Shown here piece after piece: positions 1 through 64,000 of a stretch of 64,000 bases of DNA. The stretch's first letter is position 1; each line of letters begins with the position of its first letter. A program made the position numbers and the translations under genes. The DNA comes from Mytilinidion resinicola (taxonomy: Eukaryota; Ascomycota; Dothideomycetes; Mytilinidiales; Mytilinidiaceae). The stretch spans positions 1,287,269-1,351,268 of the forward strand of contig NW_022985446.1 of assembly GCF_010093595.1 (NCBI RefSeq). The letters are read 5' to 3'. The notes below the pieces were generated by a model, which saw only the letters and a program-made list of their open reading frames with translations, was not told where the DNA came from and did no database searches.

Positions 1-1035
1 ACCGTACTGGTTGTTCATGGCCTGGAGACCATAGCCGTTGCTTGAGGTAAAGGGAGGTAGCGATTGTTGCTGCGGCATGAGACGAGGCGAGATGTGTGGG
101 CTGTGGCCGGGGCTGATATGCGACTGGTTTTCGGAGAGAGTGAACTGTCCAAACTGCATCACCTCTTGGAACATGGCGGGGTCTTGCTGGGCGGCCAGCA
201 GCGGTGATGGGTTGTCGTTCGGCTCGAAGTCGCTGTTGCCAAGGTACGGCGAGGGCTGTGCGGAGGACGAGACATCAGAGTATGTATCCGACGGTGCCCT
301 CCGGTGGCCGTGGAAGCCCATGCCACCCCACTCCGGGCCCTGAGGTTGTCCGTATGCTGCGCTAGGGTCTAGTGACGCATGCCGGGAGTGGTTCGGCGAG
401 GGGAATGCGCCTTGGTTCATGTTCGGGGAGGCATGCGGGCTGCCGTTCGGGCGGTTCATGTTGGGCTGGAGGAGATGGGGAGGAGTCGGAGAGTGCGCCT
501 GCGTGGTCGCCATCTGGTTCATGAGGTTGGAGGGGTCTACCGAGTGGTCCTGCGGCTTCGCGTCGAGCAGATGCGGATCCAAGGTCCCGAGAAAGGAGGG
601 ATCGATCGACTGCTCTTGATTGATGTTGTTGCCTTGGTAGAACTGGCTGAACTCGTCGTTGTTGCCACCTTGGTTGTTGATATCAAGGAGCTCAGGCGCA
701 AAAAGGCTGCCTTGCGGCCCGAATTGCGGACTGGGCGAGTGCTGGTGGGAGAGGCTGCCCTGAGCCTGAAGGAAAGACTGGTCGGCGGCGCTGTGCTGGG
801 GGAACTGCTGGCTCTGGCTGGCGGCCAGGTACTGCGATGAACTGTCGAAGTTCTGGCCGGAGAGGTTGTTGTTGTTGTAGGGGTTGTTGGCGTATGGGTC
901 AGGCGAGAGCGATTGATCGAGGCCCAATCCAGATACGGTAGTGTGGTAAGGCGCGTGAGGGGACGGGGAGGGCGAGTGTCTTATATTCTGATGCTGGCCT
1001 TGCGAGGGCGACCTGCCCCGCTGGTGGGGATCCAT
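1..1035 (-). CDS. crz1: Calcineurin-responsive transcription factor Crz1/CrzA, N-terminal part (gene runs off the left edge)
   Basis: An open minus-strand frame of 345 codons starts at the ATG at 1035 and leaves the window still open. An in-frame TAA lies a little upstream of this ATG, which fixes the start. The protein begins MDPHQRGRSPSQ and is rich in N, Q, S and P, as the N-terminal regulatory half of CrzA proteins is. Seen further on: HRRAPSDTYSDVSSS, then SPYLGNSDFEPNDNPSP, then HISPGHSPHISPR; I recognise these as hallmark stretches of fungal Crz1. In the family, calcineurin dephosphorylates this region on Ca2+ or alkaline stress, the protein enters the nucleus and binds CDRE sites through C-terminal C2H2 fingers. 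Those fingers would lie beyond the left edge and are not seen. No intron is needed in the visible part. The family call is inference from recalled motifs, not a search. Confidence 0.8.
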   Translation of the reverse strand, partial: MDPHQRGRSPSQGQHQNIRHSPSPSPHAPYHTTVSGLGLDQSLSPDPYANNPYNNNNLSGQNFDSSSQYLAASQSQQFPQHSAADQSFLQAQGSLSHQHSPSPQFGPQGSLFAPELLDINNQGGNNDEFSQFYQGNNINQEQSIDPSFLGTLDPHLLDAKPQDHSVDPSNLMNQMATTQAHSPTPPHLLQPNMNRPNGSPHASPNMNQGAFPSPNHSRHASLDPSAAYGQPQGPEWGGMGFHGHRRAPSDTYSDVSSSAQPSPYLGNSDFEPNDNPSPLLAAQQDPAMFQEVMQFGQFTLSENQSHISPGHSPHISPRLMPQQQSLPPFTSSNGYGLQAMNNQYG

Positions 1036-3075
1036 CGTGCTCGAGTCGTGTTGCTTTTCTTGGAGACAGGACGGGCCGCTTTGACCATGGATCGCCGCTT
1101 AGAGGCGACGCGGAGGCACTGGGCTGGGCAGACGTGAGCGCTGGGCGGGGTCGGGGTGCGGTGAGTGGTGAGCGGACAGTCGAGCCGGGCTGTGAGGCTC
1201 GTGAGGTCACGATAGAGGAGGATCAGGACGGTGGTGGAGGGGCTGTGCTTGCGCCGTCGGCAAGAGGGTTGAGGTAGGGCCGTGCTGGGGCGCTGGCTGG
1301 GCGTGTGCCGCAAATAGACTGCGATGCGCGCGGGGAGGTCGGCACCAACTCCTGCGCTCCAAATCGTGAGAGCTGTTTCAGCGCGTCCGCATGAAACAGA
1401 GGGCCGCTGCGGGCTGCGGCGGTGCGCGGCGAGCTCGAGCAGGCGTCAGGACCGCGCAGGAGAAGGCAGATCTGGCGGCGTGCTGGTGGCCGAAACGTCG
1501 TCTGTCGGAGCAGGAGCGCGACTATCACGGCCGCACAAGAGGTCGCGGGCGGCGTGGATGCGGTGGGAGACGTTGTCGAGGCGTCGGTGTGCTGCGGATG
1601 GGAAGGTGGTGGATGACAATGAGCACAAACTCGTGCGGATGCTCTAGAGACAGGTACAGGCAGGTCTAAGCCTCGCGCGAGGTACAGAGACCTTTAAGCA
1701 GTTCACGCAGCTGTACGGTCGCCGGAAGATTAAGGTATGCGCAAGGCCTTAGCGACCGCCCTCGACTGGGCGTTTAGGCAGGGCATGGGCGGCGAGTGTG
1801 ATGCTCCAGCAGTGCGGCCAAGCACGTAAAGCCGTCAGCGCCAGCACCACGGCATCACGGCGCTGCAAATCAGAGCCGCGCGCCGGCCGACTGTCTCGAA
1901 GAATCTATTTTCACCGCATCAACAGCTCTCCGTGTCGAATCACGACGAGCGGTGGTGCGAATTGAGCAATCCGTCGTCGTCGGACGACGCCAAACGCCTG
2001 CGCCTGCGCCAGAGAGCACTGCCACACCTCAAGGCTGACCCGGGAGACCCTACACTCCACGAGGCAGACTTCCCAGGGCCCGTCTCCACGTCCAGCGCAC
2101 CGCTTCCGCCCTGCGTTCCTGGTTCGCGGGACTGTCACTTCGTCCGTTGCGTCTCCCGAGTCGAGCCACAGTTAATAATAGCACCATGTGCCTGTCTGTG
2201 GCTCCACCGCGATCCTCCCGCCTGCTAGCGGGGAGTTCGTGTGGGATGTATGGACCTGTTAATCTATCTGTAAATGTGCGAGCTTGCAGCGCGCATTTGC
2301 AGACGAAGCCGTCAGAGGTAGCCCGACGGGCTTATAGACTATTCGAAATGCTGAGCTTCCATCCTATTCTGATTCCTCCAAGTGTATTGGCATTCCACCC
2401 AACGGTAGGTAAGTGTACACAGACGAATGAGAAATAATGGTGAGGTAATTGTCCGTCAACCGTTCTGGCCTAAAGAAACGTAGGAAATCCAGCTGGCGCC
2501 GCCTGAGGTAGCCTAGTAAGGTTAGTTAACAGTTGTGCAAAGTAGTTGGTTTCTCTCTCGTCCAGATTCGATAAAGGGCTTCCGACGGGTGAGCGTATAT
2601 AGCCGCCGGGCCCGCCTGTAAGTCTTCCTTTCTGCCGCTGCTGTGAGCTTCCAAACAAATTCTGAGAAATCTGTTAACATCATCCAACGGATTGAGCTTG
2701 GACCATCAAATTCCATGACAGACGCCGCTGTCTGAGATGGCTTAGCGAGTTGACCGAGCGTATAAACTAGTAGAATCTGATCTTGTTCAGATTTCTGAAA
2801 GTGGTTCGAGGTACTTCAGACAGCGACGGCCAAGTGCACAGATCTCTGAAGATTCATTATATTAGTCTAATCCTGCGTCCAGCCCACGGCTTCGACGAGT
2901 GTTGGTTTTGAAATCGAATGTATGCCTGTATCGTATTTGAGTCAGTATCTAGGGGCATTTCATACAGCGGCGTACAATTATACAAGAGCAGCGGATGGTC
3001 AGGTACCTTCGCATTTGTACAAATATGCAATTCTCAGATTTGCCGCTCGTCTGGCCGCCTGACTAACATTTCCAC
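1036..3075. other. Intergenic/leader region between crz1 and palA
   Basis: About 2 kb without a gene I can support. The GC-rich first kilobase (to about 1900) lies upstream of crz1 and probably holds a long 5' leader and promoter; its short ORFs overlap on both strands and show no domain. From about 1900 to 3075 the sequence is mixed, with a TATA-like GCGTATATAG at 2593-2602 whose target is unclear. No tRNA, repeat array or transposon remnant was seen. Confidence 0.5.
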
Positions 3076-5912
3076 TTATCCAAACTTTAAACCCTTTGCC
3101 GCATCCCACCGCCCATCTTGAGGAGGTCCTGCAGTAGGTCGCGATCCTGCTGGCGCAGCCGGTGCTCCTCCAAACCTGATACCAACCTCAGGCGTCCACA
3201 TGCCAGTAGTAGGGCCGACGGCTCTGGTAGGCGTTGGGGCTGCTAACGGCTCTCCAGCGTGAACATTAGCGCCATACTGTGGATTCTGGCTTTCCGCATG
3301 CCGCTGTTGCTGTAACGAGTTCGTTTGGAGGTTCATAGACGACATAGCCGTTGCAATGTCACTAATATGATGTTAGAACCGCGACAATAAGGACTTGATG
3401 CTCACTTACTTCTCGAGTTGTGAAGCCTCCGCCTTCCTCTGGTACGCGAACGTCCGGCAATCGTCCCTGAACCTACTCACGATCTTGGCAAGGTCGTTGT
3501 AGAATTTCCTCCCAACATCGAGATTCGAGATGATCTCCTTGTACTTGAAAAACGAATTCTCCAAGCTCTGCAAAGCCTGTTCTCGCTGCTTCGTCGACTG
3601 ATCGCCCTTCCGAGCTGTCACAAAAGCTGCGTTCGCCTCCTGAATCCGCTTGATGGCGTCTTGTTGCTCTCGCTGCTCGTCCTGAACCATCTCTTTATCC
3701 ACGTTGTACATTTGCAGGCGCTTATCAAACAAGTCCTCAAACTGTACAGCCTCAATGCTCTGCATGGGGTATTCCTGCTCTAAGCGAGTGGTTTCGCGTT
3801 GTAAATCTGGATCTTGAAACTCGTTAGTTTTTGATGGGGTGAATGAGCATGATATACTCACTGATTTCATCCTGCTTTGCTTTCATTTTGAGAGCTTCGA
3901 CCTTCCGTCTCCTCCTACTTTCCAGGCGGCTGAGCTCATTCAGGCAGCCCCTGAGCTTTCCAGCCTCCCGGTCCACGACTGTGTTAATCATAGGTTTTCG
4001 CCCACTAGGAACAAAATTCTCAAGGTCTCGATCCGGGCCGCTTAACAGTTGGATGTTACGCTCGTTTTCTCTTAGCTTCGTCTTGACAATGTTGTCGCTG
4101 TTTACGGCGGCCTTAAAATAGCCATCAATCTCGCCAATCTGAGCATACAGCTTTGGTGCAGCTGCTTCTGCAGTTAGCCGGTTCCAGCGATCAGTCCCGT
4201 ACTTCCGCCGGACAGCGTCGTCTTCCGCAGCCTCCGTCCTCAGAATTTCGCAGCCTTCGTGATATATTGCCTGGTCGCTCTTCTTCAACTTCTTCGTGTC
4301 CTCTACAGAGCAATGGAGGCGATTTAGACCATCATGTTGTCTAATTTCTTCAGCGTGTGCAATGAGGCCTGGAGGAAGCCCTAGCGGCTTTTCAAGGGCT
4401 TGCAACGACCCAGGTAAGTTTAAGCTGTTCAAAACTCTAGAAGGCTCGTTAATTTCCTGCCATGGCAGAATGGTTGGGTAGTGTGAATGGATCTTACTCG
4501 TGAATCTTGTTTGTTAGACCCTCCAATTCGTTGATTATGGTATTATTGATGAGTCGATCTCTCCGCTCCTCGTAGATGCTAGCTGCCAAGTGAACTGAGT
4601 AGGGAACCAACTTGGAAAACAATGGACGACCCAAGGGACGGTTGTCTCCGAGCATAGAATTTGACTCGGAGATTTCCTTTGGCACTTTGGCGGACACCAT
4701 GTTGGCGCGATCCAGGGTTTTTAACTCCGATTTTGGCGGCACAGGAACTAAATACCGCATGCGTTAGTCCTCCATAGGAATGTATTGAATAGGGGCAGAC
4801 GTGTATACTCAAATAGATCATGTCATTGTCCTTTTCAGCCCGCTTCAAATCTTCGGTAACGCGATTCTTCAAGCCGTTCAAATCCGCCAATACGGCCTTG
4901 TTGATGTAGCGTTGTTCTTTCAAAGCCTCATTTACACACAACAGACTGTCCCGTAATCTCGCGACCTCTTCTCCGTACTTCCGCTTTTCTAGGCAATCGC
5001 AAGCAGCTCGATATTGCGCCGCCGCAGCGAAGTGGTGATGCTTGGCCGTCATGTGGTGTATCCACTCGCTACTTATTGCGTCCGATCCGATTCCAAAGTC
5101 CCCTGCTTCCGAATATAGATCCGATACCCTTGCGGCTAGTTTCGAAATAGAAGCATCCTTCAGGCCGTCCTTGACAGCCTTTTGCCAGAAGCATTCCTGA
5201 GCCTGTGCCAACAGTAGCTTTTCAATACTCTCTAGCGTCATTGTGTCCATATCATCGGGTGGTGGGGCCCGCATTTCGGGGATTGTGTCAGTTCGAAGGT
5301 AGGAGAGGACTCCGGCACCTAGGCAGAAATTGTTGGCAGCGGTCCTCAGGCCATCTGACGTGCTTCGATTGGATGCCATGGCGAGCTGAGAGTACAACGC
5401 AGCAAGGTTGTAGATGATGTTTGCCAACTCGAACCGGATATTGTTCTGGGATACTGTCCTTATATCAGCCTTGTCCGAGTAGTTGTGTGAGTGGCATTAC
5501 TTGGGCGATTCGTGTTATATCCTAACGCCGGATACCACGAGAAGTCAACTCCTATCTATACCCACTTCTGTTAGTTGAATTGTACGTGAATAGAGAGCGA
5601 TATCGGGGCATGTCTTACATCTATTGGGAATTTCCCTCCTATATAGACAATTTGGGCAGCGTATGTTTGGAGCTTTGGAATGTTGCTGGGATGGGCATCT
5701 TGCGCGTGTGCTGCTGTAGAGCGTAATTTATCGATCGCCTCCAAATCCTGCGTGAACATATCCGGGTGCTGGTCATATTTGGTCGAGATGTACTGCTTGA
5801 TGGCTTCGGAGAGAGAAACAGTATGGGTCCGTCGAAACGGGAGGAAGAGGATGTTGCTGTAGCCTATTAGTAAAGAGCGCGCAGGATAGTGAAAGCAAAC
5901 ATACGAGGCCAT
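3076..5912 (-). CDS. palA: pH-response regulator PalA/Rim20 (BRO1 domain)
   Basis: Eight exons: 5905-5912, 5619-5856, 5501-5555, 4809-5453, 4498-4747, 3862-4436, 3410-3812 and 3076-3361, joining in frame to 819 aa. The first exon is only 8 nt (ATGGCCTC) and splices to give MASNILFLPFRRTHTVSL, matching the PalA N-terminus. The BRO1 domain fills about residues 5-390 (FSWYPALGYNTNRP, LYSQLAMASNRST, EWIHHMTAKHHHFAAAAQYR). A coiled-coil V domain follows (LPGSLQALEKPLGLPP, KYGTDRWNR, VGRKFYNDLAKIVSRFRDD). The tail carries WTPEVGIRFGG and ends DAAKGLKFG. In the family, PalA binds YPXL/I motifs of PacC and recruits it to ESCRT-III (Vps32) at endosomes for alkaline-pH-triggered proteolysis. Length and motif order are those of a full-length protein. 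It is divergent from atx1, with a 574-bp shared upstream region. Confidence 0.95.
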
Positions 5913-6486
5913 ATTCAACGAGCTCAAGTGTTGCGATGAGAAAATCTCTGGTGTTGTTTACTGCGGGCGTCAAAAAGCGACGCGGGGCTGGCAGTGACGT
6001 TAGTTGGCCTCGAGCCACAGGACAGGGTTGGTGAAAGTGGCGCAATGCTTCCAAGGTTGGTTACGACCTGAGGGCCAAATAGTGAATTCCATACACTTTG
6101 GTAGGAATATCCGGTGCCTCTCCGGATGAATGCTCGATTCGGACACGCCCATGTTGATTGCGATGCCAAACACACGTGAGGCCAACGCGAAACTGCAGTG
6201 AAGCTAGGTCCGGACGCCTTGCGTGCTCAGGCTCACGCATTTTGTCAGCTCCTGCGACAAAGCAGCGGCGGCAATAGTAATCGACGGAACTCAAAGTAGC
6301 ACCGCAACGACCCTGCCCGAAACTGCCTCAAAGCCCCTTGCCCTGACCGCTCACCATCTACTTAAACCTCGACAGTCGCCTCCATCCTCTAGCAAAGACC
6401 CAAGCCAAGAAGTCAGATTCCCAACCCCACCTCGGATACCAACCCTTCTTTCCAAGCCAGCCCAACCTCTCCACCAAACCGCCACT
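5913..6486. promoter_or_regulatory. Shared upstream region of palA and atx1
   Basis: A 574-bp gap between two divergent starts. The stretch just before the atx1 ATG (about 6350-6486) is pyrimidine-rich and low in G on the + strand, typical of fungal leaders. No clear TATA box was seen. Whether the two genes share control elements is not visible from sequence alone. Confidence 0.4.
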
Positions 6487-6821
6487 ATGTCCGCAGAACA
6501 CAACTACAAGTTCGATGTCAAGATGACCTGCGGTGGCTGCTCCGGCGCCGTAACGCGAGTCTTGTCGAAGCTCGATGGTGAGTTGCTGCCAGTCAACCGT
6601 GGCGTAACGCCACCTTCCCATCTGCATCGGCTTTCCAAAGGATACAGTAAGACTGACTGCGTGTGCCAGGTGTCAAATCCTTTGATGTCTCCCTCGAGAA
6701 GCAGACCGCCGAGGTCGTTGCTGAAGAATCCCTCGACTACAATACCGTCCTCGAGAAGATCAAGAAGACCGGCAAGGAAGTTAGGTCTGGGGAGGCGGAT
6801 GGAAAGACGATGGAGGTTTAA
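6487..6821 (+). CDS. atx1: Atx1-type copper metallochaperone
   Basis: Two exons, 6487-6577 and 6670-6821, giving 80 aa. The intron runs GTGAGT to CAG and restores LDGVKSFDVSLEKQTAEV across the junction. The heavy-metal-associated fold is complete: the Cu(I)-binding MTCGGCSG loop is near residues 12-19, and the conserved lysine-rich stretch EKIKKTGKEV is near residues 60-70. In the family, Atx1 carries Cu(I) from plasma-membrane import to the Golgi Ccc2 P-type ATPase, and so feeds multicopper oxidases and iron uptake. Length is normal for the family (70-80 aa). Longer readings that start at 6223 are only an open leader. Confidence 0.93.
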
Positions 6822-8167
6822 GAAGTGGAATAGGGCTTGCGTTATACCAGGAGTTTTGCGGCATTGCGGTGGGATGGATGTCGGCACGTATGTCTATCAG
6901 TTTGAGTAGAAGCATGGCTTTTACTGTGCTTCAATCCATGCCAACATTGAACTCGGTTCTTTTGCTAGCCATGAAAGTTGTTTTACGTCCACATCACGCC
7001 TACGATAGGAAACTCCCTGTGATGAGATATGAGCTCTTTCAGAGCTGTTTGTTGCTAACTACTATGCCTGAAGGTGGAGCTTCTAGTCTGAAACACGTGT
7101 GACTCGATAGACCCAGGAACACATGCTTGTCGCTCTTTGAAGTGCTTCAATCCACTTTCAAGGATCTGGATGGTTCATGCAGGAACCGTCTTGAAGAATG
7201 TAGATTCGTTGGGCCACCTCAGACGGTGCCGGGTGAGGCTGTACAAACTCTCAGGTCTTTACGATTCACTGCGGCACTGATGATAATCAACAAACTTTGC
7301 ACGAGCATTGAAGCAAGTTTCTAGCTTTTCTCGAACTTCAGAGCACAGTGAATTGACAACATACCATAAATAGCCCATAGAAGCATTCCGTCACGGGCAC
7401 CTCAGACCAACCGATATTCGCCGAAACCATTGACTCACCAACCCCATGACCACTCCTAGACCCCCAAAGAGATCCTTATTTCAACCCCCATGAGGGTCGC
7501 GTCCCTGGGCCACGGCAAGCGGCAAATGGCTTATCAGATGGAGTCATCCACGTCAAAGCTGTCTGCAGGGTTTCGCGTTCACTGAGCGCGAATGCCTCTC
7601 AAGCCACTCGACACGCAGAGAATACTGCTGCCTGAAGGCAGCCTCTCCAACGCGCGTACCCCAAGTACTGGCAACTTCGCAACTCTACCTCGAATAGCGA
7701 TTTCAGCATACGCGCGACAGCTTACGAGTGGCTTTCGATGATGTGATGACGGCTTCGACGTGGCTGGTGAGGCTAGTTCGGCATCCCCGGTGCCTGTCAG
7801 GCTCAAACCAGCTCCACGAACCGCTCCGCTGCTACCACTCCTTCGGTTTTTGACTCGTATTCCGACGGAGAAGATAGATCCGCACGCGACGCTGTGGTAG
7901 CCCATTGTGCTTGTCAATCACTGTCCTCATGACGCGTAACTCAAGACGGACGAAAAGGGTAGGTCTGTTCCATGCTTTGCTCGGGCCCGGATGTCGATGG
8001 CCTTCGTGGTCTATATAAGTGATGACACGGTTGGCTCGTATTGAGGATATAGAAATGATACGAACTTCATCCTACCGAAGTCCCCTAATTCCAAGATCAC
8101 ATTCTCAATCAGTCCTTCCTTTGATATATATTTATTGCTAGTTTCCATTGAGTCCTCCGAATGGTCA
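6822..8167. other. Intergenic region atx1 to DJ-1-like gene
   Basis: No supported gene. A 112-codon minus ORF at 7579-7917 has no recognisable motif. A dispersed-repeat segment lies at 7211-7250 (see that entry). A TATA-like TCTATATAAGT lies near 8010-8020, about 150 bp before the next start codon, and may belong to it. Confidence 0.5.
7211..7250 (+). repeat. Dispersed repeat copy, CCACCTCAGAC core
   Basis: GGGCCACCTCAGACGGTG followed by a diverged tail. It shares the core GCCACCTCAGACNGTG with 27290-27330, and more weakly with 9551-9590 and with the ends of the copies at 20740-20851 and 53030-53141. It looks like a decayed interspersed element; its borders are not resolved. Confidence 0.45.
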
Positions 8168-9177
8168 ATGTCTCCTACTCCAGGCACTCCATACACACAT
8201 CTCCCCTCTCAGGCGGATCTCTTCTATCTTTGCACCACTTTCTCTCAATCCGACGATGCGCTGACCTTCGACGTGCCTCCACCATCAAACCCTTCTCTAC
8301 GGCTGGGGGTTCTCCTTCTCGGCAGCGACGACATTCCGGCTTTGGACCTTGCATGTATAGACGTATTATCAACCCTCACGAAGAGACGACTCGAAGCACT
8401 AAGTGCACCGGGCCATATATTGGAGCTAGGAATTGATTTGGACATATGTTTCTTGAGCGAAGATGGTAGTGAAACGTTTACGTTGACCAACGGAATCCAG
8501 GTTACTGCAACAGTGAGTTGATTTAACCAATAACGCTGGCATCGTAGTCTCTCTACATACAAGCATCAATCCTACAGCAACTCTTTAGGAAGCGTTGGAG
8601 GGACAGATGCGCGGGTTGAGTCCAGTCCGGTTCCACAAGACTCGAGGGTGGCAAGGGGGTCTTTGAAACTGCCAGGGCTCCAATTCGAAGGTGTGCGACT
8701 ACGATAGCCTTTCTGAGCCTCCGATCCTATATCACTGCAGAATCTGACCTAGATGGGTAGGAATCTCTAGACACCTGTCAGCAACTTGATATTCTCATGG
8801 TCCCGAGCGTTAGTCCCTACTTCACACCCTCTTCCTCGACAGCCATATCTTTAGACTCTTGCATTTCTGACCCTACGACGACGATCATGACCCTTTCCAC
8901 CGGAATAATACCTCTACTTAACTCTTCCCCCACATTCATACACTCGCGAATCGCCGCCACATCTCCTTCCCGCCTCCTATCTCTCCGCCAGCACTTCCCG
9001 GAAACCCAATGGGAAGAGAGGCGGTGGGCCAACGATGGGCGACTGTGGAGCTGCAGCGGCGGCATGGCGGGGCCGCAAATGGTGGCAGTGTGGATGAGAG
9101 AGTACTTCTGGGATCGAGCAGATGCGGTGGAGTGGGTGTTGCAAGAGACGGGACTGCTAGGCGGAGGAAGAAGATAG
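8168..9177 (+). CDS. DJ-1/PfpI (class I glutamine amidotransferase-like) family protein with Cys-to-Ser at the nucleophile elbow
   Basis: Two exons, 8168-8512 and 8761-9177 (253 aa). The 248-nt intron has a GTGAGT donor and a GGGTAG acceptor, both in phase 0. The ATG at 8168 is the first in this frame; a TTG further up is not a credible start. Exon 1 has the first Rossmann strand and DxxD region (LGVLLLGSDDIPALDLACIDVL). Exon 2 has LDILMVPSVSPY, the elbow region IMTLSTGII, and the C-terminal signature RRWANDGRLWSCSGGMAG. In related fungal DJ-1/PfpI proteins the elbow reads VCTG; here the Cys position is Ser (codon 8896-8898). That suggests loss or change of the thiol activity. The intron is long for this genome, so a further small exon inside it cannot be excluded. 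Function is unknown. Confidence 0.7.
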
Positions 9178-9879
9178 GTGGGTTGAACTGCCAGGTGGTA
9201 TGCGGTAACGAGGTTATGAGCCTTTGTATTTGTATTTGTACTTTGTATTATAGTGTACTATACCCCACTCTGGCACTTGGACGGGCCATGAGGCGTGGAT
9301 GAGGGCTACGGCCCGGATGGGTTTGGAATTAGAAGGGATGGGAAGGGAATGTACTCAGCTGTAAATAACGGCATCACATTACTCCGATACAAGCTTGTGG
9401 AGAGTGTAAATTTCCTCATGCTGAACTGACATATCGTATTGTAGGATACGAAATGGCAATATGTGTACGCCATCTTACCACCGTCAGGGGTGCTTCAACA
9501 CACTTGCAATACTTTGAACAGAAAGAAGTCTGTCATTATAAACGATGTGTAAACTGGCCAGGCGGCCTCAGACAGCGATAGAGGTGTACTGTACTTAGAG
9601 TTAGAATTGGAACCGAACTATTTCTAGCTTCCAATGAGTAAAGAGACCACTCTACGAACGAGAAACTTCCTCATTGATACTGGCCTTCTGCTTATCACGA
9701 GATTGTTATGCAAAGGAAGAATATGAGACAAAGTCGTGACTTGATAATCACAGCCTCGGATACGACTCTCGCACGAGCTATGATGGAAGACTTCTGGGTC
9801 TTCGGTAACGATGTGACGACTCCTGATAGGCTTGTAGAACGTCATGCGGAGGCACAGAGGTGTGGAGGCAAAGACCGTA
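9178..9879. other. Intergenic region before the transposon
   Basis: No supported gene. It contains one dispersed-repeat copy at 9551-9590. Composition is ordinary. The left end of the downstream transposon probably lies at its right border. Confidence 0.45.
9551..9590 (+). repeat. Dispersed repeat copy, paired with 27290-27330
   Basis: AAACTGGCCAGGCGGCCTCA followed by GACAGCGATAGAGGTGTAC aligns without large gaps to the segment at 27290-27330 (AAACTCGCGAGGCCACCTCA then GACAGTGCTAGAGAGGTTTAC). Both copies lie just downstream of the 3' end of a host gene. Confidence 0.5.
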
Positions 9880-9894
9880 CAGCTCAGCTGACCT
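9880..9894 (+). repeat. Candidate left terminal inverted repeat
   Basis: CAGCTCAGCTGACCT matches the reverse complement of 14801-14815 at 13 of 15 bases. The match is short, and a chance match of a low-complexity AGCC/GGCT-rich margin is possible. No flanking duplication was found. Confidence 0.35.
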
Positions 9895-9968
9895 CGGACA
9901 AACGCCAAGCCGACCCGACCCGGTCAAAACGCCTAAGCCACACAAACCTCACCCGACCTGCCCCATCT

Positions 9969-9998
9969 AATTCATTACTAATTCATTGAAAATGTCAT
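9969..9998 (+). repeat. 11-nt-pitch AATNNATT array over the start of the zinc-finger gene
   Basis: Octamers begin at 9969 (AATTCATT), 9980 (AATTCATT) and 9991 (AATGTCAT), exactly 11 nt apart. The third, degenerate unit contains the initiator ATG at 9992. This is the same architecture as in the element's introns but lies in leader sequence. Confidence 0.7.
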
Positions 9999-11183
9999 TC
10001 ACAAACGAAGTAAGTCCTCTATTAGGCGTCAGAAAAGCTGTAGCTAATTGATTAGGACGCGTACAAAGAGTACGCTGCCCTGGAGGAGCGTCCTACCAAT
10101 GTAGAGCCCTGGACCAAGAATGTAAGTTGAGAAGTGAAATAGAATGGATAATGTATTGCTAATGCATTGGTAATACATTAGAAAGACGGCGAGATCGAAA
10201 TTGCTCCTGGAGAACTCTTCTGCCGCTTTAACATGGCTGAGAACGACTTCGATGAGGTTGAGCTCTGCCCGCGCAATGTAAGTTTGAATGATAATTGTTT
10301 CTAATACATTGCTAATCCATTATCAACGCATTAGACACGATACTCCCACAACGGCAACCTGCGCGCTCACGTCAAGATCCACAAGGTGAAGGTGGCTAGG
10401 GTTCGTCCGGGTACCTTGAGCATGATGGAGCTTCGCCAGGTGAATAGTAAGTGGGCTGGATAATGCATTAATAATGTATTGCTAATTTATTATTATTAGA
10501 GTTCTATAAGGATTTGATGGCCCGGTATAACCGCCCTTATAATCCTGAGGCGGAGGATGCGGTCGAGGTTCCTAGTAAGTAACGCCTTTCAACCTATTTA
10601 GAATCTATTGCTAATGCATTGGCCATAGCTACACCGGTCAAGGGCCCTCCTACTCCTGTTCCCAAGACTCGTCGTCCTAGGGTGCCTCTCATCAAGACTG
10701 GGAAGAACAAGGGCAGGGTAAGAAACAATCTAATATATTGCTAATACATTACTAATGCATTAATCAGGTCAATCTTACTCAGGCTCGGCTTCTCTCTGGA
10801 GTTGTTGGAAGGCGCTGCGCTGCTTGTGTTAAAGCCAAGCGAACTGGTAAGTTCTCAGGTTGTGAAGAAGCAGTTCTGTGTTGATTTGAAGAGGCATAAG
10901 GCCCGTATATATAGCCTATGAAAGGGGGGGGGGTACTCCCCTGTTCCCCCTTGTTACGGATATGGAAGGATGTAACGCCACTGACACGCTAGTAGTGGCA
11001 ACCTGAGTTAAGTAGTAAGATATAATGTATTCCTAATGCATTACTAATAGATTATCAGTCTGCCCTGACCCTGGCGACGTCACTACCTGCACGGTCTGGG
11101 AAGCGTTCACCGACAAGTCGTCTTCAGAGGAGGACGAGGAGGACGAGGACGAGGAGGACGAGGAGGAGGAGGGGGAGGATTGA
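9992..11183 (+). CDS. Transposon-encoded zinc-finger-like protein with acidic tail
   Basis: Eight exons: 9992-10009, 10056-10121, 10182-10277, 10335-10446, 10500-10574, 10629-10717, 10768-10846 and 11059-11183. Every junction keeps frame and uses GTAAGT-like donors; the product is 219 aa. Residues about 37-80 contain FCRF, CPRN and a finger-like second half HNGNLRAHVKIHK, resembling an irregular C2H2 finger. A second Cys cluster, CAACVKAKRTG-VCPDPGDVTTC, is near residues 168-190 and is interrupted by the last intron. The C-terminus is a run of Asp/Glu. I do not recognise the family. Its place beside a transposase and its DNA-binding look suggest an accessory or regulatory protein of the element. 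Intron 7 is 212 nt, four times the usual size, and contains a run of ten G (about 10925-10934). Confidence 0.7.
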
Positions 11184-11191
11184 TGGGTAGG

Positions 11192-11221
11192 AATGAATCG
11201 GCAATGAATTGACAATGCATG
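11192..11221 (+). repeat. 11-nt-pitch AATNNATT-like array after the stop of the zinc-finger gene
   Basis: Units AATGAATC (11192), AATGAATT (11203) and AATGCATG (11214) sit at the same 11-nt pitch, 9 bases after the TGA at 11181-11183. The units are more degenerate than those of the introns. Confidence 0.55.
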
Positions 11222-11280
11222 GTAGCTAGCCTGGTAGCTAGCTCGAACGGAATGAACATGTCCTCCAGCCAATATCTTCT

Positions 11281-11310
11281 AATGCATTTGAAACTAATTC
11301 TTAATGCATT
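11281..11310. repeat. 11-nt-pitch array over the stop codon of the transposase
   Basis: Units AATGCATT (11281), AACTAATT (11292) and AATGCATT (11303) at 11-nt pitch. The transposase stop codon (complement of 11301-11303) overlaps the last unit, so the array supplies the end of the coding region. Confidence 0.65.
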
Positions 11311-14300
11311 GCCCCTTGCAGTTTTAGTCTTCTTTCCTGCAGGTCTAACTCAAGCTGATCGTTACGCAGCATAAGAGCTCTTGCCTCCTCCTCCATTATC
11401 TTTACTTCAACCTCCAGCCGCCGTCTTTCTAGACTATTGTCCTGTTCAGAACTTACAACTTGAGGTTGAGTGAGGTTATTCTGTGACGCTTGTCGAAGGA
11501 GGGGGGTGCCCATTCTAGTATGGTTAATGGATTGTAAATAGATTATAAATATATTAAGAATATACCTTCTTACGCCTCTCGCACTTCCGCCCCTTACACT
11601 TCCTCCTCTTACACTTTCTCTACCACGAGACCTAGATCTGACGCTTGCTACACCAGAAGATGTTGCCTCTGATAGAAAGTCAGGAAAGTCGTCGTCATCA
11701 TCGTTACGTCGCCGCTTCTGCCTTGCCTGAAGTTCTCTTTCAAAGAGAGCCTCTTTAGGAATATATTAGTAATGCAGTGATAATGGATTAATGACAACTT
11801 ACTCTCCCTACGATTTGCTTCCTCATATCTAGTCGTAAGAGCAGTCGATCGATATGTATGACCTATTCCATGCCACGTACGAACAGCCTCTTGTTGATAG
11901 TCTCGGCGGTCAAGAATCTCTCCGCTATAGTATGTTAGTAATGATTTTATAATGCATTAACAATATCTTACTAATGTATTGCACGCAATAGACTTAGGCG
12001 CCGCCCCATAGAGTCAGACTTGTAGTGAGTTTGCTCAGTTGCATTAGTATTTTTTCTTAACTTGTCCCAGATCTCTGGATCGACGTCAGAGCAATACTTA
12101 TTGAGTCCACTAGCTATTATAGGGTGGCGTTTATGTCGTGCCCACCCTTGGACCTTGTCTGAGGCAGTTAGATCTTAATATATTAGCAATACATTAGGAA
12201 TAGATATATAATGTATTACCGTTCATTAGGAGATCACAGAGAGTCATATACTCCTCTGCAGACTGGCAGTGTTGGAGCGATATCATTCGATGCCATAGAG
12301 ATGTTGGTCGTCGAGTTCCTATACCAACTGCGCGCTCAACACCATGTTGAAAGTGAATTGTGCAGTAAACAACTGCATGCTTGACATGCCATTGCCAGTG
12401 GCGTCGCTGAGGATCTATCCCAGAGAGATAGCGGCCAAATCCTAATACATTACTAATGTATTATCAATATACTAGATTGTTAAAACGTACCTGGCATCTG
12501 CTTTGTATCCATATCCATTACCATAGCCCGGAAGCCACGGCCATGTATATGAAACCATAGAATTGGAACCTCAAAAAGCTTTGAAACAGTGTCAAAGAAC
12601 ATTGAAAACATCCTCTCATATAGAACAACAGATTCGCGGTTCACTAGCACTCGAGCAAGTGTAATTACTAACCCATTAGTAATGTATTAGGAATGCATTG
12701 CAAAGTATTTACCTTTTCCGTGTTCCTGTGAGAACGTTGTAAAGACTATCTCCTTCTCCTCAGAGTTATATAGTCGTTTAAAACCCATTTCGCACTCATA
12801 GGATTCAAGCTGCAGTAAGAGCTTTGCCTGTTGCTTAAAGAAGCAGAAAATAAGTATATTCGCGCCGTCATTATAGATTCGTTGAATATACTGCGTGGAG
12901 TAAGTAATAGATTATTAATGCATTAGGAATATATTCATACCGCGTCTGGATTCCCAAGGTGCCGAGTTTTAAACTCATGCTCTACTCCTGCAATATCCTG
13001 ACCCTCAGGATAAGAAAGAAGCCTCTGCTTATAGATAAGAACAGAGACTTTATCCATATTAGCAAAGCTTTTATGAACATCGATCAAGGATTTTCCCTGG
13101 TGCTGTAGGCAGAATTCACGAAGAGCGGGATTTTTGAGTAGTCCATCTAATCAATTAGTCCATCTAATCAATTATAAATACATTAGTAATGCATTTAGAG
13201 TTAATTAGCGCGTACTTACTTGTTGTGAGAGCTGGATCATTGATCCGACTAATAACAGACATTAGTCCTGCTATTAGCTCTTGTGGTGTTCGCCTTCCTG
13301 GCGGTGGAGGGTGTGTATGGGTTCCATGGGAGGTAAATAGAATATACTCGCACTCTGTACGATCCTTTGGTACAAAGATGTTGAATACAACATTACAGGT
13401 AGCCTGAAGTAGGCGGCCTGCCCCCTGGTCGTGGTCAACACCTAAGGAATTAGCAATGTATTAATAATGTATTAGGAACATATTACCACAAAACTTTTTT
13501 CGTGATTGGTTTGTTTCTATAACAAAGCAGTCCTCATTCTTATCAGGCTCTAGACCCTGATTGTTGAAGCGCATTATTAAGAATGGAATTTCAGGCCAGA
13601 GGTTTGTTGGTACTATTTTAAAATAGTGACCATTATGGTGCTGGCCCGTATGATTGATGCAGGAAACATATCGAATAGGAACGTTTGATATGGTCTAGTG
13701 TAATGGATTAGCAATGCATTATAAATGCATTGTAATCTACATACCCGCTCTGGTGATTCTCTAAGGTAAGGTGTGCACGTAGCGTTAGAGACCGCTCGTT
13801 GACATGCATTTCCTTTCCGGAATATGTTTTTCTGGGCGAGATACCAGCTAAAATAGTGTAAGTATGGATAATATATTCCCAATGCATTGTGAATGCATTA
13901 CAAACCTATTTGCTTGCTTTCGAAGTGTACTTGAGCCATGCTGCACACGTTGATTCTGTATCTTCTCCCAATCCTCAGGCTGCAGTGATGTATAGGTCAT
14001 ATCTCGAATAGATGGACTTAGGTATTCGCAGTATCGCACGCCTGTACATAGCCGATTTGACCTTATGCACTTGACGTTATTAAAGAGCTGATTCTTTGAA
14101 GGGCCCTTCCATGCGAGCTTGTGGCAAAATTGGACCTAATAGATTAGCAATGAATTATAAATACATTAGTAGACACGAACATTTTCAAACGACATCTTGT
14201 ACTGCTTCTCGTCGAACCCAGTTGTTTGTACAAGATAAGCAACTCCATTATCGTCTGAGTCTGGGTATTCTGGAACTTCTGGAACGTAGTAAAGCTTCTT

Positions 14301-14657
14301 TACTGTTAAGACATGCTCACTACCTGGAGTAGATATAGGAATAATTCCATCCCTTGGTTCGCCGAGCGTCGAGAGCTGTACACGAATTAATAGTGTATTC
14401 ATAATGGATTATCAATACATTATAGCAAACCAAGCTCTCCGTTTCCTCCTCCGTAGTAGACGAATCAGTTGGAGTTGATGCATCAACGTCAGTTGTAGCC
14501 GCTACGCTACGAAGAGTGTCAAGCTCATCCTCCCAGTGTGCAATAGGATCAATCCAGGGTTGCACAACCACTGGAGCCTCAAAAGGCCTTGTGTCTGTTC
14601 GCACTGTAAGTATTTAATGCATTGGCAATGCATTTGGAATACATTACCGTCCTCCAT
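11301..14657 (-). CDS. Fungal DDE-superfamily (MULE-like) transposase, 15 exons
   Basis: Exons 14648-14657, 14431-14603, 14181-14375, 13906-14135, 13745-13847, 13487-13694, 13220-13441, 12941-13146, 12713-12890, 12491-12667, 12220-12441, 11972-12173, 11803-11924, 11566-11752 and 11301-11514 join in frame to 882 aa. Around residues 320-352, Cys322, Cys337, His348 and His350 (ECEYILFTSHGTHTHPPPP) look like a WRKY/GCM1-type zinc finger. The catalytic-type core follows: CEMGFKR (480s), MVMDMDTKQ (Asp560), HAVVYCTIHF, and NTNATEQTH (Glu688). This order matches a transposase family I recall from many fungal genomes, whose first motif reads ESDTTFKR; here the first acidic residue is Glu483, not Asp. 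The C-terminus is Arg/Ser-rich, then a coiled coil (about 845-880). Most exon joins are constrained by frame; the donor at 14180 (GTTCGT) is weak. Family naming is tentative. Confidence 0.8.
13141..13163. repeat. Tandem 17-bp duplication at a 3' splice site of the transposase
   Basis: On the minus strand the intron at 13147-13219 ends in two successive copies of ATTGATTAGATGGACTA. Each copy carries a TTAG acceptor. The first acceptor would lead to an immediate in-frame TAG; only the second keeps the frame (NGLLKNPALREF). The duplication therefore created a competing acceptor and lengthened the intron to 73 nt. Confidence 0.7.
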
Positions 14658-14800
14658 GCAGGAGTTGAACTAATGTATAGTTATAAAAATTTACGGGGGC
14701 GCATTGGCTTATAAGGACTCAGCCGACCTGCTGCAAACCTTGGCTGACGTGGCCCCACGTGAGTGGCTTGCCCAGTCAGGTTAGCCGAGGTGAAGTGCAC

Positions 14801-14815
14801 AGGTTGGCTGAGCTG
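14801..14815 (-). repeat. Candidate right terminal inverted repeat
   Basis: AGGTTGGCTGAGCTG, inverted partner of 9880-9894 (13 of 15). Inward of it, 14720-14795 repeats the core in both orientations (CAGCCGACCTG, CTTGGCTGAC, GGTTAGCCGAGG), a layout like subterminal repeats. Confidence 0.35.
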
Positions 14816-15330
14816 CAACCTGGGAGGCAAAGCAGGGTCGACGGGACGACACGGGTGACGGGAGGTGGGAACGTCAGAGGCGCGCTACGCTGAGTGCAGG
14901 GCGAACCAACGATCTGGCCCCTGAGATCTGCGGGTTTCGAGCAGCCCTGCGGTTGGCCGGCGAGGGCCGTCGGGCATGCACGGCGATTTCTGAAAATCCT
15001 GACGCTCCAGCCTTTGCGGACCGCCGCCACGCCGCCGCTCGCATGCCACAAAAGGAGGCGTGCCTGCTTCCCTTCACCCACGATCCCCGCATTCTGTCCA
15101 CCAGACCCTGATACTCTCTTATTTCCTTAGGTCATTCCTTTCAACATCAAAGAGAAGTGGATTCGCACGTACGTGTGCCTCATTCACCGCTCATCGCCGG
15201 CCAATCACATCTCCCCGATATTACCTGCTCGGCTTTCCAGCCGCTGGCCCTAGCTTTTGCCGACCGCGCCTCCGAACTTTTTACGACTCTCCTTCACCGA
15301 CAATTCCACACACATCTACACACATCCATA
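14816..15330. other. Upstream region of the PRELI-family gene
   Basis: 515 bp between the transposon margin and the next gene. From about 15060 to 15330 the + strand becomes C/T-rich, a usual fungal promoter/leader composition. No gene is supported here; several overlapping ORFs lack any motif. Confidence 0.45.
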
Positions 15331-15977
15331 ATGAAGGTCTTCGCGACAAGCACCGACTTCGACTACTCGTGGGAGGAGGTTTCGACCTCCAACTGGCGGA
15401 AATACGGGCCATGGAATGAAAAGACGCCGCATGTCATCGCCGTCGACACCCTCTCGCGGACGATAGATCCCGACACCGGCATCGTGAGTCCACCACAGTA
15501 ACGTCCTCATCAGTGATGCATTGCTGACCTGCTCCCGTCTAGCTACGAACCGAACGCCTCATCACCTGCAAGCAGACGGCACCCAAGTGGGTAAACACAC
15601 TGCTGGGTAGCAAGGACACTTCCCACGCCTACGAGACCTCCTACGTCGATCCGAAGGCGAAAAAGGTCACTATTTGCTCCATGAACATGACCTACTCGGA
15701 TCTCCTGTCTGTACGAGAAACCGTCGTTTATCGGCCTGCATCCTCGAACCCCAGCGCGCGCACAACCATGGAACAGAACGCGAAAATAACGGCTTTCTGC
15801 GGCGGCTGGCAAAAGATAAAGAACAGCATCGAGCAATTCACGGTTGAGCGCTTCCAGCAGAACGCGGCGAAGGGCCGGGAAGGATTCGAGATGGTTTTGG
15901 AGATGAGTCGGAAGGTCTTTGCCGAGCAGCGGGAGTTGCGGATACTGCAAGAGGCAAAGACAGCTCTCGCTCCGTAG
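15331..15977 (+). CDS. PRELI/MSF1 family mitochondrial lipid-transfer protein (Ups2/Ups3-like)
   Basis: Exons 15331-15483 and 15543-15977 give 195 aa. The short intron has donor GTGAGT and acceptor CTAG in phase 0. The start MKVFATSTDFDYSWEEV fits the conserved N-terminus of PRELI proteins, whose first residues form the beta-strand of the lipid-binding barrel. The body has HVIAVDTLSRTIDPDTG, LRTERLITCKQTAPKW and the C-terminal helix IEQFTVERFQQNAAKGREGF. In yeast, Ups proteins pair with Mdm35 in the intermembrane space and move phosphatidic acid (Ups1) or phosphatidylserine (Ups2) between the mitochondrial membranes. The MKVF start and RLITCKQ segment are closer to Ups2/Ups3, but I cannot settle the paralogue by eye. 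Confidence 0.88.
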
Positions 15978-17024
15978 GCCACCGTTCAGGACACCGCTTC
16001 GACACCAACCACCCTCGATGTTTACACGACTTGCTCTCTTCAATCTCGCCTCTCCCGACGTCACTCCGACCTCTATACATACAGGCATCCACCCTCGATC
16101 CACCATCCGGGCCCTACTCTTTGAGACTCGTTACTGCGTTAAAGCGATTTTATTACCTCCGGTGGCGTCTTTGTTTCTGAATAAAAGCAATATACCGGGT
16201 TTTCCGTTCCCTGCATGGCTCATTTCAAGCCCCTCTCCCAGTTGGAGATCATAGACGGCGAGCTTTCGCATAAACATGATAAGATGCAGTATAGACGGTA
16301 GACACATGCTTTTAGACGTAGACTTAATCGAATCACCCTGAACACCTTCTTTTCCCATCTGTGCCGTGTAGACTGACTTACCGTTACTTGAAGTGCCTCG
16401 ATAGGTTGTGCGAATGCGCTAGTACGTAAGCCATTTATTTGTGCCTCCGAGAATTCCTGATATAGAACAGACAAAGCTTACCTTTTCAGATGCTTCACAG
16501 GTTCCCAAGGGATGGAACCCACACTAGTGCCGCTTGGTGCTGTTCCAGACTCCCATTGGAATGTTTCAACCGTGGTTTTGGTTCCCTATTGCCACCATGG
16601 TACCGAATTCCATGAAGCGAGCTCGATCGGCCACCAATTTTTAGCAGCATTGTATAAATCAACTACACCAGGAGAGACCCGCTAAGAATCAGCTCGTCCT
16701 CGATCTATAGCATTGACTTTATGAATATCCTCCTGCAAGTATCTGCAGCGCAAGGGTTTGGATGGCAATCATCGCCATATGCCCAGTGCCATATGAGTCC
16801 TTGATACTCCCTCTGCCATCCATGGATGCTTATGACCGCTCTGACACACCATCCGCGGATGCTCATGGCTGATCTGATTCGTGATGCGCACCAAGGCATA
16901 TATCATTTTAAATTTCCGCATTTTTTCCTCACCTACACTACAAACCCAACTTTCTCCCCAAGGAAACCGCTTCCTCGAACCTCTCAAGCTTAGAGCAAAA
17001 ACGTGAGTACTCAGCGTAGCTTCC
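15978..17024. other. Intergenic region before the C48 protease gene
   Basis: No supported gene. ORFs of 60-110 codons on both strands show no motif. A CCATGGATGCTTATGACCGC segment (about 16818) is followed by a similar CATCCGCGGATGCTCATGGC (about 16850), a small imperfect local repeat. The last 100 bp are C/T-rich. Confidence 0.4.
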
Positions 17025-19216
17025 ATGGATTGCAATACCCCAAGCACTAAGACTTCCACGGTTCCCACCACTAGCCGTCCCAAACCCGCTCAAAAGACTA
17101 CGTCACCCAACAGCGACAGCGGCGACACTCTTCAGAAACCTACTAAGAGAGTTTCCTTCATCGACAGCCCTACCATTCACTACATCCCCCAGACCTACGT
17201 GTCTGTTGTCGACGAGGTCGACAAAAGAGGCGTGAGAAGTGGCCACTACCTCAAGCGCCCCTTGGAAGACGCCGAAGGACTTACGGAAAAGCCGAAGCGT
17301 GCGGCGTTGTCTTGTACGTCATTTTTGGTGCCCGCTGCTGGACCTCAATAGCTTGTTCGAAAACTTCTCAAAGCTTGTGGAGTAGAGAAGAGAAGAGAAG
17401 AGCGGGAGGCACTCAACATGTCTGCCAGAAGCGACTCAGAGAGTTCACAGGGGACCATCGAAGGGGACGAGAAGAGCAACAGCCACCCGAGAAACGATGC
17501 CCAGAGTCCAGAGATGATCGGGTGCCAGGAGGAAAGCAGCAGTCCCACGAGAAACGACTCTATCTCCTCGAGTGGACACTCGCCGGCTTCCAAGCGCAAA
17601 CGCGATGATGAGCAAGACTTTGCAGAGGGGACGATTAGAGGGGGCGAGGAAAGCAACAGCTGCCCGGGAAACTATGCTCAAAATTCAGACGCGATCGGAT
17701 GCCAGGAGGAGAGCAGCGGCCGAACAAAAAGGCTTCAGCCAGCCAGAGAAAAGCTCAACATCTACCCGGCCAACTTCTCACAAAGCTCGACGGAAACAAA
17801 GGCCGTGCAAGATGAGAGAGGGTCAACAATGTCCACTAGTCCTTTCGAGAATAACGACAGTTCACCGGATAACAAGGCAACAAGCTTCTATGAAAGCGAT
17901 CTAGTTCACTCTCCTAGACATTACAAACAATATCCTCTCACTATCCACCAACCTCCAAATCAAACAACGACCTCGCACAACCCCTACCACAACATCGACC
18001 AGATGGCCTCACCCGTGGAGCACGCAATCGACGATTCACCAGTTGAACATTTACCATGGAAGTATGCCCAACTGGGCAAAGCAGTCGTTTGGTCGAACGA
18101 AGTTCAAACGGTGGATGCCTTCAACGGCTGGCTGAATGACTCCATCATTTATTTCTTCCAAGAGTTCATTTATTCGAACTTCCCTCACCTCGCTCGCGGC
18201 TCCGTCTACATGATGTCGCCGTGTACGGCGGCATGCTACCGCCAATAATTCCTCAATCATTGCCACTCTAATGAGGAGCTGACCGAGACATTCACCACGC
18301 TGGCCGGAGCGTCCACAGAGCTCAATTGTCGATGGATTGTTGTGCCTTTCTCAAACGGCGACGGCTTCTCAGACGATGGTACTCATTGGGCACTTCTTGT
18401 CTTTGACATGGAGGGCGAGCGAGGTGTTGCCTATTACTGCGATAGTTTGGACGGCGCAAACTACATACCGGCAGAGATTTTGGTAAATATGATGAAGTAC
18501 CTGACAGGCAAGAAAATAGAAGGTGTACCAATGAAGACGCCGCAGCAGGATAAATGTTACGACTGCGGGGTGTATGTTTGTTGGATCACTGAGAAGTTGG
18601 TTCACAACTACATAGCCTATGGGGATCATCTTGGGGAGCGGTCGCTGGAACCTTTCGAGAGTGAGATCAACCCAGAAGAGTTTCGGAGATATATTCTGAG
18701 GTTGATGGCGAGATACCCAGCTCTCATCAGGTAAGAGACTTCCTGACCGTGACTGTGAAAGTAAGACGCTAATTCATAGATAGCCCGCAGCCATCTCAAA
18801 CGTCATCCTCACCCGACCACGAGGGTGATGAACAGCTACAGACCGGCGAGGAACCGGAGGCGAATGAACAGCTGCAAATGCATAAGCCGGAAAGAAGCGA
18901 TCAGTCACAGATGGACGAGGAGCAATACAAAGCTGAAACCTCCCACACCGTCGAGCAGCCTCAGATGGACGAGGAGTCACTGTCGGACGTGGAGCTTCTT
19001 TCAGACGAGGAGCCTTTCGTAGACGAGGCTTCTATATCAGACGAGCAGCTACTGTCAGACGAGGATTCACTGCCAGAAAACATCTCACTCCCAGACGACG
19101 ACCCACTGCCCAACGACGACCCACTGTCGCACGAGCAGTCACCGCCATACGAGCAGCCACTGCCATACAAGGAGCTTCGCGCAGTCTATACCATCGCACT
19201 AAGCTTAGTAGGATGA
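17025..19216 (+). pseudogene. Ulp1-family (C48) SUMO/NEDD8 protease gene with an in-frame TAA
   Basis: Exons 17025-17313, 17374-18730 and 18784-19216 keep one frame except for a TAA at 18246-18248. The frame before it gives FNGWLNDSIIYFFQEFI, the substrate-recognition part of the Ulp1 fold. The same frame after it gives the whole catalytic core: His in THWALLVFD, Asp in CDSLDGANY, and Gln and Cys in PQQDKCYDCGVYVCW. The residues either side of the stop (CYRQ, then FLNHCHSNEEL) read as continuous protein, so a single C-to-T change of a CAA codon explains it. No intron with consensus sites removes it. The N-terminus is a long Ser/Asn-rich region with a phospho-type KRVSFIDSP. The tail is acidic with repeated SDEE-like units. 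The second intron has acceptors 4 nt apart (18779, 18783); the first ends the protein at once, the second adds the acidic tail. Alternatives: read-through or a sequencing error. Confidence 0.75.
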
Positions 19217-19559
19217 GCTGGCAATAGCGATTCTTTCTGTCCTACTGCGGACTCGGCGTTAAAGCTTCGTCGGGGCTTTCTTATCCAACGGCCTGACATA
19301 GAATCAACTTTTCGTGAGCGTCCTTTTTCCAATGTAGGACTCCCATCCGAGTCTGAGATGTATTCTCCACGCCTCCAGCCGTTCATATTCGGCACCTTCA
19401 GTCGGCCATCTTGACTGGTCAGACCACTGCTCTTCAAACCCTTTACACCCTGTTCACCACCATAGCTTCATTCCACATTTCCTTTTAAGCTTCCAATACA
19501 CTCCATTACCCTCATCCCAATTAATCTCCAACCCCCAACCCCCCATCCCACGTCCCCCT
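19217..19559. other. Convergent 3' intergenic region
   Basis: 343 bp between the converging ends of the C48 protease gene and the secreted-protein gene. It contains only pyrimidine-rich and mixed sequence; no gene or repeat was seen. Confidence 0.5.
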
Positions 19560-20435
19560 TTACGCATCACAAATAAGATCGAAATCCGGAAACTGCGGAT
19601 CCGGCCCAAGATTCGTAGTCCGCACCGCCTCAAAACTCTGCGTCTGGGCGCTCGCCTGCGCCGCTTCGCACTGCGCTATACACCGGCATCAGCATCCCAC
19701 ACCTCATCCAAGTCAGCTCAACAAGGGAACAAAGACACAAAGGAAAGCCCCTCTCCAACTCACTCCTCTGGCTATTACAGTCGTTTACAGAAAACGGCCC
19801 TTTATCCTTCGCATCGTTGGCCGCCTCGCTGCACGTATTCGCCTGGTTATCGCACGTCCGCTGCGCCGCGGATTTGAAGTCTGTGAAGGTATCGCCATCG
19901 ACTTCGAACGGGCGCTTCGGGTCGCCTGGTGGAGAAAATTAGCCTAACCCAACCTAGCCTAGCAATGGAGCCCTTCTCTCCCACTGTCTTGCCAGGTTTG
20001 CGCATAGGGCTCATAGGCTGTTTGAGTCGCTACAATCCCTGGTATGCGTACACCGTCTTGCCGCGGCGTGAGGGGCTTCGACGCGTTTTCGGAAAGCTGA
20101 GCGAGAGGGAGATTGATTGTTTTGGAGAGGGCGAGATGTCGTTGGGCTGCCTCAGACAACGGTAACATGGGAAGGGCTCCGGAAAGTGGCACTGCCAGTG
20201 ACAAAGAGTGTACGTAGAGCTAGGGCGAGATATTGCGAGATAAGCGCTTACCGGAATTCGAGATCGCAGGTGCCGCGCCACCGAGCGAGCCGTTGAAAGT
20301 CTGCAGGTTCGAGACTTGGCGTGAGAAGAGGGTGTGGTGGGGGATGAGGTGGATTTCGGCGTCGGGGACGAGGATGGTGGGGGAGAAAGCAGATGTAAGC
20401 GTGAAGAAGGAGAGTGCTAGTAATGAGTAATGCAT
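19560..20435 (-). CDS. Small secreted cysteine-containing protein (153 aa)
   Basis: Exons 20252-20435, 19764-19925 and 19560-19675, joined in frame. The start MHYSLLALSFFTLTSAF is a classic signal peptide with cleavage likely after about residue 17. The mature part carries GDPKRPFEVDGDTFTDF, then CDNQANTCSEAAND and DCNSQRTQCEAAQ, so Cys pairs are regularly spaced; it ends FDLICDA. I recall uncharacterised secreted fungal proteins with the same GDxxRPFxVDGxTF...CDxQxNxC layout. No catalytic motif is visible. The first intron is 326 nt, unusually long here; the second is 88 nt. Effector, wall or other extracellular roles are all possible. Confidence 0.75.
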
Positions 20436-21408
20436 CTTGATGTAAGGGTTGAAGGAGCACTGTGGATGATGGTGTTGAAGTTGATAGAGTCGAAATATTG
20501 ATGAGGTCAAGGCGCAACCGTGGCGGCCGCCCATCTTACCTATATCAACTCGCACACCTCTTATTAAACTCAAGACAGTTTCGCCTTACAATAATGCCTT
20601 GGCTGTCGTTCGAACAGTTCAGCTCGAGGTGCGGCGCGTCGCACATCCTAAAGCGGTAATAGGCGCTGGGGGATGCGACGGATGCGAAACGAGAGCAGGC
20701 CCCTGACGTGCTCCGTTGAACAAAATTGGATACACGCCTGGGCTTGTGTACACTAGCTTAGCACCGCTCGAGGTCCTCTGATACCTTATCAAAGACTGGA
20801 AAACGATCATTTCGACAAGCCTGATAGCTCTCTGGGCCACCCCAAACGTTGCTGGACGCGAACGTCATTAGCTGAGAACGTTGACGTAGCAGGCAAGATT
20901 ATCGTGATCTCATGGATTAAAACCTGTATTTCTCTCCGAACGAAGCTAACAAAAGAACGACAAGAAGACAGTCCTACGGAACGACTTTTGAGCTATATAA
21001 GAAGAGACGATTGGTCGCAATAACCAGCGTGTAGACACTCGATTATGCGCTGACGTCCTCCAATTACAAGTGTTATATATACTGTGTAAAAGATATAAGG
21101 AGCTTCTACAACTGCCCTCTTCTTACTGAAAGGTGGAACTCAAAGACAGAGTACAATCTCAACAGCAAAGCCAATTGAGATAATTTCGATTTAGAGCAAG
21201 CTGGCTATCCGCGCTAACAAATGCTCATCAATCAAGCCGTATAACGCCCCCGGAAGGAGAGCGACTTTGGCTAGCAACCTTGCTGCTATGCTCTTCCACC
21301 CAAAAATCCCACATGTGGGAGAGAATCAACGCTAGGAGAGTAAACGCAAAAAAAAAAAGGGGGACAATGGGGGTGTCATGGTTCGTCATTAACGGTGGTG
21401 TCGACAGT
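20436..21408. other. Intergenic region with a dispersed repeat
   Basis: No gene supported. A 112-bp dispersed repeat copy lies at 20740-20851. An AGCTATATAAGAAG TATA-like element is at about 20991-21003, with no gene start close downstream on that strand. From 21340 to 21360 there is an A-run next to the 3' end of the membrane-protein gene. Confidence 0.45.
20740..20851 (+). repeat. Dispersed repeat copy, partner of 53030-53141
   Basis: Aligns end to end with 53030-53141. Shared anchors in order are GGCTTG.GTACACT.GC.TAGCACCGCT.GAGG, CGAAAAACGA/GGAAAACGA, GCCTGATAGCTCT, and CC(A/T)CCCCA.ACG.TG. Roughly three quarters of positions agree by eye. It is non-coding and lacks obvious terminal repeats, so it is a decayed MITE or SINE-like sequence of unknown origin. 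Confidence 0.65.
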
Positions 21409-22272
21409 TTAGAAGTTGGCTGCGGCGTTGGGGCGTCCGCCAGGGTTGTGATACTGCTCGAGGTTGGTCTGGAATGGAGTGTTGGCGGCACCACTGTTGG
21501 GCTTCTCGCCGACGGCAGAGCCAGTGCCCATCATCAGGTCGTTATTGTCGTCGTCGCTGAAGCGCTTCTTGCGGCCCCAGACGCGCCAGGCGACGAGGGC
21601 AAGACCGCCGAGCACGATGGCTCCACCAACGCCTCCGACCACGCCACCGATGATGCTCTTGGTTTTGCTGCTCATGCCACTGCTACCACTGCTGTTGCCA
21701 GAGCTGTTAGGAGCGGCAGTAGAGGTTGCAAAGCCGGTGGTTTTGGCGACGGTGCGACTAGCGGTTTGGGTTTCGACCAAGGTGGAGCTGCCGCTAACGG
21801 TCGTGACGACGGTGACGAACTGTTCGACAGATGTTTGAACGAGAGCAGACGTATAGACCGATGGGGTTGCGGATGACTTAGTTGTCTTTGGAGCGGCGGT
21901 GCTAGAGGCGGTCTTGGTGGATACACCAGCAGCGGGAGTAGACGAGCCATCGTCGGATGAGGCAGCTGACGACGCGGCCGAAGATGGCTCTGGGGTTGCA
22001 GACGTAGCGGGGGCAGACGTCACGGCTGCGCTCGAGGGCGTTGGAGTGTCCGATGGGGTGTCCGATGGGGTGTCCGCCGGTGTGCTTGATGGAACTGGGG
22101 TCGCGCTGGTGGCGGCGGCGGCGGAGGAGGGTGTGGGAGTCGCAGAAGTAGCGCCAGTACCGACGGCATTTTGCCTCTTGTCGTAGTGCATGTATGCGGC
22201 GATGCCATCGAGGTCGAGTGCGGAGGTCAAGGCCAGGATGGCGAGGACGGTGAGCAGAACCCACGACTTCAT
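21409..22272 (-). CDS. Ser/Thr-rich single-pass membrane protein (Mid2/Wsc-like sensor architecture)
   Basis: Single exon of 287 aa. I start at the ATG at 22272 because it begins a signal peptide, MKSWVLLTVLAILALTSAL; a longer reading to 22371 adds a second hydrophobic stretch with no support. Residues about 35-200 are Ser/Thr/Pro/Ala-rich with a short tandem SDTP repeat, the composition of an O-mannosylated stalk. A transmembrane helix (IIGGVVGGVGGAIVLGGLAL, about 210-230) is followed by basic WGRKKRF and a short acidic tail ending RPNAAANF. This build matches fungal Mid2/Mtl1/Wsc wall-stress sensors and Msb2-like mucins, but no Cys-rich head domain is present. A wall-sensing role is inference from architecture. 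Confidence 0.75.
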   Translation of the reverse strand: MKSWVLLTVLAILALTSALDLDGIAAYMHYDKRQNAVGTGATSATPTPSSAAAATSATPVPSSTPADTPSDTPSDTPTPSSAAVTSAPATSATPEPSSAASSAASSDDGSSTPAAGVSTKTASSTAAPKTTKSSATPSVYTSALVQTSVEQFVTVVTTVSGSSTLVETQTASRTVAKTTGFATSTAAPNSSGNSSGSSGMSSKTKSIIGGVVGGVGGAIVLGGLALVAWRVWGRKKRFSDDDNNDLMMGTGSAVGEKPNSGAANTPFQTNLEQYHNPGGRPNAAANF

Positions 22273-23234
22273 TTCAGCGACGGCGATGGTGAGGGCGATG
22301 GATAACGAGAGGAGATGCAGAGAGTATTGATGAAGGGACTCTCGGAGTGCTGCGTCAGCTGTTTCAGGCAATCCTGGAGGAAGGGCGCTGGTAAGGGGTG
22401 AAGGGGGACGTGTACGCGAGGGTTAATGGGGGGACGTGGAAGTGGTTAAAAAGGCAACGAGGGAGAATCGAATGGACGTGAATGAGAAAGCAGCGAGTGT
22501 GGGAGCATCGGCGGGCTCGGGTGGTGTGGGCGGTGGTGACTGAGCAGCGAAAGGGTTTTGTCGTCAGGCCAGGGTGTGGCCGCTACGTGCAACGCGCAGC
22601 AAGCCCGTCACGAGACGCCCGAAATAGACACAGAAACAGTACGCCCTAGCCCGATCGGCCACTGCTGTTGTGATGCAACCTCGGTGCCTGTGCACCAGGA
22701 GAACACCGTCTGGGGTGGCTCAGAGAAGTTCCACGCTTGCCAAACTGCAGCTTTGCAGGTTTATGCAATGTGCTCGACGATCTCAAGCAGTGCCAGGCGA
22801 ATGTACACAACTCCCTAGCTGGTGTTCGAAAGGAGCTCGAAGAGATTGCGTTCCCTAGGATATGAGGTCTGCAAAGGACTCGTGAACTGTCACTGTGCCC
22901 TTCTTTGGACGCGCTTTGTGCTATCAGCAATTGTATCCCAACCGCTGAAGAGTGCAGGACCTCCAGCCTCAGCCATTCAGCGCCTTTTGATGCTTGAAAC
23001 CTCCCACCACTCGCGTTTCACGGCTCGTCCACTCACAGCCCACCCCTTTCAAGCATTTTCGGGCCCACTGCAGTTTTTGACAGCCCCGGTGGCGCGCCAA
23101 ACTCGATCGGTCCCATCTCCACAAGCCGGCGCGCGGTACGTCATCGGCCCATCGCGAACAAACGACGACGCTCGTGCAGACTTCTCTGTCTCGCTTTTCG
23201 CGCCAATCCCGCTACCCTCCCCCTCAACTCCACC
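22273..23234. other. Divergent upstream region
   Basis: Lies between two divergent genes (S/T-rich membrane protein and PQ-loop transporter). It is largely mixed sequence, with CT-rich stretches just before 23235. No gene supported. Confidence 0.4.
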
Positions 23235-24332
23235 ATGTCCCTAAGCGGTGCCCCAGCACTCGCAGCGATGCTGCATCTGTCGGCCCACGAGGCCCTTTCC
23301 GGCGTCTTCGGCTCCGTCTCATTGGCCTCGTGGATCTTCCTCTTGGTGCATTACCTAACTGAACTTCCCCTCATGCTCCCGCTAACCCGCAAATAGGTCC
23401 CGCAATTGATCGAGAACTATAAGCAGGGCTCCGCCGATGGCATATCGCTTGCCTTTTTGGCCGTCTGGTTCATTGGCGACATCACCAACCTCGTTGGAGC
23501 TCTGTGGGCTGGTCTCGTGCCCACTGTTACTGCCCTTGCTGTCTATTTCTGCTTCGCGGATCTGATCTTGATCAGCCAGTGTCTATACTACAACTTCATA
23601 AACTCGCGGAAGACGAGAAGGCCATCCGCCAGGTCGACCCAGACAATGGATAGCGCGGAGCAGCCTCTGCTAGGGCGGCGCGACAGCAATATCGGACTTC
23701 CCGGTTCCCACAGGAGACGCTCGTCTGCGAGGAGCCACAGAGAAAGCATCAACAGGACCGATTCACTTGCGTCCATCGTGGAAGAGGAGACTGGTGGTCG
23801 GGAATGGATCAAGAATTCTTTGAGCATACTCGGAGTGGTGGCCGTTGGTACAGCCGGCTGGGCAATTGCATGGAAGACTGGAATCTGGAAACCTACACCT
23901 CTAAGCGATGACGCTGGGACTACTGAAGTAGCACTGGGGGCTCAGATCTTGGGCTATGCTAGTGCTGTATGCTACCTAGGGTATGTCTGTAACTTCATCC
24001 ATGGATACACAGCCATGCTCACATGCCATAGCGCCCGAATTCCTCAGATCATCAAAAACCAGCGGGAGAAGTCCTGCGAGGGTCTCTCTCTGCTCTTCTT
24101 CATCCTCTCCCTCCTTGGTAACGCCACGTACGGTGCAGGAGTAAGACATCACCTCAAGCCTCAAATAATGCCATACTTACATACATAGATCATCTTCCAC
24201 TCTGTCGAGAGGGATTACTTCCTCACCAACCTCCCCTGGCTCATTGGCTCCCTCGGAACCATGGTCGAAGACGCAACAATCTTCGTTCAATTCCGCATGT
24301 ACGGCGACAACTCCCCGTCCGCCGTTGTATAA
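23235..24332 (+). CDS. PQ-loop vacuolar cationic amino-acid transporter (Ypq1/Rtc2-like)
   Basis: Exons 23235-23345, 23397-24140 and 24189-24332 give 332 aa. Both PQ-loop motifs are present: VPQLIENYKQGSADGISLAF (about residues 38-57, formed exactly at the first splice junction) and IPQIIKNQREKSCEGLSLLF (about 258-277). Seven hydrophobic segments can be drawn, with a hydrophilic loop between the two repeats carrying a dileucine-like EQPLLGRRD. In yeast, Ypq1-3 sit in the vacuole membrane and move Lys, Arg and His; animal PQLC2 exports them from lysosomes. The layout (short head, three helices, long loop, four helices) fits this family rather than ER KDEL receptors or SWEETs. Substrate is inferred. 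Confidence 0.88.
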
Positions 24333-24527
24333 ACAAACTGTAATCACGGGCGATATGTAAAGGATGTATATCTACATAATCTTCGATACCCTGACAGCGC
24401 ATATGGGTTGTTATTGATGGTATTTGGCGTTTATAGGTAGCGAAAACGTCTAGGCTTGGACTGAAAATTCTGCAGAATAGAACTCGTATCTTTGTCACTC
24501 ATGTGGTCATCTTGGTAAAGGTGTACA

Positions 24528-24560
24528 GTGCCTCGTTATAGATATCCGTACACTTTTATC
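24528..24560 (+). repeat. Short dispersed repeat shared with 27185-27215
   Basis: GCCTCGTTATAGATATCCGT here and GCCTCGTCATAAAAATCCGT at about 27187 agree at 17 of 20 bases. The second copy lies about 100 bp before the repeat at 27290-27330, so both may be parts of one decayed element. Confidence 0.4.
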
Positions 24561-24849
24561 CCACTGTTTATAGGGCTCCAACATACTAATAGAAACCGGG
24601 GGCAGCGGATATACTTCCAATTTTCATACACTATGCTGATGCTGTCTGGGGTAGCCTTACGAGTTTACCAGTTGTCCAAAATGCTGAACTGCTCTTTAAT
24701 TCAGGGTACTAAAAACACCATGAGGCTCCTCATACAGCGCCAAACGAGTGTACAGACATCTATGAGGAGCCATTGTATGTCATGGGGTAAGCAGAATTGC
24801 AAGCCTGGCCGGTCAACAGCGCCAGGAAATACTTCTTATCTCTTGTTGG

Positions 24850-24980
24850 AAGACATGGCTTTGACAAGTAGGAGGTATGTGATCATACCGTGTACGTTGC
24901 GTGCGATCGCATCTTGGGGCCTAGACTATGGGGTTCATACCTCGCCGGGGGTTCGAATCTCGGTCGACCTTTTTTTCTTC
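24850..24980 (+). repeat. Possible tRNA-derived SINE or decayed tRNA gene
   Basis: GGGGGTTCGAATCTCGG (about 24947-24963) is a good RNA polymerase III B box and is followed by seven T (24970-24976), a pol III terminator. An A-box-like TGGCTTTGACAAGTAGG lies near 24857. The T stem pairs only at three of five positions and no acceptor stem is found, so this is not an intact tRNA gene. Confidence 0.3.
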
Positions 24981-26002
24981 TTGCTTCCTCTCTATCGTAT
25001 CACTTCATATGTGACCACCCCCACCCCGAATTGCACTATCTACCTCATTCATTACGCCAAGTCACGATACTCTGAATTCTATCGTCTACAAAACCTTCTG
25101 CGACCCTTGCATCTTCCAGCAACAGGACGGACTAGTCGGACTTGCCTTTGTCCATAGGTGGTTAAGGCTATCAAATGTGTATGCGAGAGACAAGAATTAT
25201 GATGGTAAACGGCAACGCTAACAGAAGAGGAATATAATTATTAAGGATTCAAAATCTATAGCATCGGTAGCTTGGAATGACTCCTGGAGCTAAGAATGAC
25301 CCCTAGCTGATCTATACTCCTTCGCTTTGAGGATGACGAGCATTCTCTCTACCGTTTTGAATTCCTCTTCCATTGTCGGACGCCTCGCCTGCTGTTGAAC
25401 AGACCGCGCTTCATTCGCTCGAACATTTTCCAGGTTTACCACAGACCCACTCGAGCCATGGGGCGTAGGCATGATCTGTTTTACTCCCCATCAGGCTGTC
25501 CGAAAAGCCCGTGGTTGACAACACTTAGTTGCGATCTACACGGCGGAAACATGAACTCGTTGTTGATTTTAGAGACGAGGCCGAAACCTGTCATATGCTA
25601 CTGTGAGTAATCACATCACAGGGCTGGACGTACGGCAGTATGAGCTGGCAGCATGATAGCATCGTGAAGCGTGTTGTTGAAGTTGCACAGTGAAGATGTC
25701 CACTTGAAACGAGGGCGTGACTAGCCCCTTTGCATATTTATAGTTTCTTGGCGCCTCCCCTAACTAACCGCGACAGAACGTCTAACTTCTGGCCTTCACA
25801 CCACACCTGAACGTTTCGAAACGTCAACACACTCGTTCACTTTCTTTCCCCTTTGACCTATACGGTTCCCTCTTTACCTGTCACTCTTTTGCAGACTTTT
25901 ATCAATCTTTTACCTTCACGCGTCAACCCGACAACCCAATCCTCAACCCGATACCAATCCCACGAATTCTTCGATCTACAATCCATTCCCAATACCTTCA
26001 AT

Positions 26003-26875
26003 ATGTTCTCCAAGTCTATCTTCGTTTTCGCGTTCCTCGCCGTCGCCAAATTGGCCGTCGCGACGCCTCCCGCGTGTCTCCTCGGCGCTATAGCGTACGT
26101 CCCACGGTTCCGGAGCCCCAGGGGGCTCGACGTAGAAACGGGCTGACACACCCCCAGGACTCAGGACGACCCGTCCAAGGTTAGCGACATCTGCAAGAAT
26201 GGCAAGATGAGCGGCTACATTAGCAGCGCATGCGGCGACCAGACCCAACAGGCCCTGAGCGCCTACTCTGATGTTTGCAAAGAAGCTGGCGTCAAAGTCG
26301 GTACGTATTCCCGAATCTCTTAGACCTACAAATGCAACTACGCGCTGCGGCCTACCTACAAAACACACAAAAATACACTCCTCACCAACCTACACAACAA
26401 CCTCATCTACATCCTACACGTCACCCACATAGCCACAACATCCATATTAATGGAAAGCCTGCCACCAGCCACCTCCTCGTCCTCGTCCTCGTCCTCGGCC
26501 TCCTCAAGCTCGCACTCAGGATCCTCCAAGACTAACTCCGGAACAGCGACCTCCGTCTCGGCTTCTTCCTCCTCTGCCAGCGCCACCGGCAAGTCCACCG
26601 CAACCCACTCCGCCAAATCCGCCTCCATCACCGAGCACGCCTCCACCTCGCTCGTCGTCTACACCTCGGCCTCCTTCGACTCGGCCTGCTCCTGCACCAA
26701 GACTGCTGCGATCACGAGCACCGAGGTCTCGGGCCCCACGGGCCTTGCGACCGTGGCGACCGGCACCGCGACTGGGACAGGTGTGCCGCAGAGCACGGGT
26801 GCGGCGGGACGGCTGGAGATGGGTGCGTTTGCGGCGGTTGCCGGGGTGGTGGCCGGTGTGTTTGCTGTGTTGTAG
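26003..26875 (+). CDS. GPI-anchored surface protein with a short Cys head (CFEM-like)
   Basis: Exons 26003-26094, 26158-26300 and 26433-26875 give 225 aa. A signal peptide (MFSKSIFVFAFLAVAKLAVA) leads to PPACLLGAIATQDDPSKVSD, then ICKNGKMSGYISSACGD and SDVCKEAGVKV: four Cys in the order seen in short CFEM-related heads, fewer than the eight of a full CFEM domain. A long Ser/Thr/Ala stalk follows, with CSCTKT near residue 165. The end, GRLEMGAFAAVAGVVAGVFA followed by VL, is a GPI-attachment tail. The family of such heads includes haem-binding and adhesive proteins, but with half the Cys residues a haem role is unlikely. Both introns have GTACGT donors. Confidence 0.72.
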
Positions 26876-27500
26876 ATTGAGAGCGGGTGATAGTGGCGTG
26901 GTGAGAGAAAGGGGTAGAATGTGGATGTTGAGCTGGAGCTCTGGATCACATTTCCTAACGGTTTTTGGGGGGAGCGGAGTTGTGCGAATTAGAGAAGTGG
27001 AGTTGTGCAGAGATGGTAGAGAGACACGGTTATTGAATCGCAGCTGGATTGGGCACATGAACCTAACACTAGCCACGGAATCCACTCGCACTTGTGCGAT
27101 ATTGTACACTACATCAAGCATGCGGTTTTTTCTCGACTTTAGAACTGTGTGGATGCCTCGTTGATGACTTGATCCTATCCCCAACGCCTCGTCATAAAAA
27201 TCCGTACAGTCTCCTACTAGTGCTTGCGGTACCTCATGGTATTTTCAGAGTTCTAAATAAAGGGAGGTTTGCCATTTCAGATAGCTAGTAAACTCGCGAG
27301 GCCACCTCAGACAGTGCTAGAGAGGTTTACACAGACTTCAAGTGTAAATTAATGCCCTAGGTTTCTATTAGTACGGTGAAGCACCACACACGCCGGCGGG
27401 AAAGTGCAAGTTGCATGAAAGTGGATCGTAGGACTGGCAGGTTCGAAATCACCGAATTTTTCGAAGCTGACTCATGATACCTGATATATGGGTTTCATTT
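26876..27500. other. Convergent 3' region with dispersed repeat
   Basis: Separates the GPI gene and ALG11, which converge. It holds the repeat pieces at 27185-27215 and 27290-27330. No gene was seen; the sequence is otherwise unremarkable. Confidence 0.45.
27185..27330 (+). repeat. Dispersed repeat copy with two recognisable blocks
   Basis: Block 1 (27187-27210) matches 24528-24560. Block 2 (27290-27330) matches 9551-9590 and shares the GCCACCTCAGACNGTG core with 7211-7250. Having both blocks together suggests this is the most complete copy of the family in the window. Confidence 0.5.
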
Positions 27501-29354
27501 CTATATCTCAATCATTGTCAGAAAGCCTCCAGGTTTCCTGGTCCTGAGTTCCTGCAACTGCACCATCCGCTCCATGTTCTTGACCCATTTCTCCGCGAAC
27601 CCACGGTCTGTGAAGCGGAGCGCGGACTTGCGAGCGCGGAGCCGCATGGCGCTCGTCTCGGCCGAGGAAAGCGAGAGCGCGTTTGCGAAGGCGGAGGCGT
27701 ATTCCTCTACCGTGCTTGCGTGGAAGCCTGCACATTAACAACAGTTAGCAACTCGGCACTTCGAAAACCTGATGATTCATGGGCTGCATATTACCAGTCG
27801 GCTCGCCATCGATTTCAACGACGATATCCAGCTTCGGCCCGCCAGAGTCGTTCACCACGCTAATGAGACCTGCGGCTTGGTATTCGACGACGCCGATGCC
27901 AAAGTGCTCGTTCCACATGCCGTTCACGCCGACGGAGGCGCACTGTAGCCAGTAGAGGATCTGCGGCCAACTCGCGTCACACACGAACTCGACTTTTTCT
28001 TTGATCTTGCGCTCGTGCGCGAGCAGGCGCAGGTTGTAGACGCGGGTGGCGTCGTCGCTGTCTCTTACCGAGCCTACGAGCACGAGTTTAGGGGGGGTGT
28101 TCGGGAAAGAAGGGAAAGCATTGTGTTGCGCGACCAGCTTGGCGAAGGCTTCTATTATCAGCGTGTGGTTCTTCTCCGGTCGGAACTGCGCGATGTAGAT
28201 GATCGTCGGGCCACGCTTGCTTTCGCTTTCAGGGGAAACATCGATCGCATCCGTAAGCTCTTCGACGGCGACGGGGGGGAAGACGACGTCGATGTCGGTC
28301 TCGGAGGCTTTGGCTGACCGTAGGCGACGAGCGCGCCGCGGGCCCCAGAGGGAGCGGATGTGGGATTGCGTCCAGGTGGAGTTTGTCATGACGACATCGA
28401 CAGTGCTTCCGACGAGGCAGTACAGGCGGGCGAAGAGGGACCAGTAGTGGCGCTTTGCGAAGCCTTTCCAGCCTACACCGGCGCCGGCATTCACGCCTTG
28501 GCCGTTAGGAGAGAGGGAGGCGAGCATGTCGGTAGAGATGGTGGGGTAGTGGACGTATGCGCCCGTGGGCACAGCGGGAAAGAGGAAGGAGGAGAGGGCC
28601 AGGGCGAAGGCGTAGCCCATGGTGTCGATGAAGATGTCCGGGACGAGGAGACTGAAGGCATCGTAGGCGAGAATTAGGGAGCCGAGGGACTGCCCTAGAA
28701 GTGTGAAGTGTGGCCATGTGCTGCTCAGGACGTAGCGGCGGGTCGAGAGGTAGAGGAAGTGGACAGTTGGGGGGTGGAGGTGGATGTTGAAGCGATTCTG
28801 GCTGTATTAGCTTGGTCATTTAGACCAGGGAGTAGACGACATACCTCTACTCGCTTTAGTATGGCTGCCTTGTCCACATCGTGGTCTCCAGTGTATACAA
28901 CGCAGACGGCATCCGGCCAGCGTTTCTGGTTTGCCCGTATGGCAGCCCAGAGAACGCGTTCTCCTCCGCCTCCAGCATTACTTTAATGTAGCAATCAGCT
29001 CCGTACTCATGCTGTAGACCCAGGATCCAATGCTCACCAGAAAGGGTGAAAGAATCCTATGATACCTTTCCAGTCCTCGCCCGCTTTCGCTCCGTTGGCG
29101 GCCGTACCGGCAGCATACCCCTCTACTTCCTCCCAACCGTCCTCGTCGTTGGCCGGAGCTCTTTTGGGATGAGTAGAAGCGTAGGCCCGCTGCTCAGTCT
29201 GCACCCTAGCTAGCAAGAGCTCTTTGCGGGTGCGGGAAGCTCGTCGGAGGTAGTAGCCCACCACCTGTCCTAGCGAGCCCAGGATATATAGGCCGAAGAA
29301 ATAGGCCAGAACTACAGGAATGCTCAGTAAGAGGAACAGAAACGAGAGATTCAT
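27501..29354 (-). CDS. alg11: ALG11, GDP-Man:Man3GlcNAc2-PP-dolichol alpha-1,2-mannosyltransferase
   Basis: Exons 29038-29354, 28845-28980, 27795-28797 and 27501-27727 give 560 aa. It adds the fourth and fifth mannoses to the dolichol-linked oligosaccharide on the cytosolic face of the ER, an essential step of N-glycosylation. The N-terminal membrane anchor ([19 protein letters not shown]) is followed by [20 protein letters not shown], created at the first splice. Then come [25 protein letters not shown], the helical [13 protein letters not shown], and the GT4 C-domain [20 protein letters not shown] and [20 protein letters not shown] with the EX7E pattern. The C-terminus ([18 protein letters not shown]) is typical. 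It is divergent from cox18 with 215 bp between starts. Confidence 0.95.
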
Positions 29355-29569
29355 GGCTACAACACGGGGACATCAAGACGAGGGAAAAGCAAGTGCAGCT
29401 GCCATGGGACTCCAGACGTCGCCAAAGTATCGTGCCTATTCGCGGGCGTGAGTGGTGGTCGTTCTAGGGTCACGTGCCTTGAACTTCACCGCCTTTGCGG
29501 AGGTCGGGAGAGAAGTGCCCATGAAAGCCCTGAAGCTCTGTTGCGGCTAGAAGCATCCCTCTTTACTAG
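29355..29569. promoter_or_regulatory. Short divergent promoter of alg11 and cox18
   Basis: 215 bp between the two start codons must hold both promoters unless the cox18 start is the next in-frame ATG (29630). GC content is moderate, and CACGTG-like GTCACGTGCC lies at 29469-29478, a possible bHLH site. Confidence 0.4.
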
Positions 29570-30679
29570 ATGCATCCCTCTTTACCACAGTCCCTCCTTT
29601 CCGGTCCTTCGAATATTCGCCCCGTCACCTCAATGCTCACGTGTCGAACTGCGGTGCGGCCAAGCTGCCATTTGCTCAAATCTCCCCAACATCTCCTTCG
29701 CCGCCCCCGACAGCGAGCTTTCCATCCATCATCACCTTGCCACGGCCCCCTCGTCGACCTCCTTACAAGCGACGCCCATCTCCTTTACAATGGCATGCAC
29801 TCTCTAGGCCTTCCCTGGGCTTGTGCAATTCCAGCAAGTGCGCTGTTTGTGCGGGTCTTTATCCTAAGCCCAATTTCCTACTGGGCACTCAAAGCCAAAC
29901 AGCGGAGAGCCGATGTCCAGCCCCTCGCGTCAGCTGCGACAGCCATAGCCCTCAGAAATTTACAGACAGTAGCAGCTCGCCAAGAACGGAAAAACGTAAC
30001 AATCCTCTACGACCAGATCCGTAAATGGCAGCAAAACGTTGTCCATGGCCAGCAAAAACGATGGCGGATTAGCTTAGGGTATAGCTTTATCCCAATCATC
30101 ACCCAGCTTCCTGTTTTCTTGATTATGGCGGAAGCCCTTCGACAGAAGCTTGGAATTGGCAATGGTCTCCTTGGGATGGTGACCAATGGTATAGCAAATA
30201 TTTTGAGTGCCATAGGAAATGCTGTAAATGGCACAAGAGACTCTCTAACGGGCGCGCCCATATCGACAGAGGACACTTCTGTAATCCAGTCCGGGGAGAT
30301 AGCCACGAGCGTCGAAGTTAGCCAATACCTGGAGCCCAGTCTCGCGGATGGAGGCATACTCTGGTTTCCAGACCTGACCGTCGCAGATCCGCTGCACTGC
30401 CTGCCCTTCGTCATATCTGGTCTTACCTTTTACAACATCTGGAGTGGTTCGCGAGATGTGGAGTCAAGAATGACCCGTCCTCTGTTAGTGCTTGCTGTTT
30501 GCATGGGTCCAATACTATGGGACGCACCCGCTGCCCTGTTGCTCTACTGGATAGGGAGCAATGTTTCTGCTTCAGTCGCCAACAAGGCGTTGGAACGGAA
30601 GTGGCCTATGAGAGTAGCCCCGAAGGCATGCAAACGACCGCTATGGATACCACGTCGGAAGTTCAACCTGCACAAGTAG
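29570..30679 (+). CDS. cox18: Cox18/Oxa2, mitochondrial inner-membrane insertase (YidC/Oxa1 family)
   Basis: Single exon of 369 aa. The N-terminal about 65 residues are Arg/Ser-rich and lack acids until the first hydrophobic block, as in a mitochondrial presequence. LPWACAIPASALFVRVFILS is the first membrane segment. A basic matrix loop follows (KAKQRRADVQPL to RKWQQNVVHGQQKRW), then SLGYSFIPIITQLPVFLIMA. The last segments are LPFVISGLTFYNIWSG and PAALLLYWIGSNVSASVANK, the Oxa1 signature LYWxxSN. It lacks the long C-terminal ribosome-binding tail of Oxa1, which points to Cox18. In yeast, Cox18 exports the Cox2 C-terminus across the inner membrane during complex IV assembly. The ATG at 29630 is an alternative start. 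Confidence 0.87.
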   Translation: MHPSLPQSLLSGPSNIRPVTSMLTCRTAVRPSCHLLKSPQHLLRRPRQRAFHPSSPCHGPLVDLLTSDAHLLYNGMHSLGLPWACAIPASALFVRVFILSPISYWALKAKQRRADVQPLASAATAIALRNLQTVAARQERKNVTILYDQIRKWQQNVVHGQQKRWRISLGYSFIPIITQLPVFLIMAEALRQKLGIGNGLLGMVTNGIANILSAIGNAVNGTRDSLTGAPISTEDTSVIQSGEIATSVEVSQYLEPSLADGGILWFPDLTVADPLHCLPFVISGLTFYNIWSGSRDVESRMTRPLLVLAVCMGPILWDAPAALLLYWIGSNVSASVANKALERKWPMRVAPKACKRPLWIPRRKFNLHK

Positions 30680-31787
30680 CTTGCCCGCCTTTTGCACCTA
30701 CGCATTCTACCGTCACGTACAGTACTTAGTCAAGAAGCTGTAAGCTCAAGTCACCACTGATTGGATACTTCCTCAATAGGTAAGACAGCCCCTCAAGATG
30801 ATCATATGGGTAAGCTAGTATTTACATTCAGTAGGGGATATGAAACCGAAGCGCGGTAAAACGGATGCCGCTGTAGGCTAGATACACAATTGAAGTACGG
30901 ATCACGGTCTGGAATTCTTTACATCACGTGTACAAGTCACTCACCTCCATGAAGCCACTTAAACGCCGTCATATCATATGCAACTTGGACGCAGACACGC
31001 CTCAATGTCAAGAGTAGAGAGATCCTAGTAGAGTTAGATAGCTATATCGCGTTCGGTCTAATCCAGGGTATCGAAGTCCTTACATCCTGTGTCCAGCGTA
31101 CCCATTCTCACGAGGCCACTCAATCACCGTCGTAGCCCAAGCAAGCTGTCGCACACCCGCCTCGAAGTTAAGAGGAGAGCGTTTTAAATAGTATTAAATC
31201 GATAAATCGTGTCCGTTCAAATTCACGGCGTCAAAGTTATTATATCATGTTCACATATCCTCACAGTTATAAGACAGCATAAACGCTATCATCACACACG
31301 CAACTCGCTAAACCCGCGCAGCATAGTCATTTCATTCAGTTATAGCTTATCCCTATCCCACGAGAAGAAGATCTCCAAATCTCTATGAGAAGCATCTGGA
31401 CTGAATTGCATCGTGTGATAGATATCCGGACATTCTCCACCAGAAATCTAGAGCAATCAACCAGAATTCCGATTCATGTACAACGTTCTGCCGCTGTATA
31501 GAGTGGTCTCACAATTTATCAGTAGCTCCAAGACTCGAACTCGGCCTCGCTGGTGGTGGCTACTGAGATCGAGATTATGGTGTAGGAAGGGTAGGGGTTT
31601 GGCTATGCCCAGACTTCAGCCATAGGAAGCTCGCGTTGAACGAGATGGAGTAAGAACGTATTGGTACCGAGACCAGTCACCCGGCGCCAGTCGTGATATT
31701 CACTTCGGAACGCCGATTTCGCTCAGTCTCGAGAAGGGAACTGTCGTACAGTAGCTATGGTAGAGCTTCAAGAAATCGCACCACGTC
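30680..31787. other. Intergenic region with degenerate tandem repeat
   Basis: Convergent spacer between cox18 and the PDI-like gene. About 30900-31320 is a three-unit degenerate tandem repeat; the rest holds nothing recognisable. Confidence 0.5.
30900..31320 (+). repeat. Three-unit degenerate tandem repeat, about 155-bp period
   Basis: Units begin near 30900, 31055 and 31205. Shared order: a TCTRGAATTC / TATCGAAGTC / GCGTCAAAGT block, then TTACATCAYGTG-like, a CACTYAAWCRCCGTC-like block, GCAASTYG and ACACCCGCCTC. Identity is low (about 60% by eye). The unit start (AATTCACGGCGTCAAAGTTA, 31212-31231) resembles that of the units at 41.9-42.6 kb. Confidence 0.5.
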
Positions 31788-33216
31788 CTACAATTCATCA
31801 TGCTTTTTCGCAGGATTTTTTTCATCATCCAATCCATCGTCATCCCCACCAGTCCCAGTATCTGACTGATACACCTCATCCACGTCAAATGAATCCTCTT
31901 GAAGCAGCGTATCATCTGTGACTGGACCTGGTTTAATTTTTCCTTGCGCCATATCCATAATCAGTCCCTCGATTGCAGCCGCAGTGACCGTCTTTCGCTG
32001 ATCGAGGGGAAACACGTCGTTGGTCCTCACATCATGAATAACAAATGCCGGGAAGATGCCCGGGCGCAAATCCATATTCGTGGCCATATGGCTATACTCA
32101 GCAGTATCGATGAGACCAAAAGCCATATACTGGCCATACTTCTTCGCGACGGGAGTGAGCTCACGGCGCAGATCCACCTTCTCATCCTCACTGGATGCGA
32201 AGATGTAGGCGATAGGTTTTCTGGCCTATATCGAACCTGTGTCAGTCCCTATATGGTGTGTAAGGCTTCTACAGAACTCACGCTCATATAGACGTCGATG
32301 TTTCTCTTCGTAATCTCCCCGATCACAGATGGCGTTGCAGTAGCGAGGAACTTCTCTAGGGAATCTTGGTCGAAGCGACCGTTCATGGCCGTGTTGTCGC
32401 CTTCGCGAATCTTGAATACAGTTACTGACGGGACCGGAAGGTCATTCATCTCCGCAAGCCGAGCCTCAGTCGCAATGCCAAAGACGATCTCATCGTGGTG
32501 TTCTTTGGCATATGTGCTAAAGATGTCTATGAGCTCTGCATCTTCTGGATCGAGATATGCCACGACAACCACATCGTCAATCTCTCGAAATTCCGCAATG
32601 CTATCCTCATCCACATGGGTAATTGGTGGCAGCTGCTCCTTGATCATGTATGAAATGATCCTGGGCTGTATCAGTACTCGAAATCAACTTTGCACGGTTA
32701 CACATACGCGGAAGCTTTCCTAGGACCCCGGTATGTGCTAGTCTCATTTGATCCGCGAAAAAGCCTGACAGCTGGATAGGCGTTTACGTCGTACTCGCGA
32801 CACAAGTCAAACTCCTGGGCGCAATCGACTATCACTAGAGGCGAAGTAAGGGTGGCAGCTGCTTGCTCAAATTCATTGTGAAAAGATTCAGTAAGTTTTC
32901 TAGCGATGTCAGCTATGGGAAGAGGCGATTTTCAGTCTTCAGTAGAACTTACACTGCTTTCTACAGAAAGTAGCATCAGCTTAGTGCCGTTCTGTTTAAG
33001 GTGTGATGGAGTTATACTTACGGAAGTGACTGCAGCCAATTAGCGCAACCTATCCTCCAAGTTATGGTATCTTGTCGGACAATTATTTCACTCACAAGCT
33101 GCTAGCACTATGCTATTTTCGCGAATGACTCTCTGGAAGCCGTTCGAAGAGACGTTTTCCAGTGTCGAGCAAGAGACTAAAACGGAGAGCCATAACACAC
33201 TAATTATGGATATCAT
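31788..33216 (-). CDS. ER PDI-like protein without active-site cysteines (a-b-b' with HDEL)
   Basis: Exons 33096-33216, 33022-33049, 32953-32960 (8-nt microexon), 32708-32912, 32282-32660 and 31788-32225, all joining in frame to 392 aa. Signal peptide MISIISVLWLSVLVSC (an upstream in-frame ATG at 33252 is possible). The first thioredoxin domain is recognisable by GFQRVIRENSIVLAA, VIVDCAQEFDLCREYDVNAY, PAVRLFRGS and YRGPRKASAIISYM. Where PDI has the WCGHC active site, this protein reads NWLQSLPK. Two further thioredoxin-like domains (b, b') follow; the second catalytic domain (a') is missing, replaced by a short acidic linker ending KKHDEL, an ER-retrieval signal. So it is a half-length, probably redox-inactive PDI relative, perhaps a chaperone or a subunit of a complex such as a prolyl hydroxylase. 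A 2OG prolyl 4-hydroxylase gene lies 402 bp away, divergently. Confidence 0.85.
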
Positions 33217-33617
33217 TATGAAAGAAGACCTAGGTATCCCAGCTCGCTGCATTCGGGTCGTCCGAGAATCAATGTAGAAACCGCGGGGAAGTGTCAACTT
33301 TCTTGAGAGCGCAAACACGCAACGAAAATGAAGCGGAAAGTTTTCCCAGATGACTCGGGGTGTTTGAATGCTCGAAAATACCCGGTGGAGATCAAACACC
33401 GACCCTTGCAGCTTTGGGTATCAGATGGGATTTCTAAAGCGTTTCATCTGCAACCCGAATGTTCCATCCCCTGCCTACCTGTCGCATCGCGAAGCGAGTG
33501 GAGTTCGAGGACCTGCATACGCGCTAGGATAATGATTTAGCATAATAAAACGTCAGCTTCCCAGTGATCTCATAAGAAGAGAAATCGCTAGAGGACGTTG
33601 GAGCATCTTCATCCAAA
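33217..33617. promoter_or_regulatory. Divergent upstream region of the PDI-like and prolyl 4-hydroxylase genes
   Basis: 401 bp between two divergent starts. It contains the optional longer PDI N-terminus (33217-33252). No TATA box stands out. A shared bidirectional promoter is possible but not shown. Confidence 0.4.
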
Positions 33618-34489
33618 ATGCCACATATGTATAATACAGCTCACACAGCGGCAGCAATAGTGCTCACGACCATATTTTCTCTGATATTGCTTGCTGGAAG
33701 CACATCAGCGAAAGATTCCGGATGCCCAGATCATGCATACAAAGTCCTCCTCTTCTCGCAAGACCCACTGGTGATATACATTCCCAACTTTCTCACCGCG
33801 GAGGAGGCAGACTATCTCGAGAGAACCACGTAGGCATTCCGTCAAACATCAAACCCTCTCCATTCTAACAACTTCCCAGCAAATCCAAATTCACCAAATC
33901 CGAAGTCGCCGATTCTCACGGCCACCAACTAAACGCCTCAACCCGCACCTCCCGCTCTACCAGCCTCGCCAGCGACCCCATCATCCGCTGCATCGAATCC
34001 CGCGCCCTCTCCTTCCAAGGCTTCGACACACCCCGCTCCCACCTTGAGCCCCTCCAGCTCGTCACCTACGGCCTCGGCGAAGAGTACCACGCGCACACCG
34101 ACTGGTTCGAAGCCGCCTCGCAAACCAGCGATGCGTACGGCGGGAACCGGCAATCCAGCTTCTTCGTGTACGTCGCAGCAAGCAGCGATATCACGGGCGG
34201 TGGAACGAACTTCCCGCTGCTGGATGCGCCGGTGGACGAGCGGTGGTGTAAGTTTGTGAACTGTGACGAGCCGTGGGAGGCCGGGGTGACGTTTAGGCCT
34301 GTGCCGCGAAATGCGGTGTTTTGGGTGAATTTGCTGAAGGATGGGAGGGGGGATAAGAGGGTGGTGCATGCGGGGTTGCCGGTGACGAGCGGAACGAAGC
34401 TGGGGATGAATATTTGGACGAGGGAGAGGGCATTGCATCAGACGTTTAGGAGTGATGGTGCTGATGACGAGGCTTTCAGCGAGCTGTGA
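33618..34489 (+). CDS. Prolyl 4-hydroxylase alpha-subunit-like 2-oxoglutarate/Fe(II) dioxygenase
   Basis: Exons 33618-33829 and 33880-34489 give 273 aa. A hydrophobic N-terminus (AAAIVLTTIFSLILLAGSTS) acts as signal peptide or anchor, placing the enzyme in the secretory pathway. IYIPNFLTAEEADYL opens the P4H domain. The Fe(II) ligands are His and Asp in YHAHTDWF and the distal His in VVHAGLPV; the 2-oxoglutarate-binding Lys is in GTKLGMNIWTRE. The family hydroxylates peptidyl proline using O2 and 2-oxoglutarate; the fungal substrate is unknown. An insertion carrying CKFVNCDEPW sits between the metal ligands. The start could also be the third codon (33627). Intron donor is GTAGGC. Confidence 0.85.
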
Positions 34490-34925
34490 CTTGTCGAAGA
34501 TAGGAAAAAGACCCGAGTGGGATATGATACCAAAGAGAGGTGGATTCACGATCCAATGATGATAGGAAATGGAATGAAGTGGCATTCACACCGCAACTCT
34601 GATACGCATGTAGGCAATACGCGATGTGCCATACGCATTCGTCGGCCCGATATTAGCCTTCATATTCTCGGGTACCAAACTTCTAGCATCAGCCCTAACC
34701 TTTTAGTTCAATCACAGCCCCATAAGCATTGGATGATTGAGACCTTGGTGTGCTATTCGTCTTCTTAGATAAGCACTAGATGTAGGCACTTGCTGTCATG
34801 ACCCACCTGCATGATGTATCCCTATTAAGCGCTAGAACGCTGCTTGAACTTTGTCAATTTGAGTTTCCTTTAAGGCCGCCCAAACGTCTTGTTAAAAAGA
34901 CCTGGCGCTCAAAGACATAGGCATC
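34490..34925. other. Intergenic spacer
   Basis: 436 bp with no gene, repeat or clear promoter element; AT-richer than the flanking coding regions. Confidence 0.45.
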
Positions 34926-35761
34926 ATGGCCGACCCCAAGAATCAGCCTCCCTCCCAACGCGCCGTCCCACTGCGCGTCCTCGTGCTCGGCCAGTCGCGC
35001 ACAGGCACCTCTTCCATGCGCGCAGCCCTAAAAATTCTCGGCCACGACGAAGTATTCCACTTCATGCACCTCTTCGAGAACCCACTCCAAACACCTCAAT
35101 GGGAGCGAGCCTTCCAGGCCAAATTCGAGCCCGACACCTCCCCACCATTCACAAAATCCGATTGGGATGCTCTTCTCGGGCACTGCTCCGCTCTGACCGA
35201 CACGCCATGCCACATCTTCGCCGAAGAGCTGGTCACAACGTACCCGGACGCGAAAGTCATTCTAACGCTGCGTGATAGTGTTTAGGACTGGTATCGCTCG
35301 TACTCGACGACTATTTGGCCGTTTCTGAAGCACGATTACGTGACCCCTACGCTTCTCTGGCGCGCGGTTATGTGGCTGAGACCAAAGATGCCGTTTGGTT
35401 ATCTGGATATCTGGATATCATGCACCGGTGTATGGTCCGGTACACTAGTCTGGGTCGAATCCCAGAGGAGGGCCGGCAGTACTACGAGAAGCGGAATGAA
35501 GCGGTTCATCGACTGGTGCCACCTTCGAATTTACTGGTGTTCAATGTGAAGCAAGGCTGGGACCCACTGTGTCAATTGCTAGAGGTTGATGTGCCAGATG
35601 TTCCGTTTCCGCGGCTTTTTGAGGCTGAACAATTCAAAGCGGTTCACGAAGACTGGTTACAGGGCTCGATGAGAGGAGCGGCATGGAATTTGACGAAGAT
35701 TCTCGCTGTGGGCGGAGCAGGCGTCTGTGCTGTTTGGTATTACATGCAAAAGGGGATTTAG
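34926..35761 (+). pseudogene. Broken sulfotransferase-like P-loop gene (stop codon plus 8-bp duplication)
   Basis: The frame from 34926 opens with RVLVLGQSRTGTSSMRAALK, the P-loop region of fungal sulfotransferase-family (Sulfotransfer_4-type) proteins, and runs to VILTLRDSV. It then meets TAG at 35283-35285 and continues in the same frame with DWYRSYSTTIWPFL, which is expected to follow. At 35404-35419 the 8-mer TGGATATC occurs twice in tandem. Counting only one copy of it brings the frame into register with the rest (MHRCMVRYTSLGR, VFNVKQGWDPLCQLL), ending at 35761 after a hydrophobic C-terminal segment. Two independent lesions make a pseudogene the best reading. The decay looks young because the remaining sequence is still clearly coding. 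No intron reading rescues either site. Confidence 0.85.
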
Positions 35762-35773
35762 TATCCTGGCTCT

Positions 35774-37392
35774 TTATAGAAGAATCGTTAAAATGCCCGT
35801 AACGATGGCAGCCAAAGCCATGGTCCATATCCAAATGCTGTTAATGACACTCGCGGAACTTGGGGCAACCTTGCCCACGACTTGGCTCTGGCCTCCGGCT
35901 GTTCCTGTAGCTGTGCACTGAGCACCGCAAGAGTATCCACTATACACCATTAAGTCAGCTTCATTCCAACAGTAGATCAAAAGATAGTTATGAGCCCCCT
36001 TACTTAAGACAACAATTGCCCCCAAGATTGGCGGCACAGCTATACCAACCACTGGGACACGAGCCTCCCTGACCTCTGGCAGTCGTGGCCACGCTCGCGC
36101 CCGTAGGAGCTACAATAGTAATGCCATCGCTCACGATGACACTCACACTGGCGGTCTGGATGCATGAGCCAGTAGTATGGCAGTCCATGCCAACTCTGCA
36201 GCACCCACTTGGGTAGTAGGCACTGCATACGTAGAACCCGGTTGGGCAGACCGAGGGACCAGTGATGGTTGTAGTTGTGACATCAGAACCAGAGTTACTG
36301 GTCGGGCGAACAGGGGCTGATGGAACCATACTGCTGCTCGTCCTAGTTGCGGAATCCGTCCCAGAGCATATGATTCCTGAACCGCATTGGCGTCCATTCT
36401 GACAGCAACCACCGCCCAAACTAGCTGCGCACGTGAACCACCCTGAGCTACATGTGTAGGTGGAAGACGATGATAGAGAGGTCGGTACTACCACTATAGC
36501 GGTGCTTTTGGAGGATGCCGCTGAAGAGATGACTGCAGACGAAGACGAACTTGGGATAACAGACGAAGCTGGGCTTGAGACAGTAGACGACGAGGATGGT
36601 AATACAATGGCAGTAGAGGTGGCAACCGCAATGCCTATCCCAGATATTAGCATCTTCAGAATTTACATCCACTCTCGGGAGAGACTTACATCCGACATCT
36701 TGACAGCTATAACCAGGCAAGCAGCAGCCACCATTGGGGCTGTCAGGACAGCTTGTATACCCCTGCGCAGTATCGCATGAGATGGCACCTACACAGTTCT
36801 GGCCTTGCGGACAGCACCCGACAGGACCATAGCCATTATCTGGAATCGTGATGCATTCATCGGATGTGGAGCAGCAGCTGTCTGGCTGATTGATCGAGGA
36901 GCAATTGTTCGTTCCCTCGGGGCACTTAAATCCGCGGTTCATGAGGAGGCTGCGTATAGCAAATCTTGCATACGAGTCGCGGAGACCTGTCTGTTCGGAA
37001 TGCGGTCGCAATGGCGAGAGAGGTTGGATGAGTGTGGAAATGTTCGCACTTTGGTCTCCTAGCTCATCTGGCTGTTTGTGCTGTGAAGCATGATCCGGTC
37101 CGGCGCGTCCCAGCAGTTCCTTAGCTTCTTGATCGCCTTGGAATATCCAATTGTCAAACATGAACATTTCCCCCTCATCCGTGCTCATCTTCTTTACTCC
37201 AACAGGTGTTTCCCATGCCAGCCGCTCCTGGATTTGCAAACCCCTCTTGACATGGACTTCATCCTCTGGAAAGTATTTCATATGTTTCGGCAGATTGTGT
37301 GGCCATTGTGTCTCTACAGCGGCTAGCGAAGGGGATATCGTGAGTAGGAGAAGGGCGCTCGGGAGTGATAGGAGGTTGAATAAGGTCGGCAT
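35774..37392 (-). CDS. Large Cys-rich GPI-anchored surface protein
   Basis: Exons 36690-37392, 36004-36634 and 35774-35939 give 499 aa. Signal peptide (LPSALLLLTISPSLAAVETQ region) and then a 120-residue head. Repeated Cys modules follow of the type CPEGTNNC...CCSTSDEC, GCCPQGQNCVG, GGCCLPGYSC, then after a Ser stalk CSSGWFTCAASLGGGCCQNG, CPTGFYVCSAYYPSGCCRVG and CPSGWYSCAANLGGNCCLNG. Each has a CxxGxxxC...GGCC core. A second Ser/Thr stalk and a hydrophobic tail ending GILTILL suit GPI attachment. I recall this layout from fungal proteins annotated simply as GPI-anchored protein. Function is unknown; carbohydrate or wall contact is plausible. Its end is 12 bp from the end of the sulfotransferase pseudogene on the other strand. 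Confidence 0.82.
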
Positions 37393-37773
37393 CGGAGGCG
37401 ATTTGCGGCTTCTAGAATGCTGGATCTAAGAACTGTGTCGCACTAACATGCAGACGTCTGCTCAAGTCAAGGGAAAACGTAGTAGAAAAGATGGCTGGAA
37501 AACAGGGCGGATTACCCGGAAAGTGCTGGTGAATAAACGACGGGGCTGGGGGTGCTGGCGCCACAACCCGGTGCGAGCGCAGGAGCCACAAGGGACATGC
37601 TGAATGGACACGGTGAGATGCTAAATAGCTTCGTCGTATGTCCAGACGACTCACATTAATCTCGAGTGGAGTGTTGTCATCATACACGTAAGTTGCACGA
37701 GGAGAGGTGGGGAAACGCTGCAATTTTACACGTGATGCACCAGGGGTATCTCTATCAACTCCATCCTCATTTT
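37393..37773. other. Intergenic spacer
   Basis: 381 bp between two genes on the minus strand; must hold the promoter of the Cys-rich GPI gene. A 121-codon minus ORF overlaps it but shows no domain. Confidence 0.4.
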
Positions 37774-38717
37774 TCATCCATTCAAGTTCGCGATGATTTT
37801 CTGAATATCCTCATCAGAAAATCCCAGATCCTTTTTCACGTAGCCTTCCATGCCGCCGTACTTCCCTTGCACTATTTCCAGTACTGCCTTGATGTTTGCG
37901 CCCTTGATTTGCGAGAACTCATGCATACCAGGCGTCTCCATGGTCCAGCTCTTGTTCCATTGCATCAGCATGCCAAGCAAAGCCTCACGATGCGGCTCGA
38001 TTCCCACGCGAGTCATCGCGTAATCGTTTGCGATCTGGTCGTCCGAACACCCTGCCAGACCCATGATGACAGCTGCCAGCACACCAGTGCGGTCCTTACC
38101 AGCTAATAGTGGTCAGCCTTGCTTCAGCCGACTCACAACAGCCTCAGAACAGCATAGAAGAAGATTCAGAAGCACCAGAGACAAACACCAGGAGCCTCCT
38201 AGAACTTACCAAAGCAATGAAAAAGCAGTCCGCCCTTCCCATCCCTCAAATGCTCCAGAGCCCTCCGAATACTCGGTCTATGTATATCCATGATCTCCGC
38301 ATATATTTTCAGGTAACCCTTCCTTCCATCCTCCCCCATAAAGTCATCCAGTTTAATAAGCTGCGGTGCCTCCGTGCTCGGAATCTTGACAACCTCGATG
38401 CCGTCAATATCCGGCTCAGGATGCATTCTTGTTTCCGTTTCCGAGCGCAGATTCAATATCAAAGTGATGCCTAGATCCTTCGCTAGAACAGCTTTGCTCT
38501 GATCGCCGAGGTTGCTGAGCCCACCGGAGCGATAGACGAGGTTGCGGCGGATATGAGGGGCACCGTAGACGCCGAGGTCACGGAAGTTGAGAACGCCAGG
38601 GACGGGGATGAAGGGGTCTCTGGAGAGGACATCTTCGACAACGGCACTGTCAATGAGCTCGTTGATATCTCTGTTCACGAGGTCTTGGAGGTTGTAGTCA
38701 GGTGAAGCTGCAGCCAT
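37774..38717 (-). CDS. Tyrosine phosphatase (Y_phosphatase3 family)
   Basis: Exons 38210-38717 and 37774-38102 give 278 aa, with a 107-nt intron. VPGVLNFRDLGVYG and NLVYRSGGLSNLGDQSK are the N-terminal signatures of the Tyr/lipid phosphatase family PF13350. The P-loop is assembled across the intron as HCFAGKDRTGVLAAVIM, giving the CX5R catalytic motif with Cys and Arg both present. IANDYAMTRVGIEPHRE and the C-terminal helix with DLGFSDEDIQKI follow. Related bacterial enzymes act on phosphotyrosine and phosphoinositides; the fungal target is unknown. A TATAAAT box lies about 50 bp upstream of the start (about 38769-38775, minus strand). Confidence 0.9.
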
Positions 38718-39108
38718 AGTGGTAGTGGTCAGTGCTAGGTCACGGTGAGGCCAGCACCAAGCTTGGATTTATACATCTATCGAGGCTAATTTAGGACTGT
38801 TGTCCGTGCTCTCCCAGTGCCTGACAATCAGAGTTTACCTGAATTATTCTTAGAACCCATCGTATTTCGCACGCGATCAGTGTGGAATGCGGGGCATGAC
38901 GAGAATGCCAAGGCAAAGCTTTCGAGCTGAGAATGATTGACGTGGCAATTCAACCTTGCAAGGCTGATACTTAAGTATTGAAAATAGCGCGCTTATAGTA
39001 GCCTCTACGTTGTCTACACCGGAAATTGTATCGTATTCAACCCGAGAATGTATGTTCGAACCGAATATGTACAAAGCCAAGCACACCTCCTATCGTCATC
39101 GTACAGCT
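38718..39108. other. Intergenic spacer
   Basis: 391 bp between the acyl-CoA oxidase end and the phosphatase start. It contains the phosphatase promoter (TATAAAT on the minus strand) and no gene. Confidence 0.45.
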
Positions 39109-41417
39109 TCAAAGCTTACTCTTGAAGTCTCGACTCTTGTCGTTCTTGAACAACACACTACTCTCGGGGTATGGATCGACCGTTATAGCGTTGAGAGGGT
39201 TTAGTTCGGACGCTCTGTGGAATAGGTCCTCGTATACTTTGCCGTCGTACCTACCGAGGCTTGAGTCCAATTGCCAGTCGGGGAAGTCCCAGGAATCGAC
39301 TAGTCGAACAGCATGTGGCCGGATCTCCTTGAGGAGTTTCATGACCGTGTTGGTTCGCGCGAGGATGATCTGCCGTACGGTAGTTGCTCCTGACTGGTAG
39401 AACTCAGAGCTTTCCTGCTCTAGTGTGTTCAAAGCAAACAAGCGGAACAGCTTGTGGAGGACGGTACGGGTCTCTTCATTCAAAACATCTGTTGTAGATG
39501 GCGACTGGAGGGCTTCATAGAAGTTCTTCACAACGAGATACTGTGAGTGGGCCTTGCTCAGCCTGTAGAAGTCGACGAGAAGATCGTTCCAGGCTTTCTT
39601 CTCTTCGTCTCGGTGTTTGTAGGCTTCGAAAGTAAGGTACGCCGTTCGCCACGCAAAAGCAGCAACCAAATCTTCGTCCTTGCCGATGATATCGAAAGCA
39701 GCGCCCATATCAGACCGTGCAAGAAACTCAGTCAGAATTTGAGTTGTATCGTTGGTCGGCTTCTCTCCTTTCTTGACTGAGCGAGCTGATTTCAAGAGCT
39801 AGAAAATCGCATTAAAGGACCGGGCCCGAGAAACTAAATGAAGACACTTACATAACGTGCAACTTGTTGCGATAACATATAATTATCACCCTCCCAGGTC
39901 GTGGTCGGAAGATAGTCGGCATACCATGGCCCAATGCCACTGAAGCTGCTATATCCATGACCTCCGCAAGCTCTCCGGCAAACCTCAAGACCTTCCGCGG
40001 CAATCGAACTAGCCAAGGATTTCAGTCCACATGAAGCTGCATGTAAATCGGCGAGAGAGTCGCTTCCAGCATGCGTTTCCTCAGGACCGGCACCCCGGTC
40101 AGCAGATGCTGTGTTGGCATTTCCATGGATCTTCTTCTGGCTCTCCGCGTAGAACCTCATCATACCTTGGCCTGTGAAATGAAGAGCAAAGGTAGCTGCC
40201 AGGAGGGGAAGTAACCGAACTTGAACCATTGTATAATTGAGAACGGCAGTTTCTCCTTTCTCCGATTGCGGAGCGTCGCGATCCTGGAATTGGCGTCTGA
40301 TAGCGCAGTATCTTGTTGCCATCGTCACTCCTCGGGCCAGGACAGAGCCGCTCTGGAGCACTATGTGGGATCGTACCCATGTGAGAGTGCCGTATACCAG
40401 GGACGCCGACATTGGCCGGACATACTTGTTTGTCGATAGATCAACGCTCGAAAACCTGGGATGATTATTAGAGAATGGATCACCCTCATCAGAAAGCTAC
40501 TCACCGAGCCAGCATATTGACATGCGGGATTTTGACGTGATTGAATAGAAGGAAACCATTATCCATGGTGTTGTATCCGAATTTCGGTCCAATGTCACCA
40601 ACGTGTACGTTCTCCAATGGCTCATGGGTCTTCAGGTTTCGAACTTGCACGACGAAAGGATGGGGCCCATAAGGTTTGCCATCGATGATCAATTGTGCCA
40701 TAACAACAGCGTAGTTCGCTGTACGGCCTAGTGACCCAATCCACCACTTACTTGCTGTTAGATGAGGGGAATGGATTATAAACGTCTTGTCTTCCGGACT
40801 CCAAGTTGCACTGGTTGATGTCAATCAGCTTTGTGATTTTGAATCTTCAATGTGGAATGTAAGAACGTACGTCGTCTCTAAACCGCGAACATTTGAGCCA
40901 TGGCCGAGCTCTGTTTGAGCGTAACAGCCAATGATCTGATAATTCTCTGCCTTCTTCAAGAACAGCTCGTGCTGCTCGGGAGTACCTTGGTCCCGCAGGG
41001 TGATCTGTTAAGAGGTAAGAAACGTCGATGACCGTTACCCCAGCTTAGTCTCACCAAGAACATAGACTCATGCAATCCATAAGGTCCCGGCTCGCTGATG
41101 AGATCGTTTGCAACAATGGAATCTTCCTGATTCCAGCCATGCTGGACCTTCAATTGACGCAGTCTTTTGGCTCTGGCCAAAGCTGTCTCAAAGCGATCGA
41201 CCCGTCCGGCAAAGTAGTTCTGGTTCTTGTTGAACACCTTCTCAGACTCAAGAACTTTGAGAACCCGACGCTTCCGTTCGATGGCTTCTTTCGTAAATAG
41301 AAATTCTGAGAGCTTCGCCACTGGTACAGAGGATTTGTCGCGCTCTAATTGAAGAAGCTCGTGTCCCTGAGGGCCCGCAGGCTTCAATGCTTGCACCCAA
41401 GGCGGATTTGGAGTCAT
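39109..41417 (-). CDS. pox1: Peroxisomal acyl-CoA oxidase
   Basis: Exons 41055-41417, 40871-41004, 40505-40810, 39852-40455 and 39109-39798 give 698 aa, the usual length. I use the ATG at 41417; a longer reading begins with TTG. It catalyses the first, FAD-dependent and H2O2-forming step of beta-oxidation. Seen: [20 protein letters not shown] (FAD/substrate motif), [41 protein letters not shown], the catalytic region [20 protein letters not shown] with [16 protein letters not shown], and a C-terminal helical domain. It ends FKSKL, a perfect PTS1 peroxisome signal. Introns are all 47-60 nt. No PTS2 is seen. Confidence 0.95.
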
Positions 41418-41904
41418 TTTATGTGAGAAGCTCAAAAAAGAAGAAAGTAATAAGAATGATGTTTGAGAAAGCGTCGGTGATGACTTTCGAAGTCGTTAGG
41501 GCCAATGGGCACTAGTGCACTAGCTCAACCGCGGTAGAGATATTCTGTAGCGGGGTTCTAGACTCGGAACCCCCTTAGAATGAACGACATCCAAACGCCT
41601 TGCCGAGGCAGACCTCACATCTCGACTCGAAGCCTCCTCTTTACCAAAGAGGTACCTAGGTAAGACTGTGAGACCTGTGAAGAGCTGGGCCGACATACGC
41701 TGTAGCGACCTTTACATCATGTGATTATGATGGATGAAGCGTGAGAGTCTTTCGGATGGTGGCAAGTACATCTTACGCTTGAATCGAAAGTCAGGGCAAT
41801 ATACGATGCAACAATTTGCCATGGTGTCTTGGTTATGGATGAAGCACTCCAGACAGATAGACAGGAATAAGTAGGTCTGCATCAAGGACCCATGCCCTTC
41901 TTCC

Positions 41905-42562
41905 GTTTCACGACCTCTTGGATTTGACATCCACCCCCTTAAATGGTGCAAGGCCTAGGTGTAGCTGCCCGCCTTTTAATGATGCGCCAAACAATATAGC
42001 AACTATTACAATATTAAGACTTGATCTATATACTGCTAAAGTTTAGCGTCTAGTTCCTTCGCTCTAATTCACGGCCCCGGTGTTGTGACATCTACCTCCA
42101 CCGAAATTCGAAGGTCTAGGGGGACCACGACTCTTTTACTAGTACGTCAAACTAATGCGGTAAGCAACACAATGCTATTGCTCGATCCACACGGCTCTAT
42201 GTTTGGCGTCCCATTTCTCTCGTTCTGATTTACGCTTCTCGGACATGACATCCGCCTCTACCAAAAGCCAAAGGTCTTGGGGCATCGTGAGCCTTTACAG
42301 GTACGTCAAAACGGTGTAGCAAGCGCTACGATATCAACGCTCGATATGTGTGGTCTAGAATTGAACGAGATTTACGGCCTTGTGTTTTTATATACCCTTT
42401 CACAGCGTTCATTCAGACGAGTCATCTCCTTCTAATTCACGGCCTCTCGGGCGTTACATCCACCTCCTCGGGATTACGAAGGCCGAGGGGTACCATAGGG
42501 CTTTTACTACTACGTTAAATCAATGAAGTAAGTGTCATGATACCAACGCTTAATACGTAAGA
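41905..42562 (+). repeat. Four-unit degenerate tandem repeat
   Basis: Units begin near 41908, 42062, 42222 and 42430. Common blocks in order: TCTAATTCACGGCCTCTCGG-like, GACATCCACCTC, AAGGTCTAGGGG, and CTTTTACTAGTACGTCAAAC followed by an AATG.AGTAAGC-like block and AACGCTCGAT. Later units agree best with each other; the first is most diverged. The unit start resembles that of the repeat at 31.2 kb. Confidence 0.65.
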
Positions 42563-43491
42563 CTTCAGGTTTGAGCCGATTGACAGAGTAGTGCCACGCT
42601 GCACTCATTTCACATTATGATTCAGGAACATCAAACCGCAAGCCCCCAAAAAACCACCAGATTTTATTGCTCTGCTCTCGTCGTCTCGACCACCACGGGG
42701 CCAGCCCGGGCGTCTTTGTCTTGCGTCAAAGTTGGTGGTGCTCCCCCCCAGTCCTCATCCCCTCCATCCCCTCACGCCAGATTGGCCGCGAAGCAGCGCC
42801 CCCAGCAGCACTCGCACCAGCCCAATTCTCCCCTCTTCGGATCTGATTTACACGTTAGCGTCCGAAGAATTAGATTTGAGAGTCAATATTACCTCCGCCT
42901 CCTCCGACTACGCCCCCAGGTCCCCCTCCCACCCCACCGGCTCCCGCAGCTTCTCCAGCGCCTCCAGCCCCCGTCTCATCTCCGCCCAATTCCTCTCCAC
43001 CCCGCACCAGGATCTCTGCCCAGAGGAGGCTTGCCAGCCGGGGCACGCGCAGCAGAGGCACCCTCGAGGGACGCATGGCGGCGGTGGGAGCGACGGCAGC
43101 GGTGGTGGAAGTCATGGCCGATTTGAAGGCCGTATTATGATGTTGATTATGTGGGTTTGCGAATTAGGCTCGTGCGCGTGAGGTGTTGGAACGTCTTTTG
43201 AGGTCTTGTGGATACTCAGAGGGATTCGACGTTGCGGTGATGCGGTTGGTTCTGCGGCGGGATTTAGGAGGTTAGGAGAGGGCCTTTTAATCCCCAGTGC
43301 GGAGAATCAGGCCGGCATAACGGCATCGTTGAGGCCGATGAGAACCGGTTGGGGCGGCTTCGCAACTCTATCGTGACTCCCAGGGGGCTTGTGGACCGAC
43401 GCCGAATCAGACTAGATTGCCTGGCCTCGGGATCCTCGAGCAGGCGTCAAGGGGTAGCTACTAAGGAAGGGAGTCTTAGGACTAATAGCAG

Positions 43492-43613
43492 AACAGCCAA
43501 CGATGCATCGTAAGACTTAAGCTGTAGAGCTGTATCGTGCTGTGGTGGTGAAGAGGCTAGCCTCTGAGCACGAGAGCTCGAGAAACAGTAACAAGATAGC
43601 CAACAATGCACGA
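43492..43613. repeat. Short direct duplication
   Basis: ATAGCCAACAATGCACGATA (43592-43611) repeats, with changes, ACAGCCAACGATGCATCGTA (43494-43513). Both are followed by AGACT. Copies are about 98 bp apart with diverged sequence between. Confidence 0.45.
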
Positions 43614-46600
43614 TAAGACTGGATATGCGAAGCTGTTCGTAGAAACAAACCGCTGCGCAGTCCATAATGATGCTCTTTTGCTCGTGAACGTGATGTACTG
43701 CTTGCCATCAGAGGGCTCAGGCTCTGGGTGGTATCACTCTGCGGCGGCGGAGGCGATGCTTCTAGCAGCCGAAGTGACCAGCTTGCCTACCTTATGCACG
43801 GATCTGCGTCTCCTGTACGGTCCATGAGGCACTGATAGAGCCATGAGGCTGATCAGGTCGCGTCTGTGGTGTTGACGGAGCAGCCAAACATCCTCCTTTG
43901 ACTGCAGCTCTTCCAGCAGTTTCGCGGGACCAACGAGCGCCCCAAAACACCAGAGACACACGACGAGAGCAAGGCCAAGCACACCGAACGGCAGCAGCAG
44001 CAGTAGTATCAGCCTCCGTACCAAAACAGAATGAAGCCTCCAAGGCGTCGAAGCCCACCAAGGAGGAGGCAGCCTGCCGACAACCATCCTCTCAAGGCCC
44101 CCGACGACCCACCACCAATGACCACGCATCGAGATGGTTGGATGCAGCGGCGCCATACCTAGGTGAGCGGATATACACAGCCCTTGTGCATATCGGTTCG
44201 ATCGCAGACATGGAAGCGGCGGAATAGGCATCTAAAGACAAGATACCATAACCACAACGCGACGACGCCGCTGCCAGGCTGGAGGGAACACACTGCTTGT
44301 CGCGCATCAAACGGCTACGGCTAGTCACATACGCGATACTTTTTGCTACGCGTGCAGCTTCCGCAAGCTGTACCGACAAGGCCTGTCTGCGAGTGCGACC
44401 AGCTCATGAGACCACGCAGTTTGGCCAGATGTCTCTCAATAGCAGGGAACTTTGCGTTGGAGAAAGCCGATACGAGGCGCAGTAAGGCGAGCACCGGTAC
44501 ACCCAATACTACACCAAGGCTCAAGTTTGATCTTACAGAAATGCGCTTTGAGGGACAGAGACAGACGGCATATTGGACAAGGTAGCCACGGAACAGCGTG
44601 TCTCTAAAGAAGCCGGATAAAGAGTAAAGAAATAGGAGGATCGAGGTCTGAATCGTCCTTGAGGGTAGGTTGCCGTGCGTATACAGCCCTAGCGCATTCG
44701 AGTACACTGGACCACAAGGACCAGAGCTCCGTGCGGAAACTGCATAAACAGACAGAGACGAATATCGAAAAAGGGTAACGCCGAGCAAAGAAAGCTAGCA
44801 AGGACGTTCCGAAACGCTTCGGACGGGCTCAGATGATTGGCTGATAGCCGGGGCTCCTCTTTCGAAGAACAAAATGAAGGAAGAAAAAGGAACTGTATGC
44901 TTGATTGAAGCGGAAAAAAGATTGCAACAAACTCAGCGGATTTGAAAGAGATGTTCCATTGGAAATTTGATGGAAAAGAAAGTTCGAAGCATGCCGGAAG
45001 TCGTACTGAACTCGCGACAGCGTATAAGTCTGGAAGAAGGAGAACCATGGCTCAATTTGGGGCATCCTTGTCGACTTTGAACGGGATATCTTTGGTTTAT
45101 TCTCATCCGTGGTTCAATTACCTCGATCTGTGAGGTTATTGCCGCCCTGGGAGCGCATCATTGAACGAGAGGCGACTGGTCTCTATATTGAACCACAAAT
45201 CGTATGGAACCTCAAAATATCCATGGTAAGAGGTATTCTCGAGCTCTTCTCCCTTACTGTTTCTTGTCTGTTGTTTTCAATGGCCATAGTTGGCTATCAT
45301 CGGGCTGAAACCGTCCATTACTTCCTCGTATTTCTTTGCTTCATGTGAAAGCCCTGAATCTGTCGCTTTCGTCTCGTATTGCCGTCCGTTGTACCTTTTC
45401 TTCCTTTCTTTCCTTTCCTTTCAGTTGCCAATGCTTTTGCTTCAAGTCCACTCGTAACTTCTTCATAGCTAATCTGATTTCTGACATCGATTGATCGTTG
45501 TTGTGTCGATAACACCCTCTTGAATCTCTTTGGAAGCTTCTTTGCTTAATTACTTCCGCTGTAGCCTCAATGCTGTCCCACAAAATTAGACGAGAAGGAA
45601 CGAATTACCTTATCGATACTAGTCTGCTTGATTCCTCTAGCACACGTAATAGCGTTCGAATGCGCCCAATACGACGATCACCAGCTCTACCACGCTGTCT
45701 GGATCCCCTAATCAGAGGGCATAGACCCAAGCCTGCATGCATCGAAGATGTCCTCGCGTCTGCCCCCCCAAAGGCTTTCGGACGCCGTTGTATGTGTGAA
45801 CGTCGGAGGAGACGACCCCTAAGCGCCAAGATGGACTCGAATACTCAGGGCCAGTTGCCAACCTGAAAACGAGAATAAATCTTCTCTATCCACTTGCTGC
45901 AAAAGAAGGCTAGGCGGCGATACTGTCCTTACAGGTGTCTCTTCGTATCAGTTGTTGGCTTCGTACTTGGCCTGCCCCCTGTCTAGACTCGAGGAGCCAT
46001 GCCAATGTGTCGATTCGTCATACAAGGGTGTCTTGCACCTCGAATTGGACAGGCGACGTGTTGTGGTTGTTCGGCTTGACGACGACTCTATCTCCGAATC
46101 AGCTTCGTTCGACGGACGTGTTGCATCTCAGATCGACTGGGCGTCGATAGGAACCGGAAGGGAACGAGTTCGAGGCTCCGGTGCTCATATCCCCGAGCAG
46201 AGTCCAAGGCAGCGTTTGCGTTGTGTGGTGACAGAATGGTGGTATGAGGTTGCGGGGAGAGGCCCGTCAACGTCCGATAGAGACTCCACCCAACCCAAGT
46301 ACCAGTTCATGAACAACATCGGCTCGCTCCATCAACCACCAAACTGTCCGCGGATGATTCACTATATTGTCGGCCCAGAAGACCTCGTAGAGGAGGACGA
46401 GTTGGCAATGGTGGAGGGGAGCTCCAGAGCCAGCCAGGGGGTCTAGCTATCACGGCCCAACAGAAGCTCCAAGCTCTTAGCTCTCAAGACTTCATGGCCA
46501 ATTTGCTAGACGGGAAACGACGGCTAGACGTCATGATCTTAAAGCATCATCGGGTGTGTTCTGCAAGGGACGAGGGGCAATTCTCAAAGTCGAGCACGAG

Positions 46601-46677
46601 TCGGAGGTTTTAGAACGCTCGTCAAAGCATGGACAGTCAACACGAATCATATTCCTAGCTAGAAACCCCCGCAGCGG

Positions 46678-46740
46678 GACACCAATGCTCTCCACAATGT
46701 GGCTCGCCAATTGTTGGACAGTGGTGCACTTCTGAGTCAG
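46678..46740 (+). pseudogene. Ankyrin-repeat-like relic
   Basis: In one frame the stretch reads DTNALHNVARQLLDSGALL, close to the ankyrin-repeat core (TALHxAA...LLxxGA). Flanking sequence has stops and no further repeat could be joined. It is too short to call a gene; chance similarity is possible. Confidence 0.25.
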
Positions 46741-47684
46741 ATGACAGGAGCAACATTCACGGGAAGGGATTGACTGGCCCAGGCATGTCTACACATGCGG
46801 AGTGCTCCTTGTTTGGGGCAGTGCTGTTCTCAAGACTACACATAAGTGCCCAAGTGAGATACGAGGCAGCAATTTCACGGTATTCTTCGACCTTTGCTCG
46901 TCGAGGGCCGAATGCTATGTAGCTTCTCTGACATCGGTCTCCTTCCACGACAGCAGACCCCTTTCTCCCATAGACAAAGCTTCATTAGAGTCGCGAGAGA
47001 TGCCTCATATCTTATCAGCCATCCCCGGGGTGCCACTATCTTTCTAAAGCAAGCCCTGTGCCTGGATCTAGACACACTTGAGACGGATCAGAAAACGCCC
47101 AACGCGCTTTCGCCGTCGACATGGGTTGTTCTTGCCCTCATATTGCCTGAGAGCCACAAAGCAGACTCAGCCTGCTTTATGCTCTGGCTGCGGCGCAGTG
47201 AAGTGCAGCGTTATGACAGCCTGCTTGGCCCTGCGTGTTCCACAGAGTCGTAGTGGGCCATACAACAGTGACAAGAAGGCTCCCTGCAGCCAGCCGCTGT
47301 GATGTTTATGGTAGTGAATGCCCTGTGTACCGGTGAATCTGGAACTGTGGCGCGGTTGACCCCGTCCCCTTTCGGTTAACGCGACATGACGATTTGTCGC
47401 TCGGCCTCTGCCTTCTTTGCGTCCTACATACAACACACGACACTGCCCTCACCCTTCTGCTCCACCCATATCTCACCTGCGCCGCTGAGGAAACGCCATC
47501 TGAGGAGGACAACGGATCTCATCTATCCCACATACATTTCGAAGGCACAGACCTACTTCTCAACCCCGGAACCGCACCCCACCATCACCTGGCCCAAATC
47601 TATGCCCGCGCAGCGCAATCAACTCACACTCCGTCTTCGCTCTCCAAACCCGTCCTCACAAAACTCACTTAGCAAGTGAGCAGG

Positions 47685-49507
47685 ATGGGGCAAACTCTCT
47701 CTGAGCCTGTGGTCGAGAAGGTAAGTCGTTCCAACTCGGCGCCTCCACGCCCCCGCTACAGGCGCTCGGCCGTTGCGAGCAAGCAACGGCTGCTGCCTTG
47801 CGAGCAACGTAGAACCAGTATTTTCACGATGGAATCCTGCTGACCTTTGACCTGTTCCAGCATTCGGACAATGGCGAGGGCGAAACGCTCATTTACGGTG
47901 TCTCTTCGATGCAGGGCTGGCGTATCAGCATGGAGGACGCGCACGCCGCCGTTCTCGACTTGCACGTGGACGGCGCTGAGACAAGCAATAAGGTAGCTTC
48001 GACTCCTCTGGACCAGCGGCTCAGCTTCTTCGGCGTGTACGATGGACACGGAGGTGACAAGGTGGCTATCTATACTGGGGAATTCCTTCACAAGATCGTC
48101 GCGAAGCAGGAGGCCTTCAAAAAGGGTGACATTGAACAAGCCCTGAAGGACGGCTTCTTGGCCACTGATCGAGCCATTCTTACCGGTAAGAAAATTCCTC
48201 CGCGAAGCCCTCACAGAGCTGACTCATCTCTGCAGATCCTAGGTACGAAGAGGAGGTATCTGGATGTACGGCGTCTGTCGGCATCATCTCGAAGGACAAA
48301 ATTTGGGTGGTGCGTGTTCATTCGACAATGCGAGACGATCTCCGCTAATGACCTCAGGCGAATTCTGGTGACTCTCGGAGCGTCTTGGGCGTGAAGGGCC
48401 GCGCAAAAGCACTGTCGCATGACCACAAGCCGCAGAACGAAGGTATGCTTGGCACCAGCTTTGGATTCTCCTGAAACTAATTATGTGCAGGAGAAAAGGC
48501 ACGGATCCAGGCGGCCGGTGGATTTGTCGACTTCGGCCGTGTGAACGGCAATCTGGCACTTTCCCGCGCTATTGGTGACTTTGAGTTCAAGAAGAGCGCC
48601 GACCTCCCCCCCGAGCAGCAAATCGTCACTGCGTTCCCCGACGTAATCACACATCAGCTCTGCGAAGACGACGAATTCCTCGTCATTGCGTGTGATGGTA
48701 AGTTACTCTCTCCTGAGGCATCGAAACCAACTAACCTCTTCCGATCAGGTATCTGGGATTGCCAGTCCTCCCAAGCTGTGGTCGAATTCGTGCGACGCGG
48801 TATCGTAGCGAAGCAGGACCTGTCTGTCATATGCGAGAACATGATGGACAACTGTCTTGCCTCCAACAGCGATACTGGCGGCGTTGGCTGCGATAACATG
48901 ACCATGATTGTCATTGGTCTTCTCCAGGGCAAGACAAAGGAGCAATGGTACAAGGACGTTGCCGCGAGAGTAGCCGAGGGCGATGGGCCATGTGCCCCCC
49001 CTGAGTATGGTATGTGAAATTGCGATTTCTTACGATTTTTTCAAAAGGCAGGAAGGCTAATGTCTCTGTCCTTGTGCAGCGGAGTTCCGTGGTCCAGGGG
49101 TGCACCACCGCGTTGACGACAGTCCCGATGATCTCGATATGGACTATGACCATCGCTTCCGTCCCAACAGTGGGTTGGGCGGTCGCATTATCCTTCTGGG
49201 AGATGGCACCGAGATCACGAGTGAGTCCGCGGACAGTGAGATGTTTGATCATGACGAGGAGGACAAAGATTTGGATCATCAGGTTAACCCACATGATTCA
49301 GTACCGATTGCTGGCTCTGGCCACAGCGGTGCCGCAGTCCGAAGCATCCGCGAAGCGACTCCGGGTCCTAAATCGACGAACGAATCTTCCAACTCTCCCT
49401 CTTCGACCGGCACTGAGAAGTCAGAGACAGTCCAAGAGCCAAAGCCAATTTCTCCGACCGATAGCCGTCTTCCGGAGAAAATTGTCGAGGGTGTGAGTGA
49501 AAAGTAG
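47685..49507 (+). CDS. Protein phosphatase 2C (Ptc2/Ptc3-type)
   Basis: Exons 47685-47720, 47861-48185, 48236-48309, 48358-48442, 48491-48697, 48749-49009 and 49080-49507 give 471 aa. The start MGQTLSEPV carries a Gly-2 that suits N-myristoylation. All PP2C metal-binding motifs are present: MQGWRISMEDAH, VYDGHGGDKVA, ANSGDSRSVLG, LSRAIGDFEFK, IACDGIWDC and GCDNMTMIVI. The C-terminal 130 residues are acidic and Ser/Pro-rich (SPTDSRLPEK), as in yeast Ptc2/3, which dephosphorylate Hog1 and Rad53 among others. Magnesium/manganese-dependent Ser/Thr phosphatase activity is expected from the intact motifs; the pathway is inferred from yeast. The first intron is 140 nt, others 48-70. Confidence 0.95.
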
Positions 49508-50343
49508 AACCACCAACACATGGCTCGCTTTCCACTGCCCTCAAGTACAAAAGGTTTCATGTTTCTTCAAGCTCACGAGGCATGCGGCAGGGCGAACTTT
49601 ACGGATTGTTTCATGTCACTCGGGGAAAGGTCGTTACGAAATGGAGGCTCCACAAGTCGAAGAAGAAGAAGAGGAAGTTTGACGATGATGATGGGTCATG
49701 AGGAACAACGGCCAGTCTACGGCGTCACACTTTTGGGGATTATGCCATGATACCGGACGCAGCCACGTCGATTTCTTCCCCTTAGTGTTTTCTCTCAATT
49801 CAATCCTGTCCCCCTCGGTTTTGTATTGCTCGCTATGCGAGTATCTTGGTGGGAGGTGCTTCTCTTGATCATACTCCCCTGCAGCATCCTGTCTGGTTAT
49901 AGCGGAGTTGTCTCCTTGCACCCCCTGGTTTTGTCAGCGATAGAGATAGGTATAGGTGGGCACCCTAACATTGAAGGGCGAAGCCTTTTGATATATACAC
50001 AATTCGACTCAGTGACACAAGAGACCTCTCCTTCCAGTATCAACAAACGTGAGAACAATTTGCTAGGGCACGTGACCAATGGATTTTCAATAACATTCCT
50101 TTGCCTTGTAAGTCTAAAAGTTCTAACAAAAAGCGCTTTCTAACAATGTTGTCCTCTATTTACAGTCTTCAATGTTCTCCAATTGCTGATCTACTGCACG
50201 ATATCTAAAGGAGAGATCTTGGCAGACAACTCAGACCTCGGGAGAGGTCGGAGAATACTCCGTTTCGAAACTTGTCGAAGACAAACTTGAAATATCAGCC
50301 CAACGTTTCGGGTACGTCATAGACTAATCTCAAAGTGCTGACT
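49508..50343. other. Convergent spacer
   Basis: 836 bp between the converging PP2C and FMN-oxidase genes. Short ORFs only, no motif. The first 200 bp is likely PP2C 3' UTR. Confidence 0.45.
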
Positions 50344-51873
50344 TCACTGGAAGAAGCTGATAGTTCTTCTCAAAAGAGTCTTAATCAATATTAGCACCTG
50401 CAGCATTCCATTTTGGACAGAAGACTGCATACCGAGTGTCTTCCGGTTAATCTGATCGATATTCTGGAAGCCGGCCACATTCATCAGAATATCGAATTCA
50501 GCTAACAAGCTCTTCATGACATGCCGGACTCCAGTCTCTCCCATGATTGAGAGACCCCAAACCCAGAGACGCCCAACGAAGACGAATTTGGCACCGAGTG
50601 CGAGGGCTTTGAATACGTCGGAGCCTCCTCTAACGCCGGAGTCGAACATGATGTAGGTCTTGTTCCCCACGGCTAATAATGACGATTAGCAATGCTGCGT
50701 CTTAAGCTTGCGAATATGTCCACACTAACCGTCTACAATTTGTTCCAAAGCATCTAGACTCGCAACTGAACGCTGTTAGCACCTCACCCTCATACCTTAG
50801 ACTCATATTCAACTTACTGGCACCATCAACCTGCCTCCCAGCATGGTTACTCACCACAATCCCCTCACACCCAATCTCCACGGACTTCTTCGCATCCTCC
50901 ACACTCTGAATCCCCTTTAGACAGAACGGCAAACCCCCTGAAATCTCCCGCCACACGCCCATCACCCACTGAACCTTCTCCCACGTATGGGCGCGCCCGT
51001 GCCAGACATTATCAATCCACAACGCGCCCGCCTCGTTGGGCTGCTTGGCCGGATCGATTCCCTTCTCCCTCAACCGCTTCTTGAACACCGGATCGCTCAA
51101 GCCCAAGTCCGCGCCGATCCCGTGGTAGAATGCGTAGTTGCTCGTGGCGACATCGTCGTGGCGCCAGGCCAGCTGCCACGTGTCCAGCGTGAGGATACAC
51201 GCCTTGAATCCGCCATCAAACGCCCGATGCAACAACGACCGCGTCAGCTCATCGTCATGCGGCATGTACAGCTGGAAAAACCTCAGCCCGTCCCCGTTCG
51301 CCTTCGCCACGTCCTCGATAGGCTGCGACCCCGCGGTGCTCAGGCAATAGGGCAGGCCGAGCTCGCCCGCTACTTTCGCGACGGGGAGCTCGCCTAGTGG
51401 GTGGTAGATCTTGTTGATGCCGATGGGCGCGAAGCCGATGGGGGCGGAGACGGTGTGGCCGAAGATGGTGGTGCTGGTGTCGCGCGTGTTGGTGTCAACG
51501 AGCATGCGGGGGATGATGCGGTGGCGGTAGAAGGCTTGGCGATTCGCGGTGTGGGTGTGGGAGAGTCCAGCGTTGGATGAGGCGTAGAGCCGGCCGTTTT
51601 CGGAGAGGTGGTCTTTCGCGAGGGCCTCGAGTTTGGCGGGGTCTGTGGGGGTGTGAGAAGGAAGCTGGAAAATGGATGGGAAGCAAGGTTTTGGGGGATG
51701 GCCAAGGTAGGGCATGTGGAAGAGAGCTTGAGACGGCTCAGTGGCTTGAGGGGAGACGTACCGGTGTTGAAAGGAACGGTTTCGCCATTATTGCTCTTCC
51801 AGAAGTTTTCACGCTGGTAAAGGCCATACTGTGGTGTTGACCTTGTTTCGCGGTTGGGGTTGTTGGGATCCAT
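50344..51873 (-). CDS. FMN-dependent alpha-hydroxy-acid oxidase/dehydrogenase family protein
   Basis: Exons 51762-51873, 50818-51726, 50730-50765 and 50344-50672 give 461 aa; the third exon is only 36 nt. The start is the ATG at 51873. Family blocks: HRIIPRMLVDTNTRDTSTTI, APIGFAPIGINKIYHPLGEL, CLSTAGSQPIEDVA, RFFQLYMPHDDELTRSLLHR, PFCLKGIQSVEDAKKSVEIG, VVSNHAGRQVDGA with the catalytic His, and MFDSGVRGGSDVFKALALGA binding the FMN phosphate. In most relatives the loop reads SNHGGRQ; here Gly is Ala. No cytochrome b5 domain and no mitochondrial presequence, so it is not a flavocytochrome b2; it resembles lactate 2-monooxygenase-like fungal enzymes. The C-terminus (LQVLILIKTLLRRTISFFQ) is unusually hydrophobic. 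Confidence 0.88.
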
Positions 51874-51962
51874 GATCAATGAATTATGTGGATGTGAAGT
51901 GGTTGCACGTATAGCTGTTGATGAAGCTGTGTGTGGTAAAGTGGTGGTACGTCTCTTAGAGG

Positions 51963-51977
51963 TTTATATATATATAT
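51963..51977 (-). promoter_or_regulatory. TATA box of the FMN oxidase-like gene
   Basis: On the minus strand ATATATATATATAAACC lies about 90 bp upstream of the ATG at 51873, a strong TATA-type element. TATA promoters often go with inducible genes; the inducer is unknown. Confidence 0.5.
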
Positions 51978-53361
51978 GAATATGCTCCTTGAAACTGCAT
52001 ACATCATCATGATGATGCTTGATTAAATCCCTCGGAATTCCATATTTACGCAGGGAACAGAGTGCAAAGCTTGGTTGCGCTTCTCGAATTATCCCACCAA
52101 TTGACATTGTCTCTTATATCCGGGAGCATGAAGATATCCATATTTCCCAGCTTCGAGATATCTTCTCAATCGGGATGAGGATGTGTTACTAGGGTATCCG
52201 CCAAGCCGGAGCTCAACGTCTTAGCCGTGCGCAAACAACGTCACATGAAATGCCAGAGCTAATCTCATGCGATTGGCCACACCCATCAGATCGGCCAGCT
52301 CCACCTTCCTCACCAGCTTCTGCGGCATGATGATCGCCGCCTTTTGCATGGTCCTTGAGCCTTTCCCAGTGGACCAAGCAATGCTAAGCTTCACCAAGAC
52401 ATACCAAGCTTTGTTTACTATTCCAGATATGGGTAAGGTGGGCGGAGATCTGTGAACAACGTCCTTTCGCAAACAGCGGGGTCGATTATCAGCCTGCCTC
52501 TTAATCCTAGAGAGGTCTTTGCGGGGAGTTTCTTCGCCGTGGTCGCGGAAACCTTTCGGAGAAATCCCCAAACCGCGAGCACCGGGTTTGCACCGAGTTC
52601 ACGTGATGCATATCCTCAATCTTGGGGTAGCATTATTCCCGAAACAACACTATCTCAACCTAATGTTCTACACAGAATACCATGGCGGGTACGTGGTGTT
52701 GTAGCCCGTGTTCCGTGTGCTGTTCGAGCGCTGTTCAGGCGCTGTTCGGCGCTGTTCAAATAGACTTCATGTTCTACGTTTGTATGTTAGCGCACAAACG
52801 CATGTATTCTAACTTGTCGCATGCCACTAAATTGCATGAGCAGAAAGTGAGGACGAGCATCACGTGAACTCGGTATAAACGCGGTCTGGCGGTTTGGGAT
52901 TTCTCCGTAAGGAATGGTTTAGTTTACCGCGTGCTTGGCATTCGATGAGCTCCCTTGAACGAAAAGTGGCAATGCACGAATCTGAGACTCTTGCTAAAAC
53001 TTCATATACTCAATACAACCACTCTCTCTAGGCTTGGGTACACTTGCCTAGCACCGCTTGAGGCGCCTTGGTATGCTATTGCGACTCGAAAAACGACTGT
53101 TCTGACACGCCTGATAGCTCTTCGCGCTACCCCAGACGGTGACCGGCGGGTTTGGGGTGCCACTTTTTTCCCGCCTAGCGCGGGCACTCTGTGAGACCTC
53201 AACTACGAGCCTCCACGATTCTCAACCTCAGGCGCGGAACCACCCCTCTGGAGTTTCTCCGCTGCAACCACCCTCTCTTTTGCCGCCTTCTGTATCATAC
53301 AATACCGTTACAGCTCTACGTGTTGTATTACCCTCCGCCTCGCGTCGACCTCAACACCATC
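51978..53361. other. Intergenic region with a dispersed repeat
   Basis: No gene supported. It contains the repeat copy at 53030-53141. A short direct repeat GTGCTGTTCGAGCGCTGTTC with GGCGCTGTTCGGCGCTGTTC occurs at 52719-52757. The last 200 bp is C/T-rich and probably the LST8 promoter. Confidence 0.45.
53030..53141 (+). repeat. Dispersed repeat copy, partner of 20740-20851
   Basis: AGGCTTGGGTACACTTGCCT leads the copy, and CGCTACCCCAGACGGTG ends it; the whole aligns with 20740-20851. The end also resembles the CCACCTCAGACNGTG core of the copies at 7.2 and 27.3 kb, so all may be one family. Confidence 0.6.
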
Positions 53362-54494
53362 ATGAGTGTAATTTTGTGTACCGGTAAGCTCCTCAGCTAC
53401 ATCTCGATCTCAGTCAGCTAACTTGGACCCAGCTGGTTATGACCATACTATCCGGTTCTGGGAAGCTCTTTCCGGCATCTGTTCTCGCACCATCCCGCAC
53501 CCCGATTCGCAGGTCAACCGACTCTGCATCTCCCCGGACAAGAAGTTCCTCGCCGCCGCCGGCCACCATACGGTCAAGCTCTACGACATCCGCTCCAGCA
53601 ATCCCAATGCCGTTCTCACCTTCGAGGGCCACACGAGCAACATCACGGGCGTCGCATTCCACTGCGAGGGCAAGTGGATGGTGACTAGCTCCGAGGATGG
53701 TACCGTCAAGATCTGGGACACCCGTATCGGCACCGTCCAGCGCAACTACGCCCATGGTGTCCCCGTCAACGACGTCGTCATCCACCCCAACCAGGGTGAG
53801 CTCATCAGCTGCGACCGCGGTGGAAACGTGCGCATTTGGGACCTGGGAGAGAACAAGTGCTCCCACCAATTGATCCCGGAGGACGACGTCTCTGTCTCCA
53901 GCGTCACTGTCGCGAGCGATGGCTCCATGCTTTGCGCTGGCAACAACGCGGTATATGCTCTCATCCCATACTTCTAAAATTCATCCCATCCTCCTCCCAT
54001 ACTCCTGCCCCACCCCTCTCAATTCCCCCATTTTAAGACTCACGAATCTCCAGGGCAACGTCTACGTCTGGAAAATGGCCATGCGCGGCGAAAACACCCA
54101 ACTCGCACCCGTCTGCAAATTCGTCGCGCACCAGACCTACATCACGCGCGTGCTGCTCTCCCCAGACGTGCGCCACCTCGCGACCTGCTCCGCCGACCAC
54201 ACGGCGCGCATCTGGTCCACCGACACCTCGACCCCGCATAACGTGACGCCGGCCGACAACCTCCCCGCCGACCGCGACAAGGACGCCTTCCCGCTCGAGA
54301 CGACGCTGCACGGGCACCAGCGCTGGGTGTGGGACTGCGCCTTCAGCGCCGACAGCGCGTACCTCGTCACGGCTTGCAGCGACCACTACGCGCGGCTGTG
54401 GGAGCTGAACAGCCAGAGCATCATTCGGCAGTACAACGGCCATCATCGGGGCGCCGTGTGTGTGGCGTTGAACGACACGGCGGTGGGCACCTAG
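53362..54494 (+). CDS. lst8: TOR complex WD-repeat subunit Lst8
   Basis: Exons 53362-53383, 53433-53950 and 54054-54494 give 326 aa. The first exon is just 22 nt (MSVILCT), spliced to AGYDHTIRFWEALSGIC, the invariant first blade of Lst8. Seven WD blades follow: VNRLCISPDKKFLAAAGHHT, LTFEGHTSNITGVAFH, SEDGTVKIWDTR, GGNVRIWDLG, GNVYVWKMAMRGE, SADHTARIWSTDTS, LHGHQRWVWDCAFS and SDHYARLWELNS. Lst8 binds the kinase domain of Tor in TORC1 and TORC2 and stabilises it. Length is close to the family norm of about 303-330. The third exon has higher GC than the second. Confidence 0.95.
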
Positions 54495-55721
54495 GGGGCC
54501 TGCGTAGCCTTACGAGGAGTTACGTTACGATACGATTCTCCTTCTGCTTCTTCTTTTGGAAAGAAAAGAGGAAAAGCGAATGCATCAGCGAAGGCGTTGG
54601 AATTCTGGTTGTTTCGATGGTCTCTTTGACAACGGTTACGACTTTATGAGCGGCCTCCGGAGTTACGGTAAGGTAGGTCTACACGACTGTTTTTCTGCAC
54701 CTAATACCCCTGCACTCTCCCCCTAGCGTGTTCGAAAGTTATGGTGGTGGATTCTGTGTAGAGGACTGCAATGTGTGTACACAACAGTGCACCGACGGCT
54801 GAGGTGGCTAGAAGCGGTAGACCAATGTTCAAAAAGACGGGCAAAACGTCACGGAATGAAATGTGTTTCAGAAGCCTCCACACTGTGATCGATTCGTCCG
54901 CCGCTCTCCCCTCCTGTGATCGACTAGTCCCCAGATCAGGCCCTAGTACACGTGAATCTGCGACCTCTGTCGACACACCTTCCACCCCTGACAAGGCCAT
55001 AAGAGACAGCACTCCATAATTACGCCCCAAAAGCACAAGAGAAAAACGCCAAAAATGTCCCCATCCAATCCAAACACGCTCGCTCAAACAATGGAAAAAC
55101 CAGGGACGAAATAAATTAAAAAATAATAGAAACATAGGAAGACATGTCGGAAATGAAGAATACTTCGAGCTCGAATAGTCCTGTAATGGCGGCGCGGGGT
55201 GGAGCTCTATACACACTCCCCTAGCCCTCCACGCCCATGCTGTCCATCCCTTAATTCCGCTGTGTTTGTTCTGTTTACCTCCACATCTACAGGAGCGCCA
55301 AGCTAAAACTAGCCCATCAGCGCCCCAAAAACCCCGCCAACCAGCTCGAAACGTTCTTAGTGTTCGAAGCCATACTAAGCGGCAGACTCTGCTCGCTCGC
55401 GTTACTGGGCGCGGTTCGCGGCCGCTCGCAGGCCGTTGTCTTCGGAGGGCTCGGGACCGGTAGCGGGATCATTATCTTCGCCTTGGATTTGGACGCGAAC
55501 GTGTGGGTATGGCTGTGTAGTCGCGAGTCGTCTAGCGGGACCGTGGTAGCGGTATTAGGCTTTGGCTTCGACCCTGGGGGAAGGGTCTTGGAGCGCTGGG
55601 GGAGCTTGGTTAGGATGGATCCGGGCGATGAGACTGGGATTGCGCTGTGGGTCAGCAGGGAGAAGAGGGAGAGATGGTACGGTGCGAAGAGAGGAGAAGA
55701 TGAAGAAGGAAGTTAGTGCGA
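54495..55721. other. Convergent spacer of lst8 and bud6
   Basis: 1.2 kb with no supported gene. A 171-codon minus ORF (54701-55216) has hydrophobic patches but no family signature. Likely mostly 3' UTRs. Confidence 0.45.
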
Positions 55722-58700
55722 TCAAGCAGGGCTCTGAGCACCTTCACCCGGCAGCACCTCCTTCGCCTCCGCAAACACCTCCGGCGGGCTCCCACTCCCC
55801 GGCGCATCCTCCGTAGTCGTCGTCTCTCCTCCTGCGTCTTCAGCGGTGTCATCACCACCTGCCGCTGCTTGTGCCGCCGCCGCCGCCTGTGCCGCCTTCG
55901 CAGCCTCTCGCTTCTCCGCCGCTGCTCGCGCGCGCTCTTGCTGCCGTTCCCAGACCTCGCGCCTGATGCGCTCGTCCTTTGCTTTGCGGAGCCGCTCTGC
56001 CTCTTCGACGCCGCCGCTCTTCTTGAGCTTGCCTTCTTCGACGAAGGAGCCGAGTTCCTTCTTGAATTCGCCCTCTTTGCGGCTCTCGAGCTCTTTTTGG
56101 CGGGCTTTCTCTGCGCGCTCGATAGCTTCGAGACGGCCTTCGTGGTTAGGTTGGAGCGCGCGTACTTCGCCGAGCACGCCATCTTTAGCTTGGCGTGGGT
56201 CGACTGCCCTGTCAGCACCGACAGCGTGGAGGAGGTTGCGGCCGCTAGCTGAGCGGGTCCCTACGGGGGTAGCGGCACCCCCGGATTGGAGATTTTGCTG
56301 TTTGGTAGCTTGCTCGACCAGCTCGAAGGTCTGCGCCGCCTTCTCGAGGTCGTCTTCCAGATCCGCGGCAAGCTCCTCTTGCATGGTGAGGAGATCGCGC
56401 TCCTCGCACACGGCTTGGAGTTCTTGCTCCCAGATCTTGGTCCACAGCGGCTTCTCGCGGGTGAGGAAGTCTTTAAGTTTCTTGAGCTCGGCGGTCGCGG
56501 AGGCAATGTCCTTGGCGGTGCTTTCGAGCTGGCGAGGCAGAGGACGCACGCCGCGAGAAACGACGTCCTTTCGGAGGTCCTCGACCAAATCCTGCAGGTT
56601 GTCGACGCGGTCGACGATCTTCTCTGAGTCGTCTTGGAGCTGCTTCTTGCCAGTGTTAACGTAAGCACGGCCAGTGTCGCCAGACAGGTCTGGTAGAGCG
56701 GCTTTGACGGCGGTGGATTTAACGGCGGCAGCCTTTGTGCGGATGTTGGCCATGCTAGCACTGATGTCTGATGTGAATGAGGAGAAGGTCTGGCGGACGA
56801 CAGCAAGGTCCCGACGTAGAGACTGGACCTCGTTCAGCTGTGCTGCAGATGTTATCGGTAGCGCGGTTGTTGGTGCAGGGGATGATGGAGCGAGCGCCGT
56901 TGACACGCGAGCCGAGGAAAAGGTAGGCGCTGCAGATATGCTGGCGATCTCTTTGGCTGCGTCCTGCTGGCGATCCGAGACTCGTTGAATCGCGGATTGC
57001 TGATCATCAACAGCCGTCTTGATGCTTTCTACCACACGACGTAATCCCCCTAGACCCTCATCGAAATGCCTCTTGACTTCGTCCAAAACCTCCACGTTGA
57101 GCACAAGCACAGACCGATCCTTGATGTCGCTTAGATCCTCCAACTCATGCCGTACCCCAGAGACTGGGTCTTGGATGTAGATTTCTGGTAGGTCGAGGCC
57201 GTTGCTGTGAGTGTTCCACGCAAACTTCTCGATGAAAGCAAGTTGCAACCGTGCCAGAGACAGATCGTTATAGCCGTCAGGTAGGACAAACTTCTTTATC
57301 TTGCTCTTGTATTGCAGGAACAAAGTCAGTTCCTTACCAGGTTCAGGAGACTGCTCCGGCGTAAACTGATCCACCCTTGGAGAGGGAGACTTAAACTTCC
57401 TGGATCCATGTCTTGCCGGGATCGCTGATGGTTTTGGTTGCACTGGCTCATTTTCCACATCGTCCACAACCAATTGTACCGGCTCTCCCAGAGGACCGCT
57501 AATGGTAGCCCCAAGAGAAGGTTGATCTCTTTCCGGAAACACGGGGGCTGCACCCAGTTTATCGTCCGGCGTCTTCTCTATGGGGCTATCTTCTGGTTGC
57601 GGTTCCCTGGGAGGTTTAATTAGTGGTGCCTGCGAGCTTTGACTACTTTCTTCAGAGATGCGGCGGTCCGTGAGGTCGTTACGGCTGGGAGATGTGTCTA
57701 TGTTTGGTCTTTGGTGAGACCTTTGTCGACTGTGCAGCATTGAGCCTCTTGTCCGAACAGCGTTCATTGACTCCCGCACGTCGCGCCCCCTGTTTGGTAC
57801 AGGAGAATTTTGTGGAGGGAGCATGGGAATCCCATTTGAGCCTCCCAAATGTTTTTGAATTTGATAGGCCGAGAATCGCCTGGAAGCTCTTCTCTCTAGC
57901 TCACCGCCACGTTGAAGAGCAGCCAGAGCATCTTGTTGTTTCGGAGGAGGAGGGGGCGGTGGCGGTGGAAAGTCCACGTAAGGAGGAGGTGGCCCTTCGG
58001 CGGTACCAGGCATGTTGTCTTCCTGCGGGTACGGAGAAATGACGGGTATGTTCTGCATCGTATTGCTGGACATGGAGGAATCGTTGGAGTGCTGGCTCGC
58101 TGTAGTGTTGCGGTTAGGTCTGGGATTTGCAGGTAGGCTGTCATATTTGCTGGGTGAAGTTCTGCCTTGCACTGAGGACGTACGTGGAGGGAGGCCGTCA
58201 GGTGCGAAGTCGCTGCTATTTTGCCTGGGTGGAGGCACTCTCGTGCTAGATGACCGCGCCTGGGTATCCTCCAGTTCGCTGGTGCTGCCCACGCTGTCCT
58301 GTCGCGGACTGGTCCCGTTCGGGACTGTGCCATCTCTCCCGCTCCGCTGGCGCAACCGCTGTTGTTTCTTTTTCAACCCATGTAGCAAGTTTATTATGAT
58401 GTCTCTTATCCTGGGCAGGAAGTTGTCCAAGCTCGACTGTGAAGCCTCTTGACTCAGCGTCTCTTCTAGTATGCCTCGTAATAGCTCCGGCACGTTCCCA
58501 AGATCCTGGGTATCGACTCCGATGGCGTTGAAGGCCCGTGAAGCAATGTTGAATTCGTATCCGAGGCGGACGTAGACGTCAGAGACCTCGCTCTCTGTCG
58601 CCGTCCCACGGGACCAGAGGGTGAGGGTTTCCAGCAGCTGCTTGGTGGCGACCAGCAGATGGGTGACGCTTTTCTCGATCTGCGAGAGCTGCTGTGGGAG

Positions 58701-58953
58701 CTGGAGGGCGATGTTAGCTGTACCACGTGGCAGATGGGTGTAAGGAAACTGAGAAGGGCGGAATCTCTGGACGTACATTCTGCGCACGGCGCGAGCCCCC
58801 AGAGCGTCCTGAGCCCTGGGATGAGCGAGGCCCGATATCGTCGCCTTGGAGGGTCATGGTGGAGGAGTGGGAGGGAGGGTAGAGCGTGGCTTCACTGTCC
58901 TGGGCAGGCGACGAGCGGTTGGACCTGAGGGATCCGGAGGGGTACTGCTGCAT
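55722..58953 (-). CDS. bud6: Bud6/Aip3, actin-interacting polarity factor
   Basis: Exons 58777-58953 and 55722-58700 give 1051 aa. I start at the ATG at 58953 (MQQYPSGSLRSNRSSP); the longer frame begins with GTG. The intron joins RRAQN to LPQQLSQIEKSVTHLLVATK, the Bud6 N-terminal core, with LWSRGTATESEVSDVYVRLG after it (about residues 60-150). The middle is Ser/Pro-rich and disordered with a polyproline run (VDFPPPPPPPPPK, about residue 320). The C-terminal AIP3 region is long coiled coil (VLNVEVLDEVKRHFDEGLGG, DRVDNLQDLVEDLRKDV, FLTREKPLWTKIWEQELQAV), and the tail is Lys/Glu/Ala-rich. In yeast, Bud6 is a polarisome subunit that binds actin monomers and the formin Bni1 to nucleate cables; in hyphae it marks tips and septa. 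Confidence 0.93.
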
Positions 58954-60240
58954 AGCTTGGGCACGCTGTTCCGGCGCGCGTGGATGCAGGCGGTGGTGTC
59001 GTTCGCATGAAGGTCTGCGACTTTGGTGGTGCAGGTTGGGAGACACCCTGGGAGAGGCTAAGCGCAGCCGCGAGAATGCATGGACGGGATTCTCTCCCCA
59101 GCCACCTCAGTGTCGCGCAGGCAGCGTGGTCAGGTCAGCGTCAGGTGGGCACAGGCTCGTATTGCTGCGTTGTCTCTACATCCAGCTGCCCTCAGGTCTC
59201 TCCTGCGCGCAACGCTACGTATCCAGGGGCGGCGGGACGGCATCGGGTGTTTACAGCTTGTGGACTTCACTCGGGGCTAGTGTGCGGACGCCACTGCAGC
59301 CCTAGAGAGGTGCATTTGCCGCGCAAGCGCCCCCAGACGTGAACTGGTCTCACAGTCTACATACAACGACGATGAGAGAAGCTTCGGGGGCGGTCGTGGA
59401 GCCTGCGGTTCGGCCTGAGCCCAGACAGAGAAGTGGGGCGGAGGGTGCAATCGCATCTGGACAGCGAGGCCGACGTTTAATGTGTGAGGCGCTGGGCGTC
59501 TCGCTGGCACAATGCGGCCAAATCAGAGCAGGCCTCCTGTGAATGCTCGCTGTGATTCGAGTGCACACCGCTCACCGGACAGGCGTGATGGAGGCAGCAT
59601 GGAGGTGTGGATGGAGGTCCAGAGGCGCGCAGACCAAACGGCAGCCTGGGTGAATCCACGGTGGACAGCTCTGGAAACATGCACATCCATGGCTCTATGA
59701 ACGGTGACACAACCTTTGGCTGCTAAAACCGGGGGGTTGCTGGGCAGAGAGCTGCTCCCACACGCTGCCGGCGCATCCTCAATATCTGGCCCGTCCTGCC
59801 TCTCATCGCGCGCCTCCGCTCCAGCTGCTCGTCGGGCTGCTCTACCCAATTCACTCGTCGCCTCGCTGTGGTCGGCCGTCTCCTTGTGGCGCCGTTTCGT
59901 TGTTGGAGCATCCTTCCACGCACCAACGACTGATCCGTGGATCCTCCCGCTAGCTCCACCGCAACGAGGGCGCTATAGTACCCCGTACCGTCGTAGTCCT
60001 CACTCTCCAGGTCTACAACTTCACACCTGCCAGCCTCAACTCCGTCCCACGCTCCCACATCTCTCTCTTCTCCTCGCGACGCCCCGCCGGGCCTCCCAGG
60101 ACGCTCACAGCCCTCCGCCGACTCAGCGTGCGTGCATTGTCCGCCTTGCGCTGACAGAGACCCTGAGCTCGACGGCCCAGAGCGGTCTCTCCTACTCCTC
60201 TCCTCAACCTCAACCTTCCACGGCACGGTCCGCCAACGCC
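58954..60240. other. Divergent upstream region of bud6 and pbp1
   Basis: 1.3 kb between divergent starts. Many overlapping ORFs on both strands have no motifs. The C/T-rich stretch at about 59950-60230 is likely the pbp1 leader. Confidence 0.45.
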
Positions 60241-63200
60241 ATGTCCACCGCGACCTCTGTCAACGGAGCCTCCAACGGGCCCTCCACACAGCAGCCCGCC
60301 GCCCTGTCCGCCCAGGGCCGCCCACAACTCAAGATGTCGTCGTCTGGAAAGTCCGACGCTGCGCGCAAGCAGGCTGGCAGTCCCCTTGATGGAAACCAAC
60401 GGTAGGCCTTTACCCTCCTCTCCTAGTTCCCACCCTCTTTCGCGCTGTCGCCCATGCTCGAGACTTTCCCCTTCTGTCCCCGCCTCACTCCCGTCGCGGA
60501 GCTGGGCTCGTCTCGTTTCGTTGAGCGACACTTTCTCGTGTGACGTTCATCCAGTCACATGGATAACCCGTGCGACAACTTATCTGTGAATCGCTGCCAT
60601 CGCGGGCCATCTTGATTACCGTCGCAGTCCTCTGCGTCTGCTGAATTGCTGCGGACCTAGTCTTGCTGGCCCCCTGCATTTGTCTCCGTCTGCTGACCCG
60701 GGATTGCTCTCAGGAAACCTCCCCCTCAACAGAAAGCTTGGGGACAGGGTACCAACCCTATCACCCAGCGCGCCTCCAATGCGAACAACTCCAATGGGGT
60801 GGCCAATCCCTCGAAAGCCACTCCAGCAGCCCAGGGCCCTCCCTCCTCTTCCAACGAATCACACTCATACATGAAACACATGAACGATAGGATGATGTTC
60901 CTGTTGGCCAGTCTCACGGTAAGAATCTCCCCCTACTACCCAATTTGATCACCATCTGTGGGCTGCGACCTACGTTGCACAACCCAATTACCCAGGAATC
61001 TCCTGTTACACCGCATGCCATGATCAAATCAGCACAAGCTAATACTTCTTTCTCCACTTAGGGCCTGCCAACCAACTTCACACTGAAGAACGGCGAGAAG
61101 TATACCGGTGTCTTTTCTGGCACCTCGCTCGATCCCTCGGAGATGCGCTACGTCTTCAAGATGGTGAAGCGTGTGCAGACAACCGGCGACCAGCAGGTCA
61201 ATGGAGCTAGCGAGATATCAGATGACTACGTCGGCGTTGGCGACAATCATGTCATGACCTGTGACATCGGCGATGTTGCCCACCTCAACGTCGCCAATGT
61301 GGTGCTTGATAAGACCCGAGCGAGGCCACAAAATGGTAATGGCACCTTCCACTCAATCCTTCAACAGTCGCTCACCATGTATGCAGGAGTCTCGAGCTTC
61401 AGAACAGACGCAGATATCTCAGGCAATCTCGCAATTCGCGAAAGAAATCTCCAGCGCTGGGAACCATCCTCCGATGCTCACGAGGGCCTGACCTTGGAGG
61501 AGTCTGGCAAAGCTACTTGGGACCAGTTCGCCACTAACCAGCAACGCTTTGGCGTCGAGAGCACCTACGACGAGAGCATCTACACCACGACCATCGATCG
61601 CTCGAACCCATTATACCAGGAGAGGGCTGCGCGTGCAGAGAGGATTGCACGTGAGATAGAGACTAGCAGTACCTTGAACTCACACGTTAACGAGGAGCGT
61701 GGCAACGCCAATGTCGATGATAGCGGCGTCGACGAGGAAGAGAAGTGAGTCTTGTGTGCTTGTCTCCTCCATCAGTCGCTAACATACTTTACAGATATAG
61801 CGGAGTTCGACGAGACTTCCCACCTCTGCCGAGCGGACAACCTGGCAGATACACAGCCCCAGCTAAGCGTGCACCCACTGGTGCTCCATCAGTTCCTAGC
61901 GTGCCCGTAGATCCGGCCATCATCTCGTCACAAATTGCTCGCCCCGTCTCTACATCAACGAAGCCACCGGCAGCGGCCGATTCTTCGGGAACAGAGAAGC
62001 GTCCTACTCCAGAGGCCGCAAAGGCAGAACCATCTATCCCAGCTACTGTTGAAGTGCCCAAGGGCCCAATCGACTCAAAGAATGCTGCTTCAAAGCCGCT
62101 GTCCGAGTCTGCTCAGAAACTGACTGCAGCTCTCAAGCCCCCGGGCGCAGGCGTACCGGCACTACGCAAAGTTGGCCGGGGAGACAACGCAACAGCCAAC
62201 GTGGAGCACGACCTCCTTGACTCATTCAAGCAGTTCTCAGCGACTGAAAAGCTGCGTGTTCAGGAGCGCCAACGATCCATGGCCCGAGAATCCAAGGCTG
62301 TCAAACTCAACGATCTCAAGAAGTTCTCTCAGAATTTCAAGCTTAACACACCTGTTCCAACAGATCTTGTCCCGATCCTTGCCAAGGACGAAGGGAAGCA
62401 GAAGCACATCGTCGAAAAAGCTCTGAAGGCTGTTCAGGAGCAGAAGTCGACTCCACCAAAGCCGGCCACGGTTGTTGCTGACCAGAAGGCTCCGCGACCA
62501 GCAAACGCCAAACCAGATCCCGTTCATACATCTCCCAGCGCCGACCGCCAGGCCATGCCACGACAGCGCCCCAATCAGAACTACAATTCAGTACCGATGA
62601 GAGGAGCAGGAGGAAATCACATCCAAAACCAAAATACGAACCAGCCTCCTCCACGATCTGGCACTGGCACAGGTTTGCTAAGTCAACGACTTGCTGTGAC
62701 CCAGCAGCAGCACAGAGCAGGAACTTCACAGTACAACGTGCCTCAACCAGTCCCCATCCAGGATATGCGCATCGTCGCACCTACTGGACCGTCTGCGAAT
62801 TCCAGTGGCATTCCAACTCCTACATCGACCGCCTCAACGAGATTTAATGTCCGAGCAGCGGATTTCAAGCCCAACCCCAATGCTAACGCTTTCACTCCCG
62901 GTGGAAACCCAAGCGCAGGAAGCAGCCCTAGACCTAACTCCGCAGCATCCCGCCCGGAGCCTCGCAAGACTCCCATTATTCCCATCACCAGCTTCTTCGG
63001 AAACCAGAAGCCTTCTGGTGAGACCCTACCCTTCGACGACGCCTTTAACCCCATCAAGCGCATGTTGAAAGAAGTCCAAGACGAGAATAAAACCAAGGAT
63101 TTTGCAGCCAACGGCGGCATCCCACAGGCCTATCGTACCCCACCTACTTGGGACGTCCCTGACGCAAACAAGGAGAAGAATCACGTGGAAATGTTCGAGA

Positions 63201-64000
63201 GGCCCACACCCCCTCAGCCCATTTCAGCTCCTCACACTGCACTGGGCAACGGACCCATTCCACACCAGCATCAACTTCCGCCCCATCTACAGGGCCCCCA
63301 GAACATGCAGCAAGCGCATAACCCACAGCAAACGCCCCAGCACCGTGCGGTGCAACCGCACCACAACCAGAATGGTCCTCATCACTTCGATGGCGGCCAC
63401 CACATGCAATTCTCGCAATCGAATTCGTCTGTGCACCCTTCGCCACGCGCGATGCCGCCGTACATGTACAACGGACAACCTCAGGCGATGCCAGTTTTCC
63501 AACAACCGCCCATGCAATTCGGTATGAGCCCAAACATGCATCCAGCAGGCATGCGTGGACAGCCTGGATTCCCCAATGGCCCCCCTGCGATGGGAGGACA
63601 TATGATGACTAACCAGACTTCAGCTGGCCCGTACATGGGTATGCCACAGAACCCACAGATGCACATGTATTCTCCTGGCCCGCAGCCTGCCTTCCCTCAC
63701 TATCCTCAGCAAATGACAGCACCACCTGGGGCGAATAGCTTCCCTAATAGTCCACGACCCGGCGCGCCGATGATGAGCCATCAAGGCTCGCAGCAAGGAC
63801 ATCAACAACAGCCTGTCATCTATATGCAGCCAAATGGTCAGGTCGGACCTCAAATGTTCGCCCAAATGCCACAGGGGCCAAGTAAGTATGCTCCCTCGCT
63901 ACCGGTAGCTTGCAAGCTAACTATCCGCCAGTGACTCCGATGCGCGGGCCATATCCCCAGCCTCACCAACCTCACTACGGATCACCACACCAGCATAATC
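60241..64000 (+). CDS. pbp1: Pbp1/ataxin-2 homologue (gene runs off the right edge)
   Basis: Exons 60241-60401, 60714-60918, 61062-61744, 61795-63881 and 63932 to beyond 64000. MSTATSVNGASNGPS starts a Ser/Gln-rich head. The Lsm domain follows (HMNDRMMFLLASLTGLPTNF, KNGEKYTGVFSGTSLDPSEM), then the LsmAD domain (RFGVESTYDESIYTTTIDRS, NPLYQERAARAERIAREIE). PAM2-like sequence is not obvious. The rest is a long low-complexity Pro/Gln/His/Met/Asn region typical of ataxin-2 (NMHPAGMRGQPGFPNGPPA). In yeast, Pbp1 binds poly(A)-binding protein, controls poly(A) length, forms stress condensates and restrains TORC1; Lst8 of that complex is encoded 6 kb away, which I take as coincidence. The first intron is 312 nt, long for this window. 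The visible part is at least 1,070 codons. Confidence 0.94.

What the first reader, a model, noticed from the sequence alone, without database searches (positions are those of the whole stretch)
10122..14647. A transposon whose introns share a 3 x AATNNATT array at an exact 11-nt pitch
Seen: in 20 of the element's 21 introns (two genes, opposite strands, unrelated exons) three AATNNATT-like octamers are spaced 11 nt apart, usually with the last one touching or near the 3' AG. The flanking YCT/ACT makes CTAAT, a fungal branch-site-like pentamer, once per 11 nt. Exon sequences do not share it and host introns in this window lack it. Known: fungal introns normally need one branch site, and introner-like elements (near-identical introns spread over host genes) are described in Dothideomycetes. 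Inference: this is an intron family confined to, and multiplied within, a transposon. It may work as a tandem-branchpoint splicing cassette and/or as one-per-helical-turn protein-binding sites. AATNNATT is inverted-repeat-like, so the array reads alike on both strands. I know of no description of this arrangement, but cannot search.
Basis: partly seen in the sequence, partly recalled or inferred. Interest (0 to 1): 0.93.

Follow-up and report, generated by a model that had tools for sequence, protein, structure and literature searches.

The report
Transposon with phased intron octamer arrays
A fungal jumping gene carries, in nearly every one of its introns, three copies of a short DNA word spaced exactly one helix turn apart, and non-coding relatives of the element carry the same arrays, so the introns probably house the element's own DNA control sites rather than just a splicing signal.

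Summary
A 4,949-bp element (9874-14822, 10-bp target-site duplication) in a genome that is evidently Mytilinidion resinicola has two convergent genes with 21 introns. Twenty of 21 carry three AATNNATT octamers at exactly 11 nt; 0 of 21 do at pitches 8-10 or 12-16. The triple is found at 28 places in the genome: 25 here, 3 in two non-coding relatives (C6, C14). So the arrays look like DNA-level sites of a transposon family, with introns as non-coding housing. A tandem-branch-point role is not supported as the main one: octamers are equally kept in arrays near and far from the 3' splice site (0.972 each), while branch-like CT linkers fall from 14/24 to 4/16. Recent multiplication of introns inside the element is unlikely: five array-bearing intron positions coincide with splice-site disagreements in an Aspergillus nidulans relative; this is indirect. 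Intron edges lack target duplications, but fungal introners are said to lack them too, so that does not decide. The binding protein and the function are inferred, not shown.

The parts
9864..9873 (.). target-site duplication GGAGGCAAAG, left copy
   Evidence: exact 10-bp direct repeat with 14823-14832
14823..14832 (.). target-site duplication, right copy
9874..14822 (.). the element, 4,949 bp, as bounded by the target-site duplication
   Evidence: single copy in the genome
9880..9894 (+). core of the left terminal inverted repeat (13 of 15 with 14801-14815)
   Evidence: also 20 of 21 with the right end of the C14 relative
14801..14815 (-). core of the right terminal inverted repeat
   Evidence: region resembles the left end of C14
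9992..11183 (+). small gene, 219 aa, 7 introns; Cys/His-rich, acidic tail, no family found
   Evidence: residues 1-178 identical to annotated P0006
11301..14657 (-). large gene, 877 aa, 14 introns; putative DDE-type transposase
   Evidence: relatives; residues 246-306 and 315-744 identical to annotated P0001
9969..9987 (.). two octamers at pitch 11 before the + start codon (not intronic)
10048..10055 (+). intron p1 (10010-10055), the exception: a single octamer two bases from its end
   Evidence: octamer at intron positions 37-44, within 10046-10053
10150..10179 (+). array of intron p2 (10122-10181)
10303..10332 (+). array of intron p3 (10278-10334)
10462..10491 (+). array of intron p4 (10447-10499)
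10591..10620 (+). array of intron p5 (10575-10628)
10732..10761 (+). array of intron p6 (10718-10767)
11024..11053 (+). array of intron p7 (10847-11058)
11192..11221 (.). degenerate array behind the + stop codon
11281..11310 (.). array overlapping the - stop codon
11526..11555 (-). array of intron m14 (11515-11565)
11760..11789 (-). array of intron m13 (11753-11802); the annotated protein reads through this intron
11940..11980 (-). array of intron m12 (11925-11971) with one more octamer in the exon (11973)
12177..12217 (-). four-unit array of intron m11 (12159-12219)
12444..12473 (-). array of intron m10 (12442-12490)
   Evidence: position shared with A. nidulans
12670..12699 (-). array of intron m9 (12668-12712)
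   Evidence: position shared
12906..12935 (-). array of intron m8 (12891-12940)
13166..13206 (-). four-unit array of intron m7 (13147-13219)
   Evidence: position shared
13444..13484 (-). four-unit array of intron m6 (13442-13486)
   Evidence: position shared
13702..13731 (-). array of intron m5 (13695-13744)
13870..13899 (-). array of intron m4 (13848-13905)
14138..14167 (-). array of intron m3 (14136-14180)
   Evidence: position shared
14392..14421 (-). array of intron m2 (14376-14430)
14616..14645 (-). array of intron m1 (14604-14647)

Best explanation
The arrays are DNA-level cis sites of a transposon family, most likely bound by an element-encoded protein: the transposase or the small Cys/His-rich partner. 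The near-palindromic AATNNATT word, three times on one face of the helix, suits cooperative binding. The element has such sites spread along its body, about one array per 211 bp, and keeps them in its non-coding DNA: introns, the 5' flank and the gene ends. The introns are mostly old housing whose content is held by selection; where an array falls in the branch-site zone its linkers also serve as CTAAT branch sites. Shown: the arrays, the exact pitch, near-confinement to this element, presence in non-coding relatives, equal conservation wherever they lie in the intron. Inferred: that a protein binds, which protein, and the role (transposition, autoregulation or both).
For: Exact pitch 11 in 20 of 21 introns, none at other pitches. 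25 of 28 genome-wide triples in this element and 3 in two non-coding relatives, where octamers pair only at 11 (8 and 4 pairs, 0 at pitches 8-10 and 12-16) and where C14 has ends resembling those of the window element. Fixed bases match 0.972 both in arrays within 8 nt of the 3' end and in those farther away. Free positions are no more alike within an intron than between introns (middle bases 0.31 against 0.33, linkers 0.32 against 0.38), so local duplication does not explain the octamers. Arrays also stand outside introns: 9969/9980, 11281-11310, 11973.
Against: No binding protein is known; the small protein has no recognised domain and no relative. The word is not fully symmetric: T before it and a pyrimidine at position 5 are sense-oriented in the two genes, which points to some strand-linked or RNA-level constraint. 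Only two relatives carry arrays; both look decayed, without a clear target duplication, and the units on them are partly intron-like, so they may descend from introns. Two related end fragments (C26, C8) have no arrays beside them. No DNA of the relatives in other species could be read.
Confidence: 0.5

Rival explanations
1. RNA-level role: the arrays act in the pre-mRNA, as tandem branch sites (CTAAT) or as sites at which a protein binds AAUNYAUU repeats to control splicing of the element's own transcripts.
For: Linkers are NCT in 19 and AGN in 1 of 43 on the sense strand of two genes on opposite strands; 16 of 21 introns have at least one CTAAY. NCT is commoner in arrays near the 3' end (15 of 25 against 4 of 18, Fisher P 0.028; 14 of 24 against 4 of 16). 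Nearly all octamers are in introns (53 of 57 exact in 9992-14657).
Against: Octamers are equally conserved where no branch site is needed (0.972 in both groups). Arrays lie before the + start codon, across the - stop codon and into an exon, and in non-coding relatives. Splicing gives no reason for an exact helical pitch (inference).
Confidence: 0.2
2. Introner-like origin: one spliceable unit (GTAAG - octamer array - branch site - AG) was copied many times into the element's genes, and the shared octamers are mostly descent from that unit.
For: One common plan in 20 of 21 introns. Antisense GTAAGT beside the array in m1, m4 and m8, as if inserted backwards: 3 found, shuffle mean 0.34, P 0.0055 (a test chosen after seeing the pattern). 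On C6 and C14, 5 of 11 units begin AG|GTAAGG and 8 of 11 have YTAAY right behind the octamers. Fungal introners are said to lack target duplications (PMC9860276, passage), so their lack here does not count against it.
Against: Five array-bearing intron positions coincide with splice-site disagreements in an A. nidulans relative. Outside the octamers and linkers the introns share little. The triple was found in no host gene intron. Fixed octamer bases carry 1.55-2.00 bits but linker bases 0.12-0.82, not the even decay expected of plain descent.
Confidence: 0.15
3. Chromatin role: phased A/T words rotate or exclude nucleosomes along the element, comparable with the periodic An/Tn clusters (PATCs) in C. 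elegans introns that protect against silencing.
For: A/T words at one per helical turn; arrays about every 211 bp with CV 0.26; internal exons of unusually even length (CV 0.17 and 0.19; random breaks reach this in 0.00045 and 0 of 20,000 trials) (the null is naive).
Against: A six-base fixed near-palindrome at a strict 11 nt is more specific than A/T phasing needs; only about 30 bp per array; no chromatin data. The comparison with PATCs rests on passages of one paper (PMC7725773) and on recall.
Confidence: 0.12

Closest known systems
Subterminal repeated motifs of CACTA elements (maize En/Spm bound by TNPA; soybean Tgmt)
   Same: Short motif repeated many times inside a DNA transposon, kept in non-autonomous relatives, suited to an element-encoded DNA-binding protein (PMC2613891, passages seen).
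   Different: Those repeats lie next to the ends; here they run through the whole element, almost entirely inside introns, as three octamers at an exact 11-nt pitch. Binding not tested. No claim of CACTA membership: the target duplication is 10 bp, not 3.
MULE (Mutator-like) DNA transposons
   Same: 10-bp target duplication; acidic residues and a C-x2-H motif seen by eye (recalled signature).
   Different: No Pfam match of any member; terminal repeat core only 15 bp; the first acidic position varies within the family.
Introners / introner-like elements
   Same: A shared intron plan in many introns of one fungus.
   Different: Not found in host genes, not near-identical, and at least five positions look old.
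Periodic An/Tn clusters (PATCs)
   Same: Helically periodic A/T words in introns.
   Different: Here a fixed near-palindromic octamer, in a transposon, at exactly 11 nt (PATC details partly recalled; passages).

Membership tests
DNA transposon (cut-and-paste type) | target-site duplication at both ends | tested here: met
   exact 10-bp repeat
DNA transposon (cut-and-paste type) | terminal inverted repeats | tested here: met
   short and imperfect: 13 of 15 bases
MULE | target duplication of about 8-11 bp (recalled) | tested here: met
   10 bp
MULE | MULE transposase domain | tested here: not met
   no Pfam family for the draft protein, and no MULE model among the weak matches of 6 aligned members
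MULE | RNase H-like DDE fold | tested here: inconclusive
   model of relative P0002 with mean pLDDT 39; no fold search made
Introner / introner-like element | many near-identical introns in host genes | tested here: not met
   28 places genome-wide, all in the element or two non-coding relatives
Introner / introner-like element | recent gain (positions not shared with relatives) | tested here: not met
   for 5 of 14 positions of the large gene, indirect; the other 9 were not testable
Introner / introner-like element | target duplications at intron edges (DNA-type introners) | tested here: not met
   mean run 2.10 against 2.13 in shuffled pairings, P 0.66; not decisive for fungi
TNPA-type repeated binding sites | motif repeated near the ends and kept in non-autonomous relatives | tested here: inconclusive
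   first octamers 95 bp from the left end; arrays in C6 and C14 but not beside the C26 and C8 fragments
TNPA-type repeated binding sites | bound by an element-encoded protein | not testable with these tools
   needs a binding assay
PATC-like chromatin element | helical A/T periodicity acting on chromatin | tested here: inconclusive
   periodicity shown; action on chromatin not testable here

The most novel reading that the evidence does not exclude
A transposon family uses spliceable cis-site cassettes: a unit of about 50 bp holding a helically phased octamer array together with its own 5' splice site, branch site and 3' splice site, which can stand head to tail in non-coding elements or sit inside coding sequence as an intron, so that the element loads its own genes with protein-binding sites at no cost to the protein. 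Introns would here be vehicles for a transposon's DNA-level regulatory grid.
Probability: 0.3. Interest if true: 0.88.

Novelty: new variant of a known kind. Interest (0 to 1): 0.72.

Why it matters
If the arrays are protein-binding sites, this is a transposon whose introns are kept because they carry its DNA-level control grid, a selective reason for keeping introns that differs from splicing or expression. With 20 intronic arrays, a few non-intronic ones and two non-coding relatives, DNA-level and RNA-level selection inside introns can be separated site by site.

Tried and rejected
Tandem branch sites as the main role: rejected because octamer conservation does not depend on distance to the 3' end. 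Local tandem duplication of an 11-nt unit: rejected because free positions are no more alike within than between introns. Target duplications at intron edges: none. RIP as the source of the A/T words: only a coarse look (TpA/ApT 0.97 in the element, 1.06 in introns, 0.71 in 15001-64000 of the window; substrate index 1.18, 1.17, 1.21), not conclusive. Viral link: a pattern scan of viral contigs gave 25 stretches that I did not examine. Structure: model of P0002 unusable (mean pLDDT 39), so no fold search. Solved structures: no convincing match (best E 0.036, ribosomal protein L20). Small protein: one weak Pfam match (DUF6732, E 0.68), nothing in PADLOC. The automatic gene model was replaced by that: introns 14320-14279, 11880-11829 and 11456-11355 were dropped because relatives or the annotated protein read through them, and two acceptors and the first exon were changed. 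The 781-aa query, and so alignment A1, is a draft: residues 719-727 are wrong and the C-terminal 70 residues of the final 877-aa protein are missing.

Literature: ten searches. Searches found no paper; the listings showed none, by title and abstract, on phased octamers in transposon introns. This speaks only for those searches of an open-licence library. Passages of three papers were seen; of the other papers only listings.
Full report
Where it is. The window lies on contig C10 of a genome of 47,124,854 bases in 44 contigs. The best protein match to the large gene is 98% identical, is named Mytilinidion resinicola BDZ99DRAFT_387971 and lies on a contig of 1,675,696 bases, the length of C10; so the genome is evidently that fungus, a Dothideomycete.

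The element. An exact 10-bp direct repeat, GGAGGCAAAG, stands at 9864-9873 and 14823-14832 and bounds an element of 4,949 bp, 9874-14822. The same scan found a 9-bp repeat (9953 and 14723) that lies inside the element and is taken as chance, and shorter ones. The ends share an inverted core of 13 of 15 bases (9880-9894, 14801-14815). No second copy was found by the large protein, the right end or the first 200 residues of the small protein.

The genes. The + gene (9992-11183) encodes 219 aa with 7 introns, the - gene (14657-11301) 877 aa with 14; all 21 introns are GT..AG. Independent annotation agrees for p1-p6 (P0006, identical through residue 178) and for m7-m12 (P0001, identical at residues 246-306 and 315-744). 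It disagrees at p7 and m13, which it reads through, and uses another acceptor for m6; P0001 is partial and says nothing on m1-m5. The large protein has relatives in Lepidopterella (48%), Coccidioides (38%), Aspergillus (36% and 32%) and Pseudogymnoascus (33%). No Pfam model identifies it. By eye it has conserved acidic residues and, in most members, a C-x2-H motif as in MULE transposases (recalled), but the first acidic position varies; I call it a putative DDE-type transposase. The small protein has no relative beyond its own annotation.

The arrays. In 20 of 21 introns three AATNNATT octamers stand at a pitch of exactly 11 nt, with at most 2 mismatches in the triple; 0 of 21 at eight other pitches; shuffles at most 1. 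Introns hold 53 exact octamers, shuffles 2.4 on average. Over the best triples of the 20 introns the six fixed bases carry 1.55-2.00 bits each, the two middle bases 0.22 and 0.78, the linker bases 0.12, 0.30 and 0.82 (triples were chosen by their octamer match, which favours the fixed bases). Intron p1 has a single octamer touching its 3' AG.

Genome-wide. With one mismatch allowed the triple is at 28 places: 25 in this element (some overlap in four-unit arrays), two on C6, one on C14; the pattern read backwards gives 2. Triples at pitch 10 give 2 places (control 1) and at pitch 12 give 2 (control 3), none in the element. A looser pair search gave, besides the three loci, 12 scattered places, about the number of its backward control (13 and 14).

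The relatives. C6 and C14 hold short non-coding stretches in which octamers pair only at pitch 11 (8 and 4 pairs; none at 8-10 or 12-16), in blocks of one to three; the repeat finder saw a 48-bp tandem period on C6 and none on C14. C14 has imperfect inverted ends; its left end resembles the window element's right end, and a 21-bp stretch of its right end matches the window's left end at 20 of 21 (with for the alignment of seven ends). No target duplication was found at C14 and only an 8-bp, perhaps chance, repeat at C6, where I saw no right inverted end. Read in one direction, 5 of 11 units begin with AG|GTAAGG and 8 of 11 have YTAAY right behind the octamers (counted by eye), which is intron-like. 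This may be descent from introns, the reverse, or coincidence within tandem repeats; the data do not decide. C26 and C8 hold only pieces of such ends, without arrays.

Not a splicing signal in the first place. In 12 introns the array ends 2-8 nt from the 3' end, in 8 it ends 11-22 nt away. The fixed bases match 0.972 in both groups, but NCT linkers fall from 14 of 24 to 4 of 16 (15 of 25 and 4 of 18, Fisher P 0.028, on all chained linkers). In 5 of the 8 a separate branch-like motif can be read by eye behind the array (CTAAC in m11 and m12, CTTAC in m4 and m8, CTAAT in m7); in m1, m2 and m14 I see no clear one. Arrays or octamers also lie before the + start codon, across the - stop codon and, from m12, in an exon. 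Against this stands the strand bias: T before AAT, and a pyrimidine at position 5, are sense-oriented, so some RNA-level or strand-linked constraint exists too.

Old introns. The annotated A. nidulans protein AN6691.2 (P0005) differs from an otherwise identical, longer sequence (P0003) at seven places; five of them begin exactly at window intron positions m3, m6, m7, m9 and m10, the other two are in the variable N-terminal part and the tail. A gap in the Coccidioides protein begins at m6 and one in the Pseudogymnoascus protein at m9; other differences of the latter do not clearly coincide. The simplest reading is that these introns are shared across the family. It is indirect, since no DNA of the relatives could be read, and 9 of the 14 positions were not testable. 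Three introns (m1, m4, m8) carry GTAAGT on the antisense strand beside the array (shuffle P 0.0055, a test chosen after the fact), which could mean reversed units; with the intron-like units of C6 and C14 it is the best evidence for an introner-like origin. The lack of target duplications at intron edges does not exclude it, since fungal introners are said to lack them (PMC9860276, passage); on rechecking I raised that rival from 0.13 to 0.15.

Mechanism. I take the arrays to be binding sites of an element-encoded protein, with introns as non-coding housing (0.5). It would work like the TNPA-bound repeats of En/Spm (PMC2613891, passages), but I do not file it there: the placing differs and binding is untested. 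An RNA-level role (0.2), an introner-like origin (0.15) and a PATC-like chromatin role (0.12; PMC7725773, passages) remain open.

Noticed in passing
L055 about 5014-5690 (contig C8): A separate stretch of about 680 bp with long inverted ends (GGACGAGTCTAATTATCACCCCCC...) beside a fragment resembling the end of the C14 element.
   Followed up: no
L054 4903-4978 (contig C26): 76 bp, 99% identical to the right end of the C14 element, with no array beside it.
   Followed up: partly
window 10847-11058: Intron p7 is 212 nt, far longer than the others, with a run of G and C-rich sequence before the array; the annotated protein reads into it and stops.
   Followed up: no
window 13144-13175: A 16-bp tandem duplication at the 3' end of intron m7 (by eye).
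   Followed up: no
window 9992-14657: Internal exons are unusually even in length: mean 86 (CV 0.17) in the + gene, mean 185 (CV 0.19) in the - gene.
   Followed up: partly
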